The notes under the pieces are model-generated. The model made no database searches. It was not told the origin of the DNA and was given only the letters and a program-made list of their open reading frames with translations. The position numbers and the translations under genes are program-made. Shown here piece after piece: positions 1-52,754 of a DNA stretch of 52,754 bases. The stretch comes from Patescibacteria group bacterium (GTDB lineage: Bacteria > Patescibacteriota > Minisyncoccia > Minisyncoccales > RBG-13-36-15), in contig JAHCSE010000003.1 of the NCBI GenBank assembly GCA_018609195.1, positions 1 to 52,754 on the forward strand, in the 5' to 3' direction. Numbering within the stretch: the first letter of the stretch is position 1; the number at the start of each line of letters is the position of its first letter.

Positions 1-54
1 CACAAATTTATTATAACATGCGAAAAGAAAACAATAAAATAATCCTGAAAAATT

Positions 55-83
55 TTGACTTAGAGAAAATAAAATGATATAAA
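55..83 (+). promoter_or_regulatory. Sigma70-like promoter for the tRNA-Pro/tRNA-Gly pair
   Basis: TTGACT (55-60), 17-nt spacer, TATAAA (78-83), immediately upstream of the tRNA at 91. Confidence 0.6.
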
Positions 84-90
84 AATTAGG

Positions 91-161
91 CGGGGCGTGG
101 TGTAATGGTAGCACGAATGCTTTGGGAGCATTTAGCCCGAGTTCGAATCTCGGCGCCCCGA
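91..161 (+). tRNA. tRNA-Pro(TGG)
   Basis: Cloverleaf: acceptor CGGGGCG/CGCCCCG, anticodon loop TTTGGGA, T-arm GTTCGAATC; no encoded CCA. Confidence 0.95.
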
Positions 162-167
162 CTAGTT

Positions 168-238
168 GCGGGTGTCGTATAGTGGTATTACCCGGCCCTT
201 CCAAGGCCGTGACGAGGGTTCAATTCCCTTCACCCGCT
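168..238 (+). tRNA. tRNA-Gly(TCC)
   Basis: Acceptor GCGGGTG/CACCCGC, anticodon loop containing TCC, T-arm GGTTCAATTCC; no encoded CCA. Confidence 0.95.
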
Positions 239-243
239 CAAAT

Positions 244-272
244 AAAAATACGGCTCACGTGAGCCGTATTTT
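244..272. terminator. Bidirectional intrinsic terminator between tRNA-Gly and rny
   Basis: AAAAATACGGCTCACGTGAGCCGTATTTT inverted repeat with flanking A/T tracts. Confidence 0.85.
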
Positions 273-304
273 GTATCCGCATTAATCCATAATTCGTAGG
301 GGAT

Positions 305-1834
305 TTATCTCGCATACTCAACAATTCGGTTTTCTCGAACGACCGTTACTTTTATTTCCCCAGGGTACTTTAGCTCTTCTTCAATTTTTTTTGCAATCGT
401 TTTGGCTAATTTTTTGCTGGTTAAATCATCAATTTCTTCTGGTTTCACAAAGATTCTCAATTCTCTTCCTGCCTGCAAAGCCCAGGCTTTATTAATTCCT
501 GGGAAAGAACTCGCAATGTTTTCTAAATCTGCCAGTCTTTTTAAATAGTTCTCAACTGTATCCTTCCTGGCCCCAGGTCTTGCCCCTGAAATTTGATCAG
601 CCACTTGGACAATTACAGATTCTAAGGTTTCGTAAGGATATTCTTCATGGTGGGATTTCATGGCATCAATTACTTCTTTTTCTACCCCGAATTTCTCCAA
701 AATTTTCATTCCAATATCTACATGGGAACCTTGAACTTGTTGATCAATCGCTTTTCCAATATCGTGGAATAATCCTGCCTTTTTTGCGATCTGCGCATTC
801 CCCCCAATTTCTGAAGTCAACGCTTCGGCCAGATAGGAAACTTCAAGGGAGTGTAAAAGAACATTTTGGCCATAACTTGTCCGAAAATTTAATCTTCCCA
901 AAAGTTGAATTAATTTTGGGTGAAGACCGATTAAACCTGTCTCATACACTGCTTCTTCTCCAGCCTCCTTTATTTTATCTGCAATTTCCGTTTCAGCTTT
1001 TAAAACTTCGGCTTCAATTCTGACAGGTTGAATTCTGCCGTCAAAAATTAATCTTTCCAGCGCGGTTTTGGCAATTTGGCGGCGAACCGGATCAAAACCT
1101 GAAATAACCACTGCCCCTGGAGTATCATCAACAATAATCTCTACTCCAGTCAATTTTTCTAAAGTCCTGATATTTCTCCCTTCTTTCCCGATAATTCTTC
1201 CTTTGATTTCATCTGAGGGAAGAGAAACCGTGGTGGTGGTTAGCTCTTGGACCTGGGAAATGGCTAACTTTTGAATGGCTGAAGCTATTATCTCTCTTGT
1301 TCTTCTTTCAAACTTTTCCTTAGCTTGATCCTCCAATTTTCTCATTTTTTCTAAAACTTCTTTTTGATATTCCCTTTCTAAATTTTCCAGGAGTTCTTTT
1401 TTAGCCTCTTCTTTAGATAAATGAGAAATGTTCTCCAACTTCTCTAAGGTCTTCACTTTTAAACCTTCTAAATTCTCTTTAATTTGCTTTAATTTCTGGA
1501 CTTTTTCCTGAAATTCTTTTTCCTTTTGTTCTAAAAGCTGAAATTTACTATCTAAACTATTCTCTCTTTTGAGCAATAGCTGCTCAGTTTTCAATAATCC
1601 ACTTTGTCTTTGATTTATCTCTTGCTTTCTTTTTTCTAAAATTTGGGAGGCCTTTTCTTTAGCCTCAACTAAAATTGACTGAGCATCTGCTTTAGCCCTC
1701 GAAATTTTCTTTTGAAGTTTTTCTTCTAAGGTTCCTGATTTTCTTCTGGCAATGGATTGGCGAGCATAATAACCAAAAATTGATCCTAAAAAAAGGGAAA
1801 CTACCCCTATAAAAAGTAGGGTAAGTTGACTCAT
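305..1834 (-). CDS. rny: Ribonuclease Y
   Basis: N-terminal TM, long coiled coil, KH (GRIIGKEGRNIRTLEKLTG) and HD (HSLEVSYLAE...GLFHDIGKA) domains. Confidence 0.97.
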   Translation of the reverse strand: MSQLTLLFIGVVSLFLGSIFGYYARQSIARRKSGTLEEKLQKKISRAKADAQSILVEAKEKASQILEKRKQEINQRQSGLLKTEQLLLKRENSLDSKFQLLEQKEKEFQEKVQKLKQIKENLEGLKVKTLEKLENISHLSKEEAKKELLENLEREYQKEVLEKMRKLEDQAKEKFERRTREIIASAIQKLAISQVQELTTTTVSLPSDEIKGRIIGKEGRNIRTLEKLTGVEIIVDDTPGAVVISGFDPVRRQIAKTALERLIFDGRIQPVRIEAEVLKAETEIADKIKEAGEEAVYETGLIGLHPKLIQLLGRLNFRTSYGQNVLLHSLEVSYLAEALTSEIGGNAQIAKKAGLFHDIGKAIDQQVQGSHVDIGMKILEKFGVEKEVIDAMKSHHEEYPYETLESVIVQVADQISGARPGARKDTVENYLKRLADLENIASSFPGINKAWALQAGRELRIFVKPEEIDDLTSKKLAKTIAKKIEEELKYPGEIKVTVVRENRIVEYAR

Positions 1835-1845
1835 AATTTTGAATA

Positions 1846-1961
1846 AAAATTTGGTTCTTCATTATTTTTAAATCAGCGTAATGTAAACCCCAATTCTTAA
1901 ATTTTCAAGAATTCAATTTAAATCTGGTAATTTCGAAATTACGCTGAAGAAACCAAAATTT
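1846..1961. repeat. Nested inverted repeats (large cruciform) upstream of rny
   Basis: AAAATTTGGTTCTTC(1846)/GAAGAAACCAAAATTT(1961); TCAGCGTAAT(1873-1882)/ATTACGCTGA(1938-1947); AATTCTT/AAGAATT; GTAATTTCGAAATTAC palindrome. Confidence 0.75.
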
Positions 1962-2007
1962 CATAGTTAGTTTTCCTAACTTAATCTTAGCAAAAAGAAT
2001 TTAAAAT

Positions 2008-2040
2008 GTAAAGCCCAGCCAAATTTCAGCTGGGCTTTAC
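2008..2040. terminator. Intrinsic terminator-like hairpin
   Basis: GTAAAGCCCAGC/GCTGGGCTTTAC 12-bp stem just downstream of the minus-strand CDS ending at 2058. Confidence 0.75.
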
Positions 2041-2057
2041 ATAAATTATTAGCGAAA

Positions 2058-3503
2058 TTAAACCTGGAAAAGACTTAAAAGAGCGGCGAATAATTTCTCT
2101 ATCCAGCCAGTGGGAGCAATTTCCCTCCATTCAGGAAGAGGAAGAGAAACATTGATAGTTTCAGTGGTCGTACAGGAATTTCCATTAGAATCAGTAACTG
2201 TTAACGTAACTGGTTGAGCTGCGCCGTCTGCAAATGTAACTTCAATGGGGGAGTCGGCAATAGTGAAACCTGGTTCTAACACACCAGAAGAAAGAGACAA
2301 GTCCCAAAGCCGAGAGGAAAATACAGCACCGCCAAAGAAAGTAGAGGTATCTTCAAGAGTCACTATTTCTTCAGCTGAAATTGGAACTGTTGAGCAATCA
2401 TCCTGACCATTACAGGCGAAATTAGGCGAGGGGTGACGTGAGAGAGTGGCAAAAGAAGGTCCAACTGCAAAAGGAGAAGGTGTATCAGTACTATCCCAGA
2501 CCATTACCCTCCAAAAATAGGTAGTGTTAAAGGAAAGGCCAATGGGAACGCAAGTTTCGCTCGAAGAGAGAACTTTTTCGGAGGTTGGATTTGGACATCC
2601 CCGCGGTGGAGTTGTATCTAATGGATCTGGATCTAAATTAGAATCATCATCAATTTGAACCTGATAGGCGCTTTGAGGATCAGTACCTGGAGGAACATCA
2701 TCTGGGTCTGAATAGGCCCAATTAAGAAAAATAGGGGGAGAGGGAGGAGAACAATAATCTCCTGCAGTAACAGGGAGGGCAGTGGCTGAAGGAGGTTGGT
2801 TTACTGGGCCCGTAATAAAAACTTTGTAATCTGAAATAGGTGTTCCCAGTGGAGGACAAGCCCCTATTCCATCTGAAGATCCGTCTCCGCCAGGATCACA
2901 ATTGAGTCGATTGAAACTTATCCAGCTAATGACATTATCTGACCAGGCCCAGCCCTCAAATTCATCTGGATCAGGAATTGTATTACGCGAAACTCCATAT
3001 TCTGTAGGGATAGCTTCAGTAGTTAGCCCTCTTAATTTTATCCAGCCCTCCCAACCACCCCTGTTAGGATCTAAAGCGCCGCTGCAGCCCGTCAGGAACA
3101 CGGCACAGGCTCTTGCCCAACCAGAAACTGTATTATCAACAGCAAGTCGAGCCTCGCAGGGAAGGGTAGGGCAACCTCCAAGCTCTGAAGAATTAAAAGT
3201 AATCCAACCGATATTTTCTGACCAGGCATAGCCAGAAAAAGCACCAGTTAAAAAATCAACATTTACTCCGTAATTTGCAATAGTTGTTCCAGCAGGCGGA
3301 CAGTTTGGGGTCCCATCTGAAAATCCATTACCATCCCCGTCGCAATTTAAACTATTAAAACTAACCCAGCCAATATTTTCTGACCAGGCCCAGCCAGAAA
3401 TATTCTCTCCAGTTCCAGCTTTAACTTCTTTTACAAAAAGAGGACCAGAAATTACTAAAAGTGTTATTAGAGATAGTAACAATATAAATTTTTTCATTTT
3501 CAA
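2058..3503 (-). CDS. Secreted SENIGW-repeat surface protein with Ig/PKD-like C-terminal region
   Basis: Signal peptide; repeated GWAWSENIGWVSFNS/GYAWSENIGWITFNS/GWAWSDNVISWISFN; C-terminal TLTVTDSNGNSCTTTETINV. TTG at 3503 or ATG at 3497 as start. Confidence 0.75.
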   Translation of the reverse strand: MKMKKFILLLSLITLLVISGPLFVKEVKAGTGENISGWAWSENIGWVSFNSLNCDGDGNGFSDGTPNCPPAGTTIANYGVNVDFLTGAFSGYAWSENIGWITFNSSELGGCPTLPCEARLAVDNTVSGWARACAVFLTGCSGALDPNRGGWEGWIKLRGLTTEAIPTEYGVSRNTIPDPDEFEGWAWSDNVISWISFNRLNCDPGGDGSSDGIGACPPLGTPISDYKVFITGPVNQPPSATALPVTAGDYCSPPSPPIFLNWAYSDPDDVPPGTDPQSAYQVQIDDDSNLDPDPLDTTPPRGCPNPTSEKVLSSSETCVPIGLSFNTTYFWRVMVWDSTDTPSPFAVGPSFATLSRHPSPNFACNGQDDCSTVPISAEEIVTLEDTSTFFGGAVFSSRLWDLSLSSGVLEPGFTIADSPIEVTFADGAAQPVTLTVTDSNGNSCTTTETINVSLPLPEWREIAPTGWIEKLFAALLSLFQV

Positions 3504-3526
3504 CTATCGAAGTCCGACTTCGATAG
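3504..3526. repeat. Hairpin immediately upstream of the SENIGW gene start
   Basis: CTATCGAAGT-CCG-ACTTCGATAG, 10-bp stem. Confidence 0.65.
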
Positions 3527-3560
3527 ATTTTTATAGAATTCTCAGGAGAAGATTGCGGAC

Positions 3561-3890
3561 TTATTCCGGAACAGGGCCTTCTGGCGGAAGCTCTACCGGT
3601 GGTTCACCTTCCAAAATCGGATCCTCTGGCGGAAGCTCTGGCGGTTCCTCAAATTCGGGAATGGGGATCACCTCTTCCTGGGATGGCTCGCCTGGAATGG
3701 CTGGAGCAGAAATTTCTCCAGGAGCCGCCACGCCTGGTGCAATTTCTTCAGCAGGAACCGTTTTGGGGGCAGAAATTCTGGAAGCAAGATTGTTCACTTG
3801 AACAATGGCCACAAGCGCAAGCACTACTGCGACACCGCTCAAAAGTAATGCCAGAAGGAAGATGGGGGATTGTTTTTGAGAATCGTTCAT
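3561..3890 (-). CDS. Membrane-anchored Pro/Glu-rich small protein
   Basis: Single TM near the N-terminus followed by PPELPPEDP repeats; adhesin-cluster context. Confidence 0.6.
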   Translation of the reverse strand: MNDSQKQSPIFLLALLLSGVAVVLALVAIVQVNNLASRISAPKTVPAEEIAPGVAAPGEISAPAIPGEPSQEEVIPIPEFEEPPELPPEDPILEGEPPVELPPEGPVPE

Positions 3891-3936
3891 AAAAATGCGA
3901 TTAAACGGGGTTAAAGGAGAGTTATGGAATCAGGGG

Positions 3937-4470
3937 CTATTCAGTTCCCTGGATTCCAAAATAAGTACGCTCGGCAAAGTCGCCGTATTGGTCTTTCCCG
4001 GTCACCTCAATACCGTAATCCACATCTGGAGTAAACGTTGTGGTGAGAGCTCCTTGTTGTATGGTAACTCCCTCAGGCAGGATTCCGACCTTCCATGGAT
4101 GCGGCAATGACCCTTCGGAAGTGATGATGAAGATGGTTTCTTTGGGTGGATCAGCAAGGGTGCGGTCAACCGTGAAAAGCTCTACCCTATAAATCCTCGT
4201 TCCTTCTGGTTCTACCCAATCCACGGTTGGCTCAAGGCCGCTTTCCCCAAAATCAGTAACTGAGAGTTTGATGTTTGGCCCAGCCGGAACCTCGCTTGCT
4301 GGTATCGGCGCTCGAATACCGAGTTCATCTTGCTTAAGCTTCTTTGCAAGCTGACTCTGCTGCCAGAACAGCAGAGCGAAAAGGCCGAACAATACAACAA
4401 CGCCCAATCCAAATAAAAGACGAGTGAAGGGAGTACGAGATGATTTAGGAGATTCTTGATTCATAAGCAT
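3937..4470 (-). CDS. Membrane-anchored extracellular protein, possibly fibronectin-III-like
   Basis: N-terminal TM (LLFGLGVVVLFGLFALLF) then beta-rich region with ...VDYGIEVTGKDQYGDFAERTYFGI. Confidence 0.6.
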   Translation of the reverse strand: MLMNQESPKSSRTPFTRLLFGLGVVVLFGLFALLFWQQSQLAKKLKQDELGIRAPIPASEVPAGPNIKLSVTDFGESGLEPTVDWVEPEGTRIYRVELFTVDRTLADPPKETIFIITSEGSLPHPWKVGILPEGVTIQQGALTTTFTPDVDYGIEVTGKDQYGDFAERTYFGIQGTE

Positions 4471-4482
4471 GTCAATTTTAAA

Positions 4483-5688
4483 TTAGTTGAGACTGCACAC
4501 AGCATTGCAATGCCAGCTAACGCCAGAAACATTTCGGCTGCAGAAGGTATAATCCGTAGTTGTGCGAATCGGCTGAACTACTCGCAGGTATCTGGCGCCT
4601 GTTCCGGCACCCCCTCCGCTACCAGTTATAAGGTGACTGGCAGCATTACAGAAAGCCCGGCAACCAGTGGTAGTGCTAGAGCAGGATTGGAATTTCACAT
4701 ACGTACGCCGTGTATACCGCGAATCACATACGCCGTTTGCGGCAGTGCAGACGCGGTTAGCCCCCTCATATAACCCTCCATCTCCTCGAATTCGGCCGGC
4801 AGTATAGACCCATTTGTTATTGTACGCCCGAATCCAGGTGGTGTCGGTCATATACCAGCCTCCGCCATAGGTTTGGTTGTACCAGCCTGCATTTCCGTAA
4901 CTCCGATGCCAGCTTGCATTGGCATCAATCACTTGCCTGCCGTCTACCTGGAATCCTCCATCTGCACGCATAATACTCGGAGTGTATACCCGCTTGCTGT
5001 TGTACGCCCGAATCCAGGTGGTGTCAGACATGTACCAGCCGCCCCCATAGGTCTGGTTGTACCAGCCAGTAGCACCCCTGCTCCGGAACCAGTTGTTGGC
5101 ATAGATAGTACCTGCAAGATCAATGTTGTTCATCCGCGAAGTTACGTCTGAATCCACGTACCAACCGGCGACATTATCGTTGTAACGATCTGCTCGCATC
5201 TGCCCTCGTACGTCGAGCTTGTGCCCTGGACTCGTCGTCCCGATGCCGACGTTGCCGCGAAACGTTGCACCCCCTTCATTCCAAAAATCAATTCGCCGAT
5301 TACTCCCCAGGGTTCCTCCACCAACAATGTTGAGAGATCCGGTACCGCCGATTCCTGTATAAAAGGTGTTGTACCCGATCTTTCCGGCGTTGACTTCTTT
5401 GGCGAACCCGCGGCCGAATTCAAGAGTTCCCGTACTCTCAATTTGTGCGGTAGGATTTGCTCCTCCGGCATCGATATGCAGTCTGGATAATGGACTCGTC
5501 GTCCCGATGCCGAGATCTCCGAGCCTGCCCTGGGTAACACTTCCCACATTAATGGGAGCTGGGACATTGCCTCCAGGGGGAGTTGCTGTTGGTTCAGTGA
5601 ATTGAGCAAAGACATACCAGACAAACAGAAAACTGATGGTAATCAGCCCCAAGACCAGGGCAATTGCTTTGTAATTTGATTTTACCAT
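4483..5688 (-). CDS. Pilin/adhesin-like protein with GIGTTSP repeats and PilV-tip/tail-fibre-like C-terminal repeats
   Basis: N-terminal hydrophobic segment, PPGGNVPAPINVG, GIGTTSP(L/G)xxLxx repeats, two WYNQTYGGGWYMxDTTWIRAYN repeats, Cys-rich C-terminus. Confidence 0.7.
   Translation of the reverse strand: MVKSNYKAIALVLGLITISFLFVWYVFAQFTEPTATPPGGNVPAPINVGSVTQGRLGDLGIGTTSPLSRLHIDAGGANPTAQIESTGTLEFGRGFAKEVNAGKIGYNTFYTGIGGTGSLNIVGGGTLGSNRRIDFWNEGGATFRGNVGIGTTSPGHKLDVRGQMRADRYNDNVAGWYVDSDVTSRMNNIDLAGTIYANNWFRSRGATGWYNQTYGGGWYMSDTTWIRAYNSKRVYTPSIMRADGGFQVDGRQVIDANASWHRSYGNAGWYNQTYGGGWYMTDTTWIRAYNNKWVYTAGRIRGDGGLYEGANRVCTAANGVCDSRYTRRTYVKFQSCSSTTTGCRAFCNAASHLITGSGGGAGTGARYLRVVQPIRTTTDYTFCSRNVSGVSWHCNAVCSLN
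4820..4887 (-). repeat. Direct repeat unit 1 in the PilV-like region
   Basis: TTGTACGCCCGAATCCAGGTGGTGTC...TTGTACCAGCC; near-identical copy 180 bp away. Confidence 0.8.
5000..5067 (-). repeat. Direct repeat unit 2 in the PilV-like region
   Basis: Near-identical to 4820-4887. Confidence 0.8.
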
Positions 5689-5747
5689 ATTCTTTTTATT
5701 GTCGTCTAGATACTTTATTATTCTTTGAGAAAGATAATAAAGTTACC

Positions 5748-5829
5748 CGGTCAACAATTTTAATTATCTTATTTTACTTTAGCAGATAAAAAAGCTGTCA
5801 ACAACAAGCCCGCGCTTTTGGCGCGGCCC
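5748..5829. repeat. Short (putatively empty) copy of intergenic repeat A
   Basis: AATTATCTTATTTTACTTTAG...GCTGTCAACAACAAGCCCGCGCTTTTGGCGCGG, same flanks as 8205-8465 without the ~200-bp hairpin segment. Confidence 0.7.
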
Positions 5830-5888
5830 GAAGAGAAAAACAATATTAAAGAAGCTATCAAAATAATTAAAAGATGTAATTTTTTCAT
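5769..5888 (-). pseudogene. Remnant ORF starting with a signal peptide
   Basis: ATG...TAA encodes MKKLHLLIILIASLILFFSSGRAKSAGLLLTAFLSAKVK; signal-peptide-like start running into repeat A; not in the ORF track. Confidence 0.4.
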
Positions 5889-5976
5889 TTTCTAAATTAT
5901 CGGGATCAGACCTCGATGATTCAGGTTATTTTAAGATAATTTTGATTTGGCTAGCTATACTATAATTTCTTTTCCT

Positions 5977-7725
5977 CTATCTGCCTTCCAATACCTCAAT
6001 TCTTTGTTTTAATACTTCATTATCTGCTTTTAATTCTTTTACTGCTTCAACGAGTACAGCTGTCAGTCTGCCATAATCAACTGCCTTATAGCTTTCATCT
6101 CCCCATGTGGTTACGAGTTCTGGAAACACGGTTTCTATCTCTTGAGCAATCACGCCAATCTCTCTATGTCCTGTAGAGCGGTCAAGCGACGCGTAAAGCT
6201 CATTCCAATCAAATGACACCCCTCTAATCTTTTCTAATTTCTCAAGCGCATTTGTAATTTGGGCTACATTGGTCTTGAATCTCACATCCGACGAAACAGG
6301 GAAACTTGAAGCATGAGCTGATCCAGCAACGTCTAATTTAAAGCCGGGGCTCCTCGTGCCGATGCCGACGTTACCTGATGTATCGATCGTGAGTCGATAT
6401 GCCGCAGCGTTAGCGTCCTGAATTGAGAATTTACCCGCATGGCCAGACGTCTCCCCAAAACTCAGGAATTGCCACATACGCCCTCCGAGCGACGTGTTGG
6501 AAATACCGACAATAGAAAATGAAGGACTAGGGCTTATAAAATCCGCAACCCGAAAGTTCGGGCTTATGAACTGAGAAGTCCCTAATGCTCTGAGAAAAAC
6601 GCCTCGATTTTCATCCGCATCAAATAATTCAAGTATTCCGTGACCGCTATTTGATGTTCGTATTTTCGCCCGAATATTATCTGCATCTCCAGAATCAAGT
6701 AGCGTAATTCCTCCGGAAGTCCCGCGTCCAGTAGAAACACTCAGCTTACTTGTAGGACTCGTCGTCCCGATGCCGACTAAATCTCCAAAGACATGTCTGG
6801 TACCATCCTCTGTTTGAATATGTAATGCTCCTTTTCCTGCAGTACCGCCACGATCAGCTACGTATAAGTTAATCGTATCTGGAGACACGCCTGGCGGAAT
6901 AATTTCGGTATCCCCCATACGGATAAATTTTTGGCCACTCTCGGTACCCGTAAACATGTTGATACCCCCATGAGCACTAACGATTAGTGTTTTATCAAAG
7001 GCATCACCATAAATCTCAAACGGAATATCGCCATCCCAATCCACAAACGCTAAATCACTTGAGTTCTGGGCTTTCATCGTCCAGGTCTTTCCTCCACCTT
7101 GACCTTCAAGTATTACCGAAGCACCCCATCCGTTAGAAAGGATAGAAAGGTTCATGGGGGCGTCGTTTCGTTCAAATGTAACATTACCTCCAAACACGTT
7201 GAGTTTCTCGCTAGGACTCAACATCCCGATGCCGACGTTGCCTGCGGTGTCGATTCTCATCTCTTCAGTAAAGGTACCAGCAGCTGTAATATCAGAAGCA
7301 GAGTAACGACCAAAACGTAATGGTGTAACGCTGTTGTGAGTTAATGCTCCCTCAATACCAGAATATTTCATTAACCCAACTCTCTTGGCACCGAATGCAT
7401 CAACCACAAAACCTTCTCCTTCTTGGTTTACGAAGACGGAGCCATTTACTTCTAATTTTTCACCCGGACTCGGCGTCCCGATGCCGACGTTGCCCTTGTC
7501 AACAATTAATCCTATAGTTGCACCCCCAGTATTAAGAATTAATCCTGCCTCTTTTGATTGGCCAAGAGGACCAACATTTAAAGGAGCAGGGACATTTCCA
7601 CCAGGCGGAGCCACAGTTGGTTCAGTGAAGGCAAAAATATACCAGACAAAGAGAAAACTGATGACGATTAATCCTAATGTGAGGGTGATTGCTTTGTAAT
7701 TTGGTTTTTGAAAAAATTGAGTCAT
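5977..7725 (-). CDS. Pilin/adhesin-like protein with GIGTxSP repeats and C-terminal peptidase S74 intramolecular chaperone domain
   Basis: PPGGNVPAPLNVG; repeated VGIGTxSPxxKLxV; C-terminal SDVRFKTNV...GVSFDWNE...EIGVIAQEIETVFPELV...AVLVEAVKELK coiled coil. Confidence 0.8.
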   Translation of the reverse strand: MTQFFQKPNYKAITLTLGLIVISFLFVWYIFAFTEPTVAPPGGNVPAPLNVGPLGQSKEAGLILNTGGATIGLIVDKGNVGIGTPSPGEKLEVNGSVFVNQEGEGFVVDAFGAKRVGLMKYSGIEGALTHNSVTPLRFGRYSASDITAAGTFTEEMRIDTAGNVGIGMLSPSEKLNVFGGNVTFERNDAPMNLSILSNGWGASVILEGQGGGKTWTMKAQNSSDLAFVDWDGDIPFEIYGDAFDKTLIVSAHGGINMFTGTESGQKFIRMGDTEIIPPGVSPDTINLYVADRGGTAGKGALHIQTEDGTRHVFGDLVGIGTTSPTSKLSVSTGRGTSGGITLLDSGDADNIRAKIRTSNSGHGILELFDADENRGVFLRALGTSQFISPNFRVADFISPSPSFSIVGISNTSLGGRMWQFLSFGETSGHAGKFSIQDANAAAYRLTIDTSGNVGIGTRSPGFKLDVAGSAHASSFPVSSDVRFKTNVAQITNALEKLEKIRGVSFDWNELYASLDRSTGHREIGVIAQEIETVFPELVTTWGDESYKAVDYGRLTAVLVEAVKELKADNEVLKQRIEVLEGR

Positions 7726-7799
7726 TTTATTTTTTCGAACTACCGGGGAATTCTACTATCTCTGATAGTAAAATTTTGTTAGTTCGGAGATTAATTATT

Positions 7800-8129
7800 T
7801 TATTTTGGAACAGTTAAATCTTTCATAATTTCTTCTGGAACTGGGGGAGGTTCTTTTGGAGAAGGAGCAGTCAAACTTTCGATTACCTCCGGGGGAACTT
7901 CTTCCATAGCCCCTCTTTTTTCTTCAGGAACAGTTAAATCTTTCAGAATCTCCTCCATTGTTTTTTCTTGAGGTAGAGGAGAAACTTCTGGTTGAGGAGC
8001 TTCTTTTTTTAGAAAAATGAAAATGAAGATTCCCAAAATAACAACAATCCCCACGATAATTAAAATCAAAACCTGAGGAGTGAATTTCCAGCTTTTACCT
8101 AAAGAGACCCCTGGGTTGATGAATTTCAT
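7800..8129 (-). CDS. Small membrane-anchored protein with LTxP repeats
   Basis: Single TM then three degenerate repeats EEILKDLTVPEE / EVIESLTAPSPK / EEIMKDLTVPK. Confidence 0.6.
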   Translation of the reverse strand: MKFINPGVSLGKSWKFTPQVLILIIVGIVVILGIFIFIFLKKEAPQPEVSPLPQEKTMEEILKDLTVPEEKRGAMEEVPPEVIESLTAPSPKEPPPVPEEIMKDLTVPK

Positions 8130-8232
8130 TTATTTTATTAACCTTTGACTCGATTGTTTGTTAATCATATCTCAATAAAGAAAATAATAAAATAGTAAGA
8201 CGACAATTTTTAATTATCTTATTTTACTTTAG

Positions 8233-8435
8233 TAAGCAGAAAGTCGCTCATCCTTTTCCAGCCTTGGGCTGGCGCTCCCGAGCACATAACGGTTTATGTG
8301 CTCGGTCGCTTCGGACTCGCTCCCCAGAAACCTCTCGGTTTCTGGCGTTCGCTCCACTCACTGTTTTCCTATACGGGAAAACACCCAGTTTTCCCGACCC
8401 TTTTCTGCTTTTTTGTTAATATTAACAAAAAAGGT
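8233..8435. repeat. Hairpin-rich structured element, copy B
   Basis: Successive hairpins CCAGCC/GGCTGG, CCGAGCACATAA/TTATGTGCTCGG, CCAGAAACC/GGTTTCTGG, GTTTTCC/GGGAAAAC/GTTTTCCC, and 26-nt palindrome CTTTTTTGTTAATATTAACAAAAAAG; related to 50268-50447. Confidence 0.8.
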
Positions 8436-8448
8436 AGCTGTCAACAAC

Positions 8449-8472
8449 AAGCCCGCGCTTTTGGCGCGGGCT
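8449..8472. terminator. Terminator-like hairpin downstream of clpP
   Basis: AGCCCGCGC-TTTT-GGCGCGGGCT; the same hairpin occurs at 5805-5829. T-tract weak on the minus strand. Confidence 0.5.
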
Positions 8473-8498
8473 GTTTGAATATTTTTCTTAATTCATTT

Positions 8499-9083
8499 TT
8501 ATCCTTTTTGTTGAATTACCTCATCAATAATGTTATATTCTTTAGCTTCCTCAGCTGATAAATAAAAATCTCGGTCAGTGTCTTTTTCCACTTTTTCTAT
8601 AGGTTGGCCGGTATGGTGAGCTAAAATTCTATTGAGTTTATCTTTAATTTTCACAATTTGCCTCGCAGTAATTTCTATTTCCACTGCCTCACCGGTCACC
8701 CCACCTGCTACCTGGTGGAGTAAAATTTCAGCATTTGGTAATGCAAATCTCTTTCCTTTTTCCCCAGCTGCCAATAGGGTAGCCCCCATTGAACCTGCCA
8801 ACCCAATACAGACTGTGGAAATAGGACACTTGACATATTGCATGGTGTCATAAATTGCTAATCCCGCAGTGACCGATCCCCCGGGGGTGTTAATATAAAG
8901 CTGAATCTCTTTGTTTGGATCTTGGGAAGCCAAAAAAAGCATCTGGGCAATAATTGAATTTGTCATTACATCAATAATGGGGCCAGCTAAAAAGATTATT
9001 CTATCTTTTAAAAGCCGAGAATAGATATCATAGGCCCTTTCTCCATATTGGGTTTTTTCAATAACAGTAGGGATTAAGTTCAT
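8499..9083 (-). CDS. clpP: ATP-dependent Clp protease proteolytic subunit
   Basis: [31 protein letters not shown] and [18 protein letters not shown], catalytic S/H/D retained. Confidence 0.97.
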
Positions 9084-9084
9084 A

Positions 9085-10413
9085 TTACTTTTGAATTAAA
9101 CTTTCAAGTAATTTCAGGACTTTTTCGTTTCTGATTTCTTCTTCATAATAACTTTTTAATTTCCCCAAGTCAAGTTCCTTTTTAGCTTTTTCTATGTCTG
9201 GGAATTTTCTCAATGTTTTATTTATTTCAGTCTTTACCTCTTCCTCGCTAACTTCAATATTTTCGGCTTTGGAAATTTCTCTCAAGATTAGGAAATTTTT
9301 AATCCTTTCTTCTGCCTGAAAGGAATTTTTGACATCCGCTTCTGATTTTTGAACTCTCTTTAAATATTCTTCAAAGCTAATTTTTAATTGGGAAGCTATA
9401 TATTTTTTCAGCATGTCTAACTGACGATTTCTTTCAGCTTCAATCAAGACATCTGGGATCTCCAAATTAATCTCCTTATTTATTCTTTCTAAAACCTCCG
9501 CTCGCATTCTTTGTCGCTCTGAAATTCCCTTTTCCGATTTCAACCCCTCTCTAATATTTTGTTTGAGCGAAGATAGGTCTTCAAATTGGCCTAAGGATTT
9601 TATAAATTGATCAGTGATTTCTGGAAGTTCCATTTTTTTAACAGATTTCATTTTTACTTTAAAATTAACAGTCTTGCCAGCTAACCCCCCACCACTTTTA
9701 GTGCTATTTCCTTGACTAAACCCTTCTTCCTGAAAAGTGGTGGGGGGTTGAAAGTGTTTAGCAGGGAATGTTAAAGAAAAATCTTTCTCCTCACCTGTTT
9801 TCATTCCTTCTAACTTTTTCTCAAAACCAGGGATTAAATTGCCCTGACCTAACAAAAATCCATCTTTTTGAGGATTCCCCATCTCAATCTGCGAGGAACT
9901 GAATTCAATCTCAACAAAATCTCCGACCTTAGCTGCTCTCTCAACCTGACTAAATTTTGCTCGAGATTTTTGAAGCTGGAGGAGGGTTCCCTCAATTTCT
10001 TCCTCTCTGACTTGAATCTCTCTTTTTTTACAGGAAGATGCAACTTTCTTGTAATCTGGTAAATTAACTTCGGGTAAGACAGGAAAGCGAGCCTTAAAAA
10101 TAAGAGGATTGCCCGGGGCCAATTTCAAAATTTTAATCTCGGGTGGGGAAACTGCCTCAATTTTATTTTCCGAAATTACCTGAAGATATTTTTCTTTTAT
10201 TGCGATATTGCCAGCTTCTCTGAAAATCTTATCTTCCCCTATCTCTCGCTTAATAACCTCTTTTGGAATTTTCCCTTCCCGAAAACCATCAATTTTTAAA
10301 TTCTTGCTAAAATCGGCGAAAACTCTTTCAATAAAAATATCCAATTCTTCAACTGGAATCTCGATCTCGATTTCCATCTCTGACTTTGGCAATTTTTCAA
10401 TTTTCGTTTTCAT
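9085..10413 (-). CDS. tig: Trigger factor, with in-frame palindromic insertion
   Basis: N-domain [40 protein letters not shown]; PPIase-like [23 protein letters not shown]-terminal helices. Confidence 0.95.
9683..9749. repeat. In-frame palindromic element inside tig
   Basis: AACCCCCCACCACTTTT (9683-9699) / AAAAGTGGTGGGGGGTT (9733-9749), 17-bp perfect stem with 33-nt loop. Confidence 0.9.
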
Positions 10414-10422
10414 AAATTCCTA

Positions 10423-10487
10423 CCCCGAACTAGAGCAAAGCTCAGTTCGGGACTAGTCCCGCACCGAACTTCGTTCCGGTGCGGGGC
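10423..10487. repeat. Dual-hairpin GGACTAGTCCC element, copy 1
   Basis: CCCGAACTAGAGCAAAGCTCAGTTCGGG - ACTAGT - CCCGCACCGAACTTCGTTCCGGTGCGGG; related to 45102-45169. Confidence 0.85.
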
Positions 10488-10516
10488 AAATTACGAATAT
10501 GCAAATCGGCCAATGT

Positions 10517-12499
10517 CTAAACTAAAAATCCGACAATTAACAGAGCTACGATATTCAAAACCTTGATCATCGGATTTATAGCTGGACCTGCCGTATCTTT
10601 GTAAGGATCGCCGACTGTATCTCCAATGACTGCTGATTGATGGGCAAAAGAACCTTTCCCTCCTAAATTTCCCTCTTCAATATATTTTTTCGCATTATCC
10701 CAGGCTGCTCCTCCTGTAGTCATTGAAATTGCTACAAAAAGACCAGTGATAATTGATCCTATTAAAAGTCCTCCCAAAGCTTCAGGCCCCAAAATAAAGC
10801 CAACTAATATGGGGAAAAAAACTGGGAGTAGGGCAGGGAGAATCATCTCTTTTAAAGCAGCTTTCGTGACAATATCTACGCATTTTCCATATTCAGCTTT
10901 TGCTTTCCCCTCTATTAAACCTTTGATTTCAAGAAATTGCCTTCTCACCTCCTCAACCACTTTGGAAGCTGTTTTCGAAACTGCCTCCATTACGAGAGCG
11001 CCAAAAAAGTAAGGTAATAATCCTCCGAGTAATAAACCAATTAAAACCTTATGATTTTCTAAGAGAAATTTAGCCTCTAAACCTAAACCTTGAAGTTCCT
11101 GGCGATAGACAGAAAAAAGGACGAGAGCAGCTAAACCAGCTGAAGCAATAGCATAGGCTTTAGTTATGGCTTTCGTCGTATTACCTGCTGCATCTAAAGG
11201 GTCGGTCACCTTTCTGACCTTTTCCGAGAGATTGGCCATTTCAGCAATACCTGAGGCATTATCCGTAATTGGGCCATAAGAATCTAAAGCTATAATTATG
11301 CCAGCTAAGGAGAGCATAGCAATGGCAGCAATTCCTAGACCGTACATTCCCCCCATCCAAAAGCTAATTAAGATTCCAAAGGAAATGAGAATAATTGGGG
11401 GGGCAGTGGATCTCATTCCCACTGCCAATCCAGTGATAATATTTATGGCAGGCCCTGTTTCTGAAGCTTCTGCAATTGATCTCACAGGTTTGAATTTTTT
11501 GGAGGTAAAGTAGTAAGTGATTAAAAAAATCCCTCCGGCGATTGCCAATCCCATCAGGGCTGGAATATAAAGAGAGAGAGTTTGAAGATCAAGAGATGGA
11601 GCCGATCTTTTAATGAAAGGATAAAAACCAATAGCAGATAGCACAGCTGACCCTACTAAACCCTTACTCAAAGCCATCATGATATTTTCCTTCTTTCCCA
11701 ACTTAACAAAGAAAACAGAAATAACTGAAGCTAAAATAGCAATTGAGGCTAAAAAGAGAGGCAAAAGAATAGCGTCTGGCTTTCCAGGAAAAAGCAGCGC
11801 CCCCAACAACATAGCTGCAATTAAGGTGATAGCGTATGTTTCAAATAGGTCAGCTGCCATTCCAGCTACATCTCCAACATTATCTCCAACTTGGTCAGCA
11901 ATGACGGCGGGATTTCGAGGGTCGTCTTCTGGAATTCCTTTCTCAATTTTTCCTACCAAATCTGCCCCAATGTCGGCGGCTTTCGTGTAAATTCCTCCTC
12001 CTAATCGAGCAAAAACTGAAATTAAACTCCCTCCAAAACCCAAGGCCACTAAAGCTTTTAAATCCTGAGTTAGAAAATAAAAACCAGCCACTGCCAATAA
12101 ACCCAGTCCAACTACCAAAAGCCCAGTGATAGCTCCTCCTCGAAACGCTAAATTAAAAGCGGGAATTAACCCCCTTTTCGCAGCCTCTACTACTTTCACA
12201 TTGGCCTGAGTGGAAACCATCATTCCGATGAAACCTGATATCGCCGAAAATCCGGCTCCGATTAAAAAACCAAGGGCAGTTTTAAAGTTAATTCCTATTA
12301 AAAGGATTACAAATACAAAAATAGCTACCAGAAAGATAGTAAGATATTGCCTTCTCAAATAAGTAAGCGCTCCTTCCCGAATAGCTAAAGATATCTCAAT
12401 TTGTTTTCCGGAACCTGAAGGAGCTTTTTGAACCATCCGTATTAAAAAGAAGGCAAAGAGTATGGTGAAGAGAGAAACAAAAATTGGTAAAAACAACAT
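10517..12499 (-). CDS. hppA: Membrane-bound ion-translocating pyrophosphatase
   Basis: Multi-[77 protein letters not shown]. Confidence 0.97.
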
Positions 12500-12521
12500 A
12501 ATTTTAGTAGCCTCAATGATT

Positions 12522-13730
12522 TTATTTTTTAGCTTTTTTTGTTTTCTTTTTAGTTTCTTTTTTCTCTACAACCTCCGTTTCTTTTTCTTCCTCGGCTCTC
12601 TCTGGGCCCCTAACGTCTATTTTCCAACCAGTCAGTTTTGCAGCTAACCGCACATTCTGACCATCTCTGCCAATGGCCAATGACAATTGATCTTCAGGAC
12701 AAATAACCAAGGCCTTATTTTTTGGTAAAATCTTAACTTCTTCAATTTTTGCTGGGGAAAGGGAATTTTTAATATATTTTTCTGGTTCTTCTGAATATTC
12801 GATGATGTCTATTTTTTCTCCCCCTAGTTCATTAATCACAGCCATCACCCTCGTCCCCCTCTGACCAACCATTGAACCGATAGGGTCAATTCTCTCTTGG
12901 GTAGATATAACAGAAATTTTAGACCTGGAGCCTGGTTCTCTCGCAATGGATTTGATTTGAACCAGGTCTTGGGAAATTTCAGGAACCTCTAACTCAAAAA
13001 GTTTGGAAATTATTTTTGGATAGGCCCGAGAGAGAAAAATAAGTGGTCCCCGAGGAGTATTCTCTGCCTTTAAAATATAGACCTTTAACCTCTGGCCGGG
13101 TCGATAAAATTCCCCTCTCACTTGTTCCTCTTTAGATAATAATCCCAGAGTTTTTCCAATGTCTAAAAAGACATTTTTCCCTTCAATCCTCTGAACTATT
13201 CCCGAAATTATCTCCCCTTCTTTCGCTTTATATTCTTCAAAAATTGTATCTCTCTCTGCTTCTCTGATTCTTTGTAAAATTACTTGTTTTGCAGTTTGGG
13301 CTGCAATTCGACCATAATCTTCCTGGGTCTCCAAAGGGATTTCTAACTCTTCGTTGGTTTTAATCTTAGGATTTATTTTCTTGGCATCAGATATGAGAAT
13401 GTGTTTCTCTGGATTAAAACGGATTTTCTCCTTGCCCTCCGTAGCCTTGGCGAAGGAGGATTTCTCTATTTCCCTTTCCTTTTCTTTTTTCCCCTCCAGC
13501 TCCGTTTCAGTCAAAATCATTGATTTTTCCACTACCAACTTCACCTGCCAAAATTTAACCTGGCCGGTGTCCGGTTCTAACTTGGCTTTAATCATCTGTC
13601 CTTTTTTCCCATAATCTTTTTTATAGGCAGCAGAAATTGCCTGTTCAATGATATCTCGCACTCTTTCAGGAGAAATACCCTTTTCTTCTGCAATCTGGGT
13701 TATGGCTGAAGTAAAAGATTTTAAATCCAT
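12522..13730 (-). CDS. nusA: Transcription termination/antitermination protein NusA, with short in-frame palindromic insertion
   Basis: NusA N-domain, S1-like, [42 protein letters not shown] domains. Confidence 0.96.
13420..13459. repeat. In-frame palindromic element in nusA ([12 protein letters not shown] type)
   Basis: CCCTCCGTAGCCTTGGCGAAGGAGG; ~40-nt match to an element in the coiled-coil gene at 19588-19627. Confidence 0.75.
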
Positions 13731-13747
13731 GATTTATAAAAATAATG

Positions 13748-13765
13748 TCCGTTTTCCAACGGACA
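13748..13765. repeat. Hairpin in the nusA leader
   Basis: GTCCGTT-TTCC-AACGGAC upstream of the nusA start. Confidence 0.6.
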
Positions 13766-13877
13766 AAAATTAAGAATCCAAGCTTCAATTACTATTGTAA
13801 TCCCACAATAAAAGTTTGTCAACTCTTTTAGTTGAAGCAATGAGAACCCAGAAGACTCTATTTCGTTTTACTTTGTA

Positions 13878-15110
13878 CTATGACTTGCCGCAATTGGGGC
13901 AGAATTTAAAGTCGATGAATTTACCTTGGCCACAAGATGGACACTTCTCAATTAAAGAACTGCCACAACCAGCGCAAAATCTTTTCGTAAACTCAACCGG
14001 TGTTTCACAGTAAGGACATCTTTTGGCTTTCAGTCTTCGCAATTTTACTCTTTGAGGCGCGTATATTCTCCTTTGCAAAAGATACACCGCCCCACCGAAT
14101 ACAACAATCGCAAGAAACATTCCAAAATAGAAAATGAGGACTCTGAATATCAATAAAGCCCCAGCTAGCTGTAAAATAATTGCAATAAGATCAGCTAAAA
14201 ATGAAGCCCAGAAATAAATAATAAGATTTCTTGCGACAAGGATTGCACCAACGAAAACTACGGGTAAAAGAATGATCGTATGGGGACTATTTTTCCGAAG
14301 AAGTCTGAAATAAAACCAAACCGATGCTACAAAAAATGGCAGGGCAAAGAGCATTTCAAGTAAGAATACCCAAAATTTGTAGCCAGCCCAACTTCTATTG
14401 TAAAGGTCGATGGCTTTGTTGATTTTACTAACAAGAATGGTCTCTTTATCCCTCAATTCCGCCGCGAGCTGGTTTAAAGTAGCTTGCTGTTTCGCAAGGT
14501 TTTGGGAAAGAGATTTTTCTTGTTTTTGTAGAGCTTGTAATTCTTGACGCAGCTCTTCTGGGGTTTTGCCAACCGGCGGTTGCCCAGCTGTAACTTCTCT
14601 TAAGCTGGTATTGTATTCCTTTTCCTTATTTAAAATCTGGGTTTGAAGCTGAGAAAGTTGTCTCTGAAGTGGTTCAATGGTGCTGCGTGAAAAATTGTCT
14701 TTTTCCTGCCAGATGAGTTGGGCATCCTTGTAATCTGAGGACACCCCGGCTTCTTTTTCATATTGTGAAAAAACACAAGTTCGTAAAACCTGTGTTCGAG
14801 GCCTATCATCATATGTTCGAGGCCTATCATCATATTTTAATCTGTCATCATACTTTAAATAGTCACCCTTATATCGTTCAATATGATTTAACCTCCCTTC
14901 TCGATAATAACCCAGAGAGCAATCAGAGATTCTTTCTGGTCTTTCTGGTATTTCTCCTAAGTCAGAAAGGCCAGCCCAGCCAAAGTAAAGTAAAACAATA
15001 GCCAGAATAATTAAAAGGATCCGTCCCAACAAGGGAGTTTTTTGCTCTTCTGGCTCAAAACCAATAGTCTCCTGGTTTTCATCTTGCTTTTTTTTAAACC
15101 AAAGGGTCAT
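13878..15110 (-). CDS. Membrane protein with C-terminal double zinc ribbon
   Basis: TM segments; CPYCETPVEFTKRFCAGCGSSLIEKCPSCGQGKFIDFKFCPNCG. Confidence 0.7.
   Translation of the reverse strand: MTLWFKKKQDENQETIGFEPEEQKTPLLGRILLIILAIVLLYFGWAGLSDLGEIPERPERISDCSLGYYREGRLNHIERYKGDYLKYDDRLKYDDRPRTYDDRPRTQVLRTCVFSQYEKEAGVSSDYKDAQLIWQEKDNFSRSTIEPLQRQLSQLQTQILNKEKEYNTSLREVTAGQPPVGKTPEELRQELQALQKQEKSLSQNLAKQQATLNQLAAELRDKETILVSKINKAIDLYNRSWAGYKFWVFLLEMLFALPFFVASVWFYFRLLRKNSPHTIILLPVVFVGAILVARNLIIYFWASFLADLIAIILQLAGALLIFRVLIFYFGMFLAIVVFGGAVYLLQRRIYAPQRVKLRRLKAKRCPYCETPVEFTKRFCAGCGSSLIEKCPSCGQGKFIDFKFCPNCGKS
14794..14853. repeat. 21-bp tandem repeat with degenerate third unit inside the zinc-ribbon protein gene
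   Basis: GTTCGAGGCCTATCATCATAT x2 (14794-14835) plus degenerate unit; encodes KYDDRLKYDDRPRTYDDRPRT. Confidence 0.75.
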
Positions 15111-15159
15111 ATTACAATTTTATTATAATAAAAGTGGGAATATATGCCATCGGGGAAAA

Positions 15160-15552
15160 CTAAGATTCAGAGACAACATTTTCTAAATGCCAGATTTTGG
15201 CTTTTTGGGAATTAGAATCAATTTTGAGAGCAATAACATCAATTTGCCACGGGCGACCAAATAATTTCTTTTCCAAAAGATAGAATTCGGCAGCTTTGAT
15301 TATCTTTTTTTGTTTCAAGAAATCAACTTTGTCTTGAGGTAAAAAAGTTGAATTTAAATTTCTAGCCAGAGTCTTCACTTCAATAAATGTAATAATCTTT
15401 TCTTTTTGAGCTATAATATCAATCTCAGTTTTACCTAAATCAGCAAATTGAGGAACATAATTTTTAGCTAAAATCCGATAACCCTTCTTTTTTAAATAAT
15501 CAATAGCAATTCTCTCTCCTAAATCCCCCAATTTTTTAGTTGAAAAACTCAT
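15160..15552 (-). CDS. YraN family (UPF0102) endonuclease-like protein
   Basis: LGDLGERIAIDYLKKKGYRILAKNY...EIDIIAQKEKIITFIEVKT. Confidence 0.9.
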   Translation of the reverse strand: MSFSTKKLGDLGERIAIDYLKKKGYRILAKNYVPQFADLGKTEIDIIAQKEKIITFIEVKTLARNLNSTFLPQDKVDFLKQKKIIKAAEFYLLEKKLFGRPWQIDVIALKIDSNSQKAKIWHLENVVSES

Positions 15553-15585
15553 CTTAAAAATTACTTTTTAATTTTGGAGAGTTAG

Positions 15586-15657
15586 TGGACCCGGTGGGAA
15601 TCGAACCCACGATCTCAGCTATGCGAAAGCTGTGTTCTACCACTAAACTACAGGCCC
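15586..15657 (-). tRNA. tRNA-Ala(CGC)
   Basis: Acceptor GGGCCTG/CGGGTCC with G3:U70, anticodon loop TTCGCAT, T-arm GGTTCGATTCC; no CCA. Confidence 0.95.
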
Positions 15658-16538
15658 AAATTGCTAAACTCGCTTTTTAATTTTTGATCAAGACAAACTT
15701 CGGGATAAAGATCCCAGGGATAGATTTCAATGAGCTGAATATTGTGCTTACGACAGAGGTCTCTTTTTTTCTGTATAGCGCGATCATAACGAGGGCTATC
15801 TTTCGCAAGACCAAAATATTCAATAAACGCGCCTTTCTGGATACTCCAATCAGCTTTATGATTTGTCCCTGGATACGGTACGTTCTTTATGTGGAAAATT
15901 CTATGATTTGTAAGCCAATTGTCAATGATAGCTTCAGAAATAGAATCACATAAATGTCCGTCTAGCGCTTTTGTGTTCACGCGTTTATACATACGTTGAC
16001 TATGTGAACGATTTGGTTTAAGTCCTGCAGCAATAACAGCGTTATTCCAAGAACCAAAAGAGCGGATGCATGAGTCAACTATATTCTTTAACTCCCGTTT
16101 TGCTGGAACTCTTTTTAATTCATGATCAGTTAACCTTATTATATCTATAAGATCTTGGACAGTATATCTTTTCATCGCCATCGATTTGCATTTTTTAGAA
16201 CAATACTTCGCGTCTCTTGTAAATCGTTTATCACATAGAGTATTTGCACAAACCTTAAATCCCGGTCCTCTTCTAGGAAATTTCCGATTATTCACCTTAG
16301 CCGCACAAGATTTGGAACAATAGTTATGAAGAGAAATCGCTTTTTGGCTTCTTATGAAATGTTGGCCACAAAGGACGTTTTCGCAAATTAATTGTTGTTT
16401 TCTTGTTTTATATCTACCTTCGCATTCTCTCGAGCAATAAAAATTATGTCCAAGTTTATTGTTTTCATTGACGCGTCGCGTATCTCGATATATAGAATTT
16501 CCGCAAAGTTTACAAAAAACTTTGTGTAATTGAGGCAT
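15648..16538 (-). CDS. Homing-endonuclease-like protein: Cys-rich zinc knuckles, HNH-associated repeat-like segment, C-terminal PD-(D/E)xK/EDxHD-like nuclease domain
   Basis: CxxC clusters (FCKLCGNSIY, FYCSRECEGRY, CANTLCDKRFTRDAKYCSKKCK), VPAKRELKNIVDSCIRSFGSWNNAVIAAGLKPN, SEAIIDNWLTNH...HKADWSIQKGAFIEYFGLA. Confidence 0.75.
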   Translation of the reverse strand: MPQLHKVFCKLCGNSIYRDTRRVNENNKLGHNFYCSRECEGRYKTRKQQLICENVLCGQHFIRSQKAISLHNYCSKSCAAKVNNRKFPRRGPGFKVCANTLCDKRFTRDAKYCSKKCKSMAMKRYTVQDLIDIIRLTDHELKRVPAKRELKNIVDSCIRSFGSWNNAVIAAGLKPNRSHSQRMYKRVNTKALDGHLCDSISEAIIDNWLTNHRIFHIKNVPYPGTNHKADWSIQKGAFIEYFGLAKDSPRYDRAIQKKRDLCRKHNIQLIEIYPWDLYPEVCLDQKLKSEFSNLGL

Positions 16539-16554
16539 TTAATTAGAAAATATA

Positions 16555-16605
16555 TTGGTGCAGCCGGATTCGCACCAGCAATCTCCGCGTCCTCCCCCCA
16601 CACCA
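16555..16605 (-). pseudogene. tRNA-like remnant (acceptor and T-arm only)
   Basis: TGGTGTG...GCTGG-TGCGAAT-CCGGC-TGCACCA-A: acceptor 7 bp and T-stem 5 bp can form, but D and anticodon arms are absent. Confidence 0.5.
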
Positions 16606-16615
16606 AAGTTAACTT

Positions 16616-16686
16616 TCGGGCTGCCCAGATTTGAACTGGGACTAAATTCTCCCGAAGAATTCGTGCTACCATTACACTACAGCCCG
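16616..16686 (-). tRNA. tRNA-Pro(CGG)
   Basis: Acceptor CGGGCTG/CAGCCCG, anticodon loop TTCGGGA, T-arm GTTCAAATC; no CCA. Confidence 0.95.
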
Positions 16687-16717
16687 TTACATTGATAAGC
16701 TCCCTTTACTTAAAATT

Positions 16718-18241
16718 TTATCCCTCTCTCACTCTATACATTAAAGCTTCAGCTAAATGCGCAAAAGAAATTTTTTCTACGGAGTCTAAATCGGCAATGG
16801 TTCTCGCTACTTTCAAAACCCGATGATACCCCCTCGCTGAAAGTTCTCCTGAATTGACGGCTTTTCGTAAAAGATTTTCTGACTTTTGATCAATTTGACA
16901 GTATTTTTTTATTTGGGGAATGGTTATTTCCGAATTTACCAAAGCTTTCTCATTTTTAAACCTCTCTTTCTGGATTTCTCTGGCCTGATTCACTCTTTCT
17001 CTGATTTGAGGACTAGCTCTTTCTTTATCTTCCATAACTAATTTCTCATATTTTAAATGAGGAACTTCAATGAAAAGGTCAATTCGATCAATTAAGGGAC
17101 CTGAAAGTTTTCTTCGATACTTCTGAATTTGAGAACCTAAGCATTTACAACCCCTTTCTGGATCATTTAAGTAGCCACAAGGGCAGGGATTTGAAGCTGC
17201 CACCAAGGTGAAAGAACAAGGTAAAGTTAAAGAATGTTTTGCTCTCAATAAAGTAATTTCCCCTTCCTCAATCGGCTGACGAAGACTCTCTAAAACATCT
17301 CGATGAAACTCGGGAAACTCATCTAAAAATAAAACTCCCCGGTGGGCTAAAGTTATTTCCCCAGAGGAGGGAGGGTTTCCTCCTCCAATTAAAGCTACTT
17401 CAGAAGAAGCATGATGAGGAGAACGAAAAGGTCTGAGGTTAATAAGGGGGCTTTCTTTTGGCAAAAGTCCAACCACACTATAAATTTTCGTAACTTCCAA
17501 AGCTTCTTCAAAAGAAAGAGGAGGTAAAATAGAAGGAAGGCCTTTAGCTAGAAGGGTTTTCCCTGCCCCAGGCGGTCCTACCATCAAAAGATTATGGGCT
17601 CCGGCAGCTGAAATCTCTAAAGCTCTTTTTCCATGCTCCTGGCCTCGAATCCAGCGAAGATCCATTGGATAGTCAGGTTCTTTAAAAAAATCTTCAATTT
17701 TAATTTTTAGAGGAGCAATTTCTTTTTTTCCTTCAAGATAAGAGATCAGTTCTTTAATGTTATCTGATCCAATTACTTTCAAATTTTTCACTAAAGCTGC
17801 TTCTTTCGCATTGGCCTTGGGTAAAATTATTTCCTGATAATTTTTCTGCTGGGCTTTTATCGCAAAAGAGAGAACTCCTTTAACTGGCCTTAATTTTCCA
17901 TCTAAACCTAATTCTCCAAGAAAAATTTTCTGTTCAGGATTAAATCTTAACTGCTTGGTGGCAATTAAAAAACCCAGGGCAATGGGTAAATCATAAAGGG
18001 AACCTTCTTTTTTTAAATCGGCTGGGGCTAAATTAACTAAAACCCGCCAGGGCTGATGATAGGGAGATTGAAAACCAATACTTTTTATTGCAGCTGCAAC
18101 CCTTTCTTTAGATTCTTCTACTGCTTTATCTGGTAAACCAACGATGTTAAAAGAACGAAGGCCATAAGAAACATCGGTTTCCACTTCTACAATTTGCGCC
18201 TCTAAACCGACTATAGCTGCCGAGTAGACTTTTGAAGGCAT
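16718..18241 (-). CDS. YifB/ComM family Mg-chelatase-like AAA ATPase
   Basis: GLPDKAVEESKERV, Walker A GPPGAGKTLLAKGLPSILPPL, HRGVLFLDEFPEF, NPCPCGY. Confidence 0.96.
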   Translation of the reverse strand: MPSKVYSAAIVGLEAQIVEVETDVSYGLRSFNIVGLPDKAVEESKERVAAAIKSIGFQSPYHQPWRVLVNLAPADLKKEGSLYDLPIALGFLIATKQLRFNPEQKIFLGELGLDGKLRPVKGVLSFAIKAQQKNYQEIILPKANAKEAALVKNLKVIGSDNIKELISYLEGKKEIAPLKIKIEDFFKEPDYPMDLRWIRGQEHGKRALEISAAGAHNLLMVGPPGAGKTLLAKGLPSILPPLSFEEALEVTKIYSVVGLLPKESPLINLRPFRSPHHASSEVALIGGGNPPSSGEITLAHRGVLFLDEFPEFHRDVLESLRQPIEEGEITLLRAKHSLTLPCSFTLVAASNPCPCGYLNDPERGCKCLGSQIQKYRRKLSGPLIDRIDLFIEVPHLKYEKLVMEDKERASPQIRERVNQAREIQKERFKNEKALVNSEITIPQIKKYCQIDQKSENLLRKAVNSGELSARGYHRVLKVARTIADLDSVEKISFAHLAEALMYRVREG

Positions 18242-18288
18242 ACTCTATTAATATACCAGATATTTGACATTTTGAATAGATTTCTATC

Positions 18289-18348
18289 AAAAAACCGCCT
18301 TTTTACCCCGAACCGTACTTGTTCTGGTTTGGGGCTTGGCGATTTTTT
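18289..18348. terminator. Compound terminator with a second palindrome in its loop
   Basis: AAAAAACCGCC/GGCGATTTTTT enclosing CCCCGAACC...GGTTTGGGG. Confidence 0.65.
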
Positions 18349-18389
18349 AATCATTACTTCCAGCTTAAACTCAGATAATTGTTGAGGTA

Positions 18390-18758
18390 TTATTTCGGGC
18401 ATTTAAGGCAGGATTGCGCTTCAGGATAGCTCTTTAGTCTCTCTAGCGATATTTCTTTTTTGCATTTTTCGCACTTTCCGTATCTCTCTTTTTTAATTTT
18501 TTCTAAAGCTGAATTAATAAATTTAAGCCTTAGCTCAAGATTAGCTTCTATCGGTAATAAATTAAGGTATTCTTCAACTTCATCTGCTGCTTCCTCCAAT
18601 CTTTGAGAACCTACTCCGCCACCGAACTTAGGATATTTTGTATTCCAATCCCCAGCCAGTTTTAAATCTTTCTTAGCAAAACTCCCGAGTTCTTTTTCTA
18701 AATTTTCTTTTTCTTTTTCTAGTCTATCTTTTAGCTCTTTAAGGATTTCTTTTTTCAT
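18390..18758 (-). CDS. DksA/TraR-family C4 zinc-finger protein
   Basis: RYGKCEKCKKEISLERLKSYPEAQSCLKC. Confidence 0.88.
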   Translation of the reverse strand: MKKEILKELKDRLEKEKENLEKELGSFAKKDLKLAGDWNTKYPKFGGGVGSQRLEEAADEVEEYLNLLPIEANLELRLKFINSALEKIKKERYGKCEKCKKEISLERLKSYPEAQSCLKCPK

Positions 18759-21037
18759 TTTAAAAAAAGTTGTTCAATTATTTTAATTAAACTTTGACAA
18801 GAACTACTCCAAATAAAATACTCTCCAGATGCTGAATAACAAATCCCAAAATCTCCATTGATAAAAGTCAGGTAGCGAAAACTAATTCCTTCCTGACTTG
18901 CTGATTTAAAAGAAGAGATAGGAGCTGGTTTTTCTTTCCCGAGGATCAAGAATAAGTGCTCAAAATCATTTTCCATTGTCCCTTCCCAAAATTCCAAAAT
19001 ATTCTTCAATTGCTCTTCCTCTTCAATTTTAACTAAAAAGCCAGGTCTTTTACCTTCTGGCTGAGTAAAAATAAAAAGGGTATAATCTTCCCTTATATTC
19101 TGATAAAAATCTTCTGGGACTTTAACCTCAAAAGCCTCAAAAAATTCAGAAAGCTCAATAAATCTATTTTCATTTACATTTTTAAATAAAACCCTAGTGA
19201 ATTCTCCTTCTTCCAGATCAGTCTGTAAAACTGAGTTAAAAAGCGAGGGGATATCTGAAATTTCAGAAATTTCTAAAGTCTTAGTTTCTAAAACTTCAAT
19301 GAGAGAAGGAGGAACCTCAGAAATTTTAGGAATTTCCAAAGGAACTTCTGGTAGTTGCATTACTTCTTCTTGAACAGGAGCTCCTCTTTTGAAAAAACCT
19401 GACCAAAGGAAAAAAAGAAGCGAAAGGATAAGGATCGAAATCAGAACGATTAAGATTCTTATTGAAATCTTCTTAAAAAGACTAGGCCGTTTAGGAAGGG
19501 GAGGGAAGGCTATTTCTGGAGTTTTAAGAGGAGCGTCTATCTCTTTTTTCTCCCAGGTTCTTTCAATAAATCTTTCTCTGGCCTCTTTTTCTTTCTCCTT
19601 GCCCTCCATAGCTTCAGCGGCGGAGGGTTTTCTTTCTTCTGAGGCTTCGGCTGAGCTCAGCCGAATGTCTTTTAATCTGGCCTTTTCTAATCTTTCTTTT
19701 TCAAGGCTTCGACTGAGCTCAGCCGAACGTCTTTGTTCTACCTCTCTTTCTTCTTTAAACGTTTTTTCCTCCCCTATTTTCTCTATTTTTAATTTCTCTA
19801 ATCTTTCTCTAGCTTTTTTGATAAGCTCTGCTTCAGGAATTTCCTTCTCAGCTTTTTCTTCTTTTTTTTCTTGTGCTACTGGTATCTTTTCCTCTTCTCT
19901 CTCTTCTTTTTTTAATATTTTCTCAATTTCTTTTATTTTTACCTTGATGCGATTTTCTCTATTTAATAGCCTTTGGCGGCCTAAACTGGTTTCTTTTATT
20001 TGAAGATTTATTTTCTTTCTCTCCTCTTCTAAACTCCATCTCGTTTTTTCTATCTCCACTCTATCTTTCTCTACTTTCCATCTCCCTTTTTCCATTTCCC
20101 TCTGTTCTTTAAAAGAGGGGGCTAATTTTTCTCGCTCCTCAATTATTCTTATTTCCTCTTCAACTTCTTTCTCTTCTTTGAAGATCCTGCTTAAATTTTC
20201 CTCAATTTCCTTTTTCTTTTCTGAGAGCTCAGCCAACTTTTTATCTAAAGGCTCTCGTTCGCTAATTAGATCTGTCATTTCCTTTTCTAATCCCCCTTTT
20301 TCTTCCTCCAATGCTATTTCTTTTCCTTTCTGTAGAATTTCCTCTTTTCTTTTTTTTAGGTTTTCTTCCTCTTTGGAGACTTCCTGAAGCTTTAATTCTG
20401 TATTTTTGATTTTTTTATCTATTCCCTCTATTCCTTCCTGTACCTCCCACTTTCGAGACTCTATCTCTTCTCTCTTTTTCTCCACACTCCACCTTTCTTT
20501 TTCTATTTCCCTTCTCTTATCTGGCGAGGTAGCCTTTCGTTCTTTTTCCTCAACTCCCATTTTCTTCTCCTCAATTTTCCTCTCTTCCTCCAAAATCGGA
20601 GTTAACTCTTTTTTTAATTGATCTTTTTTCTCAACGAGCTCTACCTTTCTATCCTGAAGAGGTTTTCTCTTTAAGGGAATTTCTTCTAATAATTTTTCAG
20701 TGTTAATTGCCTCCATCTCCAAACTTTCTCTTTCCTCTTTCCCCGCTAAAATTCTCCTTTCCTCTTCTCTTTTTCGTCTTTCTCTTTCCTCTCCCCATTT
20801 TTTTTCAATTTCTTCAGCCAGTCTTTTTTCCTCCTCTTCCCTGGTTAAAACTTCTTCCGCCTTTCTTTTTTCCTCCTCTTCCTTTCCTTCTTCTTTCTTT
20901 TTTTCTCCTTTTACTTTTAAAGCCGCAATTCGTTCCCTTTCTCTTTTTGCTTCCTCTTCCCGAGTCTTTACAATATCTTTTTCCATTGTCCTGATTTCCT
21001 CTCGCCTCAAAAATTCTTTTTTCTCCCCATTGACCAT
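18755..21037 (-). CDS. Long charged coiled-coil protein with single TM and C-terminal extracytoplasmic domain
   Basis: Extended E/K/R heptad-like region, TM ILIVLISILILSLLFFLWSGFF, globular C-terminus; overlaps the dksA-like start by 4 nt. Confidence 0.75.
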   Translation of the reverse strand: MVNGEKKEFLRREEIRTMEKDIVKTREEEAKRERERIAALKVKGEKKKEEGKEEEEKRKAEEVLTREEEEKRLAEEIEKKWGEERERRKREEERRILAGKEERESLEMEAINTEKLLEEIPLKRKPLQDRKVELVEKKDQLKKELTPILEEERKIEEKKMGVEEKERKATSPDKRREIEKERWSVEKKREEIESRKWEVQEGIEGIDKKIKNTELKLQEVSKEEENLKKRKEEILQKGKEIALEEEKGGLEKEMTDLISEREPLDKKLAELSEKKKEIEENLSRIFKEEKEVEEEIRIIEEREKLAPSFKEQREMEKGRWKVEKDRVEIEKTRWSLEEERKKINLQIKETSLGRQRLLNRENRIKVKIKEIEKILKKEEREEEKIPVAQEKKEEKAEKEIPEAELIKKARERLEKLKIEKIGEEKTFKEEREVEQRRSAELSRSLEKERLEKARLKDIRLSSAEASEERKPSAAEAMEGKEKEKEARERFIERTWEKKEIDAPLKTPEIAFPPLPKRPSLFKKISIRILIVLISILILSLLFFLWSGFFKRGAPVQEEVMQLPEVPLEIPKISEVPPSLIEVLETKTLEISEISDIPSLFNSVLQTDLEEGEFTRVLFKNVNENRFIELSEFFEAFEVKVPEDFYQNIREDYTLFIFTQPEGKRPGFLVKIEEEEQLKNILEFWEGTMENDFEHLFLILGKEKPAPISSFKSASQEGISFRYLTFINGDFGICYSASGEYFIWSSSCQSLIKIIEQLFLK
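19588..19727. repeat. Three in-frame palindromic elements in the coiled-coil gene
   Basis: CCCTCC...GGAGGG (19602-19627), TTCGGCTGAGCTCAGCCGAA (19646-19665), TTCGACTGAGCTCAGCCGAA (19708-19727). Confidence 0.85.
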
Positions 21038-21045
21038 TTTTTTAT

Positions 21046-23139
21046 TTAAACTTTAGGTTTGACTAATGATAAATTTATTCTCCCTTGTTCGTCAATACTA
21101 ATAACTTTTACTGGCAAAATCTTTCCAACCTTCATTATCTCTTCTAATGTTTCTCCTTTTAGCTGTCTCAATTGAGAAATGTGGATTAATCCCTCTTGTC
21201 CAGGTAGTAACTCCACAAATGCGCCAAAATCAACTATTTTTTTAACTTTTCCCTGAAAAACCTCTCCCATTTTTATTTCTCTGGTAATATGTTTTATCCA
21301 GGAAATAGCTTTTTTCACCGCCTCTTCCGATTCAGAAGTAACAAAAATGAGGCCTGTTTGCTGAATATCGATTGCCGCCCCAGTTTCCCTGATAATTTCA
21401 TTAATAATCCTCCCCCCAGGGCCAACTACCTCCCTGATTTTTTCAGGGTTAATCTGCAAAGTTAAGATTCGAGGAGCAAAAGGAGAAAGTTTTTCTCTGC
21501 TTTTCGGTAAAACCTTTTCCATTATCGCCAAAATCTGGAACCTTGCTTTTTTCCCTTGCTCTAAAGTTTCTTTTAAAATTTTTTTACTGATCCCTTCAAT
21601 TTTAACATCCATCTGGAGGGAAGTTATTCCCTCTCTGGTTCCCGCTACCTTAAAATCCATATCTCCATGGAAATCTTCTGGTCCTTGAATATCAGTTAAA
21701 ATTTTGTAATTTTCGTTTAAAGACATCAATCCCAAAGCAATACCAGCTGCAGGTCTTTTGATCGAAACCCCTGCATCCATTAAGGCGAGGGACGAAGAAG
21801 AAACAGATGCCATGGAAGTGGAACCGTTTGAGGAAAGAATCTCAGATACAATCCTCATTGTATAGGGGAATTGGTCAAAACTTGGAATGAGAGGTAAAAG
21901 AGCTTTTTCTACCAGCATTCCATGACCAATATCGCGTCTGCTAGGACCTCTCATTGGTCTTATTTCTCCAACTGAGTAAGGAGGGAAATTATAATGGTGC
22001 ATAAATCTTTTCTTTCCAACAATTTCCATTCCTTCTAATAATTGCTGGTCCCCGGGAGTTCCCAAAGTTAAAATAGATAAGGATTTGGTCTGACCTCGAA
22101 CAAAAAGAGCAGATCCATGGGTTCTGGGTAAAATCCCAACTTCAACCTGAATTTTTCTTATTTCATCTAAGGATCTTCCATCTGGTCTTTTCTCATTGAA
22201 AATGACATTTTGGTGAATTATTTTCTCAATCTCCTTTTCAAAAAAATTTTCAGCGTATTTTGTCTTTCCCTGTCCTGGGTATTTACCCTCAATAAAATAC
22301 GACAGTTCACTCTTTATCTTGTTTACTTCCTCCATCCTTTCTCCTTTCTGAAAGAGGGCTTTTCCCACGCTATCTCCCAGGAATTCTTTAATCTCTTTTT
22401 CTAACTCAGAATCTTTGGGACCATCAGTAATCTTCAATTTTTCCTTGCCAATTTTCTTTACAATCTCTTTTTGAAAATCAACCAAATTTTCAAGATCCTT
22501 TTTTGCAAATTCAAAGGCTTTTACGATTGCATCTTCTGAAACTTCCTCAAAGTTTCCTTCTATCATATTGATTAAAAATTCTCCATTTTGTTTCCCTCCA
22601 GCTAAAACCAGATCCAGTCCATCTTTTTCTCGTTCTTCATAGGTTGGATTCAAAACAAATGTGTTATTCACCCTCCCTATTCTCACTGAAGCTATGGGCC
22701 CTAACCAGGGAATATCAGAAATTGAAAGGGCGATAGACGCTGCTAATAATCCAATAACGTCTGGGTCATTCCTCTCGTCCCAGGATAAAACAGTTAAAAC
22801 TACCTGAACCTCCCGATTTAAATTTACTGGGAATCTGGGGCGAATAGATCTGTCAACTAATCTGGCGTTGCCAATTGCCTCATCTGAAGGTCGAGATTCC
22901 CTTCTGATATAGCGGGGGCCCCTAATCTTGCCAGCTGCATAATATCTCTCTTCATAATCAACAGTGAGGGGGAAAAAACTTAAACCCCCTTTTTCTTCCT
23001 TTGCCATTACACAGGTAGCCAAAACCAAAGTATCTCCATAAGAAACCAAAACGTCGGCATTGGCTCTCTCTGCCAAATTTTTAACTTCAACTTTTAGCTC
23101 TCTTTGAGCAAGTTCTAATGTAAAACTTTCAGATTCCAT
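21046..23139 (-). CDS. pnp: Polyribonucleotide nucleotidyltransferase
   Basis: RNase PH domains, VVGPGGRIINEIIRETGAAIDIQ (KH), GEVFQGKVKKIVDFGAFVELLPGQEGLIHISQL (S1). Confidence 0.98.
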   Translation of the reverse strand: MESESFTLELAQRELKVEVKNLAERANADVLVSYGDTLVLATCVMAKEEKGGLSFFPLTVDYEERYYAAGKIRGPRYIRRESRPSDEAIGNARLVDRSIRPRFPVNLNREVQVVLTVLSWDERNDPDVIGLLAASIALSISDIPWLGPIASVRIGRVNNTFVLNPTYEEREKDGLDLVLAGGKQNGEFLINMIEGNFEEVSEDAIVKAFEFAKKDLENLVDFQKEIVKKIGKEKLKITDGPKDSELEKEIKEFLGDSVGKALFQKGERMEEVNKIKSELSYFIEGKYPGQGKTKYAENFFEKEIEKIIHQNVIFNEKRPDGRSLDEIRKIQVEVGILPRTHGSALFVRGQTKSLSILTLGTPGDQQLLEGMEIVGKKRFMHHYNFPPYSVGEIRPMRGPSRRDIGHGMLVEKALLPLIPSFDQFPYTMRIVSEILSSNGSTSMASVSSSSLALMDAGVSIKRPAAGIALGLMSLNENYKILTDIQGPEDFHGDMDFKVAGTREGITSLQMDVKIEGISKKILKETLEQGKKARFQILAIMEKVLPKSREKLSPFAPRILTLQINPEKIREVVGPGGRIINEIIRETGAAIDIQQTGLIFVTSESEEAVKKAISWIKHITREIKMGEVFQGKVKKIVDFGAFVELLPGQEGLIHISQLRQLKGETLEEIMKVGKILPVKVISIDEQGRINLSLVKPKV

Positions 23140-23143
23140 AAAA

Positions 23144-23659
23144 TTATTTTTTCAGAAGGTATTTCTCTGGATTTTCCTCCAAATCTAAAAATTCATCAGC
23201 AGCTTCTTTTAATTTCGAAGAGGCAGATCTCCCAAAAGCGATGACCTCTACTCTTTTCCCTCGGTTTTTTAAATACTCCGCCAAAGGAATGAAATCCCCA
23301 TCCCCTGAAACTAAAACTATCACATCAACTCCGGGAGCAGTTCTGATGGCATCAATAACTATCCCCACATCCCAGTCAGCTTTTTTTTGACCTCCATAAA
23401 ATTCCTGTAAATCTCTGATTCTTGTTTCAATTCCCAACTTCGTTAAAGCCTCAAAAAATGGTTTTTCTTCTCCGGATTTTGTCCTGACCACATAACCGAA
23501 AGCTCGAATCAATTTCCTCTGGCTAACGGCTAATTTCAAAATCTCTCGGAAACTAACTTTGGCCTTGTAAAGATTTTTTGCCGAATGGTAAAGATTCTGG
23601 GCGTCAATTAAAACACAAACTCTCTGCTCTTTATGCTTCATTCCGCTATTTTTTTCCAT
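23144..23659 (-). CDS. NYN domain (LabA/DUF88-like) protein
   Basis: RVCVLIDAQNLYHSAKN...KKADWDVGIVIDAIRT...DVIVLVSGDGDFIPLAEYLKNRGKRVEVIAFG. Confidence 0.9.
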   Translation of the reverse strand: MEKNSGMKHKEQRVCVLIDAQNLYHSAKNLYKAKVSFREILKLAVSQRKLIRAFGYVVRTKSGEEKPFFEALTKLGIETRIRDLQEFYGGQKKADWDVGIVIDAIRTAPGVDVIVLVSGDGDFIPLAEYLKNRGKRVEVIAFGRSASSKLKEAADEFLDLEENPEKYLLKK

Positions 23660-23662
23660 TAA

Positions 23663-23680
23663 TTTTTTTTGGGGGGGGGG
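23663..23680. repeat. T8G10 homopolymer tract upstream of the NYN gene
   Basis: tttttttt gggggggggg (C10A8 on the coding strand, within ~20 nt of the ATG). Confidence 0.9.
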
Positions 23681-23689
23681 TTTTAAAGG

Positions 23690-23956
23690 TTATTTTTTTA
23701 AGCCGATTTTCTTTAAAATACTATAATATCTCCTGATATTCTCTTCTTTTAAATAATTTAAAAGGCCTTTTCTTTTCGCCACCATTTTTAATAAGCCCCT
23801 TTTTGAATGGAAATCTTTTGGATTTTTTTTCAAATGCAAAATCAATCTTTTAATTTCCTCAGTAAAGAGAGTAATTTGAACCTCAGGAGATCCGGTATCC
23901 TTTTCGTGAAGCTTATATTTTTTAATTATTTTGGTTTTCTCTTCAGGAGTAAGCAT
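23690..23956 (-). CDS. rpsO: 30S ribosomal protein S15
   Basis: [53 protein letters not shown]. Confidence 0.98.
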
Positions 23957-23989
23957 TTTTTTTGATTATAACTTATTTTCTGCTAAAAG

Positions 23990-24014
23990 AAAAGGCGGTT
24001 CAATTACCGCTTTT
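23990..24014 (-). terminator. Hairpin between tRNA-Lys and rpsO
   Basis: AAAAGGCGGT-TCAATT-ACCGCTTTT. Confidence 0.6.
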
Positions 24015-24034
24015 GTGCGCCCATCATTTATCTG

Positions 24035-24107
24035 TGCCCCCACCAGGATTTGAACCTGGAACCTTGAAGTTAAGAGCTTCCTGCTCTGCCAATTGAGCTA
24101 TGGGGGC
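24035..24107 (-). tRNA. tRNA-Lys(CTT)
   Basis: Acceptor GCCCCCA/TGGGGGC, anticodon loop CTCTTAA, T-arm GGTTCAAATCC; no CCA. Confidence 0.93.
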
Positions 24108-24130
24108 GAGTTTTATAGCTTTTGAGTAAA

Positions 24131-24541
24131 TTAGGTAATCGGGCAATCTATGGTAAACCAGCCACCTGCCAGGCCGGTCCAAGCAGCTACTCCAATAATC
24201 AGAAAAAAGGTATTGATGATTAACCAGGCAGCAAAGATAATAATTAAACCAATGAATACCGAAGTAATTATCGATTTCGCTGTTCCAAGAGTTTGCGGAC
24301 TTCCTCCAGCAAAAAAGAACATCACTCCTCCAATCATCAGCATCAAGACAGCAACTGCTGGGACAAGACGAGTGAAAATAAAGTCCAAAATTCTATCCAG
24401 CATTACAAAGAAATGGCAAAGCTGACAGGGTGGTTGCCCAGGGTTTCCGCAAGGCACTAAACCTTGAGCAGATGAAACTGGAGGAAATAAGAAAATTCCC
24501 AAAAAAATAATGAAAAATATAAAGATAAACTTTTTTGACAT
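24131..24541 (-). CDS. VirB2/TrbC-like pilin family membrane protein
   Basis: Signal peptide MSKKFIFIFFIIFLGIFLFPPVSSAQG; two TMs AVLMLMIGGVMFFFAGG...TAKSIITSVFIGLIIIFAAWLIINTFF; start trimmed from the ORF track because the upstream part is tRNA-Arg. Confidence 0.75.
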   Translation of the reverse strand: MSKKFIFIFFIIFLGIFLFPPVSSAQGLVPCGNPGQPPCQLCHFFVMLDRILDFIFTRLVPAVAVLMLMIGGVMFFFAGGSPQTLGTAKSIITSVFIGLIIIFAAWLIINTFFLIIGVAAWTGLAGGWFTIDCPIT

Positions 24542-24542
24542 G

Positions 24543-24616
24543 TGCCCTCGCCAGGATTTGAACCTGGAATCTTCTGGTTCGAAGCCAGATATTGTATCCA
24601 ATTCAACTACGAGGGC
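24543..24616 (-). tRNA. tRNA-Arg(TCG)
   Basis: Acceptor GCCCTCG/CGAGGGC, anticodon loop CTTCGAA, T-arm GGTTCAAATCC; no CCA. Confidence 0.93.
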
Positions 24617-24681
24617 AACTGGGCTTTATTTTATCAAAATAATTGGGAAAAATCAATTTTAAAGCTATAATAAAAGGTGAT

Positions 24682-24762
24682 GAACCCCGAACCAAATTTT
24701 GCAATAGGGGTTCGCGGCGACGCCCTCTCCTTCGGAAAGGCCTATTCGGCCCCGGGCGTCGC
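24682..24762. repeat. Compound palindromic element upstream of the CCA-adding enzyme
   Basis: GAACCCC/GGGGTTC (24682-24713), then GCGACGCCC/GGGCGTCGC (24717-24762) enclosing CCTT-CGGA-AAGG and GGCC-TATTC-GGCC. Confidence 0.8.
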
Positions 24763-24799
24763 GAGAGTTTTATCAAATAAGATTATTTTCTTATTATTT

Positions 24800-26293
24800 A
24801 TGTCTTCAATAGAGAGGCAAAATTGGTACGGGGCAAGGATACCAAAGGAGGTAAAATTTGTTTTAGAAAAACTAAAAAAAGCTGGTTTTGAGGCCTATAT
24901 TGTCGGAGGTTGTGTTCGAGATTTGTTAAGGAAAATGGAGCCTGAAGATTGGGATGTAACTACTAATGCTAAACCAACTGAGATTGGAAAGTTATTTTTG
25001 AGAAGTTTTGTTAATAACAAATTCGGGACCGTAACCGTTTTGACTGGATCTAAAAACCCGAAATTAAAAGAGGTTGAAATTACTCCTTACCGAATTGATG
25101 AAAAGTATTCAGATAAAAGACATCCAGATAAAGTAAGCTGGGCAAAGACTATTGAGGAAGACCTGACCAGGAGAGATTTTACCATCAATGCCATGGCCCT
25201 CGAAGTTTTGGACATGCGACGTCCAAAAGTGATTGATCCTTTTGGAGGGCAAAAAGATCTAGAAGATAAAATAATTCGGGCAGTAGGCAAGGCCGAAGAT
25301 AGGTTTAATGAAGATGCCCTAAGAATGCTGAGGGCAGTGAGATTTGCTACCTCCTTAGATTTTGAAATTGAACCAGAAACGGTGAAAGCTATTCAAAAAA
25401 ATTCCTTTTGGTTAAAAGTAATCTCCAAAGAGAGAATCCAGGATGAATTAATGAAAATTATCATGTCAAAAAGGGCCGCAGACGGTATTGAACTTTTAAG
25501 AAAACTTCATCTCTTAAAATATATTTTGCCTGAATTGGAGGAAGGATATAAAGTCACTCAAAACAAACATCATATTTACGATTGTTATGAACATAATCTT
25601 TTATCACTGAAATATACTGCAAAGAAGCGCTTCAATAAATATGTGAGATTAGCAAGTCTTTTTCACGATATCGCTAAACCCAGAGTTAAAAAAGGGGAGG
25701 GGCCAGATGCCACTTTTTATGGCCATGAAATTGTGGGGGCGAAAATGACTGCTCAAATTTTGAATCGATTGAAATTTCCAAAAAAAGATATTGAGAAAAT
25801 TGCTAAATTAGTTAGATATCACCTCTTTTATTACAATGTGGGGGAGGTTTCTGAAAGTTCAGTGAGGAGGTTGGTGAGACAAGTAGGTCCTGAAAATATG
25901 GAAGAGTTGTTACAAGTGCGAATGGCAGATCGCATAGGATCTGGCGTGCCTAAAGCTGAACCTTATAAGTTAAGACATTTAAAATATGTGATTGAAAAAG
26001 TATCGCAAGACCCAATCTCAGTTCAAATGCTTAAAATAAACGGCAATGATGTAATGAAAATTTTAGAAATTCCCTCCGGGCCAAAAGTTGGGCAGATTCT
26101 AGATATTCTGCTTGGAGAAGTTTTAGAGAAACCCGAAAGAAATAAAAAAGAGTATCTTGAGGAAAAAGTAAAAGCGCTTTCTCAACTCACTGATTTAGAG
26201 TTGAAAAATTTAGCTAAAATAGCAAGGGAGGAAAGGAAAAAACTGGAAATGAAAAGAGATAAAATGACAAAGAAAAAATACTGGGTAACTTAA
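24800..26293 (+). CDS. cca: CCA-adding enzyme / poly(A) polymerase family tRNA nucleotidyltransferase with HD domain
   Basis: AYIVGGCVRDLLRKMEPEDWDVTTNAKP, RRDFTINAMAL, EDALRMLRAVRFATSLDFEIE, LFHDIAKP. Start set at MSSIERQNW since the upstream ORF extension is palindromic repeat. Confidence 0.88.
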   Translation: MSSIERQNWYGARIPKEVKFVLEKLKKAGFEAYIVGGCVRDLLRKMEPEDWDVTTNAKPTEIGKLFLRSFVNNKFGTVTVLTGSKNPKLKEVEITPYRIDEKYSDKRHPDKVSWAKTIEEDLTRRDFTINAMALEVLDMRRPKVIDPFGGQKDLEDKIIRAVGKAEDRFNEDALRMLRAVRFATSLDFEIEPETVKAIQKNSFWLKVISKERIQDELMKIIMSKRAADGIELLRKLHLLKYILPELEEGYKVTQNKHHIYDCYEHNLLSLKYTAKKRFNKYVRLASLFHDIAKPRVKKGEGPDATFYGHEIVGAKMTAQILNRLKFPKKDIEKIAKLVRYHLFYYNVGEVSESSVRRLVRQVGPENMEELLQVRMADRIGSGVPKAEPYKLRHLKYVIEKVSQDPISVQMLKINGNDVMKILEIPSGPKVGQILDILLGEVLEKPERNKKEYLEEKVKALSQLTDLELKNLAKIAREERKKLEMKRDKMTKKKYWVT

Positions 26294-27468
26294 CCAAAGG
26301 GATTTCTTGCGCCGCGAACCTCAAAATGGAGATGGCAACCGGTTGATCTGCCAGCCCCTGGAGTCCCTGGTTTTCCTCCAATTAAACCAATAATGTGACC
26401 CTGAGACACAGATTGGGAAGCCGCAACTAAAATATTTCCTAAATGGCCATAAAAAGTGACGGCCCCGTTTGTATGCAATATCTTAATATAATTTCCAGCT
26501 CCTAAATTGTAGCCGTATTTGACGCTTAAAACTTCTCCCTCAGCTGCACTATAAACAGGATTACCACAACCATTAGCAATGTCCACGGCATTGTACCAGT
26601 GAAGACCCTGACTGATTTTACCTTGGGTAGGAAAAATAAAGTAAGAACTTGCTAAAGGAATTTGGGAAATCGCGCTTTGAGAATATCGAGGTTTTGGAGG
26701 AAGTTTGCCATCTGGAATAATCAAAATATCACCAACAAAAATATCCTCACCGGGAATCTCGTTAAAGGAAATAATTTCAGCTACATCTCCCTGATATTTT
26801 TTGGCAATTTCACTTAAGGTTTCCCCTTTTTTCACATGGTGCAAAACCCCAGAAATTGGGAGAATGATGAGCGATTCACCGGGTTTAATAATAGAGTTTG
26901 TATTTAAATCATTAGCCCAAAGCAAAGTATTTAAAGAAATGTTAAATTTTTCAGAAATTTTCGATAGATTGTCACCGGGTTGGACAATGTGTTCAAAAAT
27001 TTCTTTTTTTTCTTCAAAATCTCCTAAGATTCCTAAAACCTTAGGGGAAATAAGGACTGGGGAGGAAATACCCACTAAACTATTATTTTGGGTTATATTA
27101 AGGAGTGGCATTTCGGGCTTTTCTAATTTATCCTGATCAATAAATAAATTTCCTTTTGTAGCAAGACTTGATAATTTTTGGGAAGTTAAAGAAAAAAAAT
27201 CTTCCTTTGGGAAGAAAAAAGAAGTTTTTAAAATTAAGAATCCAAATAATAAAACAGCAAAAACTCCCAAATAAAGGAGGGGGTCCCTTGAAGATCCCCT
27301 AAAATTTGACTTTATCCCCTTGCTGGTTTTTTTAAGGTAAATCCAAGCCACTCTTTGAATGATGGGTAAAATTGCGAAAAGCTGGCGGATTAAGGAAAAA
27401 CTAGAAATAATATTATGGCCCAAATCGCGGATACGACGACTTGAGCGAAGGTTAGATTTCCTTACCAA
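26290..27468 (-). CDS. Double LysM plus M23 peptidase cell-wall protein
   Basis: IVQPGDNLSKISEKFNISLNTLLWAN, HHVKKGETLSEIAKKYQG, ...YNAVDIANGCGNPVYSAAEGEV...GCHLHFEVRG. Confidence 0.93.
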   Translation of the reverse strand: MVRKSNLRSSRRIRDLGHNIISSFSLIRQLFAILPIIQRVAWIYLKKTSKGIKSNFRGSSRDPLLYLGVFAVLLFGFLILKTSFFFPKEDFFSLTSQKLSSLATKGNLFIDQDKLEKPEMPLLNITQNNSLVGISSPVLISPKVLGILGDFEEKKEIFEHIVQPGDNLSKISEKFNISLNTLLWANDLNTNSIIKPGESLIILPISGVLHHVKKGETLSEIAKKYQGDVAEIISFNEIPGEDIFVGDILIIPDGKLPPKPRYSQSAISQIPLASSYFIFPTQGKISQGLHWYNAVDIANGCGNPVYSAAEGEVLSVKYGYNLGAGNYIKILHTNGAVTFYGHLGNILVAASQSVSQGHIIGLIGGKPGTPGAGRSTGCHLHFEVRGARNPFG

Positions 27469-27586
27469 ACGACCTTCTTTTTCCTAATGTAGTCCTTTGA
27501 GAGAGAAAGTCAAGAAGTTTTTCCACAGTCCTGCAGACAAGTTTTTTATGGTAAAATAGCCCAATGGTTCGATAAACTCACCATAA

Positions 27587-28426
27587 ATGAACCTTTTTTC
27601 TAAAAAGACTATTAAAAATCTACTTAAAAAATATAAAGTTTTTCCAAAAAAGAGGCTTGGCCAAAATTTCTTGATTGATAAAAAGGTTTTGGGAAAAATT
27701 ATCAAAGCTGCTCATTTACACTTAAAAGATATAATTTTAGAAATTGGCCCAGGAACAGGTTTTTTAACCCGGGCGTTATCCAAAAGAGTAAAAAAAGTAA
27801 TTACGGTCGAGAAAGACCCTCAGATGGTTGAAATTTTGAAAGAAACGATAAAGGATTTTAAAAATATTAAAATTATTCAAGGAGATATCTTGAAAATTAA
27901 CCCTAGACGCTATAACCTGAAACCTAGAACCTATAAAGTGGTAGCTAACTTACCCTACTATATTGTTTCCCCGGTAATGCGCAAATTCCTAGAAAGTAAA
28001 AACCGGCCAGAGTTAATGGTTTTAATGGTTCAAAAAGAAGTAGCTCAGAGGATTGTAGCTCGGCCTCCGAAGATGAGTTTATTAGCAGTTTCTGTCCAAT
28101 TTTACGCAAAACCTGAAATTATTTCCCTTGTCTCAAAAAAATCCTTTTGGCCCTCTCCAAAGGTAGACTCCGCTATCCTTAAAATAATTCCGCGCAAATC
28201 AGCGTACTCAATCAGCGTTAATCAGCTTCTATTCTTCAAGATTGTTAAGGCCGGTTTCTCTCAGCCACGGAAACAATTAATTAATAATCTATCTAAGGGT
28301 TTAAAAATTGATCGCCAGAAAATTAAAAACTGGCTTCTAAAAAATAAAATTCAGCCTACCCAAAGAGCAGAAACATTGAATCTTCAAGATTGGCTAAAGT
28401 TAGCAAAAACCTTTGGTTTTGAATAA
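27587..28426 (+). CDS. rsmA: 16S rRNA (adenine1518-N6/1519-N6)-dimethyltransferase
   Basis: KKRLGQNFLIDKKVLGKIIKAA, LEIGPGTGFLTRAL, VANLPYYIVSPVMRKFLE. Confidence 0.96.
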   Translation: MNLFSKKTIKNLLKKYKVFPKKRLGQNFLIDKKVLGKIIKAAHLHLKDIILEIGPGTGFLTRALSKRVKKVITVEKDPQMVEILKETIKDFKNIKIIQGDILKINPRRYNLKPRTYKVVANLPYYIVSPVMRKFLESKNRPELMVLMVQKEVAQRIVARPPKMSLLAVSVQFYAKPEIISLVSKKSFWPSPKVDSAILKIIPRKSAYSISVNQLLFFKIVKAGFSQPRKQLINNLSKGLKIDRQKIKNWLLKNKIQPTQRAETLNLQDWLKLAKTFGFE

Positions 28427-28514
28427 TTTTCTTTTTTTACTATAATGAAGAAATCTCGAGATGGTTTCATGAATTTGCTACAATGAAAAATTAACAAAAA
28501 AATTAAGTATACGT

Positions 28515-28880
28515 ATGCCAGACCAAGAGGAAGAAAGCCAAGTGCAAACTTCAGAAGAAGAAAGGGGCGGAACTTTTATTAGTCCAGAAGGCGTCCTAAT
28601 GCTCACCCTAGCTATCATTTTCGATGTGGGTGGACTCGTGGAATTTATTCCTATTATCGGCACATTTTTTTCCTTTCTGTCCGACATTATCGGACTGCTA
28701 GTTATCGGAGGTTGGACGTTTTTTAGATCGCAAACAGTTGCTGTTACTAAAAGAGCTGCTACAAGGGGCACCCGAGTCTTGCGTTGGTTGAGACCTTTAG
28801 CTTTTATTGGAGAATTTATTCCTTTTGTCGGGATATTGCCCCTTTGGACAGTAGTAGTTTATTTTGAACTTAAGCAATGA
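28515..28880 (+). CDS. Small polytopic membrane protein upstream of the T4SS-like locus
   Basis: Several hydrophobic segments; stop overlaps the start of the next CDS. Confidence 0.65.
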   Translation: MPDQEEESQVQTSEEERGGTFISPEGVLMLTLAIIFDVGGLVEFIPIIGTFFSFLSDIIGLLVIGGWTFFRSQTVAVTKRAATRGTRVLRWLRPLAFIGEFIPFVGILPLWTVVVYFELKQ

Positions 28881-30967
28881 TGTTACGAATAAAAAAAAGT
28901 AAATTATTTTTCTTAATTTTTCTTCTCTTGATTTTTGCTTTTTTTGTTTTTGTCCTCCCAAGTTTTGCTCCGCAAAATTTCGGAGGGTTTGCTCAAGCTT
29001 TAGAAGTTGAATATCCAACAGTCCCAGGGGCACCTCTTCCGGCAGAGCCTACCTTACCAGAATATGTCAGATTTATTTTCAATTTTTCCATTATTATTGC
29101 AGGCCTGGTCGCCTTTTTTTCTTTGGTTTATGGGGGTTTCCGTTATTTAACCTCAGTAGGGCAGGCAGCTGCCATGGCAGATGCCAGAGCTCAAATTACT
29201 GCTGGGGTTACTGGCTTAATCATTTTGCTCTCATCTTATTTAATTTTAACCACAATCAATCCTCAACTAATCATCCTCAAGGGGGTAGAGCCTAAACTCG
29301 AAGAAGTTCCAGAAGTAACAGTTTCTCTACCTCCGGTAGAAGAACGGAAAGATTTTGCCTTTCAAATACCATTAGGCAAAATTATCGAAGAAGCGATTCT
29401 CTCTGGAGAGACCGAGTCAATCCTAAAAAAATTAACTAAGGTAACTCAAGAAATTATTAACCTAACCGGGGGGCTAGATTCTCAGCTTTTTGAACTAAAG
29501 GCTCTTATTGACGCCTGTAATTGTGGCATTTCTCAATGCTCGGCGGACTGCCAGCCTCAAAGTTGTCAGATAAATTGTGATATAGATGCCATCCGAAGCA
29601 AAGCGTCTAAAATTAAAAACTCTCCTATCTTGCCAGAGCTGGGACAAAAAGAACAGGAAGTAGCGGGATTAAGATCTAAAATCGCAGAAAAACTTTTAAA
29701 TCTTTATAAAGCCGTTTTCCTAACAACTATTTTTTCTGATGAATTAAAAGATTACTTTACTTTTATAATTGAGCGGGACGCGGTAGCTCAAAGCCTTAAT
29801 CGTGAAATTGAGGTTGAGACCCTGCCAGAATGGGAAAATATCAGCATTTTTATAAAAACCGCAGATGGCAGAACAATTGCTGATCCTGCCACTTTTTATT
29901 TTTGGCGAACTTTTGAAGAAATGCAAATAGCCATAGATTTTGCCAGAAATTTAGATGCCGATTTTCTCCCCTTGCCTCCCGGAATATTAATACCCCCTAA
30001 TGTGATTTGTGTGCCGAGCCAGCCGGGTACTTTAATTATGCCAACTCAAGGGACAATAACCCAAAAATTCGGCGTGCGCGATCCTATATACGCTGTAGGT
30101 TTCCACAGTGGAATTGATATTGCCAACAACCTCGGTACACCAGTTGTGGCTGCAGCTAAAGGAGAGGTAGTAGCAATAAACGACATTTGTCTGAGAGCTT
30201 GTGGAAAGGATACAGGTTGTGGGGGAGGATATGGAAACTGGATTTTAATAAAACATTCTGATTTGGGAATCCACACCCTTTATGCCCATTTAGACGAAGT
30301 TCTGGTAAAACCTGGCGATGGAGTAGATCAAGGCCAACAAATTGGAGCAATGGGATGTACAGGCCTGATAAAGCCTCTGGATGAAAGAGGAACTCACCTT
30401 CATTTCTCTATAATTCAAGGAGAAGCAACTGTTGTAGGGAACACTCTTGCTCCCCTCGCAAATAACTGGATCGATCCACTGAGCTATATCACTGGCGAGA
30501 GTATCTGTGTGCCCGGGGGCGGAGGAAGATGCGAAGTAATTACTGATCCTGACAATCCTTGTAATGCCCAAAACTTAGAGCCTTCCTTTGGAGTTAGGGC
30601 AACAGAGGCTTCTCAAATTTGCAACGTAGAAAGCGGCGGGAACATCTGGGCCTTAAATGATGGATGTAAAAGGGGTCAATATGATTATAGCGTCGGTCTT
30701 TTTCAAATTAACCTTTACCGGACGGGGAGATGCGATAGGATTGGAATACCAGAAAGAGAAATTTTTAGAGAAATAAGCCCATCTACCTGTGAAGTTATAG
30801 ATGAAAGAAAGGCTGCAGAGTGCGCAGAAGCCTTTGGCCTTGGCAATACCGAGGTAAATACCCAGCAGGCTACCCAAATTTTTAATAGCTGGGGAAATTG
30901 GTGTGCCTGGAGTGCGGCCTGCCCTCAACACTGCAATCTTTGCAATGATCCCAGATTTTGCCCTTAG
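28877..30967 (+). CDS. VirB2/TrbC-like pilin domain fused to M23 endopeptidase and lysozyme-like (SLT) domains
   Basis: Two N-terminal TMs (FIFNFSIIIAGLVAFFSLVYGGFRYLTSVGQ...ITAGVTGLIILLSSYLILTTINPQL); HSGIDIANNLGTPVVAAAKGEVV...GTHLHFSII; ICNVESGGNIWALND...DYSVGLFQINL. Confidence 0.85.
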   Translation: MMLRIKKSKLFFLIFLLLIFAFFVFVLPSFAPQNFGGFAQALEVEYPTVPGAPLPAEPTLPEYVRFIFNFSIIIAGLVAFFSLVYGGFRYLTSVGQAAAMADARAQITAGVTGLIILLSSYLILTTINPQLIILKGVEPKLEEVPEVTVSLPPVEERKDFAFQIPLGKIIEEAILSGETESILKKLTKVTQEIINLTGGLDSQLFELKALIDACNCGISQCSADCQPQSCQINCDIDAIRSKASKIKNSPILPELGQKEQEVAGLRSKIAEKLLNLYKAVFLTTIFSDELKDYFTFIIERDAVAQSLNREIEVETLPEWENISIFIKTADGRTIADPATFYFWRTFEEMQIAIDFARNLDADFLPLPPGILIPPNVICVPSQPGTLIMPTQGTITQKFGVRDPIYAVGFHSGIDIANNLGTPVVAAAKGEVVAINDICLRACGKDTGCGGGYGNWILIKHSDLGIHTLYAHLDEVLVKPGDGVDQGQQIGAMGCTGLIKPLDERGTHLHFSIIQGEATVVGNTLAPLANNWIDPLSYITGESICVPGGGGRCEVITDPDNPCNAQNLEPSFGVRATEASQICNVESGGNIWALNDGCKRGQYDYSVGLFQINLYRTGRCDRIGIPEREIFREISPSTCEVIDERKAAECAEAFGLGNTEVNTQQATQIFNSWGNWCAWSAACPQHCNLCNDPRFCP

Positions 30968-31398
30968 TATCTATGGTATTTCAGGCCAAAATTAAAATCT
31001 TAATACTAATTATAGCTGGAATAACCTTGATTGTTGGAATAGCACTTTTGGAAAAATCCCGCTCTCCCACTCCGGAGGAAGCAAAGGAAAATGCTCTCGG
31101 GCAAGTATTGAAAGATGAGCAGGGTAACCCTATGATTAGCCAAGATAAATTTCAACAATATTTACTGGTTAGAGGCCCCGAATACCAAATCATTTACCAA
31201 AAATCAAATGATACTTTTATTATCTCAATTAATGATTCTCCATTTGAAATTGTCCGGAAAGGAGCAGAAGAAAAATTCCTATCGCTAATTGATGCTTCAA
31301 AGGATATTGCTTGTCAGCTGAAAGTAAAAATAGTAACTCCCGCTTTTGCCAATCCCGAACTGGCGGGTAAAAATTTCCCTTTAAGTTTTTGTAAATAA
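30958..31398 (+). CDS. Single-TM protein of the T4SS-like operon
   Basis: ATG at 30973 in MVFQAKIKILILIIAGITLIVGIALL also possible; operonic, close spacing. Confidence 0.55.
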   Translation: MPLVSMVFQAKIKILILIIAGITLIVGIALLEKSRSPTPEEAKENALGQVLKDEQGNPMISQDKFQQYLLVRGPEYQIIYQKSNDTFIISINDSPFEIVRKGAEEKFLSLIDASKDIACQLKVKIVTPAFANPELAGKNFPLSFCK

Positions 31399-31401
31399 AA
31401 T

Positions 31402-32886
31402 ATGAAAAAGATCATTATTTTTTCAATTCTTTTCCTTGTAGCTATTTTTGGGATTTGGTATAATTTCAATAAAGACTCTAAGATAGTAATTCAGGCACAA
31501 GAAAAGTTAGTAACTCATCAAAGAATATTCACTCCGGGAGAAATAGTAGCTTGCGTCCAAGAAATTCCTATTGGCGAGGCAATAGAAGGAGCTATGGATT
31601 TTGCCTTCCGGCTATCAAGAGCTTTAGCCAACATTCAGTGGGCAACTAACCAGTATCGACAAACAGTTCCAGAAATTGCAGATCTGGCCAGCCAATGCGA
31701 CAGCAGATTTTGCCAGCCAAGCTGTGAGCTCACCCCTACACCTGCAGCAAAAATTAGGGTTCAGAATATTTTTGAAGGCAAGGTGGTTGCCTCTGATACT
31801 GTCAATGTTAATATTATAAAACCTCTGGCGGTAAATAATTCTCCAGGTACTTCTTCTCAGCTTTCTTCCCCGACTTCAGGGGAAATCAACGCATGCTCTG
31901 CTTATTCCACTTCTGCTGTTAATTCTGGTGTCTCTCAGCTCGCCCTTGGTTCTCATATTCTTCTTGCAGTCCCTTCTTTTAGTTGCAATAGCATAGATTT
32001 CTCTTTTACAGAAGGGACATCCAGTGATTTCTTATATATACAAAAAGGTGAGGTTCCTGAGGCTAAAGCCGGCGGCTTTGTCCATAAGGAATGGATTTTC
32101 AACGACACATCTTATACTTGGCCAGATGCTGAAGAAAATAGTCTTTATAAAGCACGGGTTTTTAGTGGAGTTGGTGCAGTACATTCCAATGTCGTGACCA
32201 TTATAACCCCAGTCTGTCCACCACAAACCTGTCAACAAGCAGGTGGGTCTTGTGTAGCGAGAAGTGTATGTGTTAAAGAAATTACAGGAGTAACTGGTTG
32301 TCTAGGTCCAGTAGAAATTTGTTGTGAAACATTAGGTACTCCAAACATCACTATTACGAATCCTCTTTCAGGAGTAAATCTTCGTGTAGGTACCCTTGTA
32401 ACCATTCTCTGGAAATCTGAATTTCTTCCGGGTGGTACAATCAAAATTCTCTTACAGGCGGAAGGTGCTCCAGATCCATCCGCTTGGAAGGTGATTGCCG
32501 ACCTTCCCCTCACTCAGACTTCTTTTTCTTGGACAGTCCCAGATTTTGCAGACAAGTGCGAAATCCTGCCTTGCACAGGAGATCCCTGTTGGCAGAGAGA
32601 TGAAATTGAAAACAAATATCAACAGTTAGCCTCGCTTTCAAGGACAATAATCAGAGAGAAAGAAACGATTGATATTCTTCTAAATGAGAGAAGGCCGGAA
32701 ATCAGGAAAAAACTGGATGAAGCGAGAAGATTATTTGAGAAAAATGCGCCAACAGTTGAACTTTATCAACTCCTCAGGGGTTCTACCCCCTGTGAAATTG
32801 CTATCAGCAATTTTTGGGTAGAACTTCAGGATGTTCAAGACAAAAAGGTTTGTAAAAGCTTATACAATTGGCTTATATGCCGTTAA
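31402..32886 (+). CDS. Secreted Cys-rich protein with Ig-like segment, T4SS-like operon
   Basis: N-terminal TM/signal; CPPQTCQQAGGSCVARSVCVKEI...CCETLG; NITITNPLSGVNLRVGTLVTILWKSEFLPGGTIKILL. Confidence 0.65.
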   Translation: MKKIIIFSILFLVAIFGIWYNFNKDSKIVIQAQEKLVTHQRIFTPGEIVACVQEIPIGEAIEGAMDFAFRLSRALANIQWATNQYRQTVPEIADLASQCDSRFCQPSCELTPTPAAKIRVQNIFEGKVVASDTVNVNIIKPLAVNNSPGTSSQLSSPTSGEINACSAYSTSAVNSGVSQLALGSHILLAVPSFSCNSIDFSFTEGTSSDFLYIQKGEVPEAKAGGFVHKEWIFNDTSYTWPDAEENSLYKARVFSGVGAVHSNVVTIITPVCPPQTCQQAGGSCVARSVCVKEITGVTGCLGPVEICCETLGTPNITITNPLSGVNLRVGTLVTILWKSEFLPGGTIKILLQAEGAPDPSAWKVIADLPLTQTSFSWTVPDFADKCEILPCTGDPCWQRDEIENKYQQLASLSRTIIREKETIDILLNERRPEIRKKLDEARRLFEKNAPTVELYQLLRGSTPCEIAISNFWVELQDVQDKKVCKSLYNWLICR

Positions 32887-34136
32887 TAAAAAAACTAAGT
32901 ACCAAAAAAATATTTTTCCTGATTTTGATCACTGTTCTCTTGGGTTCCTTTTGGTTTTCCTCAAAAACAATTTTGGGGGCTGCCATTCCTCCCTCTCCGG
33001 GTTCCGCCGCCACCTGTGAAGAAAAAATAGTTATTAGTGAGACGGCAAAGCCTCCGCCTCCTCCAGTACCACCAGAAGAGCGTCTGGAAGTAAAATACCC
33101 CAGTATCCAAGGGATCAGACCTATAGCTGAGGGAGAAGATGCTCTCCCAATTTTTATAAGATATATTTTCACTTTTGCTATCGCAATAGCCGGCTTGATT
33201 GCTTTTGCCGTCTTAGTTTTTGCCGGCTTTAGATATCTGGCTTCTGCCGGCAACCCGACCGCAATGAGAGATGCCAGAGAGAGCATAACTGCCGCACTGT
33301 TAGGCCTGATTCTCCTCTTAGGATCGGTTTTGCTTTTAATTACCATCAATCCTCAATTAACCCGCCTCACCTTAGAAAGTATAGAAGATTTTTTGCTCGA
33401 AGCACGAGGAACACTAGCAGGAGTTTATCTGATAAGTGATGAGGAAAAAGAAATTGAGCTTGAAGATAAGATTTTAAGAGTTTTTAAAAATGTCCCAACT
33501 ACAGGAAGCATTTCCGACCTCGCTCTCCAAACCTATAATTTTGACAACCAAACCCAGAAAATCTGTTTCCAGACTGATTGGCGAAACGACATCCAATTTA
33601 ATGCGGTCTTACATACTGAGCGGGATTTTAAGGGAAAATGCCGTATCTTTTATGAGAAGGAGTTCAGCCATGACTTAATCTTTGGAGGGGTGGGTGATAA
33701 TGTAAAAGGAGATGTCTCTTCGGTTACCATATTTTCCAAATCGGTCTTATTCCCCAAGGAGCCGGCCGGGGATTTCGCGGTAAAATTCTACAAACTCCCG
33801 ACTTTTGATGATGAAGAAGGTGTCTGTACTATTACCGGAGAACAAGTGGAGCCAAAAGATATAGACAAATGCCCCGGAGATAACTGGAATGACAATGTTC
33901 ATTCTTTAAAGGTAGGAGAAGGCTGGGTTTTAGCCGTTTTTGAAGAGGATGATGGCACAGGAAAATGCCAGATTTTTGGTTCAGGAAGAGCTAAAGAAAT
34001 AAGCGAAATCAGAACCCATTATATTGGGAGATGTAAAGTTGGAACTGGTAGTGGGCTTCCAATTATTGGGGGGTTTTTTGGAGAATGGAAGCCTTGCATT
34101 TCTTCTTTTGCCATTTTTAAAGGAAGAATACGCTAA
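32868..34136 (+). CDS. VirB2/TrbC-like pilin domain fused to beta/gamma-crystallin-like repeats
   Basis: FIRYIFTFAIAIAGLIAFAVLVFAGFRYLASAGNPTAMRDARESITAALLGLILLLGSVLLLITINPQL; AVLHTERDFKGKCRIFYEKEF...GDNVKGDVSSVTIFSK; WNDNVHSLKVGEGWVLAVFEEDDGTGKCQIF. Confidence 0.7.
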   Translation: MAYMPLIKKLSTKKIFFLILITVLLGSFWFSSKTILGAAIPPSPGSAATCEEKIVISETAKPPPPPVPPEERLEVKYPSIQGIRPIAEGEDALPIFIRYIFTFAIAIAGLIAFAVLVFAGFRYLASAGNPTAMRDARESITAALLGLILLLGSVLLLITINPQLTRLTLESIEDFLLEARGTLAGVYLISDEEKEIELEDKILRVFKNVPTTGSISDLALQTYNFDNQTQKICFQTDWRNDIQFNAVLHTERDFKGKCRIFYEKEFSHDLIFGGVGDNVKGDVSSVTIFSKSVLFPKEPAGDFAVKFYKLPTFDDEEGVCTITGEQVEPKDIDKCPGDNWNDNVHSLKVGEGWVLAVFEEDDGTGKCQIFGSGRAKEISEIRTHYIGRCKVGTGSGLPIIGGFFGEWKPCISSFAIFKGRIR

Positions 34137-34142
34137 TTTTTT

Positions 34143-36215
34143 ATGAAATTACCCAAGAAAAAATTATTTTTCTCTCTTCCTTTGTTAATATTTCTTTTTT
34201 TGGCTTTGCCTTCAGAAGCCTTTGCAATGCCGCTTCCTATAATCGCTGGTATTGGAATATTGCTCGGATCTAAGCTTTTCTTGGGCGCTGTTGTCACCGT
34301 TGTCAGTTTCGGCCTGCTGGCTCAGTTCGGTCCTGGAATTGCAGGAGACATCGGCGCAGGATTTCTGAATGCCCTTATTGGCGTAATTTATATCTTTCCT
34401 CTTATCATTAGTGCCACCTTCTACATGCTGGCCACTGTCTTACTGATGTGGGTGATTGATCCTAATTTCATGGGTATCGGTATCACCCGGCCAGAAAATG
34501 TGGTCGCATTTAATGCCTGGACCACTGTAAGAGACTTTGCCAATATGGGTTTTATCTTAGCTTTAGTGGCAATTGGCCTGGGAACAGCTTTAAGATACGG
34601 GGAATATCAACTCCAAAAAGCCCTTCCACTCTTAATTATTATTGCCCTGCTGATCAACTTTACTCCGGTAATGATGGGTATACTTATTGACGCTGCGAAT
34701 ATAACGATTGGTTTTTTGGTACAGGAAGCTGTTGGGAAAAATCTCTGGGAACAAGCAAAAATCGTCTATGAAGCAAGTTTTAAACCTTTCGTTCAAATAA
34801 CCGATGATCCTACCGCAAATCTGGCTGCGGCAACAGCTCAACTAATTTTCAATATCGTTGGCACCCTTATTACTCTGCTTTTCTTTATCCTTTTCTTTTT
34901 CCGTTACGTAGCCTTGATGATTCTTTTTATTCTTTCCCCATTGGCTTTCTTTTCCTATATCCTGCCTATTACCAGGCCATTTTGGAATCTGTGGTGGCAT
35001 CAATTCATTAGCTGGTTGTTAGTCGGAGTAGTTGGAGCCTTTTTCCTTTGGCTTGCAGCCAGTATGACCCAGTTTATGTGGGATGTTACCATTCCAAGTG
35101 CTGCTTTTGAAGGAGGGCCCTTTCAATGGTTCGCTGACTTTTTTGCTGTTTTTGTGGTTGCCGTTTTGCCAATCGCTATACTCTACCTTGGATTCTTTTT
35201 CACCCTTTCCACTACTGCTATGGGCGCCCGTCAAGTTATTAGTGCAGGGAAAAAAGCCGGAGCCTGGACAGGAAAAAGAGCCGGAGCGAGAACAGCACAA
35301 TGGGGAAGAAAAAAATGGGAAGAATCAGAAACAGCGAGGAGGTTTAGAGAAAGAATGACAGAGGAGGCTAAGGTAACAGAACCCCGACTCGCTTGGGGTG
35401 AAGGGAAAAAAGGCCCAATTGCATTTGCTCAAAAGGTGGCAGCGGGAGTGGCAAGGGCCGGAGTTAGCCCTATTTGGGCAACACGCCGAGCAGCAGGAAG
35501 GACAATGGGAGAGCCTGGTTTTATGACTGCTGGACAAAGGAAAATTACAGAAGCAGCAAGAGAAGTAGAAAAAGAATCAGTAGCAACGGTTGTCTCGAAA
35601 TTGAAAAGTCCTGGTCTTGATGCTGCAACGAAGATTGGTTATATTAATCAATTGATAAAACGGGGTCCTCGTGTTCTTGATGAAGCTATAGATGTGCACG
35701 GCCTAACCCAGGAAGAGATAGAAGCCACTATACCAGTAGCGAGACAATATGATGCCCACCGAGATATAATTAGTGCCATGCCTCATCTGGAAGAGCAGCG
35801 GATGCGAACTCTTGCTGGGGTGCCCCTTGCCCCATCCGTTCTTTCTCTAGCCGATAGAAAGAAGTTGGTTGATGTTTATGGTGAAGAAATTATAAGGCGC
35901 ATCCGGCCAGACCGGGCTGCTCAGGTTTCAAGACAAGTTTTAAAGTACGATGAAGCAACGAAAATTTATAGGCATGCCCCAGTATTAGAAAGTATGGTCA
36001 GGACTTGGGATGGTCGGCATATGGGAAATTTTGTCAGCGCGCGCGGCACAGAAGCTATGGATGCTATTGAAAGAACAGTTAGTTCACAGGCAACTGCAGC
36101 TAACCAAACTCCTGAACAGTGGCTTGAACAAAATAATCCAAGATTATTGAAATATATGAGATCGCAAGCTGGGCAAGGGCTAGGGTTCACTATTAAGGAA
36201 GAGAAAAAAGATTGA
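34143..36215 (+). CDS. VirB6/TrbL-like polytopic membrane protein
   Basis: Multiple TMs, conserved Trp/Phe-rich membrane core followed by long basic/helical cytoplasmic tail. Confidence 0.7.
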   Translation: MKLPKKKLFFSLPLLIFLFLALPSEAFAMPLPIIAGIGILLGSKLFLGAVVTVVSFGLLAQFGPGIAGDIGAGFLNALIGVIYIFPLIISATFYMLATVLLMWVIDPNFMGIGITRPENVVAFNAWTTVRDFANMGFILALVAIGLGTALRYGEYQLQKALPLLIIIALLINFTPVMMGILIDAANITIGFLVQEAVGKNLWEQAKIVYEASFKPFVQITDDPTANLAAATAQLIFNIVGTLITLLFFILFFFRYVALMILFILSPLAFFSYILPITRPFWNLWWHQFISWLLVGVVGAFFLWLAASMTQFMWDVTIPSAAFEGGPFQWFADFFAVFVVAVLPIAILYLGFFFTLSTTAMGARQVISAGKKAGAWTGKRAGARTAQWGRKKWEESETARRFRERMTEEAKVTEPRLAWGEGKKGPIAFAQKVAAGVARAGVSPIWATRRAAGRTMGEPGFMTAGQRKITEAAREVEKESVATVVSKLKSPGLDAATKIGYINQLIKRGPRVLDEAIDVHGLTQEEIEATIPVARQYDAHRDIISAMPHLEEQRMRTLAGVPLAPSVLSLADRKKLVDVYGEEIIRRIRPDRAAQVSRQVLKYDEATKIYRHAPVLESMVRTWDGRHMGNFVSARGTEAMDAIERTVSSQATAANQTPEQWLEQNNPRLLKYMRSQAGQGLGFTIKEEKKD

Positions 36216-36230
36216 GAATAATTTATTATT

Positions 36231-36256
36231 AAAAAACGGGCCTAAGGCCCGTTTTT
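36231..36256 (+). terminator. Intrinsic terminator of the T4SS-like operon
   Basis: AAAAAACGGGCC-TAA-GGCCCGTTTTT. Confidence 0.92.
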
Positions 36257-36291
36257 CCTTTTTAGAAATTGAGCTATCGTAGCTTTTACTT

Positions 36292-36585
36292 CTAGTCAAT
36301 GGGTATAAACAATAAGCCTCCGCACTTCGGGCACCTCGCTCTGAACACCACATAATAACCCGTGGTTTCATAGCTCTCGACTACTGCTCTAAACTGTACT
36401 TCAATAGCTGCGCCACAATTGTAACAATTATAGCCACTCACAACTTTTTCTCGAACAGGAAGCCGTGCAAGAACATCTTCGCAATGCTCTTTTGATCGCC
36501 TCCCCGCCCGCGGAAATCCACACCTCGGACAAGGATCAGCATCCGCACTAATTTTTGCCCTACATTCTGGACAGGTGACCAGCAT
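36292..36585 (-). CDS. Small double zinc-ribbon protein
   Basis: MLVTCPECRAKISADADPCPRCGFPRAG...YNCYNCGAAIEV...CPKCGGLLFI. Confidence 0.75.
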   Translation of the reverse strand: MLVTCPECRAKISADADPCPRCGFPRAGRRSKEHCEDVLARLPVREKVVSGYNCYNCGAAIEVQFRAVVESYETTGYYVVFRARCPKCGGLLFIPID

Positions 36586-36637
36586 TATTTCCCTCCTTTG
36601 TTGGTATTTGAAGGAGCTAAACCCCTCCTCGGATTTT

Positions 36638-36666
36638 ACTATAACAACAACTATAAAACTTGTCAA
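36638..36666 (-). promoter_or_regulatory. Near-consensus promoter for the zinc-ribbon gene
   Basis: TTGACA-17-TATAGT; upstream GGGGTCCTCTT (36675-36685 on +). Confidence 0.75.
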
Positions 36667-36699
36667 ATTTATTCGGGGTCCTCTTCCCCCCGAAACAAA

Positions 36700-36720
36700 A
36701 AGCGGACCAATGGCCCGCTT
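36700..36720 (-). terminator. Intrinsic terminator
   Basis: Minus strand AAGCGGGCC-ATT-GGTCCGCTTTTTG. Confidence 0.8.
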
Positions 36721-36733
36721 AAGATAAATACCC

Positions 36734-37030
36734 CTACCCTCCGGTATCGGGGTATTTTCTTTTTTTAGCTCCCGCCTCTCCGGTATCGGGATATCTTGTT
36801 CTTATTCCTGCTTCTCCAATATCAGGAGGAGCTTCAGGTAGAATCTCTACTGCTTCCATTTCCTGAATTTGGTTTTCTAACCACGCTAACCTCTTTTCGT
36901 CTTCTTCCTCTTTTTTTTTCTTTTCTTCCTCGCTTTTCCCTTTCTCCTCTTCATCTAAGCTCCTGGCATAATCTAGGCTAAGCTTATCTAAATGGTGTTC
37001 AATTTCCCGCTCAGCTCTTGTCCTGACCAT
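36734..37030 (-). CDS. Hypothetical charged protein with PDTGEAG repeats
   Basis: PPDIGEAGIRTRYPDTGEAGAKKRKYPDTGG; start overlaps the upstream SPFH stop. Confidence 0.5.
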   Translation of the reverse strand: MVRTRAEREIEHHLDKLSLDYARSLDEEEKGKSEEEKKKKEEEDEKRLAWLENQIQEMEAVEILPEAPPDIGEAGIRTRYPDTGEAGAKKRKYPDTGG

Positions 37031-38117
37031 TGCCTCCTCTTATTCCACCTCGAATTGCGGCAATGAGTCGCAAGAGAACTGTCTCAAGGTCTCCGCCACC
37101 TCCAACTCGAATGTCAGTTAAGGCCTTTCCGTCAAGACTCATTCGCCGAGTAACTATTTCTTCAGAAAATGTCCTTAGCCTTCCCTGTAATTCTGTATTA
37201 CCAACCACCTCAGCTTGAACTTCTTTAAATGTCTTACCGGTGCTCTGAGCTATCATTCGAATCAAGGCACCCATTGTTTCCCGGGCCCTTGTTTCACTAA
37301 CCGCAACTGCTGCGTCTTTCTCTCTTTCTCTTATGTGGACTTCTCCCCTGGCCCGAACCAATTCTGGCTCGAGATCGAAATCTCCAACTGTAACTCTTAA
37401 TAATCGGAATCCCCACGTTCTCAGGGATTTTCTGAGTGGCGTTAATTCACTTTTAGGTATCCTGTTTTTCGTTAAGTCGTACCCAGCTCGGGCAGCGGTT
37501 ATTCCTTCATCAATCGTCAAGCCATTCAAATAGCTTCGGAGGGCATTCTCTAGTGAATCTCTGATCGCCCCTCGCCAGTCGCGAATCATGTAAATCGCTC
37601 GGTAAATTCCTGTCTCTGTTCGTCCATCACCAGGATCATAGGGTTTATCTGGTTCCCAAATCTGCACAAAGGCTTCAGCGCTTTTTGGTGTTGCTGAGCC
37701 ATCACGAAAGTCAATCTTAATTGGTTCTTCAAATAGAGCAATCCTCTGCTCCCAAACAGCTACACTTGCCCGTACTTTTTCTACACCAGGGATAATCCAA
37801 CGCAATCCTGGACTCAGAGTAGCACGGTATTTTCCAAACCTCTCAATAACAAATCTTTCTTGCTGCTGGACTTGCTTTAGCCCAGCGATCAGAATAATGA
37901 ACGCCACTAAAACAATTGCGACAAAGGTAATTCCTAAACCTATCCATATCCACATCGTTCTTTCACCTCCGATGAGAAATAATGTTGCAGCTACCGCACT
38001 AACTCCCAATCCCAGAATAATCCATCTGGCAATGGGGAAGAGGAACATAACCAGCATCAATACGACAATCGCTGCTACGAAAGTAGCAATCAATGCGCCT
38101 AATAGAGCCCATTCCAT
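37011..38117 (-). CDS. SPFH/band 7 (stomatin-like) membrane protein
   Basis: N-terminal TMs, QQQERFVIERFGKYRATLSPGLRWIIPGVEKV; AGGAGGTG RBS before ATG at 38117. Confidence 0.85.
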   Translation of the reverse strand: MEWALLGALIATFVAAIVVLMLVMFLFPIARWIILGLGVSAVAATLFLIGGERTMWIWIGLGITFVAIVLVAFIILIAGLKQVQQQERFVIERFGKYRATLSPGLRWIIPGVEKVRASVAVWEQRIALFEEPIKIDFRDGSATPKSAEAFVQIWEPDKPYDPGDGRTETGIYRAIYMIRDWRGAIRDSLENALRSYLNGLTIDEGITAARAGYDLTKNRIPKSELTPLRKSLRTWGFRLLRVTVGDFDLEPELVRARGEVHIREREKDAAVAVSETRARETMGALIRMIAQSTGKTFKEVQAEVVGNTELQGRLRTFSEEIVTRRMSLDGKALTDIRVGGGGDLETVLLRLIAAIRGGIRGGNGQDKS

Positions 38118-38198
38118 CTTTACACCTCCTATGTAATTGTTAAATAGCTTTCCTGGAAGAATCCAGAAACCAAGAAACCTCTTTTTCTTGGTTTTTGA

Positions 38199-38227
38199 AT
38201 TATAGCAACATATCCAAAATTTGTCAA
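38199..38227 (-). promoter_or_regulatory. Consensus sigma70 promoter for the SPFH gene
   Basis: TTGACA-17-TATAAT. Confidence 0.85.
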
Positions 38228-38398
38228 ATTTTTCGTTCTCTTGGCGACTGTGTAAACAAAATAAAAAAAGCGGCTTTGCCACCCGATTTTACCATTATCA
38301 TCCCGAGTTTATCAGAGGATGAATTGGCGTCATTTCCGCTTCTTATAAATTTAGGGAGGAACTATATATATAGGAATTAGGTTGGACGGTAATAACCT

Positions 38399-39202
38399 TC
38401 AACTCTCCTGGTCCCCATATTCTTCTTCTTCTTCATCTTCTGCTTCCGCATCAAAGTCAGAGTCAGGATTTCTATGGGGTCGTAATGGTCCATATTCGGT
38501 GTGTTCAATCGTAGTTCCACTAAACAAACCTTTCTTGAACCTTCCTATTTCCCCGCCGTACTCATCTATTATTCTACCGTCCTTGATTGTGGCGATTTTA
38601 TGACCGTGAAGATCTCTGACCGTCTGCCCATCAACAGAGGCAACTTTCGTCCTAGAGTCATCCTTAAAAATTCTGTCATCTGACCATGGCGATCTCTCAA
38701 TCCTAACCGCCCGGAAAAGCGGGTTTGGTTCGGGCTTACTGGATTCCCCAGAACCTCCGTAGTTATATCCGCTTTTACTTGTTTTACTTGGACTTGCCGA
38801 TCCTTGCGACCTTTGTTGCCATTGAGCCTCTCGCTTTTCCGTCTCACTACGCTGAGAGCTGATAAGTTTACTAAACAACCGTACTATGGCAAGAAAGGCA
38901 AGTAAAAAAATACAGGCCCCAATCACGAAGCTCTCAAATACTCCGATCTCTAATTCCTTAAACCATCCAATCAAAGAGTATAACCATGGGTAGTCTTCCC
39001 CTAATTGAGCTTTCAGTTCAGTCATATCAACTCCCTTGAGTTTCTCTTGGCCAAACTTAATACCTATCACTACACCTATCGTTCCCATTATTGCAAAGAA
39101 GATCGGCGCAACAAGAAACCAAATCATTAGACCGACAACTAATTCTGTGTACGAGGTTGTTCCTCCTTTCACCACGGACTGTTTTTGTGGCTTCCCAATC
39201 AT
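38399..39202 (-). CDS. Two-TM membrane protein with hydrophilic C-terminus
   Basis: TMs near N-terminus; VASVDGQTVRDLHGHKIATIKDGRIIDEYGGEIG repeat-like segment; AGGAGGTG RBS. Confidence 0.65.
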   Translation of the reverse strand: MIGKPQKQSVVKGGTTSYTELVVGLMIWFLVAPIFFAIMGTIGVVIGIKFGQEKLKGVDMTELKAQLGEDYPWLYSLIGWFKELEIGVFESFVIGACIFLLAFLAIVRLFSKLISSQRSETEKREAQWQQRSQGSASPSKTSKSGYNYGGSGESSKPEPNPLFRAVRIERSPWSDDRIFKDDSRTKVASVDGQTVRDLHGHKIATIKDGRIIDEYGGEIGRFKKGLFSGTTIEHTEYGPLRPHRNPDSDFDAEAEDEEEEEYGDQES

Positions 39203-39313
39203 CTTCTTTACACCTCCTCTTTAATTGTGAAATAGCTTCTGGAGCGTCAAACGCCCCTTAAGACTCGTCAAACGAGCCTACGCCAAGGAAATTCCTCCAC
39301 CCTTGACTGTTGA

Positions 39314-39342
39314 ATTATATGATATTGTAAAACATTTGTCAA
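39314..39342 (-). promoter_or_regulatory. Consensus sigma70 promoter for the 39202 gene
   Basis: TTGACA-17-TATAAT; GGGGTCCTCTT at 39351-39361 with the same offset as at 36675. Confidence 0.85.
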
Positions 39343-39528
39343 ATTTTTTAGGGGTCCTCTTTTTGTTTTTATTTCTTCATAATATATGTTAAAATTTAAC
39401 AAAGCTTGCTATCCAAATTTTCGATATTGTAATAAAATAAAGATGGGAGAATAAGTCTTTTCGAGAAAGGTAAAAATTGTGATAAAATAACTAATCACCT
39501 AAAAGTTAGACGCTAAAAGCTAAATAAA

Positions 39529-39969
39529 ATGCCAGAAGAATATTTAAGAGACCAACTTTGGAAGCTTTATGCGAAACTTCCAGAAGAATTACAGGAAGCT
39601 ATTTTCTCACAAGAAACTGCAGATAATATTGATAGTGTCTGCACAAGAAATAAAGTAGAGGAAAAAAAAGTTCCAGAAGTTGCAAAATATACTGGCCGAG
39701 TTTTAATGGGGTTGTTACCCCCTGAAGAATTTGAAAAAACTTTGATGAAGGAGGTGAAATTGAAAACGGAGGTGGCAAAAAATGTAGCCCGAGAAATCAA
39801 CCGCTTTATCTTTTTTCCTGTAAAAGAAGTTCTTTCCAAAATTTATGAAATAGAGATTGTTCCCCCAGCTCGACCACCTGGAATAATAAGGGAAGAGGAG
39901 CCTGAAGCGCCAGAAGAAGAGGAGAAGCCGGAAAAAAGAACGGATGTTTACCGGGAAGAAATCGAGTAA
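39529..39969 (+). CDS. Hypothetical protein at the head of the VirB4-containing operon
   Basis: Intact ORF, tight spacing with PrgI-like and VirB4-like genes. Confidence 0.6.
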   Translation: MPEEYLRDQLWKLYAKLPEELQEAIFSQETADNIDSVCTRNKVEEKKVPEVAKYTGRVLMGLLPPEEFEKTLMKEVKLKTEVAKNVAREINRFIFFPVKEVLSKIYEIEIVPPARPPGIIREEEPEAPEEEEKPEKRTDVYREEIE

Positions 39970-40000
39970 ATTTAATTTTGTAATATAACAATATAATTTT

Positions 40001-40420
40001 ATGGAATTTTCTGTTCCTCAATTTATTGAACAAGCTCCCAAAATTGTGGGCCCCTTAACCTGGAGGCAATTCCTTTTTATTGGAGGAGCAGTAGCTATTC
40101 TTTTTGCTCTTTTTTTTATAATTAAACATCTTATTTTATTTTTATTTATTGTTATTTTGGTAATGGGTATAGCTTCAAGTTTTGCCTTCTTAAAAGTTGG
40201 GGGTCGCCCCCTCTTTATGGTATTGACCAACTTTTTTTCTTTCTTTATTTCTTCCAAGCTTTATATCTGGCGGAAAAAAAGAATTCCACCGAAAATTATC
40301 ACAAAAAAAGAAAAAGTGGGAATAAAAAAAGAGGAGATTGATAAAATTAGTTTGCTTAAAATCGGTGAGAAAAGCAGATTAAGAGATCTATCAACCCAAA
40401 TTGAAACGAGAACCAAATAA
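40001..40420 (+). CDS. PrgI-like membrane protein
   Basis: FSVPQFIEQAPKIVGPLTWRQFLFIGGAVAILFALFFII; two TMs; precedes VirB4-like gene. Confidence 0.7.
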   Translation: MEFSVPQFIEQAPKIVGPLTWRQFLFIGGAVAILFALFFIIKHLILFLFIVILVMGIASSFAFLKVGGRPLFMVLTNFFSFFISSKLYIWRKKRIPPKIITKKEKVGIKKEEIDKISLLKIGEKSRLRDLSTQIETRTK

Positions 40421-40423
40421 TTT

Positions 40424-41062
40424 ATGCCTCAAGCCACTCAACAATTTTTAGAAATTGATCAAATCAGAGAAGGAGTGATTGTTCTAAGAGATCAATCTCT
40501 AAGAGGAGTTTTAATGGTCTCTTCTTTAAATTTTGCCTTAAAATCTGATGATGAACAGAAAGCCATTATGTATCAATTTCAGAATTTTTTGAATTCCTTG
40601 GATTTTTCTTGTCAGTTTCTCATTCAATCTCGAAGATTAAATATTACCGGCTATTTAGAAAAAATCAGAGAATTAGAAAAAGAACAGAAAAATGAATTAC
40701 TGAAAATTCAGACTTCTGAATACTATAAGTTTATTCAAAGCTTAGTTGGGGAAGGAACAATAATGAATAAGACCTTTTTTGTTATTGTCCCTTTTACTCT
40801 TTTTGAAGCCTTGGGAACTGCAGGAGCTGTAAAGCTATTAAGAAGACCGCGAATTTCAACTTTAACCAAGGAGGTATTCCAGAGATGTAAATCACAACTC
40901 TGGCAGAGAATGGAATTTGTAGCTTTAGGCCTGAGAAGATGTGGATTAAAAGCTATTCCCTTAACTACTGAAGAATTAATTGAACTTTTTTGGAGAACCC
41001 ACCATCCGAAAGAAGCTGAATTTGGTTATTATCCAGAAATTCCTCCTGAGTTAATAGTTTAA
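40424..41062 (+). CDS. VirB4/TraC N-terminal-like protein
   Basis: EIDQIREGVIVLRDQSLRGVLMVSSLNFALKSDDEQKAIMYQFQNFLNSLDFSCQFLIQSR; adjacent to ATPase. Confidence 0.7.
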   Translation: MPQATQQFLEIDQIREGVIVLRDQSLRGVLMVSSLNFALKSDDEQKAIMYQFQNFLNSLDFSCQFLIQSRRLNITGYLEKIRELEKEQKNELLKIQTSEYYKFIQSLVGEGTIMNKTFFVIVPFTLFEALGTAGAVKLLRRPRISTLTKEVFQRCKSQLWQRMEFVALGLRRCGLKAIPLTTEELIELFWRTHHPKEAEFGYYPEIPPELIV

Positions 41063-41073
41063 GTTATATTTTT

Positions 41074-42873
41074 ATGAAAATACCTTTTTTAAAAAAGAAA
41101 GAGATAGAAATTCCAGAGAAAATCTTTGAGAGAGAAGCAATCACTGCTTTGGATATTATTGCTCCTTCCTCTATTGAGGTTTCGCAAAATTATCTAAAAT
41201 TTGGCGAAAGACTTGCCAAATCTTTTTTTATTTTTTCTTTCCCAAGATATTTGACCTCGGGCTGGTTATCACCTGTAATTAATTTGGAAAACCCAATGGA
41301 CGTTTCAATGTTTGTACATCCTATTGAAACGGGAATGGTTTTAAAACAGCTCAGAAAAAAGGTGACTGAAGTTCAGGCTGAGCTCATGGAAAGGGAAGAA
41401 AAGGGATTGGTCAGAGATCCAGCCTTGGAAATCGCCTATCGAGACCTGGAGACTCTCAGAGATAAACTCCAGTCTGCTCAAGAACGAATGTTCAAATTTG
41501 GGCTTTACTTAACTATTTACGGAGACACAGAAAAAGAGTTAAGAGATATAGAAACAATTTTAAGATCTATTTTTGAGGCGAGATTGATTTACATTAAACC
41601 GGCTCTTTTCCAGCAAAGAGAAGGGTTTATTTGCTGCTCTCCTACCGGTTTAGACCTCCTCCAGATCTCCACTCCAATGAATACTGCCCCCCTCTCTTCT
41701 TGCTTCCCTTTTATCTCCTTTGACCTTTCTTCGAATGAAGGAATTTTATATGGGGTCAATCGCCATAATAATTCTTTAATTTTATTTGACAGATTTACTT
41801 TAGAGAATGCGAATGAAGTTGTGTTTGGAAAGGCAGGCTCCGGGAAAAGCTATGCCATCAAACTAGAAATTCTCAGGTACCTCATGCAAGGGGTTGACGT
41901 AATTATAATTGACCCTGAGCATGAATATGAATTTTTATCTGATACCGTGGGTGGTTCTTACTTTAAAATGTCTCTAAGCTCTCCCCACCATCTTAATCCT
42001 TTTGATTTACCAATTCCCAGAGAAGATGAAAGGCCAGAAGATGTTTTAAGGTCAAATATTATTAGCTTGGTGGGGTTATTAAGAATTATGTTGGGCGGTT
42101 TAACTCCAGAAGAGGATGCCATTATTGATCAGGCTTTAGCTGAAACCTATGCTGCAAAAGATATCACCCCAGAAACAGATCCCAGTCTTTGGGGCCAGAG
42201 TATTCCTTTAATGCAGGATTTAGAAGCAGTTTTGGAAACAATGGAAGGAGCAGAAAGTTTAGTCAGAAGAATTAGAAAATTTACCCGAGGAACCTATGCC
42301 AGTTTTTTTAATCAACCTTCTAATATTTCAATGGAAAATCAATTTGTCTGTTTTGGTATCAGAGATATGGAAGAGGAACTGAGGCCAATGGCAATGTATA
42401 TTGTTTTGCGATATATCTGGAATGTAGTTAGATCGAAACTCAAAAAGAGAATTTTAATAGTGGATGAAGCCTGGTGGTTAATGCAGTCAGAAGATGGAGC
42501 TTCCTTTTTATATGGAACCGCTAAGCGTGCCAGAAAATATTGGCTGGGAGTCACCACCATCACCCAAGATGTCAATGATTTTATGAAATCAGAATATGGC
42601 CAGCCAATCATTGCGAACTCTTCCTTGCAAATTTTAATGAAACAGAGTCCAGCTACCATTGATGTGGTTAAAAAAACTTTTAATTTAACGGATGAGGAGA
42701 AATATTTACTTTTGGAAGCAGCAGTGGGGGAAGGATTGTTTTTTGCCGGGCAAAAACATGTGGCAATTAAAATTGTGGCTTCGTATGGAGAAGACCAGTT
42801 GATTACCACCGCCCCTGAAGAAGTTTTAAAAATTAAAAAGGCAAAAAAGGAACTGGCCGAGAAGAAAAAATAA
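41074..42873 (+). CDS. VirB4/TraC-family T4SS ATPase
   Basis: FGKAGSGKSYAIKLEILRYLMQGVDVIIIDPEHEY; KKRILIVDEAWWLMQ; TTITQDVNDFM. Confidence 0.92.
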   Translation: MKIPFLKKKEIEIPEKIFEREAITALDIIAPSSIEVSQNYLKFGERLAKSFFIFSFPRYLTSGWLSPVINLENPMDVSMFVHPIETGMVLKQLRKKVTEVQAELMEREEKGLVRDPALEIAYRDLETLRDKLQSAQERMFKFGLYLTIYGDTEKELRDIETILRSIFEARLIYIKPALFQQREGFICCSPTGLDLLQISTPMNTAPLSSCFPFISFDLSSNEGILYGVNRHNNSLILFDRFTLENANEVVFGKAGSGKSYAIKLEILRYLMQGVDVIIIDPEHEYEFLSDTVGGSYFKMSLSSPHHLNPFDLPIPREDERPEDVLRSNIISLVGLLRIMLGGLTPEEDAIIDQALAETYAAKDITPETDPSLWGQSIPLMQDLEAVLETMEGAESLVRRIRKFTRGTYASFFNQPSNISMENQFVCFGIRDMEEELRPMAMYIVLRYIWNVVRSKLKKRILIVDEAWWLMQSEDGASFLYGTAKRARKYWLGVTTITQDVNDFMKSEYGQPIIANSSLQILMKQSPATIDVVKKTFNLTDEEKYLLLEAAVGEGLFFAGQKHVAIKIVASYGEDQLITTAPEEVLKIKKAKKELAEKKK

Positions 42874-42903
42874 TGGTTGAGGGAATGCCTATAAAAAAAC
42901 TGA

Positions 42904-42932
42904 AAAAAGAACTGCAAAAGCAGTTCTTTTTA
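42904..42932 (+). terminator. Intrinsic terminator
   Basis: AAAGAACTGC-AAAA-GCAGTTCTTTTT. Confidence 0.88.
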
Positions 42933-42965
42933 TTATATCTTCTTTTAAAATTTTTCTGTTTAAGG

Positions 42966-43427
42966 TTAGGGGTACGGCCTAATCACTATTTTCCTTTCTG
43001 GTTCCTGGTCAATGCTTTCTGAAGTGACATCTTGTCTTTCAGCCAACTCCAAATGAATTATTCTTCTTTCTGAAGGTAGCATCGGGGATAGAATCTTTTC
43101 TTTTTTAGTTAGAGCTACCTCATCAGCTACGGATCTTGCCAATTCTCTTAAATATTGATATTTTTTCTTTTTATAATCGTTAATATCCAAGTTAATAAAA
43201 AATGGGGATTTTAATTTTTTTATTAAGATTACCTTTAAAAGATGTTGAATTTCAGATAGTGTTTTCCCGCCCTCTCCAATTAGAATCTTTGGGTCTTCCA
43301 TTTTTAAATTAATCGGTAGAGTTTTCTCTTCAAAAGATTTAATCTCAACTTCAACTTCAAAACCCATCTTGGTAAAAAATTCTTTAGTTATTTTTTCTAT
43401 TCTTTTTAATTCAGCTCTCGAAATCAT
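42966..43427 (-). CDS. jag: Jag (KhpB-like) KH-R3H RNA-binding protein
   Basis: LIGEGGKTLSEIQHLLKVIL (KH), R3H-like RRIIHLELAERQDVTSES; downstream of yidC. Confidence 0.9.
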   Translation of the reverse strand: MISRAELKRIEKITKEFFTKMGFEVEVEIKSFEEKTLPINLKMEDPKILIGEGGKTLSEIQHLLKVILIKKLKSPFFINLDINDYKKKKYQYLRELARSVADEVALTKKEKILSPMLPSERRIIHLELAERQDVTSESIDQEPERKIVIRPYP

Positions 43428-44146
43428 ATTTTCTTTTTTCTTAAAATCAAATATTGCTGGCCAATGGAAAAAATTGAAGTGACCAGCCAATACAGAGCGA
43501 TGGCTGAAGGAAGCCTCCACAAAATGAAAACAGTGAAAATTGGAAAAAAATAAAGCATTTGCTTCTGCATGAGCTGGGAAAAGTCAGGAGCTTTCTTTTT
43601 TTGCCCCCCTCCAGATTTTTGGTGGGGAGTGATCATTTTAGTTTGAAAAAATTGCAAGATCCCTGCTAAAACAGCCAAACCCAAACTAGGAACAGAAAGA
43701 TTTAAGATCCCTAAAAAAGTTAGCTCAATTTGGCCAGGAAAAGGAACAAAAGAATAGAGATTAACCATCTGCTCTGGTTGAAACCCTCTCCAAAATACTT
43801 GAAAAAGAGCAATTAAAATTGGCAGTTGAATTAATAAAGGCAGGCATCCCGAGAGGGGATTGATTTTTTCTTTTTGATAAAGTTCCATTAAAGCTTTACT
43901 CTGTCTTTGTTTATCATCTTTATATTTTTCCTGAATTTCCTTTATTTTAGGCTGTAATTCTGAAAGATCCTTTTGAGATTTAATAGCCTTTGCCCCCAGG
44001 GGATAAAATATAACTCTGGTTAATAAAGTTAAAACAATAACTGCTACCCCAAAATCACGCCCCGGTAAGTACAGATAAATCAGAATTAAAAGGTTAAAAA
44101 GGGGTTGATACAAAACTAAATTAAAAAAATTAATAAAAAAATCCAT
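43424..44146 (-). CDS. yidC: YidC/Oxa1 membrane insertase
   Basis: DFGVAVIVLTLLTRVIFYPLGAKAIKSQKDLSELQPKIKEIQEKYKDDKQRQSKALMELYQKEKINPLSGCLPLLIQLPILIALF. Confidence 0.97.
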   Translation of the reverse strand: MDFFINFFNLVLYQPLFNLLILIYLYLPGRDFGVAVIVLTLLTRVIFYPLGAKAIKSQKDLSELQPKIKEIQEKYKDDKQRQSKALMELYQKEKINPLSGCLPLLIQLPILIALFQVFWRGFQPEQMVNLYSFVPFPGQIELTFLGILNLSVPSLGLAVLAGILQFFQTKMITPHQKSGGGQKKKAPDFSQLMQKQMLYFFPIFTVFILWRLPSAIALYWLVTSIFSIGQQYLILRKKKI

Positions 44147-44152
44147 AATTAA

Positions 44153-44362
44153 TTAAGGCAAATCAATACCTCCTCTATGCCAGGGGTGGCATCGCAATAT
44201 TCTTTTTATCCCCCGAAAGGAACCTTTCAAAATCCCATATTTTTCAATTGTTAAATAAGAATATTCTGAGCAAGAAGGGTAAAATCGGCAAATTTTCCCA
44301 AAGTAAATAGAAAAAAACTTTTGATAGAATCTGATAATTTTGAGAGCACTTTTTTTCATCAT
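44153..44362 (-). CDS. yidD: Membrane protein insertion efficiency factor YidD
   Basis: [60 protein letters not shown]. Confidence 0.96.
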
Positions 44363-44700
44363 TTTAAAATTTTCGCTTTGGTTAAAATCTTATCCAAAGT
44401 TTTTTCAATCTGCCTGAAATCTTTTTTTTCCAATCCAGTTCTAGCAATCAATATTCCATCTACTCCTTTTTTTATGGTTGGGAGTTTCAATCTAATCAGT
44501 TCACTTAATCTTCTTTTAATTTTATTCCGTAAATTAGCTTTTGTTGAAATTTTTTTCGAAACTATAAACCCAAACCGACTAATGTTTAAATTATTAAAAG
44601 TCCATTTTAAAAATAAAAAATCTTCTTTCATCCCCTTTCCTTTATTAAAAATCTTCTCAAAATCTTTCTTTTTCTTCAGCCTGTTTTTTTTCGGCAACAT
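44359..44700 (-). CDS. rnpA: Ribonuclease P protein component
   Basis: [22 protein letters not shown]...[30 protein letters not shown]. Confidence 0.95.
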
Positions 44701-44737
44701 ATAACACTGATAATCTCGCGAATCATCCACGAATCAT

Positions 44738-44746
44738 TGTGAATAA
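44738..44746 (-). promoter_or_regulatory. Candidate DnaA box
   Basis: TTATTCACA on the minus strand, between rnpA and rpmH; degenerate TCATCCACG and TTATCCGCG nearby. Confidence 0.4.
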
Positions 44747-44789
44747 AACATTAGTGATTATCCGCGTAGGATTAGTGTTGGATGAATGG

Positions 44790-44924
44790 TTACACAGTTA
44801 GTCTCCATCTTTTTTTCCTCCTTCTTCTTAAAATTACTCTTTTTCCTCCTTTGGTTTGTCTTCTCTTCCGAAATCCATGAACCCTTTTTCTTTTTCTTCT
44901 TTTTGGTTGATATGTAATAGACAT
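44790..44924 (-). CDS. rpmH: 50S ribosomal protein L34
   Basis: Hand translation: [44 protein letters not shown]. Absent from the ORF track (44 aa). Confidence 0.96.
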
Positions 44925-45035
44925 TGGTTTTTATCAATTTACCAAAAATTCCAATTTTGGTCAATTTTCTCCCAATACACAATTTCTCCCCAGCTTTTTA
45001 ACAAAATGTAGCATCCCCCTTTATTTTTCCTTGAA

Positions 45036-45066
45036 TTGACAATTTTTCTTCTTTTCATGATATAAT
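45036..45066 (+). promoter_or_regulatory. Putative dnaA promoter
   Basis: TTGACA - 19 nt - TATAAT; spacer longer than optimal. Confidence 0.45.
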
Positions 45067-45101
45067 TGTGTAGTGGACACCTTGCTTTAAAAGAAAGGCA
45101 T

Positions 45102-45169
45102 CCCCAGCACCAGAACAAAGCTCGGTGCTGGACTAGTCCCGCACCGAAACGGAGTTTCTGGTGCGGGGC
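45102..45169. repeat. Dual-hairpin GGACTAGTCCC element, copy 2
   Basis: CCAGCACC...GGTGCTGG - ACTAGT - CCCGCACC...GGTGCGGG; homologous layout to 10423-10487. Confidence 0.85.
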
Positions 45170-45175
45170 AATCCT

Positions 45176-45236
45176 CAAATCGCATCCGCGATTTGGAGAA
45201 CCCAAGTGGTTTCCAAAATTACTAAAGTAATTTTGG
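45176..45236. repeat. Two further hairpins in the dnaA leader
   Basis: CAAATCGC-ATCC-GCGATTTG (45176-45195); CCAAAATTACT-AA-AGTAATTTTGG (45213-45236). Confidence 0.85.
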
Positions 45237-45285
45237 AGTAAGAATTTGCAACCTGTAGTTTTCCATTTATTATTTTATATAATTT

Positions 45286-46635
45286 ATGAATAACGAAGAA
45301 CTCTGGCAAGCAGTTTTAGCCCAGATCCAATTTAATATATCGCAGGCTAATTTTTCGACGTGGTTTAAAAATACCAGAATTTTTGATAAAAAAGACGGGG
45401 CGATTTGGGTTTCAGTTCCTAATTCTTTTTCGCAAGAGTGGCTTGAAAATAAATATCACAAAACCATCTTAAAAATTCTCCATGGTTTAGACGAGGAAAT
45501 TAAAGAAGTTAAATATCTGGTGGGGAAATTTAATTTTAAAACGCCCCAAGAGAAAGAAAAGGCTTTTTTACCAGAATCTAATCAACTTGAATTTCAAGAG
45601 TTTAAAGTCGATAAAGAAACAAATCTAAATCCCCGTTATACTTTTGAAAATTTTATTGTTGGTTCTTTTAATGAACTACCCCATGCTGCAGCTATCTCTG
45701 TTTCTAAGGATCCCGGATTAATCTACAACCCCTTATTTATTTACGGAGGGGTAGGTTTAGGAAAAACTCATCTCTTGCAGGCAATAGGTAATGAGGTTGT
45801 TAAAAATTTTCCTCAAAAAAAAGTAAGATACATTAGTTCTGAAAAATTTACTTCAGAAATGGTAGCTGCCATTCGAAATCAGAAAATAGAGAATTTGAAA
45901 GAAAAATACAGACTTCTTGATGTTTTAATTATTGATGATGTTCAGTTTTTAGCAGGAAAAGAGAAAACCCAAGAAGAATTTTTCCACACTTTTAATGCTT
46001 TGTATGAAAAAAACAAACAAATTATTCTTTCTTCTGACCACCCTCCAAAAGCAATACCTGCTTTAGAAGAAAGGCTAAGGTCGCGGTTTGAAGGAGGAAT
46101 GATTGCAGATATCAGCTTACCCGATTTCGAAACGAGAATGGCTATTTTAAATTTTAAGATGCAGGAGAGAAAAATTGATTTACAGGAAGATATTTTAAAT
46201 TATATTGCCTCAAATATCAAGAGAAACATTAGGGAACTAGAGGGAGCTTTAAATAGATTGATAGCTTATCAAAAATTAAACGCTAAAACACTTGATCTAG
46301 AAGTTGTAAAAGCTTTATTGAAAAATTTAATTCTTTCTCCAACTAAAGTGGCTAACCCGAAAAAAATAGTTCAGGTTGTAGCCGGGTTTTATGACTTAAA
46401 AGAGAAAGACATTATAGCCTCCTCTAGAAAAAGAGAGATTGTTAGGCCAAGGCAGATTGCCATTTATTTACTAAGGGAAGAGTTAAAATGTTCCTACCCT
46501 TTTATTGGAAAGAGAATTGGAGGAAAAGATCACACAACCGCAATCCACGGCTACGAGAAAATAAAAAAGGAGTTGTCGAGTAATGAAAATCTCAAAGAGG
46601 AAATCTCCTTAATAAGGCAGAGAATTTATAGTTAA
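45286..46635 (+). CDS. dnaA: Chromosomal replication initiator protein DnaA
   Basis: NPLFIYGGVGLGKTHLLQAIGNEV, LLIIDDVQFLAGKEKTQEEFFHTFN, GGKDHTTAIHGYEKI. Confidence 0.98.
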   Translation: MNNEELWQAVLAQIQFNISQANFSTWFKNTRIFDKKDGAIWVSVPNSFSQEWLENKYHKTILKILHGLDEEIKEVKYLVGKFNFKTPQEKEKAFLPESNQLEFQEFKVDKETNLNPRYTFENFIVGSFNELPHAAAISVSKDPGLIYNPLFIYGGVGLGKTHLLQAIGNEVVKNFPQKKVRYISSEKFTSEMVAAIRNQKIENLKEKYRLLDVLIIDDVQFLAGKEKTQEEFFHTFNALYEKNKQIILSSDHPPKAIPALEERLRSRFEGGMIADISLPDFETRMAILNFKMQERKIDLQEDILNYIASNIKRNIRELEGALNRLIAYQKLNAKTLDLEVVKALLKNLILSPTKVANPKKIVQVVAGFYDLKEKDIIASSRKREIVRPRQIAIYLLREELKCSYPFIGKRIGGKDHTTAIHGYEKIKKELSSNENLKEEISLIRQRIYS

Positions 46636-46745
46636 GAAACTGGGAAGAAAAGAGAGCTGCGAATTTTTTTTTATTTTTACCCAGTTTTTTAGACAAAAAT
46701 AAGAGGGAAAAGGTAAAACTCCTTCTAATAATAACAATTTATAAA

Positions 46746-47870
46746 ATGAAATTATTAATACTAAGGGAAAATTTAAAAACAGGTTTAAGTTTCGTGGAAA
46801 GAATTACAGGTAGAAATCTCTCCCTTCCTATTTTAGAAAACGTATTAATCTCAGCTGAAAAAAATTTTTTGAATTTAACCACTACTGATTTAGAAACTGC
46901 AATTTCCTGGTGGAGTTTAGCTAAAGTAGAAAAAGAAGGTAAAATAGCCAGCCCGGTTAAATTTTTTTCAAGTTTTGTTAATTTACTACCAAAGGGATCG
47001 GTTAATTTAGAAACCCAGAATTCAGCTTTATATATCGAGAGTGGGAATTTTAAAAACCAAATTAAAGGCTTCAGCCCTGAGGATTTCCCAGTTATTCCCC
47101 AAATAAAAAATAACTCTTCCTTTGAAATCAATACCGCCCCTTTTATTGAAGGGTTATCTCAGGTAGTAGAAGTTACTGCTTTAACCTCTGTCCGTCCAGA
47201 AATATCAGGTGTTTATTTTAATTTCCAGAAAGAATTTCTAAAAATAGTTGCTACTGATAGTTTTAGATTAGCTGAAAAAACTCTCTTTTTTGAGAAGAAA
47301 GAAGAGAGGGAGCATTCTTTTATTTTACCTCAGAGAGTAACCCGAGAATTGATAAATACTCTTTCGGATAAAAAAGGAAAATTATCTATTTATTTTTCTC
47401 CAACCCAAGTGATGTTTGAATTTCCTATGGATGAAGTTTCTCACCCCCAACTTCAGATTACCTCTCGATTAATAGAAGGGGAATATCCGAACTATCAGGA
47501 AATCATTCCTAAAAAATATGAGACTCAGTTTATTTTATCTAAGGGGGATTTCCTAAATCAACTTAGGGCAGCTGGGCTTTTTAGTGGAAAGATTAATGAG
47601 GTGAAACTGAAAGTTGATCCAGAAAAAAATGCAATGGAAATTTTTTCTCAGAGCCCGGATTTTGGCAAAAATCAATCTTTTCTCTCTGGGAAGGCAAAAG
47701 GAAAAAAAACGGAAATTTCTTTTAATTGGCGATTTTTAGTTGACGGTCTTTCTAATATCAAAACCCCAGAGGTGATTTTTGAATTAAATGGAGAAGAGGG
47801 CCCGGCCGTTTTAAAACCAACAACTGATCCCAGCTATCTTTACATCGCAATGCCGATTAAAGGAACTTAA
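46746..47870 (+). CDS. dnaN: DNA polymerase III beta subunit (sliding clamp)
   Basis: Follows dnaA; MKLLILRENLKTGLSFVERITGRNLSLPILENVLISAE...YLYIAMPIK. Confidence 0.97.
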   Translation: MKLLILRENLKTGLSFVERITGRNLSLPILENVLISAEKNFLNLTTTDLETAISWWSLAKVEKEGKIASPVKFFSSFVNLLPKGSVNLETQNSALYIESGNFKNQIKGFSPEDFPVIPQIKNNSSFEINTAPFIEGLSQVVEVTALTSVRPEISGVYFNFQKEFLKIVATDSFRLAEKTLFFEKKEEREHSFILPQRVTRELINTLSDKKGKLSIYFSPTQVMFEFPMDEVSHPQLQITSRLIEGEYPNYQEIIPKKYETQFILSKGDFLNQLRAAGLFSGKINEVKLKVDPEKNAMEIFSQSPDFGKNQSFLSGKAKGKKTEISFNWRFLVDGLSNIKTPEVIFELNGEEGPAVLKPTTDPSYLYIAMPIKGT

Positions 47871-47890
47871 AAACCCTCAAGTTGAATCGG

Positions 47891-49819
47891 CTATTCTGTT
47901 TCCGAGAGAGCACCTTCCATAAAAGCCCGCCAGATGGGACCAGCTATCACTATTCCTGGCTGTTTTACCATCGGGGACCCATCATTATTACCTGCCCAAA
48001 CTCCAGCTACTAAAGAAGGAGTATAACCTATAATCCAACCATCTTTAAAACTCTCAGTAGTCCCTGTTTTAGCTGCAACTTTCAAATTCTCAAAGTACAT
48101 TAAAGAATTACTTCCAAATACTGGAGCCCTTACTTCATTATCTGATAAGATATCGGTGATTAAGTTAGCAATCTCTGGTTCTAATACTCTCTTTGGAGTT
48201 TTTTTATTTTCTTCAATAATATTACCTTTAGAGTCAACAATCTTTAAAATACTGACAGGGGATACTTTCATACCTTCTGTAGCGAAAACCCCATAGGCTG
48301 ATACCATATCCAAGAGTTTTACTTCCCCTCCTCCTAAAACCAAAGAAAGTCCATAAAAAGAAGGGGGTTTATTTAAACTCGTAATCCCAAGATCTTTCGC
48401 GGTTTGAATTGAATCTTCGAGACCTGCTAAATCAGCCAGCACTTTTACTGAAGGAACGTTGAGAGACTGACCTAAAGCTTCCCTTAGCGTTACCGGTCCC
48501 CGGAATCTCCCGTCATAATTTTTGGGAATATAAGGCTTTCCTCCCCAGATCCCAAAATTGGTTTCTTCGTCAACTACAATAGTTGTGTCGGTATGCCCTT
48601 TTTTAAAGGCAGTGGCGTAAACAAAAGGCTTAAAAGCGGATCCGGGTTGTCGCCCAGGGAATTTTTTACTGCCCAAAGCTACATTAAATTGGGCCTCAAA
48701 TAAACAATTTTTTCCAGGAATACAATCTTTAGGATAAGGCTCTGCAAAAAAATCTTTGGAGCCAACCATGGCTAAAATTTTCCCGGTTTTTGGCGAAATC
48801 GCTACTAAAGTAGCATTGAAGGCTCGATAGGCTTTATTTCTCTCTACCCCTTCCTTAACCACTTTTTCTGCCAATTGCTGGAGTTCCCAATCTAAACTGG
48901 TATACACTTTGAGCCCTTTCTCTTTTAAAAATTCTTCTCCATAATTAGAAAGTAAATATTCTCTCACATATATTGCAAAGTGGGGGGCCTGAATTGTTTG
49001 TAAAATTTGAGCAAAGTCAATTTCCTCTTTTTTTGCTTCTTCGATCTCCTTCTCGGTTAAGAGACCAGCGTTTACTATTTTCTCTAAAATCAAAGCTTTT
49101 CTAATTAAAAGCTCTGTTTTATTTTCTCCATAAGGAGAAAGATAGCTTGGAGCTTGAATTAAAGAAGTTAAAATAGCAGCCTCGCCTACTGAAATTTCAG
49201 AAACGCTCTTTTTGAAAAAAGTTTGACTCGCAGCTTCCACTCCATACGCATTAGATCCAAAGGGGACCTGATTTAAATACCATTCTAAAATTTGATCTTT
49301 AGAATAACGTCTTTCTAACTCTAGGGTTAAGATAATCTCTCTCACTTTCCTTTCTAAAGTTTTTTCCCGAGTCAAAAAAGAAGAGCGGATGAGCTGCTGA
49401 GAGATGGTGGAACCTCCTTGAAGGGGTTTTCTTAATTTGAGATTCACTAAAATTGCCCGAAAAATCCCCTTAAAGTCGAGACCAAAGTGATTATAGAAAT
49501 TGGCGTCTTCGGTTAAAATTACTGCCTGTTTTAAATATTCTGGGACAATATCTAAAGGGACAACCTTTCTCTTTTCTTCGCCGTAAATTTCATATAGGAG
49601 GATTTCACCAGATCTATCATAAATTTTGGTAGATTCAATAAAGGCTTTTTCGGTAAATTTCTCAGGCCGGGAGAGGTCTTTCGCATAAAAAACAAAGATT
49701 GAAGATAACCCGATTGAAAAAAGGAGAAAGAAAAAACCAAAGAATTTGAGAACTAAAATAACCCATTTCCCCCCTTTGTTTTCTTTAAAGATGTGGCGAT
49801 GATATTTCCTTTCTGCCAT
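47891..49819 (-). CDS. Class A penicillin-binding protein (PBP1A-like)
   Basis: Transglycosylase [24 protein letters not shown]...[10 protein letters not shown]; transpeptidase [45 protein letters not shown]. Confidence 0.96.
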   Translation of the reverse strand: [642 protein letters not shown]

Positions 49820-49924
49820 ATTATTGTAGTCTCCAAATCGTAATACTGTTTAGAGGATGGTTTGCCATAACAAAAGCTCAGTTATTATATTATATTTTAA
49901 CCAAATTGGCAATATCTTTATAAA

Positions 49925-50222
49925 ATAGTTGTTCGCTCCGCTCACGAACTATTTTTTAGAAACCCACGGTTTCTAACGCTCTCCTCCGAAGAGCTGTTTT
50001 CCTACACGGGAGGAAACGCCAATGCGTTTCCCCCGACCCCCACTTAAGAGGACTTCCGTCCTCTTACGTCACTCGTTATCACTCGTTCCTATCTCCTCGA
50101 CGGGGGAAACGCCTTTTCACCCCGTATAGGAAAATAGGAGTGAGGAGCCGTAAGGCGACGAATGACGTAAGAAACCGAGGGTTTCTTAAGCTGAGGGTCG
50201 GGGTGAAAAGATACCTCCCGAC
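49925..50222. repeat. Hairpin-rich structured element, inverted pair D1/D2
   Basis: TTAGAAACC-CAC-GGTTTCTAA, TTTTCCTACACGGGAGGAAAC...GCGTTTCC, AAGAGGAC-TTCC-GTCCTCTT; reverse-orientation half contains AAGAAACCCTCGGTTTCTT...TTTTCCTATACGGGGTGAAAAGG. Confidence 0.75.
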
Positions 50223-50267
50223 CCCTCCTGTGATTATATCGGAACTTGAAACTTCCGATATAATAAA

Positions 50268-50447
50268 AAAAAGACCTTGTTAAAGGTCGCTCATCCTCTT
50301 CCAGCCTTCGGCTGGCGCTCACCTTGTTCGCTTCGGATTCACTCCTTAAAACCCCTCGGTTTTAATATTTCCGCCACGGGAAAACACCCAGTTTTCCCGC
50401 CCCTTTTCTGCTCTTTTTGCTAATTTAAAATTAGCAAAAAGGTCTTT
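50268..50447. repeat. Hairpin-rich structured element, copy C, bounded by AAAGACCTT/AAGGTCTTT
   Basis: GGTCGCTCATCCTCTTCCAGCC-TTC-GGCTGG..., TTAAAACC-CCTC-GGTTTTAA, CGGGAAAACACCCAGTTTTCCCG, CTTTTTGCTAAT-TTAAA-ATTAGCAAAAAG; homologous to 8233-8435. Confidence 0.8.
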
Positions 50448-50452
50448 AAAAA

Positions 50453-50481
50453 GTCAAACCCCGCTTAATTTACGGGGTTTG
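50453..50481 (-). terminator. Intrinsic terminator downstream of the small acidic ORF
   Basis: AAACCCCG...CGGGGTTT with T-rich tail on the minus strand. Confidence 0.7.
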
Positions 50482-50487
50482 AAGTCA

Positions 50488-50598
50488 TTACACTTCTTCT
50501 TGCTTTTCTTCTTCTGGTTTTTCTTCTTCTGGTTTTTCTTCTTCTGGTGTTTCTTCTTGGTTGAGGAAGGGATTTAAGATTTTTTCTTCGTAGACCAT
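50488..50598 (-). CDS. Small acidic protein (36 aa) with EEEKP repeats
   Basis: MVYEEKILNPFLNQEETPEEEKPEEEKPEEEKQEEV*; followed by a terminator; below ORF-track length cutoff. Confidence 0.5.
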   Translation of the reverse strand: MVYEEKILNPFLNQEETPEEEKPEEEKPEEEKQEEV

Positions 50599-50689
50599 AT
50601 TTTTTTCAATAATTTTTTTATTCAATTTTGCTCGACCTTTTTAGGACTCTTGAGCTATTATAAATTTTCAAAATAGCCTGTCAAGTCCT

Positions 50690-51184
50690 TCAAGGGCTTT
50701 TTAAAAAGGAGAAAGTGAGAGCAACAGCTAAAGCATCAGCTGCATCATCTGATCTTGGGATTTCTTTTAAATTAAGTAAAACTTTGACCATTTTTTGGAT
50801 TTGCTTTTTTTCTGCTCTCCCATAGCCGCAAATTGCCATTTTTATCTGAGGAGGAGTGAACTCATAAACCGGAATTTTCTTTGTAGCTGCAGCTAACAAA
50901 ATTACTCCTTTGGCCTGACTGACAGGGAAAGCCGTTTTTAAATTCTTAAAAAAATAGATATTCTCCACTGCCAAGACTTCTGGCTTATATTGGTTTATTA
51001 ACCGGGAAATTCCTAAATAGAGTTTTTTTAATCGCTCCCCATCAGTAAAAGAAGGATCAGTTTGAATTAATCCATAATCCAAACACCTAACTCTATTTTG
51101 AGTTTTAGGTTTCGGATTATGAATTTTGCGAACCACTCCATACCCCAACTTGGCTACTCCCGGATCTATACCTATGATGATCAT
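50690..51184 (-). CDS. ruvC: Holliday junction resolvase RuvC
   Basis: MIIIGIDPGVAKLGYGVV, VLAVENIYFFKNLKTAFPVSQAKGVILLAA, SDDAADALAVAL. Confidence 0.96.
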   Translation of the reverse strand: MIIIGIDPGVAKLGYGVVRKIHNPKPKTQNRVRCLDYGLIQTDPSFTDGERLKKLYLGISRLINQYKPEVLAVENIYFFKNLKTAFPVSQAKGVILLAAATKKIPVYEFTPPQIKMAICGYGRAEKKQIQKMVKVLLNLKEIPRSDDAADALAVALTFSFLKSP

Positions 51185-51210
51185 ATTTATAAAATGTATT
51201 TCTTAATTAT

Positions 51211-51978
51211 CTATTTATAACAATTAGGTGAACTCAAAAACTCTTCGAATTTTTCTTTTGTATTGTTTTTTAGGCCGTAGATTTCATGAAATTCTATATG
51301 GCATTTTTTACAAAGGGTAACCCCATTTTCAATCGAGGTTCGTAATTCAGAAAAATCAGCAAAATTATGAAGATGATGCGCAACTATTTTGCCTCCCCTC
51401 TCTCCACATTTTTGACAGGTCCAATTACCCCGCGCAAAAACTGACTCTCTCCATAACTTATATTCTATACTCTTTCTGATTTTTTCATTTTTAGAAATGC
51501 GTCCCCCTTTCCAATTTGGATGGTTTTCTCCTCTCTGGTTAAAGTGCGGCTTCCCTTTCTTTGCCTTGCTTATTTTTCTTCTTATTTCTATTCTTTTGGC
51601 TGGGTTCTTATTTCCTTTATGCTGCCCTTTTTTAAATTCTGTCTTGGGCGAACGACGCCTCCCCTTGAGGAGTTTACTTAATTTCTTTTTTGTTTCTTCT
51701 GGCATTTCTTTTCCTTTATTCCAAGCTTCGCGTCCCTTAAGAGCTTTGCTTAATTTTCTTTTTGTCTCTATAGATATCTCTTTTCCTTTACTCCAGGGAA
51801 TACTCCCTTTTTTAAACCACCCTTTACTTACTTTTTTTCTCCAATCCTCGGAATGTCTTCTTCCCAAATTTATTTTATTTCCCTTTTTAAATTCAGTTTT
51901 AGGAGAATAATGTTTTCCTTTCTTGATTTCGCTCATTTTCCTTTTAGCTTCTTCTGAGTGTTTGGATCCTTTTATCAT
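51211..51978 (-). CDS. NUMOD3-repeat HNH homing endonuclease (free-standing)
   Basis: Repeated HSEEAKRKMSEIKKGK / IETKRKLSKALKGREAWNKGKEM / EETKKKLSKLLKGR; HNH: CQKCGERGGKIVAHHLHNFADF...NGVTLCKKCHIEFHEIYG. Confidence 0.92.
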   Translation of the reverse strand: MIKGSKHSEEAKRKMSEIKKGKHYSPKTEFKKGNKINLGRRHSEDWRKKVSKGWFKKGSIPWSKGKEISIETKRKLSKALKGREAWNKGKEMPEETKKKLSKLLKGRRRSPKTEFKKGQHKGNKNPAKRIEIRRKISKAKKGKPHFNQRGENHPNWKGGRISKNEKIRKSIEYKLWRESVFARGNWTCQKCGERGGKIVAHHLHNFADFSELRTSIENGVTLCKKCHIEFHEIYGLKNNTKEKFEEFLSSPNCYK

Positions 51979-52031
51979 CTTATTTATTTTAAATAAATTA
52001 ATCTTCCTTCAATACACAATACAGGGGATAA

Positions 52032-52754
52032 TTATACCTTAAGGTTTGAATATATTTCCTGAACACTTTCTGATTCATCGAGAGCCTCAAATAATTTCTG
52101 GGTAGCCTTCCTATCTTTTCCTTCAATTTGAATATTCTTTTTCGCTACCCAGTCTAAAGAGGTGGAGTCAATTTTAATTCCCTGGTTTTCAATATTTTTT
52201 TTAACTTTTTCTAAATCTTCAACCTTTGTATAAATATCTAAATCATTATTATGGAAATTCATATCTTCTGCCCCTGCCTCAATTGTCTTTAACTCTAAAT
52301 CTTCTCGGTTAATGGCTAATGGCTGTTCGCTCGAGAGGGTAACCACTCCCTTTCTATCAAAGAGCCATTTTACTGAACCTGTCTCCACTAATTTTCCGTT
52401 ATTTTGATTTAGAATTTGTTTAATCTCAGAAAGAGTCCGATTTTTATTATCAGTAATTCCTTCGATAATAATTGCGATCTTCCCTGGTCCGTAGGCTTCA
52501 AAAAGAACCTCTTCCAGTTTTACTCCTTCCAGCTCGCCAATTCCTCTTTTAATTGCTCTTTCAATGTTTTCTGAAGGGAGATTGATTCTCTTCGCCATCT
52601 CAATTACCAGGCGAAGTTTAGGATTAATGTTCGGATCACCCCCTCCTTCTCTGGCAGCAACCGTAATCTGCCGCGAGAGCTTCGAAAAAATCTGCCCCCG
52701 TTTTTTATCAGTAATTTCTTTTTTATGTTTTATGCTTGAAAAATGAGAATGCCC
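52032..52754 (-). CDS. YebC/PmpR-family regulatory protein, 5' end cut by the window edge
   Basis: Frame continues past the ORF-track start: GHSHFSSIKHKKEITDKKRGQIFSKLSRQITVAAREGGGDPNINPKLRLVIEMAKRINLPSENIERAIKRG. Confidence 0.95.
   Translation of the reverse strand, partial: GHSHFSSIKHKKEITDKKRGQIFSKLSRQITVAAREGGGDPNINPKLRLVIEMAKRINLPSENIERAIKRGIGELEGVKLEEVLFEAYGPGKIAIIIEGITDNKNRTLSEIKQILNQNNGKLVETGSVKWLFDRKGVVTLSSEQPLAINREDLELKTIEAGAEDMNFHNNDLDIYTKVEDLEKVKKNIENQGIKIDSTSLDWVAKKNIQIEGKDRKATQKLFEALDESESVQEIYSNLKV

Follow-up and report, generated by a model that had tools for sequence, protein, structure and literature searches.

The 203-bp insert at 8.2 kb of the window (the whole stretch of DNA that was analysed, 52,754 nt) is probably a copy of a small, non-coding, non-autonomous mobile element of Patescibacteria that integrates by replacing the end of the gene it enters. 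The central result, which lies beyond what the initial annotation could see, is this replacement of the target's end together with the displacement of the old one. On sequence evidence we find direct repeats, a fixed order of arms and core (A, A', core), the same target position across genera, mostly synonymous divergence between the incoming and the displaced end (A and A''), empty orthologues and a misplaced rpsI unit, as well as precise junctions, target regeneration, a displaced fragment, target reuse and the presence of a foreign end. Most likely this is a gene-end-replacing miniature integrative element without a description in the open literature that we searched (subscription journals and preprints lay outside its scope).

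According to our hypothesis the mobile unit would consist, in gene direction, of A (a working target end), A' (the inverse of the start of A) and a hairpin core (GGGTCGG...GCGAC). A would usually be a gene 3' end with its stop codon, sometimes a tRNA 3' end and, in the window, the -10 of a promoter. The unit would enter by horizontal transfer, presumably in a single-stranded form in which A'-core-A folds and the stem rebuilds the target as a duplex, comparable to the CTX phage, and a host Xer-type tyrosine recombinase or a similar enzyme would act on it. On integrating at the corresponding position of a host gene, the unit would join the host 5' part to the incoming A and push the host end (A'') beyond the core. 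Because the host 5' part is joined to an incoming A, the target gene would stay whole, and the element apparently spreads without killing it.

The initial annotation had described two sites with shared flanks, about 10 bp apart at 5.8 kb and about 200 bp apart at 8.2 kb, and the measured spacings are 10 bp and 203 bp. The left flank is shared by 5754-5782 and 8203-8232 (29/30 nt, 97%, one difference in the genome match table) and the right flank by 5793-5826 and 8436-8469 (34/34 nt, 100%), with E-values of 3.6e-11 and 1.4e-6 for the two matches in a single-genome search. The same search returned no further match to either flank elsewhere in G000, the genome of which the window is contig C3 (854 kb, 98.8% complete). 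It had been foreseen that the similarity might be confined to the terminator hairpin (8448-8469); it also takes in TTGTTGACA (8439-8447) and 30 nt past the insert. Reading along the minus strand, one meets clpP, its terminator and TTGTTGACA in this order, and the flanks are the clpP terminator and a putative promoter (TTGTTG-N17-TAAARN). As we read the alignment, the 8.2-kb insert sits inside this promoter.

In three genomes of the same family (G001, G002 and G003) clpP is followed by a terminator and a promoter without the element, the promoter reading TTGTTG-N17-TAAGAT in G001 and TTGTTG-N17-TAAAAT in the other two. The 5.8-kb site (TTGTTG-N17-TAAAGT) aligns with these promoters and looks like an intact, unoccupied duplicate of the terminator-promoter sequence. 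Because it matches the empty orthologues, we ruled out that it is an excision scar. The initial proposal had been insertion into, or excision from, a duplicated intergenic or terminator sequence: insertion into a duplicate stands, excision does not, and the point of insertion lies in the promoter and not in the terminator. The parts of the copy are listed in Table 1. Of two related proteins encoded at 4483-7725 of the window, which are similar at their N-termini, one contains Shufflon_N and the other a Peptidase_S74 chaperone domain, and G003 has a relative immediately 3' of clpP.

Table 1. Features of the window copy and of the empty site at 5.8 kb.
Feature	Position	Strand	Evidence and remarks
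clpP	8499..9083	-	Upstream of the element in RNA direction; Pfam PF00574 (CLP_protease), 266 bits; orthologues in 29/30 relatives
clpP intrinsic terminator hairpin	8448..8469	-	Second copy at 5805-5826, 100% match; GC hairpin likewise placed in G001
-35 hexamer TTGTTG of the interrupted promoter	8442..8447	-	Aligns with G001, G002, G003 and the 5.8-kb site; putative promoter role
-10-like TAATAT, 17 bp from the -35	8419..8424	-	Compared with native TAAAAT of G003; would be the promoter end restored by the element
A, CTTTTTTGTTAA, start of the restored target end	8422..8433	-	Perfect 12-bp complement of A'
A', TTAACAAAAAAG, inverted copy of A directly before linker and core	8408..8419	-	Sequence; layout in 32/87 copies
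Conserved core GGGTCGGG ... GCGAC	8243..8400	-	Model R1 match 8318-8404, E 8e-24
Hairpin P1, loop UGGGU, covarying stem	8374..8396	-	Folding and covariation
Hairpin P3, CCAGAAACC..GGTTTCTGG	8324..8345	-	Folding; covarying TT/AA and CC/GG base pairs
Variable hairpin P4, 12-bp stem	8278..8305	-	Folding
Hairpin P5, CCAGCC..GGCTGG	8258..8272	-	Folding
A'', displaced native target end with native -10 TAAAGT (8226-8231)	8226..8242	-	Continues into 8203-8232, matching the empty 5.8-kb site
Empty duplicate: terminator, -35 TTGTTG (5799-5804), -10 TAAAGT (5776-5781), uninterrupted 17-bp spacer	5754..5826	-	Alignment

The insert had been called hairpin-rich, and the region folds with z = -10 relative to shuffles, both as RNA and as single-stranded DNA. 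We propose that the target here was the promoter after clpP and that TAATAT was brought in by the element as a replacement for its -10. In this copy A and A'' are similar over only ~10 nt, with no direct repeat above the null, and its A' test taken alone is not significant (p 0.16-0.20). Because its own repeat is short and diverged, the place of the window copy in the scheme rests on its layout and on the family.

With a covariance model derived from 29 copies we count 24 copies in G000, the window copy included. The element is present in 47 of 147 relatives of the same order, with up to 27 copies per genome, and in 26 of 379 genomes sampled across the phylum; the records with a matching element are Patescibacteria or bacterial MAGs. 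The mobility suggested in the initial annotation is supported by this patchy presence and by the three same-family genomes in which the site after clpP is empty. It had been allowed that relatives might not differ in presence and absence; they do, the differences being seen between species (one genome per species). Within-genome bursts were not detected, as cores of one genome are not more alike than cores of different genomes (G006 excepted), and two pattern scans of viral contigs gave no match to the element. Three more model matches of mixed orientation lie within 460 bp at 49950-50407 of the window, with palindromes in common, and appear to be nested or inverted copies. In a second group of copies (L098, L118, L119, L143, L147, L166, L167 and others) the 5' end, CCCACATCGG, is conserved and the 3' end runs into ..TATTACCACTATGG at gene starts, not gene ends.

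Across the family the layout in gene direction is gene-A-stop, A' (the inverse of the first 10-20 nt of A), core and A'', the displaced old end. In 31 of the 88 copies compared, the core is flanked by direct repeats that exceed a null obtained from mismatched flanks; the window copy is among the 57 without such a repeat. Some copies below the null carry shorter repeats (rpsG in L092 and L176, read by eye), and some of the copies without a repeat above the null may be old insertions. The repeats are mostly coding 3' ends through the stop codon, with targets that include rpsI, rpmJ and tRNAs; two of the repeats, 66 and 75 nt long, are exact and reach no further than the stop codon. Many of the genes entered at their ends across Patescibacteria are essential. 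Gene names are our reading of the translated ends, except for clpP (Pfam) and for fusA and GAPDH (homology searches). In 55 cases a long gene on the same strand lies upstream, and in 44 of these no more than 150 nt separate its stop from the core. The inverse A' is significant against the upstream sequence in 32 of 87 copies (p<=0.05) and against the displaced end directly 3' of the core in 29 of 87.

Reuse of one target gene by copies in different genomes was seen about ten times, among others for fusA, rpsG and GAPDH in several genera. The fusA repeat begins at the same codon in three genera (G000, G002 and G024), the GAPDH end is repeated in G000 and G020, and the pgk end in G000 and G084. 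In G023 tRNA 3' ends are targeted: one copy sits on tRNA-His, and tRNA-Arg has a tandem array, made up of cores and tRNA-Arg 3' ends (767-1670 of L146), whose third repeat ends precisely at GGGGGTC, where P1 has its base. The starts of the targets (n=25) show a weak bias, GATTKKG, at the crossover, with G at position 7 in 16 of 25, and since the bias is only weak we find it difficult to believe in a single sequence-specific integrase. Sharing a target does not make cores more similar to one another than cores drawn at random, and a sister relationship between them is not supported. Consequently, inheritance unit by unit is not seen, and either modules have been exchanged or targets have been hit repeatedly. 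In L186 (G000:C1 21500-33000) four copies lie within 7 kb of the str/S10 operon, after rpsG, fusA, rpsJ and rplD, and there the rplD frame continues into the core and gains a core-encoded tail.

Two lines of evidence bear on which of the two ends is foreign. First, thirteen coding A/A'' pairs differ at 105 synonymous and 42 nonsynonymous positions (pN/pS 0.11), and the nonsynonymous share is 29% where 66% is predicted if one copy were dead (p 7e-20). Because the differences are mostly synonymous, we conclude that A and A'' diverged in different genomes, both as working gene ends. Secondly, in element-free relatives fusA and GAPDH run directly into the type of UTR or terminator that is found 3' of A'' in G000, and of six comparisons with same-family genomes five place A'' nearer than A and one is a tie, with small margins. 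Our reading is that A would have come with the element and that A'' would be the native end.

One copy in G085 carries the rpsI end (FGLKRARRAPQWQKR-stop), together with its A', but is placed within the final codons of a gene that is unrelated to rpsI and located upstream of infA, at a distance of 4.3 kb from the true rpsI; this case surfaced as the best match of the repeat search for larger versions. The site is without an insert in G063, of the same genus, and in G020, and the end of the gene is uninterrupted in G000 and G002. An rpsI end in an unrelated gene means that A, A' and core move as one unit. Judged by the right flank, the target has no more than AAT.T.GAT in common with the rpsI start, which suggests that a short match may be enough for integration. 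In L306, L309 and L310, also upstream of infA, the same spacer holds a different palindrome (TTCGACAAGCTCA / GAGCTTGTCGAA).

These observations weigh on two rivals that we regard as about equally improbable. One is a transposon-like repeat with a long target-site duplication, in which A and A'' would both be host sequence and A' would arise by fold-back synthesis at insertion. Repeats that are identical or nearly so over 66-113 nt (L154, L126 and L117) and the unrelated targets would suit it. However, it predicts a dead A'', whereas the differences between A and A'' are mostly synonymous; in diverged copies A' fits A better than A''; and the rpsI end has travelled with the core into another gene. 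The other rival, to which we likewise give little credence, is that the element has no present mobility and owes its distribution among species solely to the exchange of whole alleles of the same gene by ordinary homologous recombination (natural transformation). Such exchange would yield a foreign A and a native A'' at conserved genes and explains the reuse of fusA, rpsG and GAPDH in several genera, but it leaves both the initial copy at every target and the ectopic G085 insertion unaccounted for. Moreover, the sequence just upstream of A in GAPDH is still family-like, and foreignness begins at or near the core boundary, although this point is weak.

The core is non-coding and reads, in RNA direction, GGGTCGG, P1 (loop UGGGU), GTRTAGGAAAACAG, a variable P2, P3 (AGAAACCG..GGGTTTCT), optional P4 and P5, and the end GCGAC. 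Its stems covary: 210 cells are changed on both sides compared with 65 in shuffles, and none of 500 shuffles reached as high. Slid controls were all far lower, and a smaller set of copies also covaries. Strong covariation and the bias in gene direction are what would be expected of a cis-acting RNA (a 3' UTR or 5' UTR regulator) under selection, with mobility as a by-product. We consider this very unlikely, given that presence is patchy within the family, the neighbouring genes are unrelated, coding ends are directly repeated, and a comparison with Rfam 15 gave nothing credible at gathering or permissive thresholds.

Several known systems share parts of the design of the gene-end-replacing element. 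Integron attC hairpins form a recombination site after a gene 3' end, and recognition based on structure would allow variable stems. The hairpin site 3' of a gene end is common to both, but our element brings only the gene end and not the gene, and no integron integrase or attI was identified (the search was for PF00589 in general). A regenerated target and a displaced fragment are the signature by which integrase islands are recognised (PMC4383910), and this signature is found in the 31 copies with direct repeats and in the codon analysis. Islander islands resemble the element in that these features mark their ends, tRNA and gene 3' ends are targeted, and tandem copies occur (PMC4383910). They differ in carrying an integrase gene and in being kilobases long (peaks at 13.6 and 39.9 kb), whereas the element has ~200-300 bp, no gene and many unrelated targets. 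An integrase has no room on board units of 200-300 bp, and no larger autonomous version with cargo was found in a repeat search of ~9 kb on each side of 40 loci.

In the CTX phage, attP1 and attP2 lie ~90 nt apart in inverted orientation and single-stranded DNA folds there into a forked hairpin with a stem that imitates the chromosomal site (PMC3089051). In the element A' and A would similarly flank ~90-200 nt of hairpins, and their complementarity provides inverted arms around a spacer that would fold to a target-like stem. CTX uses dif sites and two Xer recombinases (PMC3089051), whereas the stem sequence of the element differs per locus; the arms do not resemble one dif-like Xer site, as the starts of A differ between loci. 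REP/BIME, GTAG and CGTC repeats are likewise dispersed palindromic non-coding repeats near gene ends, and the CGTC type has no known transposase; but they are single palindromes of 20-40 bp without target replacement, and Patescibacteria are not among the phyla given for CGTC repeats (PMC3733652). That our dispersed, intergenic, hairpin-forming copies at gene 3' ends are REP/BIME-like palindromic repeats moved by a RAYT (Y1) transposase is scarcely credible, as Y1 transposases are absent from G000, G020, G103, G116 and G023 (24, 27, 9, 12 and 7 copies) and gene-end duplication is not described for REPs, which measure 20-40 bp (PMC3733652).

As for the enzyme that would mobilise the element, the foremost candidate is a tyrosine recombinase of the Xer type, given that most genomes encode one. 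No recombinase is tied to the element: at least one tyrosine recombinase (PF00589) was found in 16 of 18 carriers and also in 14 of 16 non-carriers. A second one occurs in 8 of 18 carriers compared with 1 of 16 non-carriers, but this difference is not decisive because many high-copy carriers have only one. Y1 transposase was excluded as a general mobiliser on the grounds that its presence is uncorrelated with that of copies. Reverse transcriptase (group II intron, DGR or retron) was also excluded, since RVT_1 is absent in most carriers, with none in G000, G001, G002, G006, G020, G103, G116 and others.

If our interpretation is right, a dispersed, horizontally moving element repeatedly enters the most conserved operons of Patescibacteria, as in the insertions after rpsG, fusA, rpsJ and rplD of one genome, without loss of function in the targeted genes, since it carries the end of the gene that it hits. 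Target specificity would then be coded in the short arms of the element and not in an integrase, which makes it a testable case. We tentatively raise the possibility, to which we give somewhat less than even chances, of a new class of minimal integrative element (<~300 bp, non-coding) whose site is set by a built-in A and A' around a constant core, which is readdressed by a change of A and A' and recombined by host enzymes. Were this true, it would be a naturally programmable, gene-preserving insertion system. Annotators of these genomes would have to reckon with imported gene ends, promoters and terminators, and stray fragments of gene ends can be the footprints of insertions. The element would also provide a marker for gene exchange among uncultured ultra-small bacteria.

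Follow-up and report, generated by a model that had tools for sequence, protein, structure and literature searches.

A probable mobile palindromic DNA element without open reading frames at the ends of conserved genes in Patescibacteria

Within a window of 52,754 nucleotides, the whole stretch of DNA that we analyzed (contig JAHCSE010000003.1, assembly GCA_018609195.1), a multi-hairpin intergenic sequence that we call copy B is, on balance, probably a member of a family of palindromic DNA elements that are mobile but non-autonomous and that move between species together with the adjoining gene end. The window belongs to the 854-kb, 98.8% complete genome of a small bacterium of parasitic type. 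The element is dispersed, occurs order-wide and contains no ORF; its hairpins H1 and H3 are almost strictly Watson–Crick paired, with covariation in H3; and its copies share a layout in which a displaced gene end (X*), the element, a short stretch of inverted target sequence (x) and the intact gene end (X) follow one another.

Organization of the element

The earlier note had drawn attention to copy B and to a second copy at 50.3 kb (copy C), and all of the motifs and stems that it quoted were confirmed in the sequence. The two match each other with E = 4e-15 in a nucleotide search within the genome, and their folds scored z = −8.0 (copy B) and z = −5.9 (copy C) against dinucleotide shuffles. 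In copy B, the element proper (8243–8407, + strand) runs from GTCGCTC to CCCGACCCTTTTCTG without an ORF, and both of its borders are conserved among copies. It comprises a left hairpin, CCAGCC-TTG-GGCTGG (8258–8272, + strand), common to copy C and other copies; an optional module, the palindrome CCGAGCACATAA..TTATGTGCTCGG (8278–8305), which is also found alone in 23S rRNA and RNase P RNA; hairpin H1, CCAGAAACC-TCTC-GGTTTCTGG (8324–8345, + strand), whose pairs covary (TT/AA, CC/GG, CT/AG and others); and hairpin H3, CGGGAAAAC...GTTTTCCCG (CGGG...CCCG; 8374–8396, + strand), where covariation is strongest. X* (8229–8242) stops exactly at the left border and matches X weakly here, but strongly in many other copies. 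To the right, x (8408–8420, + strand) pairs with X (8421–8433, + strand), the retained target beside clpP.

Copy C has the same parts: X* at 50270–50285, the element proper at 50286–50410 (+ strand) with H1 at 50346–50365 (TTAAAACC-CCTC-GGTTTTAA) and H3 at 50377–50399 (CGGG...CCCG), x at 50411–50424 (+ strand) and, paired with it, X at 50430–50441 (+ strand). In both copies the match between X and X* is short only. The A/T palindrome at the end of each copy (8408–8433 in B, 50411–50441 in C), which had been taken for a shared part of the element, turned out to be target-derived, consisting of x paired with X, and is different at each insertion. The neighboring region 49924–50215 does hold two elements of the same kind, as had been proposed, but they are nested and in opposite orientations: D1 (49924–50047, + strand) has its own left hairpin, with H1 at 49957–49976 and H3 at 50007–50035, and D2 lies beside it on the − strand (50090–50215, ends approximate). 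The same nested composite was seen again at C13:4.3 kb.

Across copies, the ground plan is a series of 3–6 hairpins, GTCGC...H1-H2-H3...CCCCTYYTSTG, without an ORF. In one subfamily (L067, L072, L073, L080, L084, L087 and others) a terminal CCCCCTTCCGATRTGGG stands in place of CTG. One copy, L017 (C13:43650), is circularly permuted, its borders and gyrB target lying inside the H3 stem, which suggests a circular or tip-opened intermediate. The tip-tag TCGCTNCGCTC was considered as a unit and dismissed, its reversed control being frequent too.

Distribution of the family

A nucleotide search of the genome gave 58 matches, including several in which a single module was hit. At least 20 copies are present, 20 cores being listed with H1 (AGAMACC...GGTTTCT) and the anchor TTTTCCTAYACGG followed by H3; within-genome copying is evident from cores that are 99% identical in unrelated flanks. 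When 147 genomes were searched with the pattern TTTTCCTAYACGGGN{8,38}CCCGACC, 18 of them matched, nearly all belonging to other genera of the same order, and the reversed pattern used as a control matched none. With a slightly extended pattern, 46 loci were obtained from 85,462 genomes, and virtually all of them belong to Patescibacteria/Paceibacterota (Nealsonbacteria, Niyogibacteria, Jorgensenbacteria, Colwellbacteria and further Parcubacteria). The two loci outside Patescibacteria (L091 and L093) are probably chance matches, given that they show no x/X footprint and that their count is near the one expected by our own estimate. The longer pattern found nothing in 2.9 million viral contigs. 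The earlier note had recognized no named family, in agreement with our comparison with Rfam, where none of 4227 families matched at or above the gathering score, and we found no description of the element in the literature covered, which included few subscription journals.

Base pairing in the hairpins

The proposed covariation of the stems was borne out over 67 copies: in the five inner pairs of H3, pairing was kept in 321 of 335 cases, as compared with a mean of 245 and a maximum of 264 when the arms were re-dealt among copies, a control that does not preserve phylogeny and so does not amount to a formal R-scape result. When only the 47 distinct sequences were considered, 223 of 235 pairs were kept versus a re-dealt maximum of 186. 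Positions alternate repeatedly between G-C and A-T. In H2 the hairpin is kept while its sequence is swapped outright, for example CGTTTTCGCC..GGCGAAAGCC, CGCCCCGC..GCGGGGCTG or the GAGCACATAA palindrome.

G-U pairs were almost absent from H1 (1/225 read on the + strand, 1/226 on the − strand) and H3 (1/453 and 10/464, respectively) and intermediate in H2 (28/363), as compared with 125/1340 (9%) in tRNAs of the same set and 121/789 in 23S windows. Thus, of the two properties by which a structured RNA would be recognized, covariation is present and tolerance of G-U pairs is absent in H1 and H3. Because G-U pairs are so rare there, the arms are better explained as DNA palindromes or mutually copied arms than as conserved RNA, and the hairpin family as a whole looks like DNA palindromes. 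The earlier note had read the compensatory changes as selection on structure, an assumption that is unneeded, since template switching can keep the arms of a DNA palindrome matched. It had also left the choice between a structured RNA and a mobile DNA element; near-zero G-U pairing, the replacement of H2, insertion footprints and empty sites favor the latter and speak against the former.

Insertion footprint and empty sites

The typical order at an insertion is orphan end X*, element, x, a short spacer and the intact gene end X. Immediately after the end of the element, x comprises 9–27 nt that form an inverted copy of X slightly further downstream. Counting only matches that beat 99% of those to the flanks of other copies (p ≤ 0.01), we found the inverted target in 31 of 70 copies, as compared with an expected number of about 0.7. 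X* is a direct, diverged copy of X that ends at the left border; for 16 of 68 copies its score was above the 99% control. X itself is the intact gene end, seamlessly continuous with the gene body. The target duplications measure 30–113 nt.

Most copies lie between genes and converge with a gene end. Targets in this genome comprise the 3′ ends of genes for S10, S7, S9, EF-G, GyrB, L33, GroES, PGK and PHP-domain-like, FemAB and SBP_bac_5 proteins, and the 5′ ends of genes for UvrA, LigA and an endonuclease III-like protein; the names uS9, GyrB, L33, UvrA and PHP are presumed from our own recognition of the sequences. In other genomes, about 10 copies are inserted in tRNA genes; their border falls within the T-arm, the full tRNA is restored, and a 3′ fragment of the tRNA is left as an orphan on the opposite side. 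Insertion points recur, in the 5′ end of the EF-G gene (AHIDAG codons) in three genomes and in the 3′ ends of the EF-G and S7 genes both in this genome (G000) and in G002, and the elements at such common points are not one another's nearest relatives. Fixed terminal inverted repeats and a duplication of fixed length, as in a MITE, were not found: the arms are target-derived and site-specific, and the duplications vary over the range given above. Apart from array repeats, no X was found farther away than about 114 nt, and no ORF lies between the two ends. A second mini-insertion, CTAGGATTC-CGTCGCTACGC-TCCTAG-AACC, was seen in the orphan tRNA ends (T-arms) of L074, L076 and L098; with the same border tag and a 6-nt inverted copy, it resembles the whole process in miniature.

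Relatives mostly have empty sites. At the 3′ end of the EF-G gene, 28 of 30 loci are empty and followed by ordinary intergenic DNA, the element being present in G000 and G002 only. The element is absent from the clpP 3′ region, the site of copy B, in 10 of 10 relatives, and from the 900 nt 3′ of ruvC, the site of copy C, in 7 of 7. Three relatives of the same family have, 3′ of clpP, a terminator-like hairpin followed by TTGACA and a −10-like box. Because family members show these boxes there, copy B appears to have inserted among the promoter sequences of the gene that follows, and its X lies in the likely promoter of that minus-strand gene.

Hybrid gene ends

In eight coding X/X* pairs, the differences at codon positions 1, 2 and 3 numbered 23, 8 and 89 (89 of 120 at third positions, p about 1e-20), a count that may be biased because neutrally decayed old orphans could escape detection. 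Since a dead duplicate would change evenly over the three positions, the concentration at third positions indicates that X and X* both evolved as working genes. Judged from these sequences, the host gene would often be a hybrid, one end of which comes from another organism. The codon-position result thus points to a foreign functional end beside a displaced one, with the native end unsettled for EF-G, where relatives show neither X nor X* as the clear native form.

Some pairs are closer. X and X* are identical over 66 nt in L069 and nearly identical over 113 nt in L068, two loci that represent fresh cases, and about five near-identical pairs are also consistent with plain duplication. The EF-G pair of G002 shows no differences over the first 66 nt or so next to the border and synonymous ones beyond, the pattern expected from gene conversion.

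Search for mobilizing enzymes and alternative explanations

No transposase, reverse transcriptase or endonuclease consistently accompanied the element, and reverse transcriptase, RAYT and LAGLIDADG proteins were rejected as partners for this reason, LAGLIDADG genes showing no association at all. A free-standing homing-type endonuclease gene (NUMOD3/HNH) lies between a YebC-like gene and ruvC at 51211–51978 (− strand) of the window, and a second NUMOD3 gene at C20:18.5 kb; as a mobilizer the gene beside ruvC was discarded, these being the only two loci in the genome and unlinked to other copies. An RNA-guided nuclease of the TnpB/IscB kind, with x as guide, was rejected because the guide still has the intact target, X with its gene body, next to it and because the copies have no sequence in common after the insertion point. 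No long, cargo-bearing version of the element was present within 5 kb. The mobilizing activity may be host replication combined with DNA uptake.

A phage-like integration is rather unlikely, in which a tyrosine recombinase would insert a circle of element, x, spacer and X by crossover in the homology of the gene end, restoring the gene and displacing its old end. Such an event would give the classic layout, with gene 3′ ends and tRNA T-loops as targets (phage Ms6 integrates at the latter; PMC1762012) and one restored and one displaced end, and a second PF00589 (tyrosine recombinase) gene occurs in 6 or 7 of 12 element-bearing genomes versus 0 of 8 others. Suggestive by count, the association is not so on inspection: the second genes do not form one family, and none adjoins the element. 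Those of this genome and two family members adjoin what we take to be pyrE/pyrF; because of this position, and because the genes elsewhere are unrelated, we did not count them as evidence. The circle would, moreover, measure only 200–300 bp, and an inverted copy x and insertions at gene 5′ ends are atypical of such systems. Movement of a REP/BIME-type palindrome by a RAYT (Y1 transposase) is distinctly improbable. The element is palindromic, intergenic and repeated, and Y1_Tnp genes are found in 8 of 12 element-bearing versus 2 of 8 other genomes, but they are missing from this genome, the richest in copies, and from G020, G103 and G116; the element flanks none of the RAYT genes in relatives, and a target duplication with an inverted copy is foreign to Y1 enzymes. 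The long, variable and sometimes perfect duplications would also suit SINE-like, target-primed retrotransposition of a hairpin RNA, which we consider highly improbable: this genome and most element-bearing relatives have no reverse transcriptase, the base pairing is DNA-like, and the foreign X of hybrid genes requires recombination.

That copy B is a duplicated conserved structured RNA, such as a small RNA or a 3′ UTR element downstream of housekeeping genes, agrees with the covarying multi-hairpin fold and with its mostly intergenic location convergent with gene ends, yet it is unlikely in view of only 2 G-U pairs among 678 in H1 and H3 together (+ strand), H2 stems that are unrelated from copy to copy, borders that interrupt coding ends and tRNAs, the lack of an Rfam match and the mostly empty orthologous loci. 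We likewise give little credence to the element having no mobility of its own and being a common filler that illegitimate joining and template switching repeatedly capture as foreign DNA is taken up; template switching characteristically leaves inverted copies and microduplications, and competence is plausible in the phylum, but the borders and internal hairpins are conserved in all copies across many families.

Proposed route of insertion and spread

The reading that we favor is a palindromic DNA element that is mobile and travels from species to species along with the gene end next to it. At a first insertion into a site, judging from the footprint, 9–27 nt of the target would be copied in inverted orientation. 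The folded DNA ends of the element would come together where it inserts, and a polymerase would copy back from the tip and resume upstream, giving rise to the target duplication of 30–113 nt. A recipient of another species could then acquire the block of element, x, spacer and X, probably through natural DNA uptake followed by recombination within the conserved gene; the gene would remain functional but be a hybrid, and its former end in the recipient would become the orphan X*. Two observations support spread between species, the codon-position result and competence in the phylum, natural competence having been proven in one class of Patescibacteria (PMC10633639). More speculatively, the element might represent a protein-free "hairpin homing" class in Patescibacteria, whose folded tip marks and promotes replacement of the ends of essential genes between species and which owes its mobility to factors acting in trans or to the replication and uptake machinery of the host, a possibility that we regard as tentative.

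Comparison with known systems

The closest published situation is the fungal mitochondrial hybrid gene, and the closest element type the mitochondrial GC cluster or double-hairpin element. In the mORF hybrid genes of Allomyces (atp6) and Glomus (atp6, atp9, cox2 and nad3), a mobile endonuclease ORF provides a carboxy-terminus of foreign origin in place of the native one, which is displaced (PMC3630166). As here, the insert lies at the end of a conserved gene, brings a foreign functional end and displaces the native end, with mostly synonymous differences (PMC3630166); however, the fungal insert carries a LAGLIDADG or GIY-YIG ORF, whereas the Patescibacteria element consists of 100–200 bp of ORF-less hairpins, occurs in bacteria, also at gene 5′ ends and in tRNAs, and comes with the inverted copy x. 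Double-hairpin elements and GC clusters are likewise short, GC-rich and ORF-less, with shuffled hairpin units, and are exchanged horizontally through flanking homology without a known autonomous partner (PMC4478555). Their mechanism is unsettled (PMC4478555). The GC clusters of yeast mitochondria have a 2-nt AG target repeat (PMC4478555), unlike the 30–113 nt duplications, inverted copy and hybrid genes described here. The Patescibacteria element combines the two traits, hybrid ends and hairpins, with no ORF and with an inverted target copy in addition.

Other bacterial systems share single features. REP/BIME sequences with RAYT are repeated extragenic palindromes with conserved unpaired tags (GTAG, CGTC; PMC3733652), but their units measure 20–40 bp, GTAG REPs are tied to Y1 transposases, of which this genome has none, and they create no hybrid gene ends. 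Integrative elements at tRNA T-loops, such as phage Ms6 (PMC1762012), leave a restored and a displaced end, but are kilobase-sized and have an integrase, in contrast to an element without integrase or cargo. Insertions in CPR rRNA genes come from the same phylum, and their survey also has uncharacterized, short ORF-less insertions, although these rRNA insertions are mainly group I/II introns; neither "palindrom" nor "hairpin" occurs in its text (PMC11270868).

If the favored reading is true, tiny ORF-less palindromes in a phylum of minimal genomes are transferring the ends of genes for translation, chaperones and DNA repair from one species to another, a bacterial counterpart of fungal mitochondrial hybrid genes and of the long-unexplained organellar hairpin elements. 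It would also be a warning that, in these genomes, rRNA helices, predicted tRNAs and the sequences of gene ends may be mosaic. The dozens of insertion footprints make the mechanism of insertion testable.

Other palindromes in the genome

The palindrome GAGCACATAA..TTATGTGCTC replaces or extends several helix tips in the 23S rRNA gene (L023, C15:1346-4145) and two in RNase P RNA (L022, C5:9545-9923), and was also seen in intergenic DNA and inside the hairpin element, with 8 perfect copies in the genome and none in the control. In this it presumably behaves like the Rickettsia palindromic elements. A separate GC-rich palindrome family (CCCGAACT..AGTTCGGG, ACTAGTCCCGCACCGA), apparently unrelated to the element, is shared by two intergenic sites of the window, 10423–10486 and 45103–45147.
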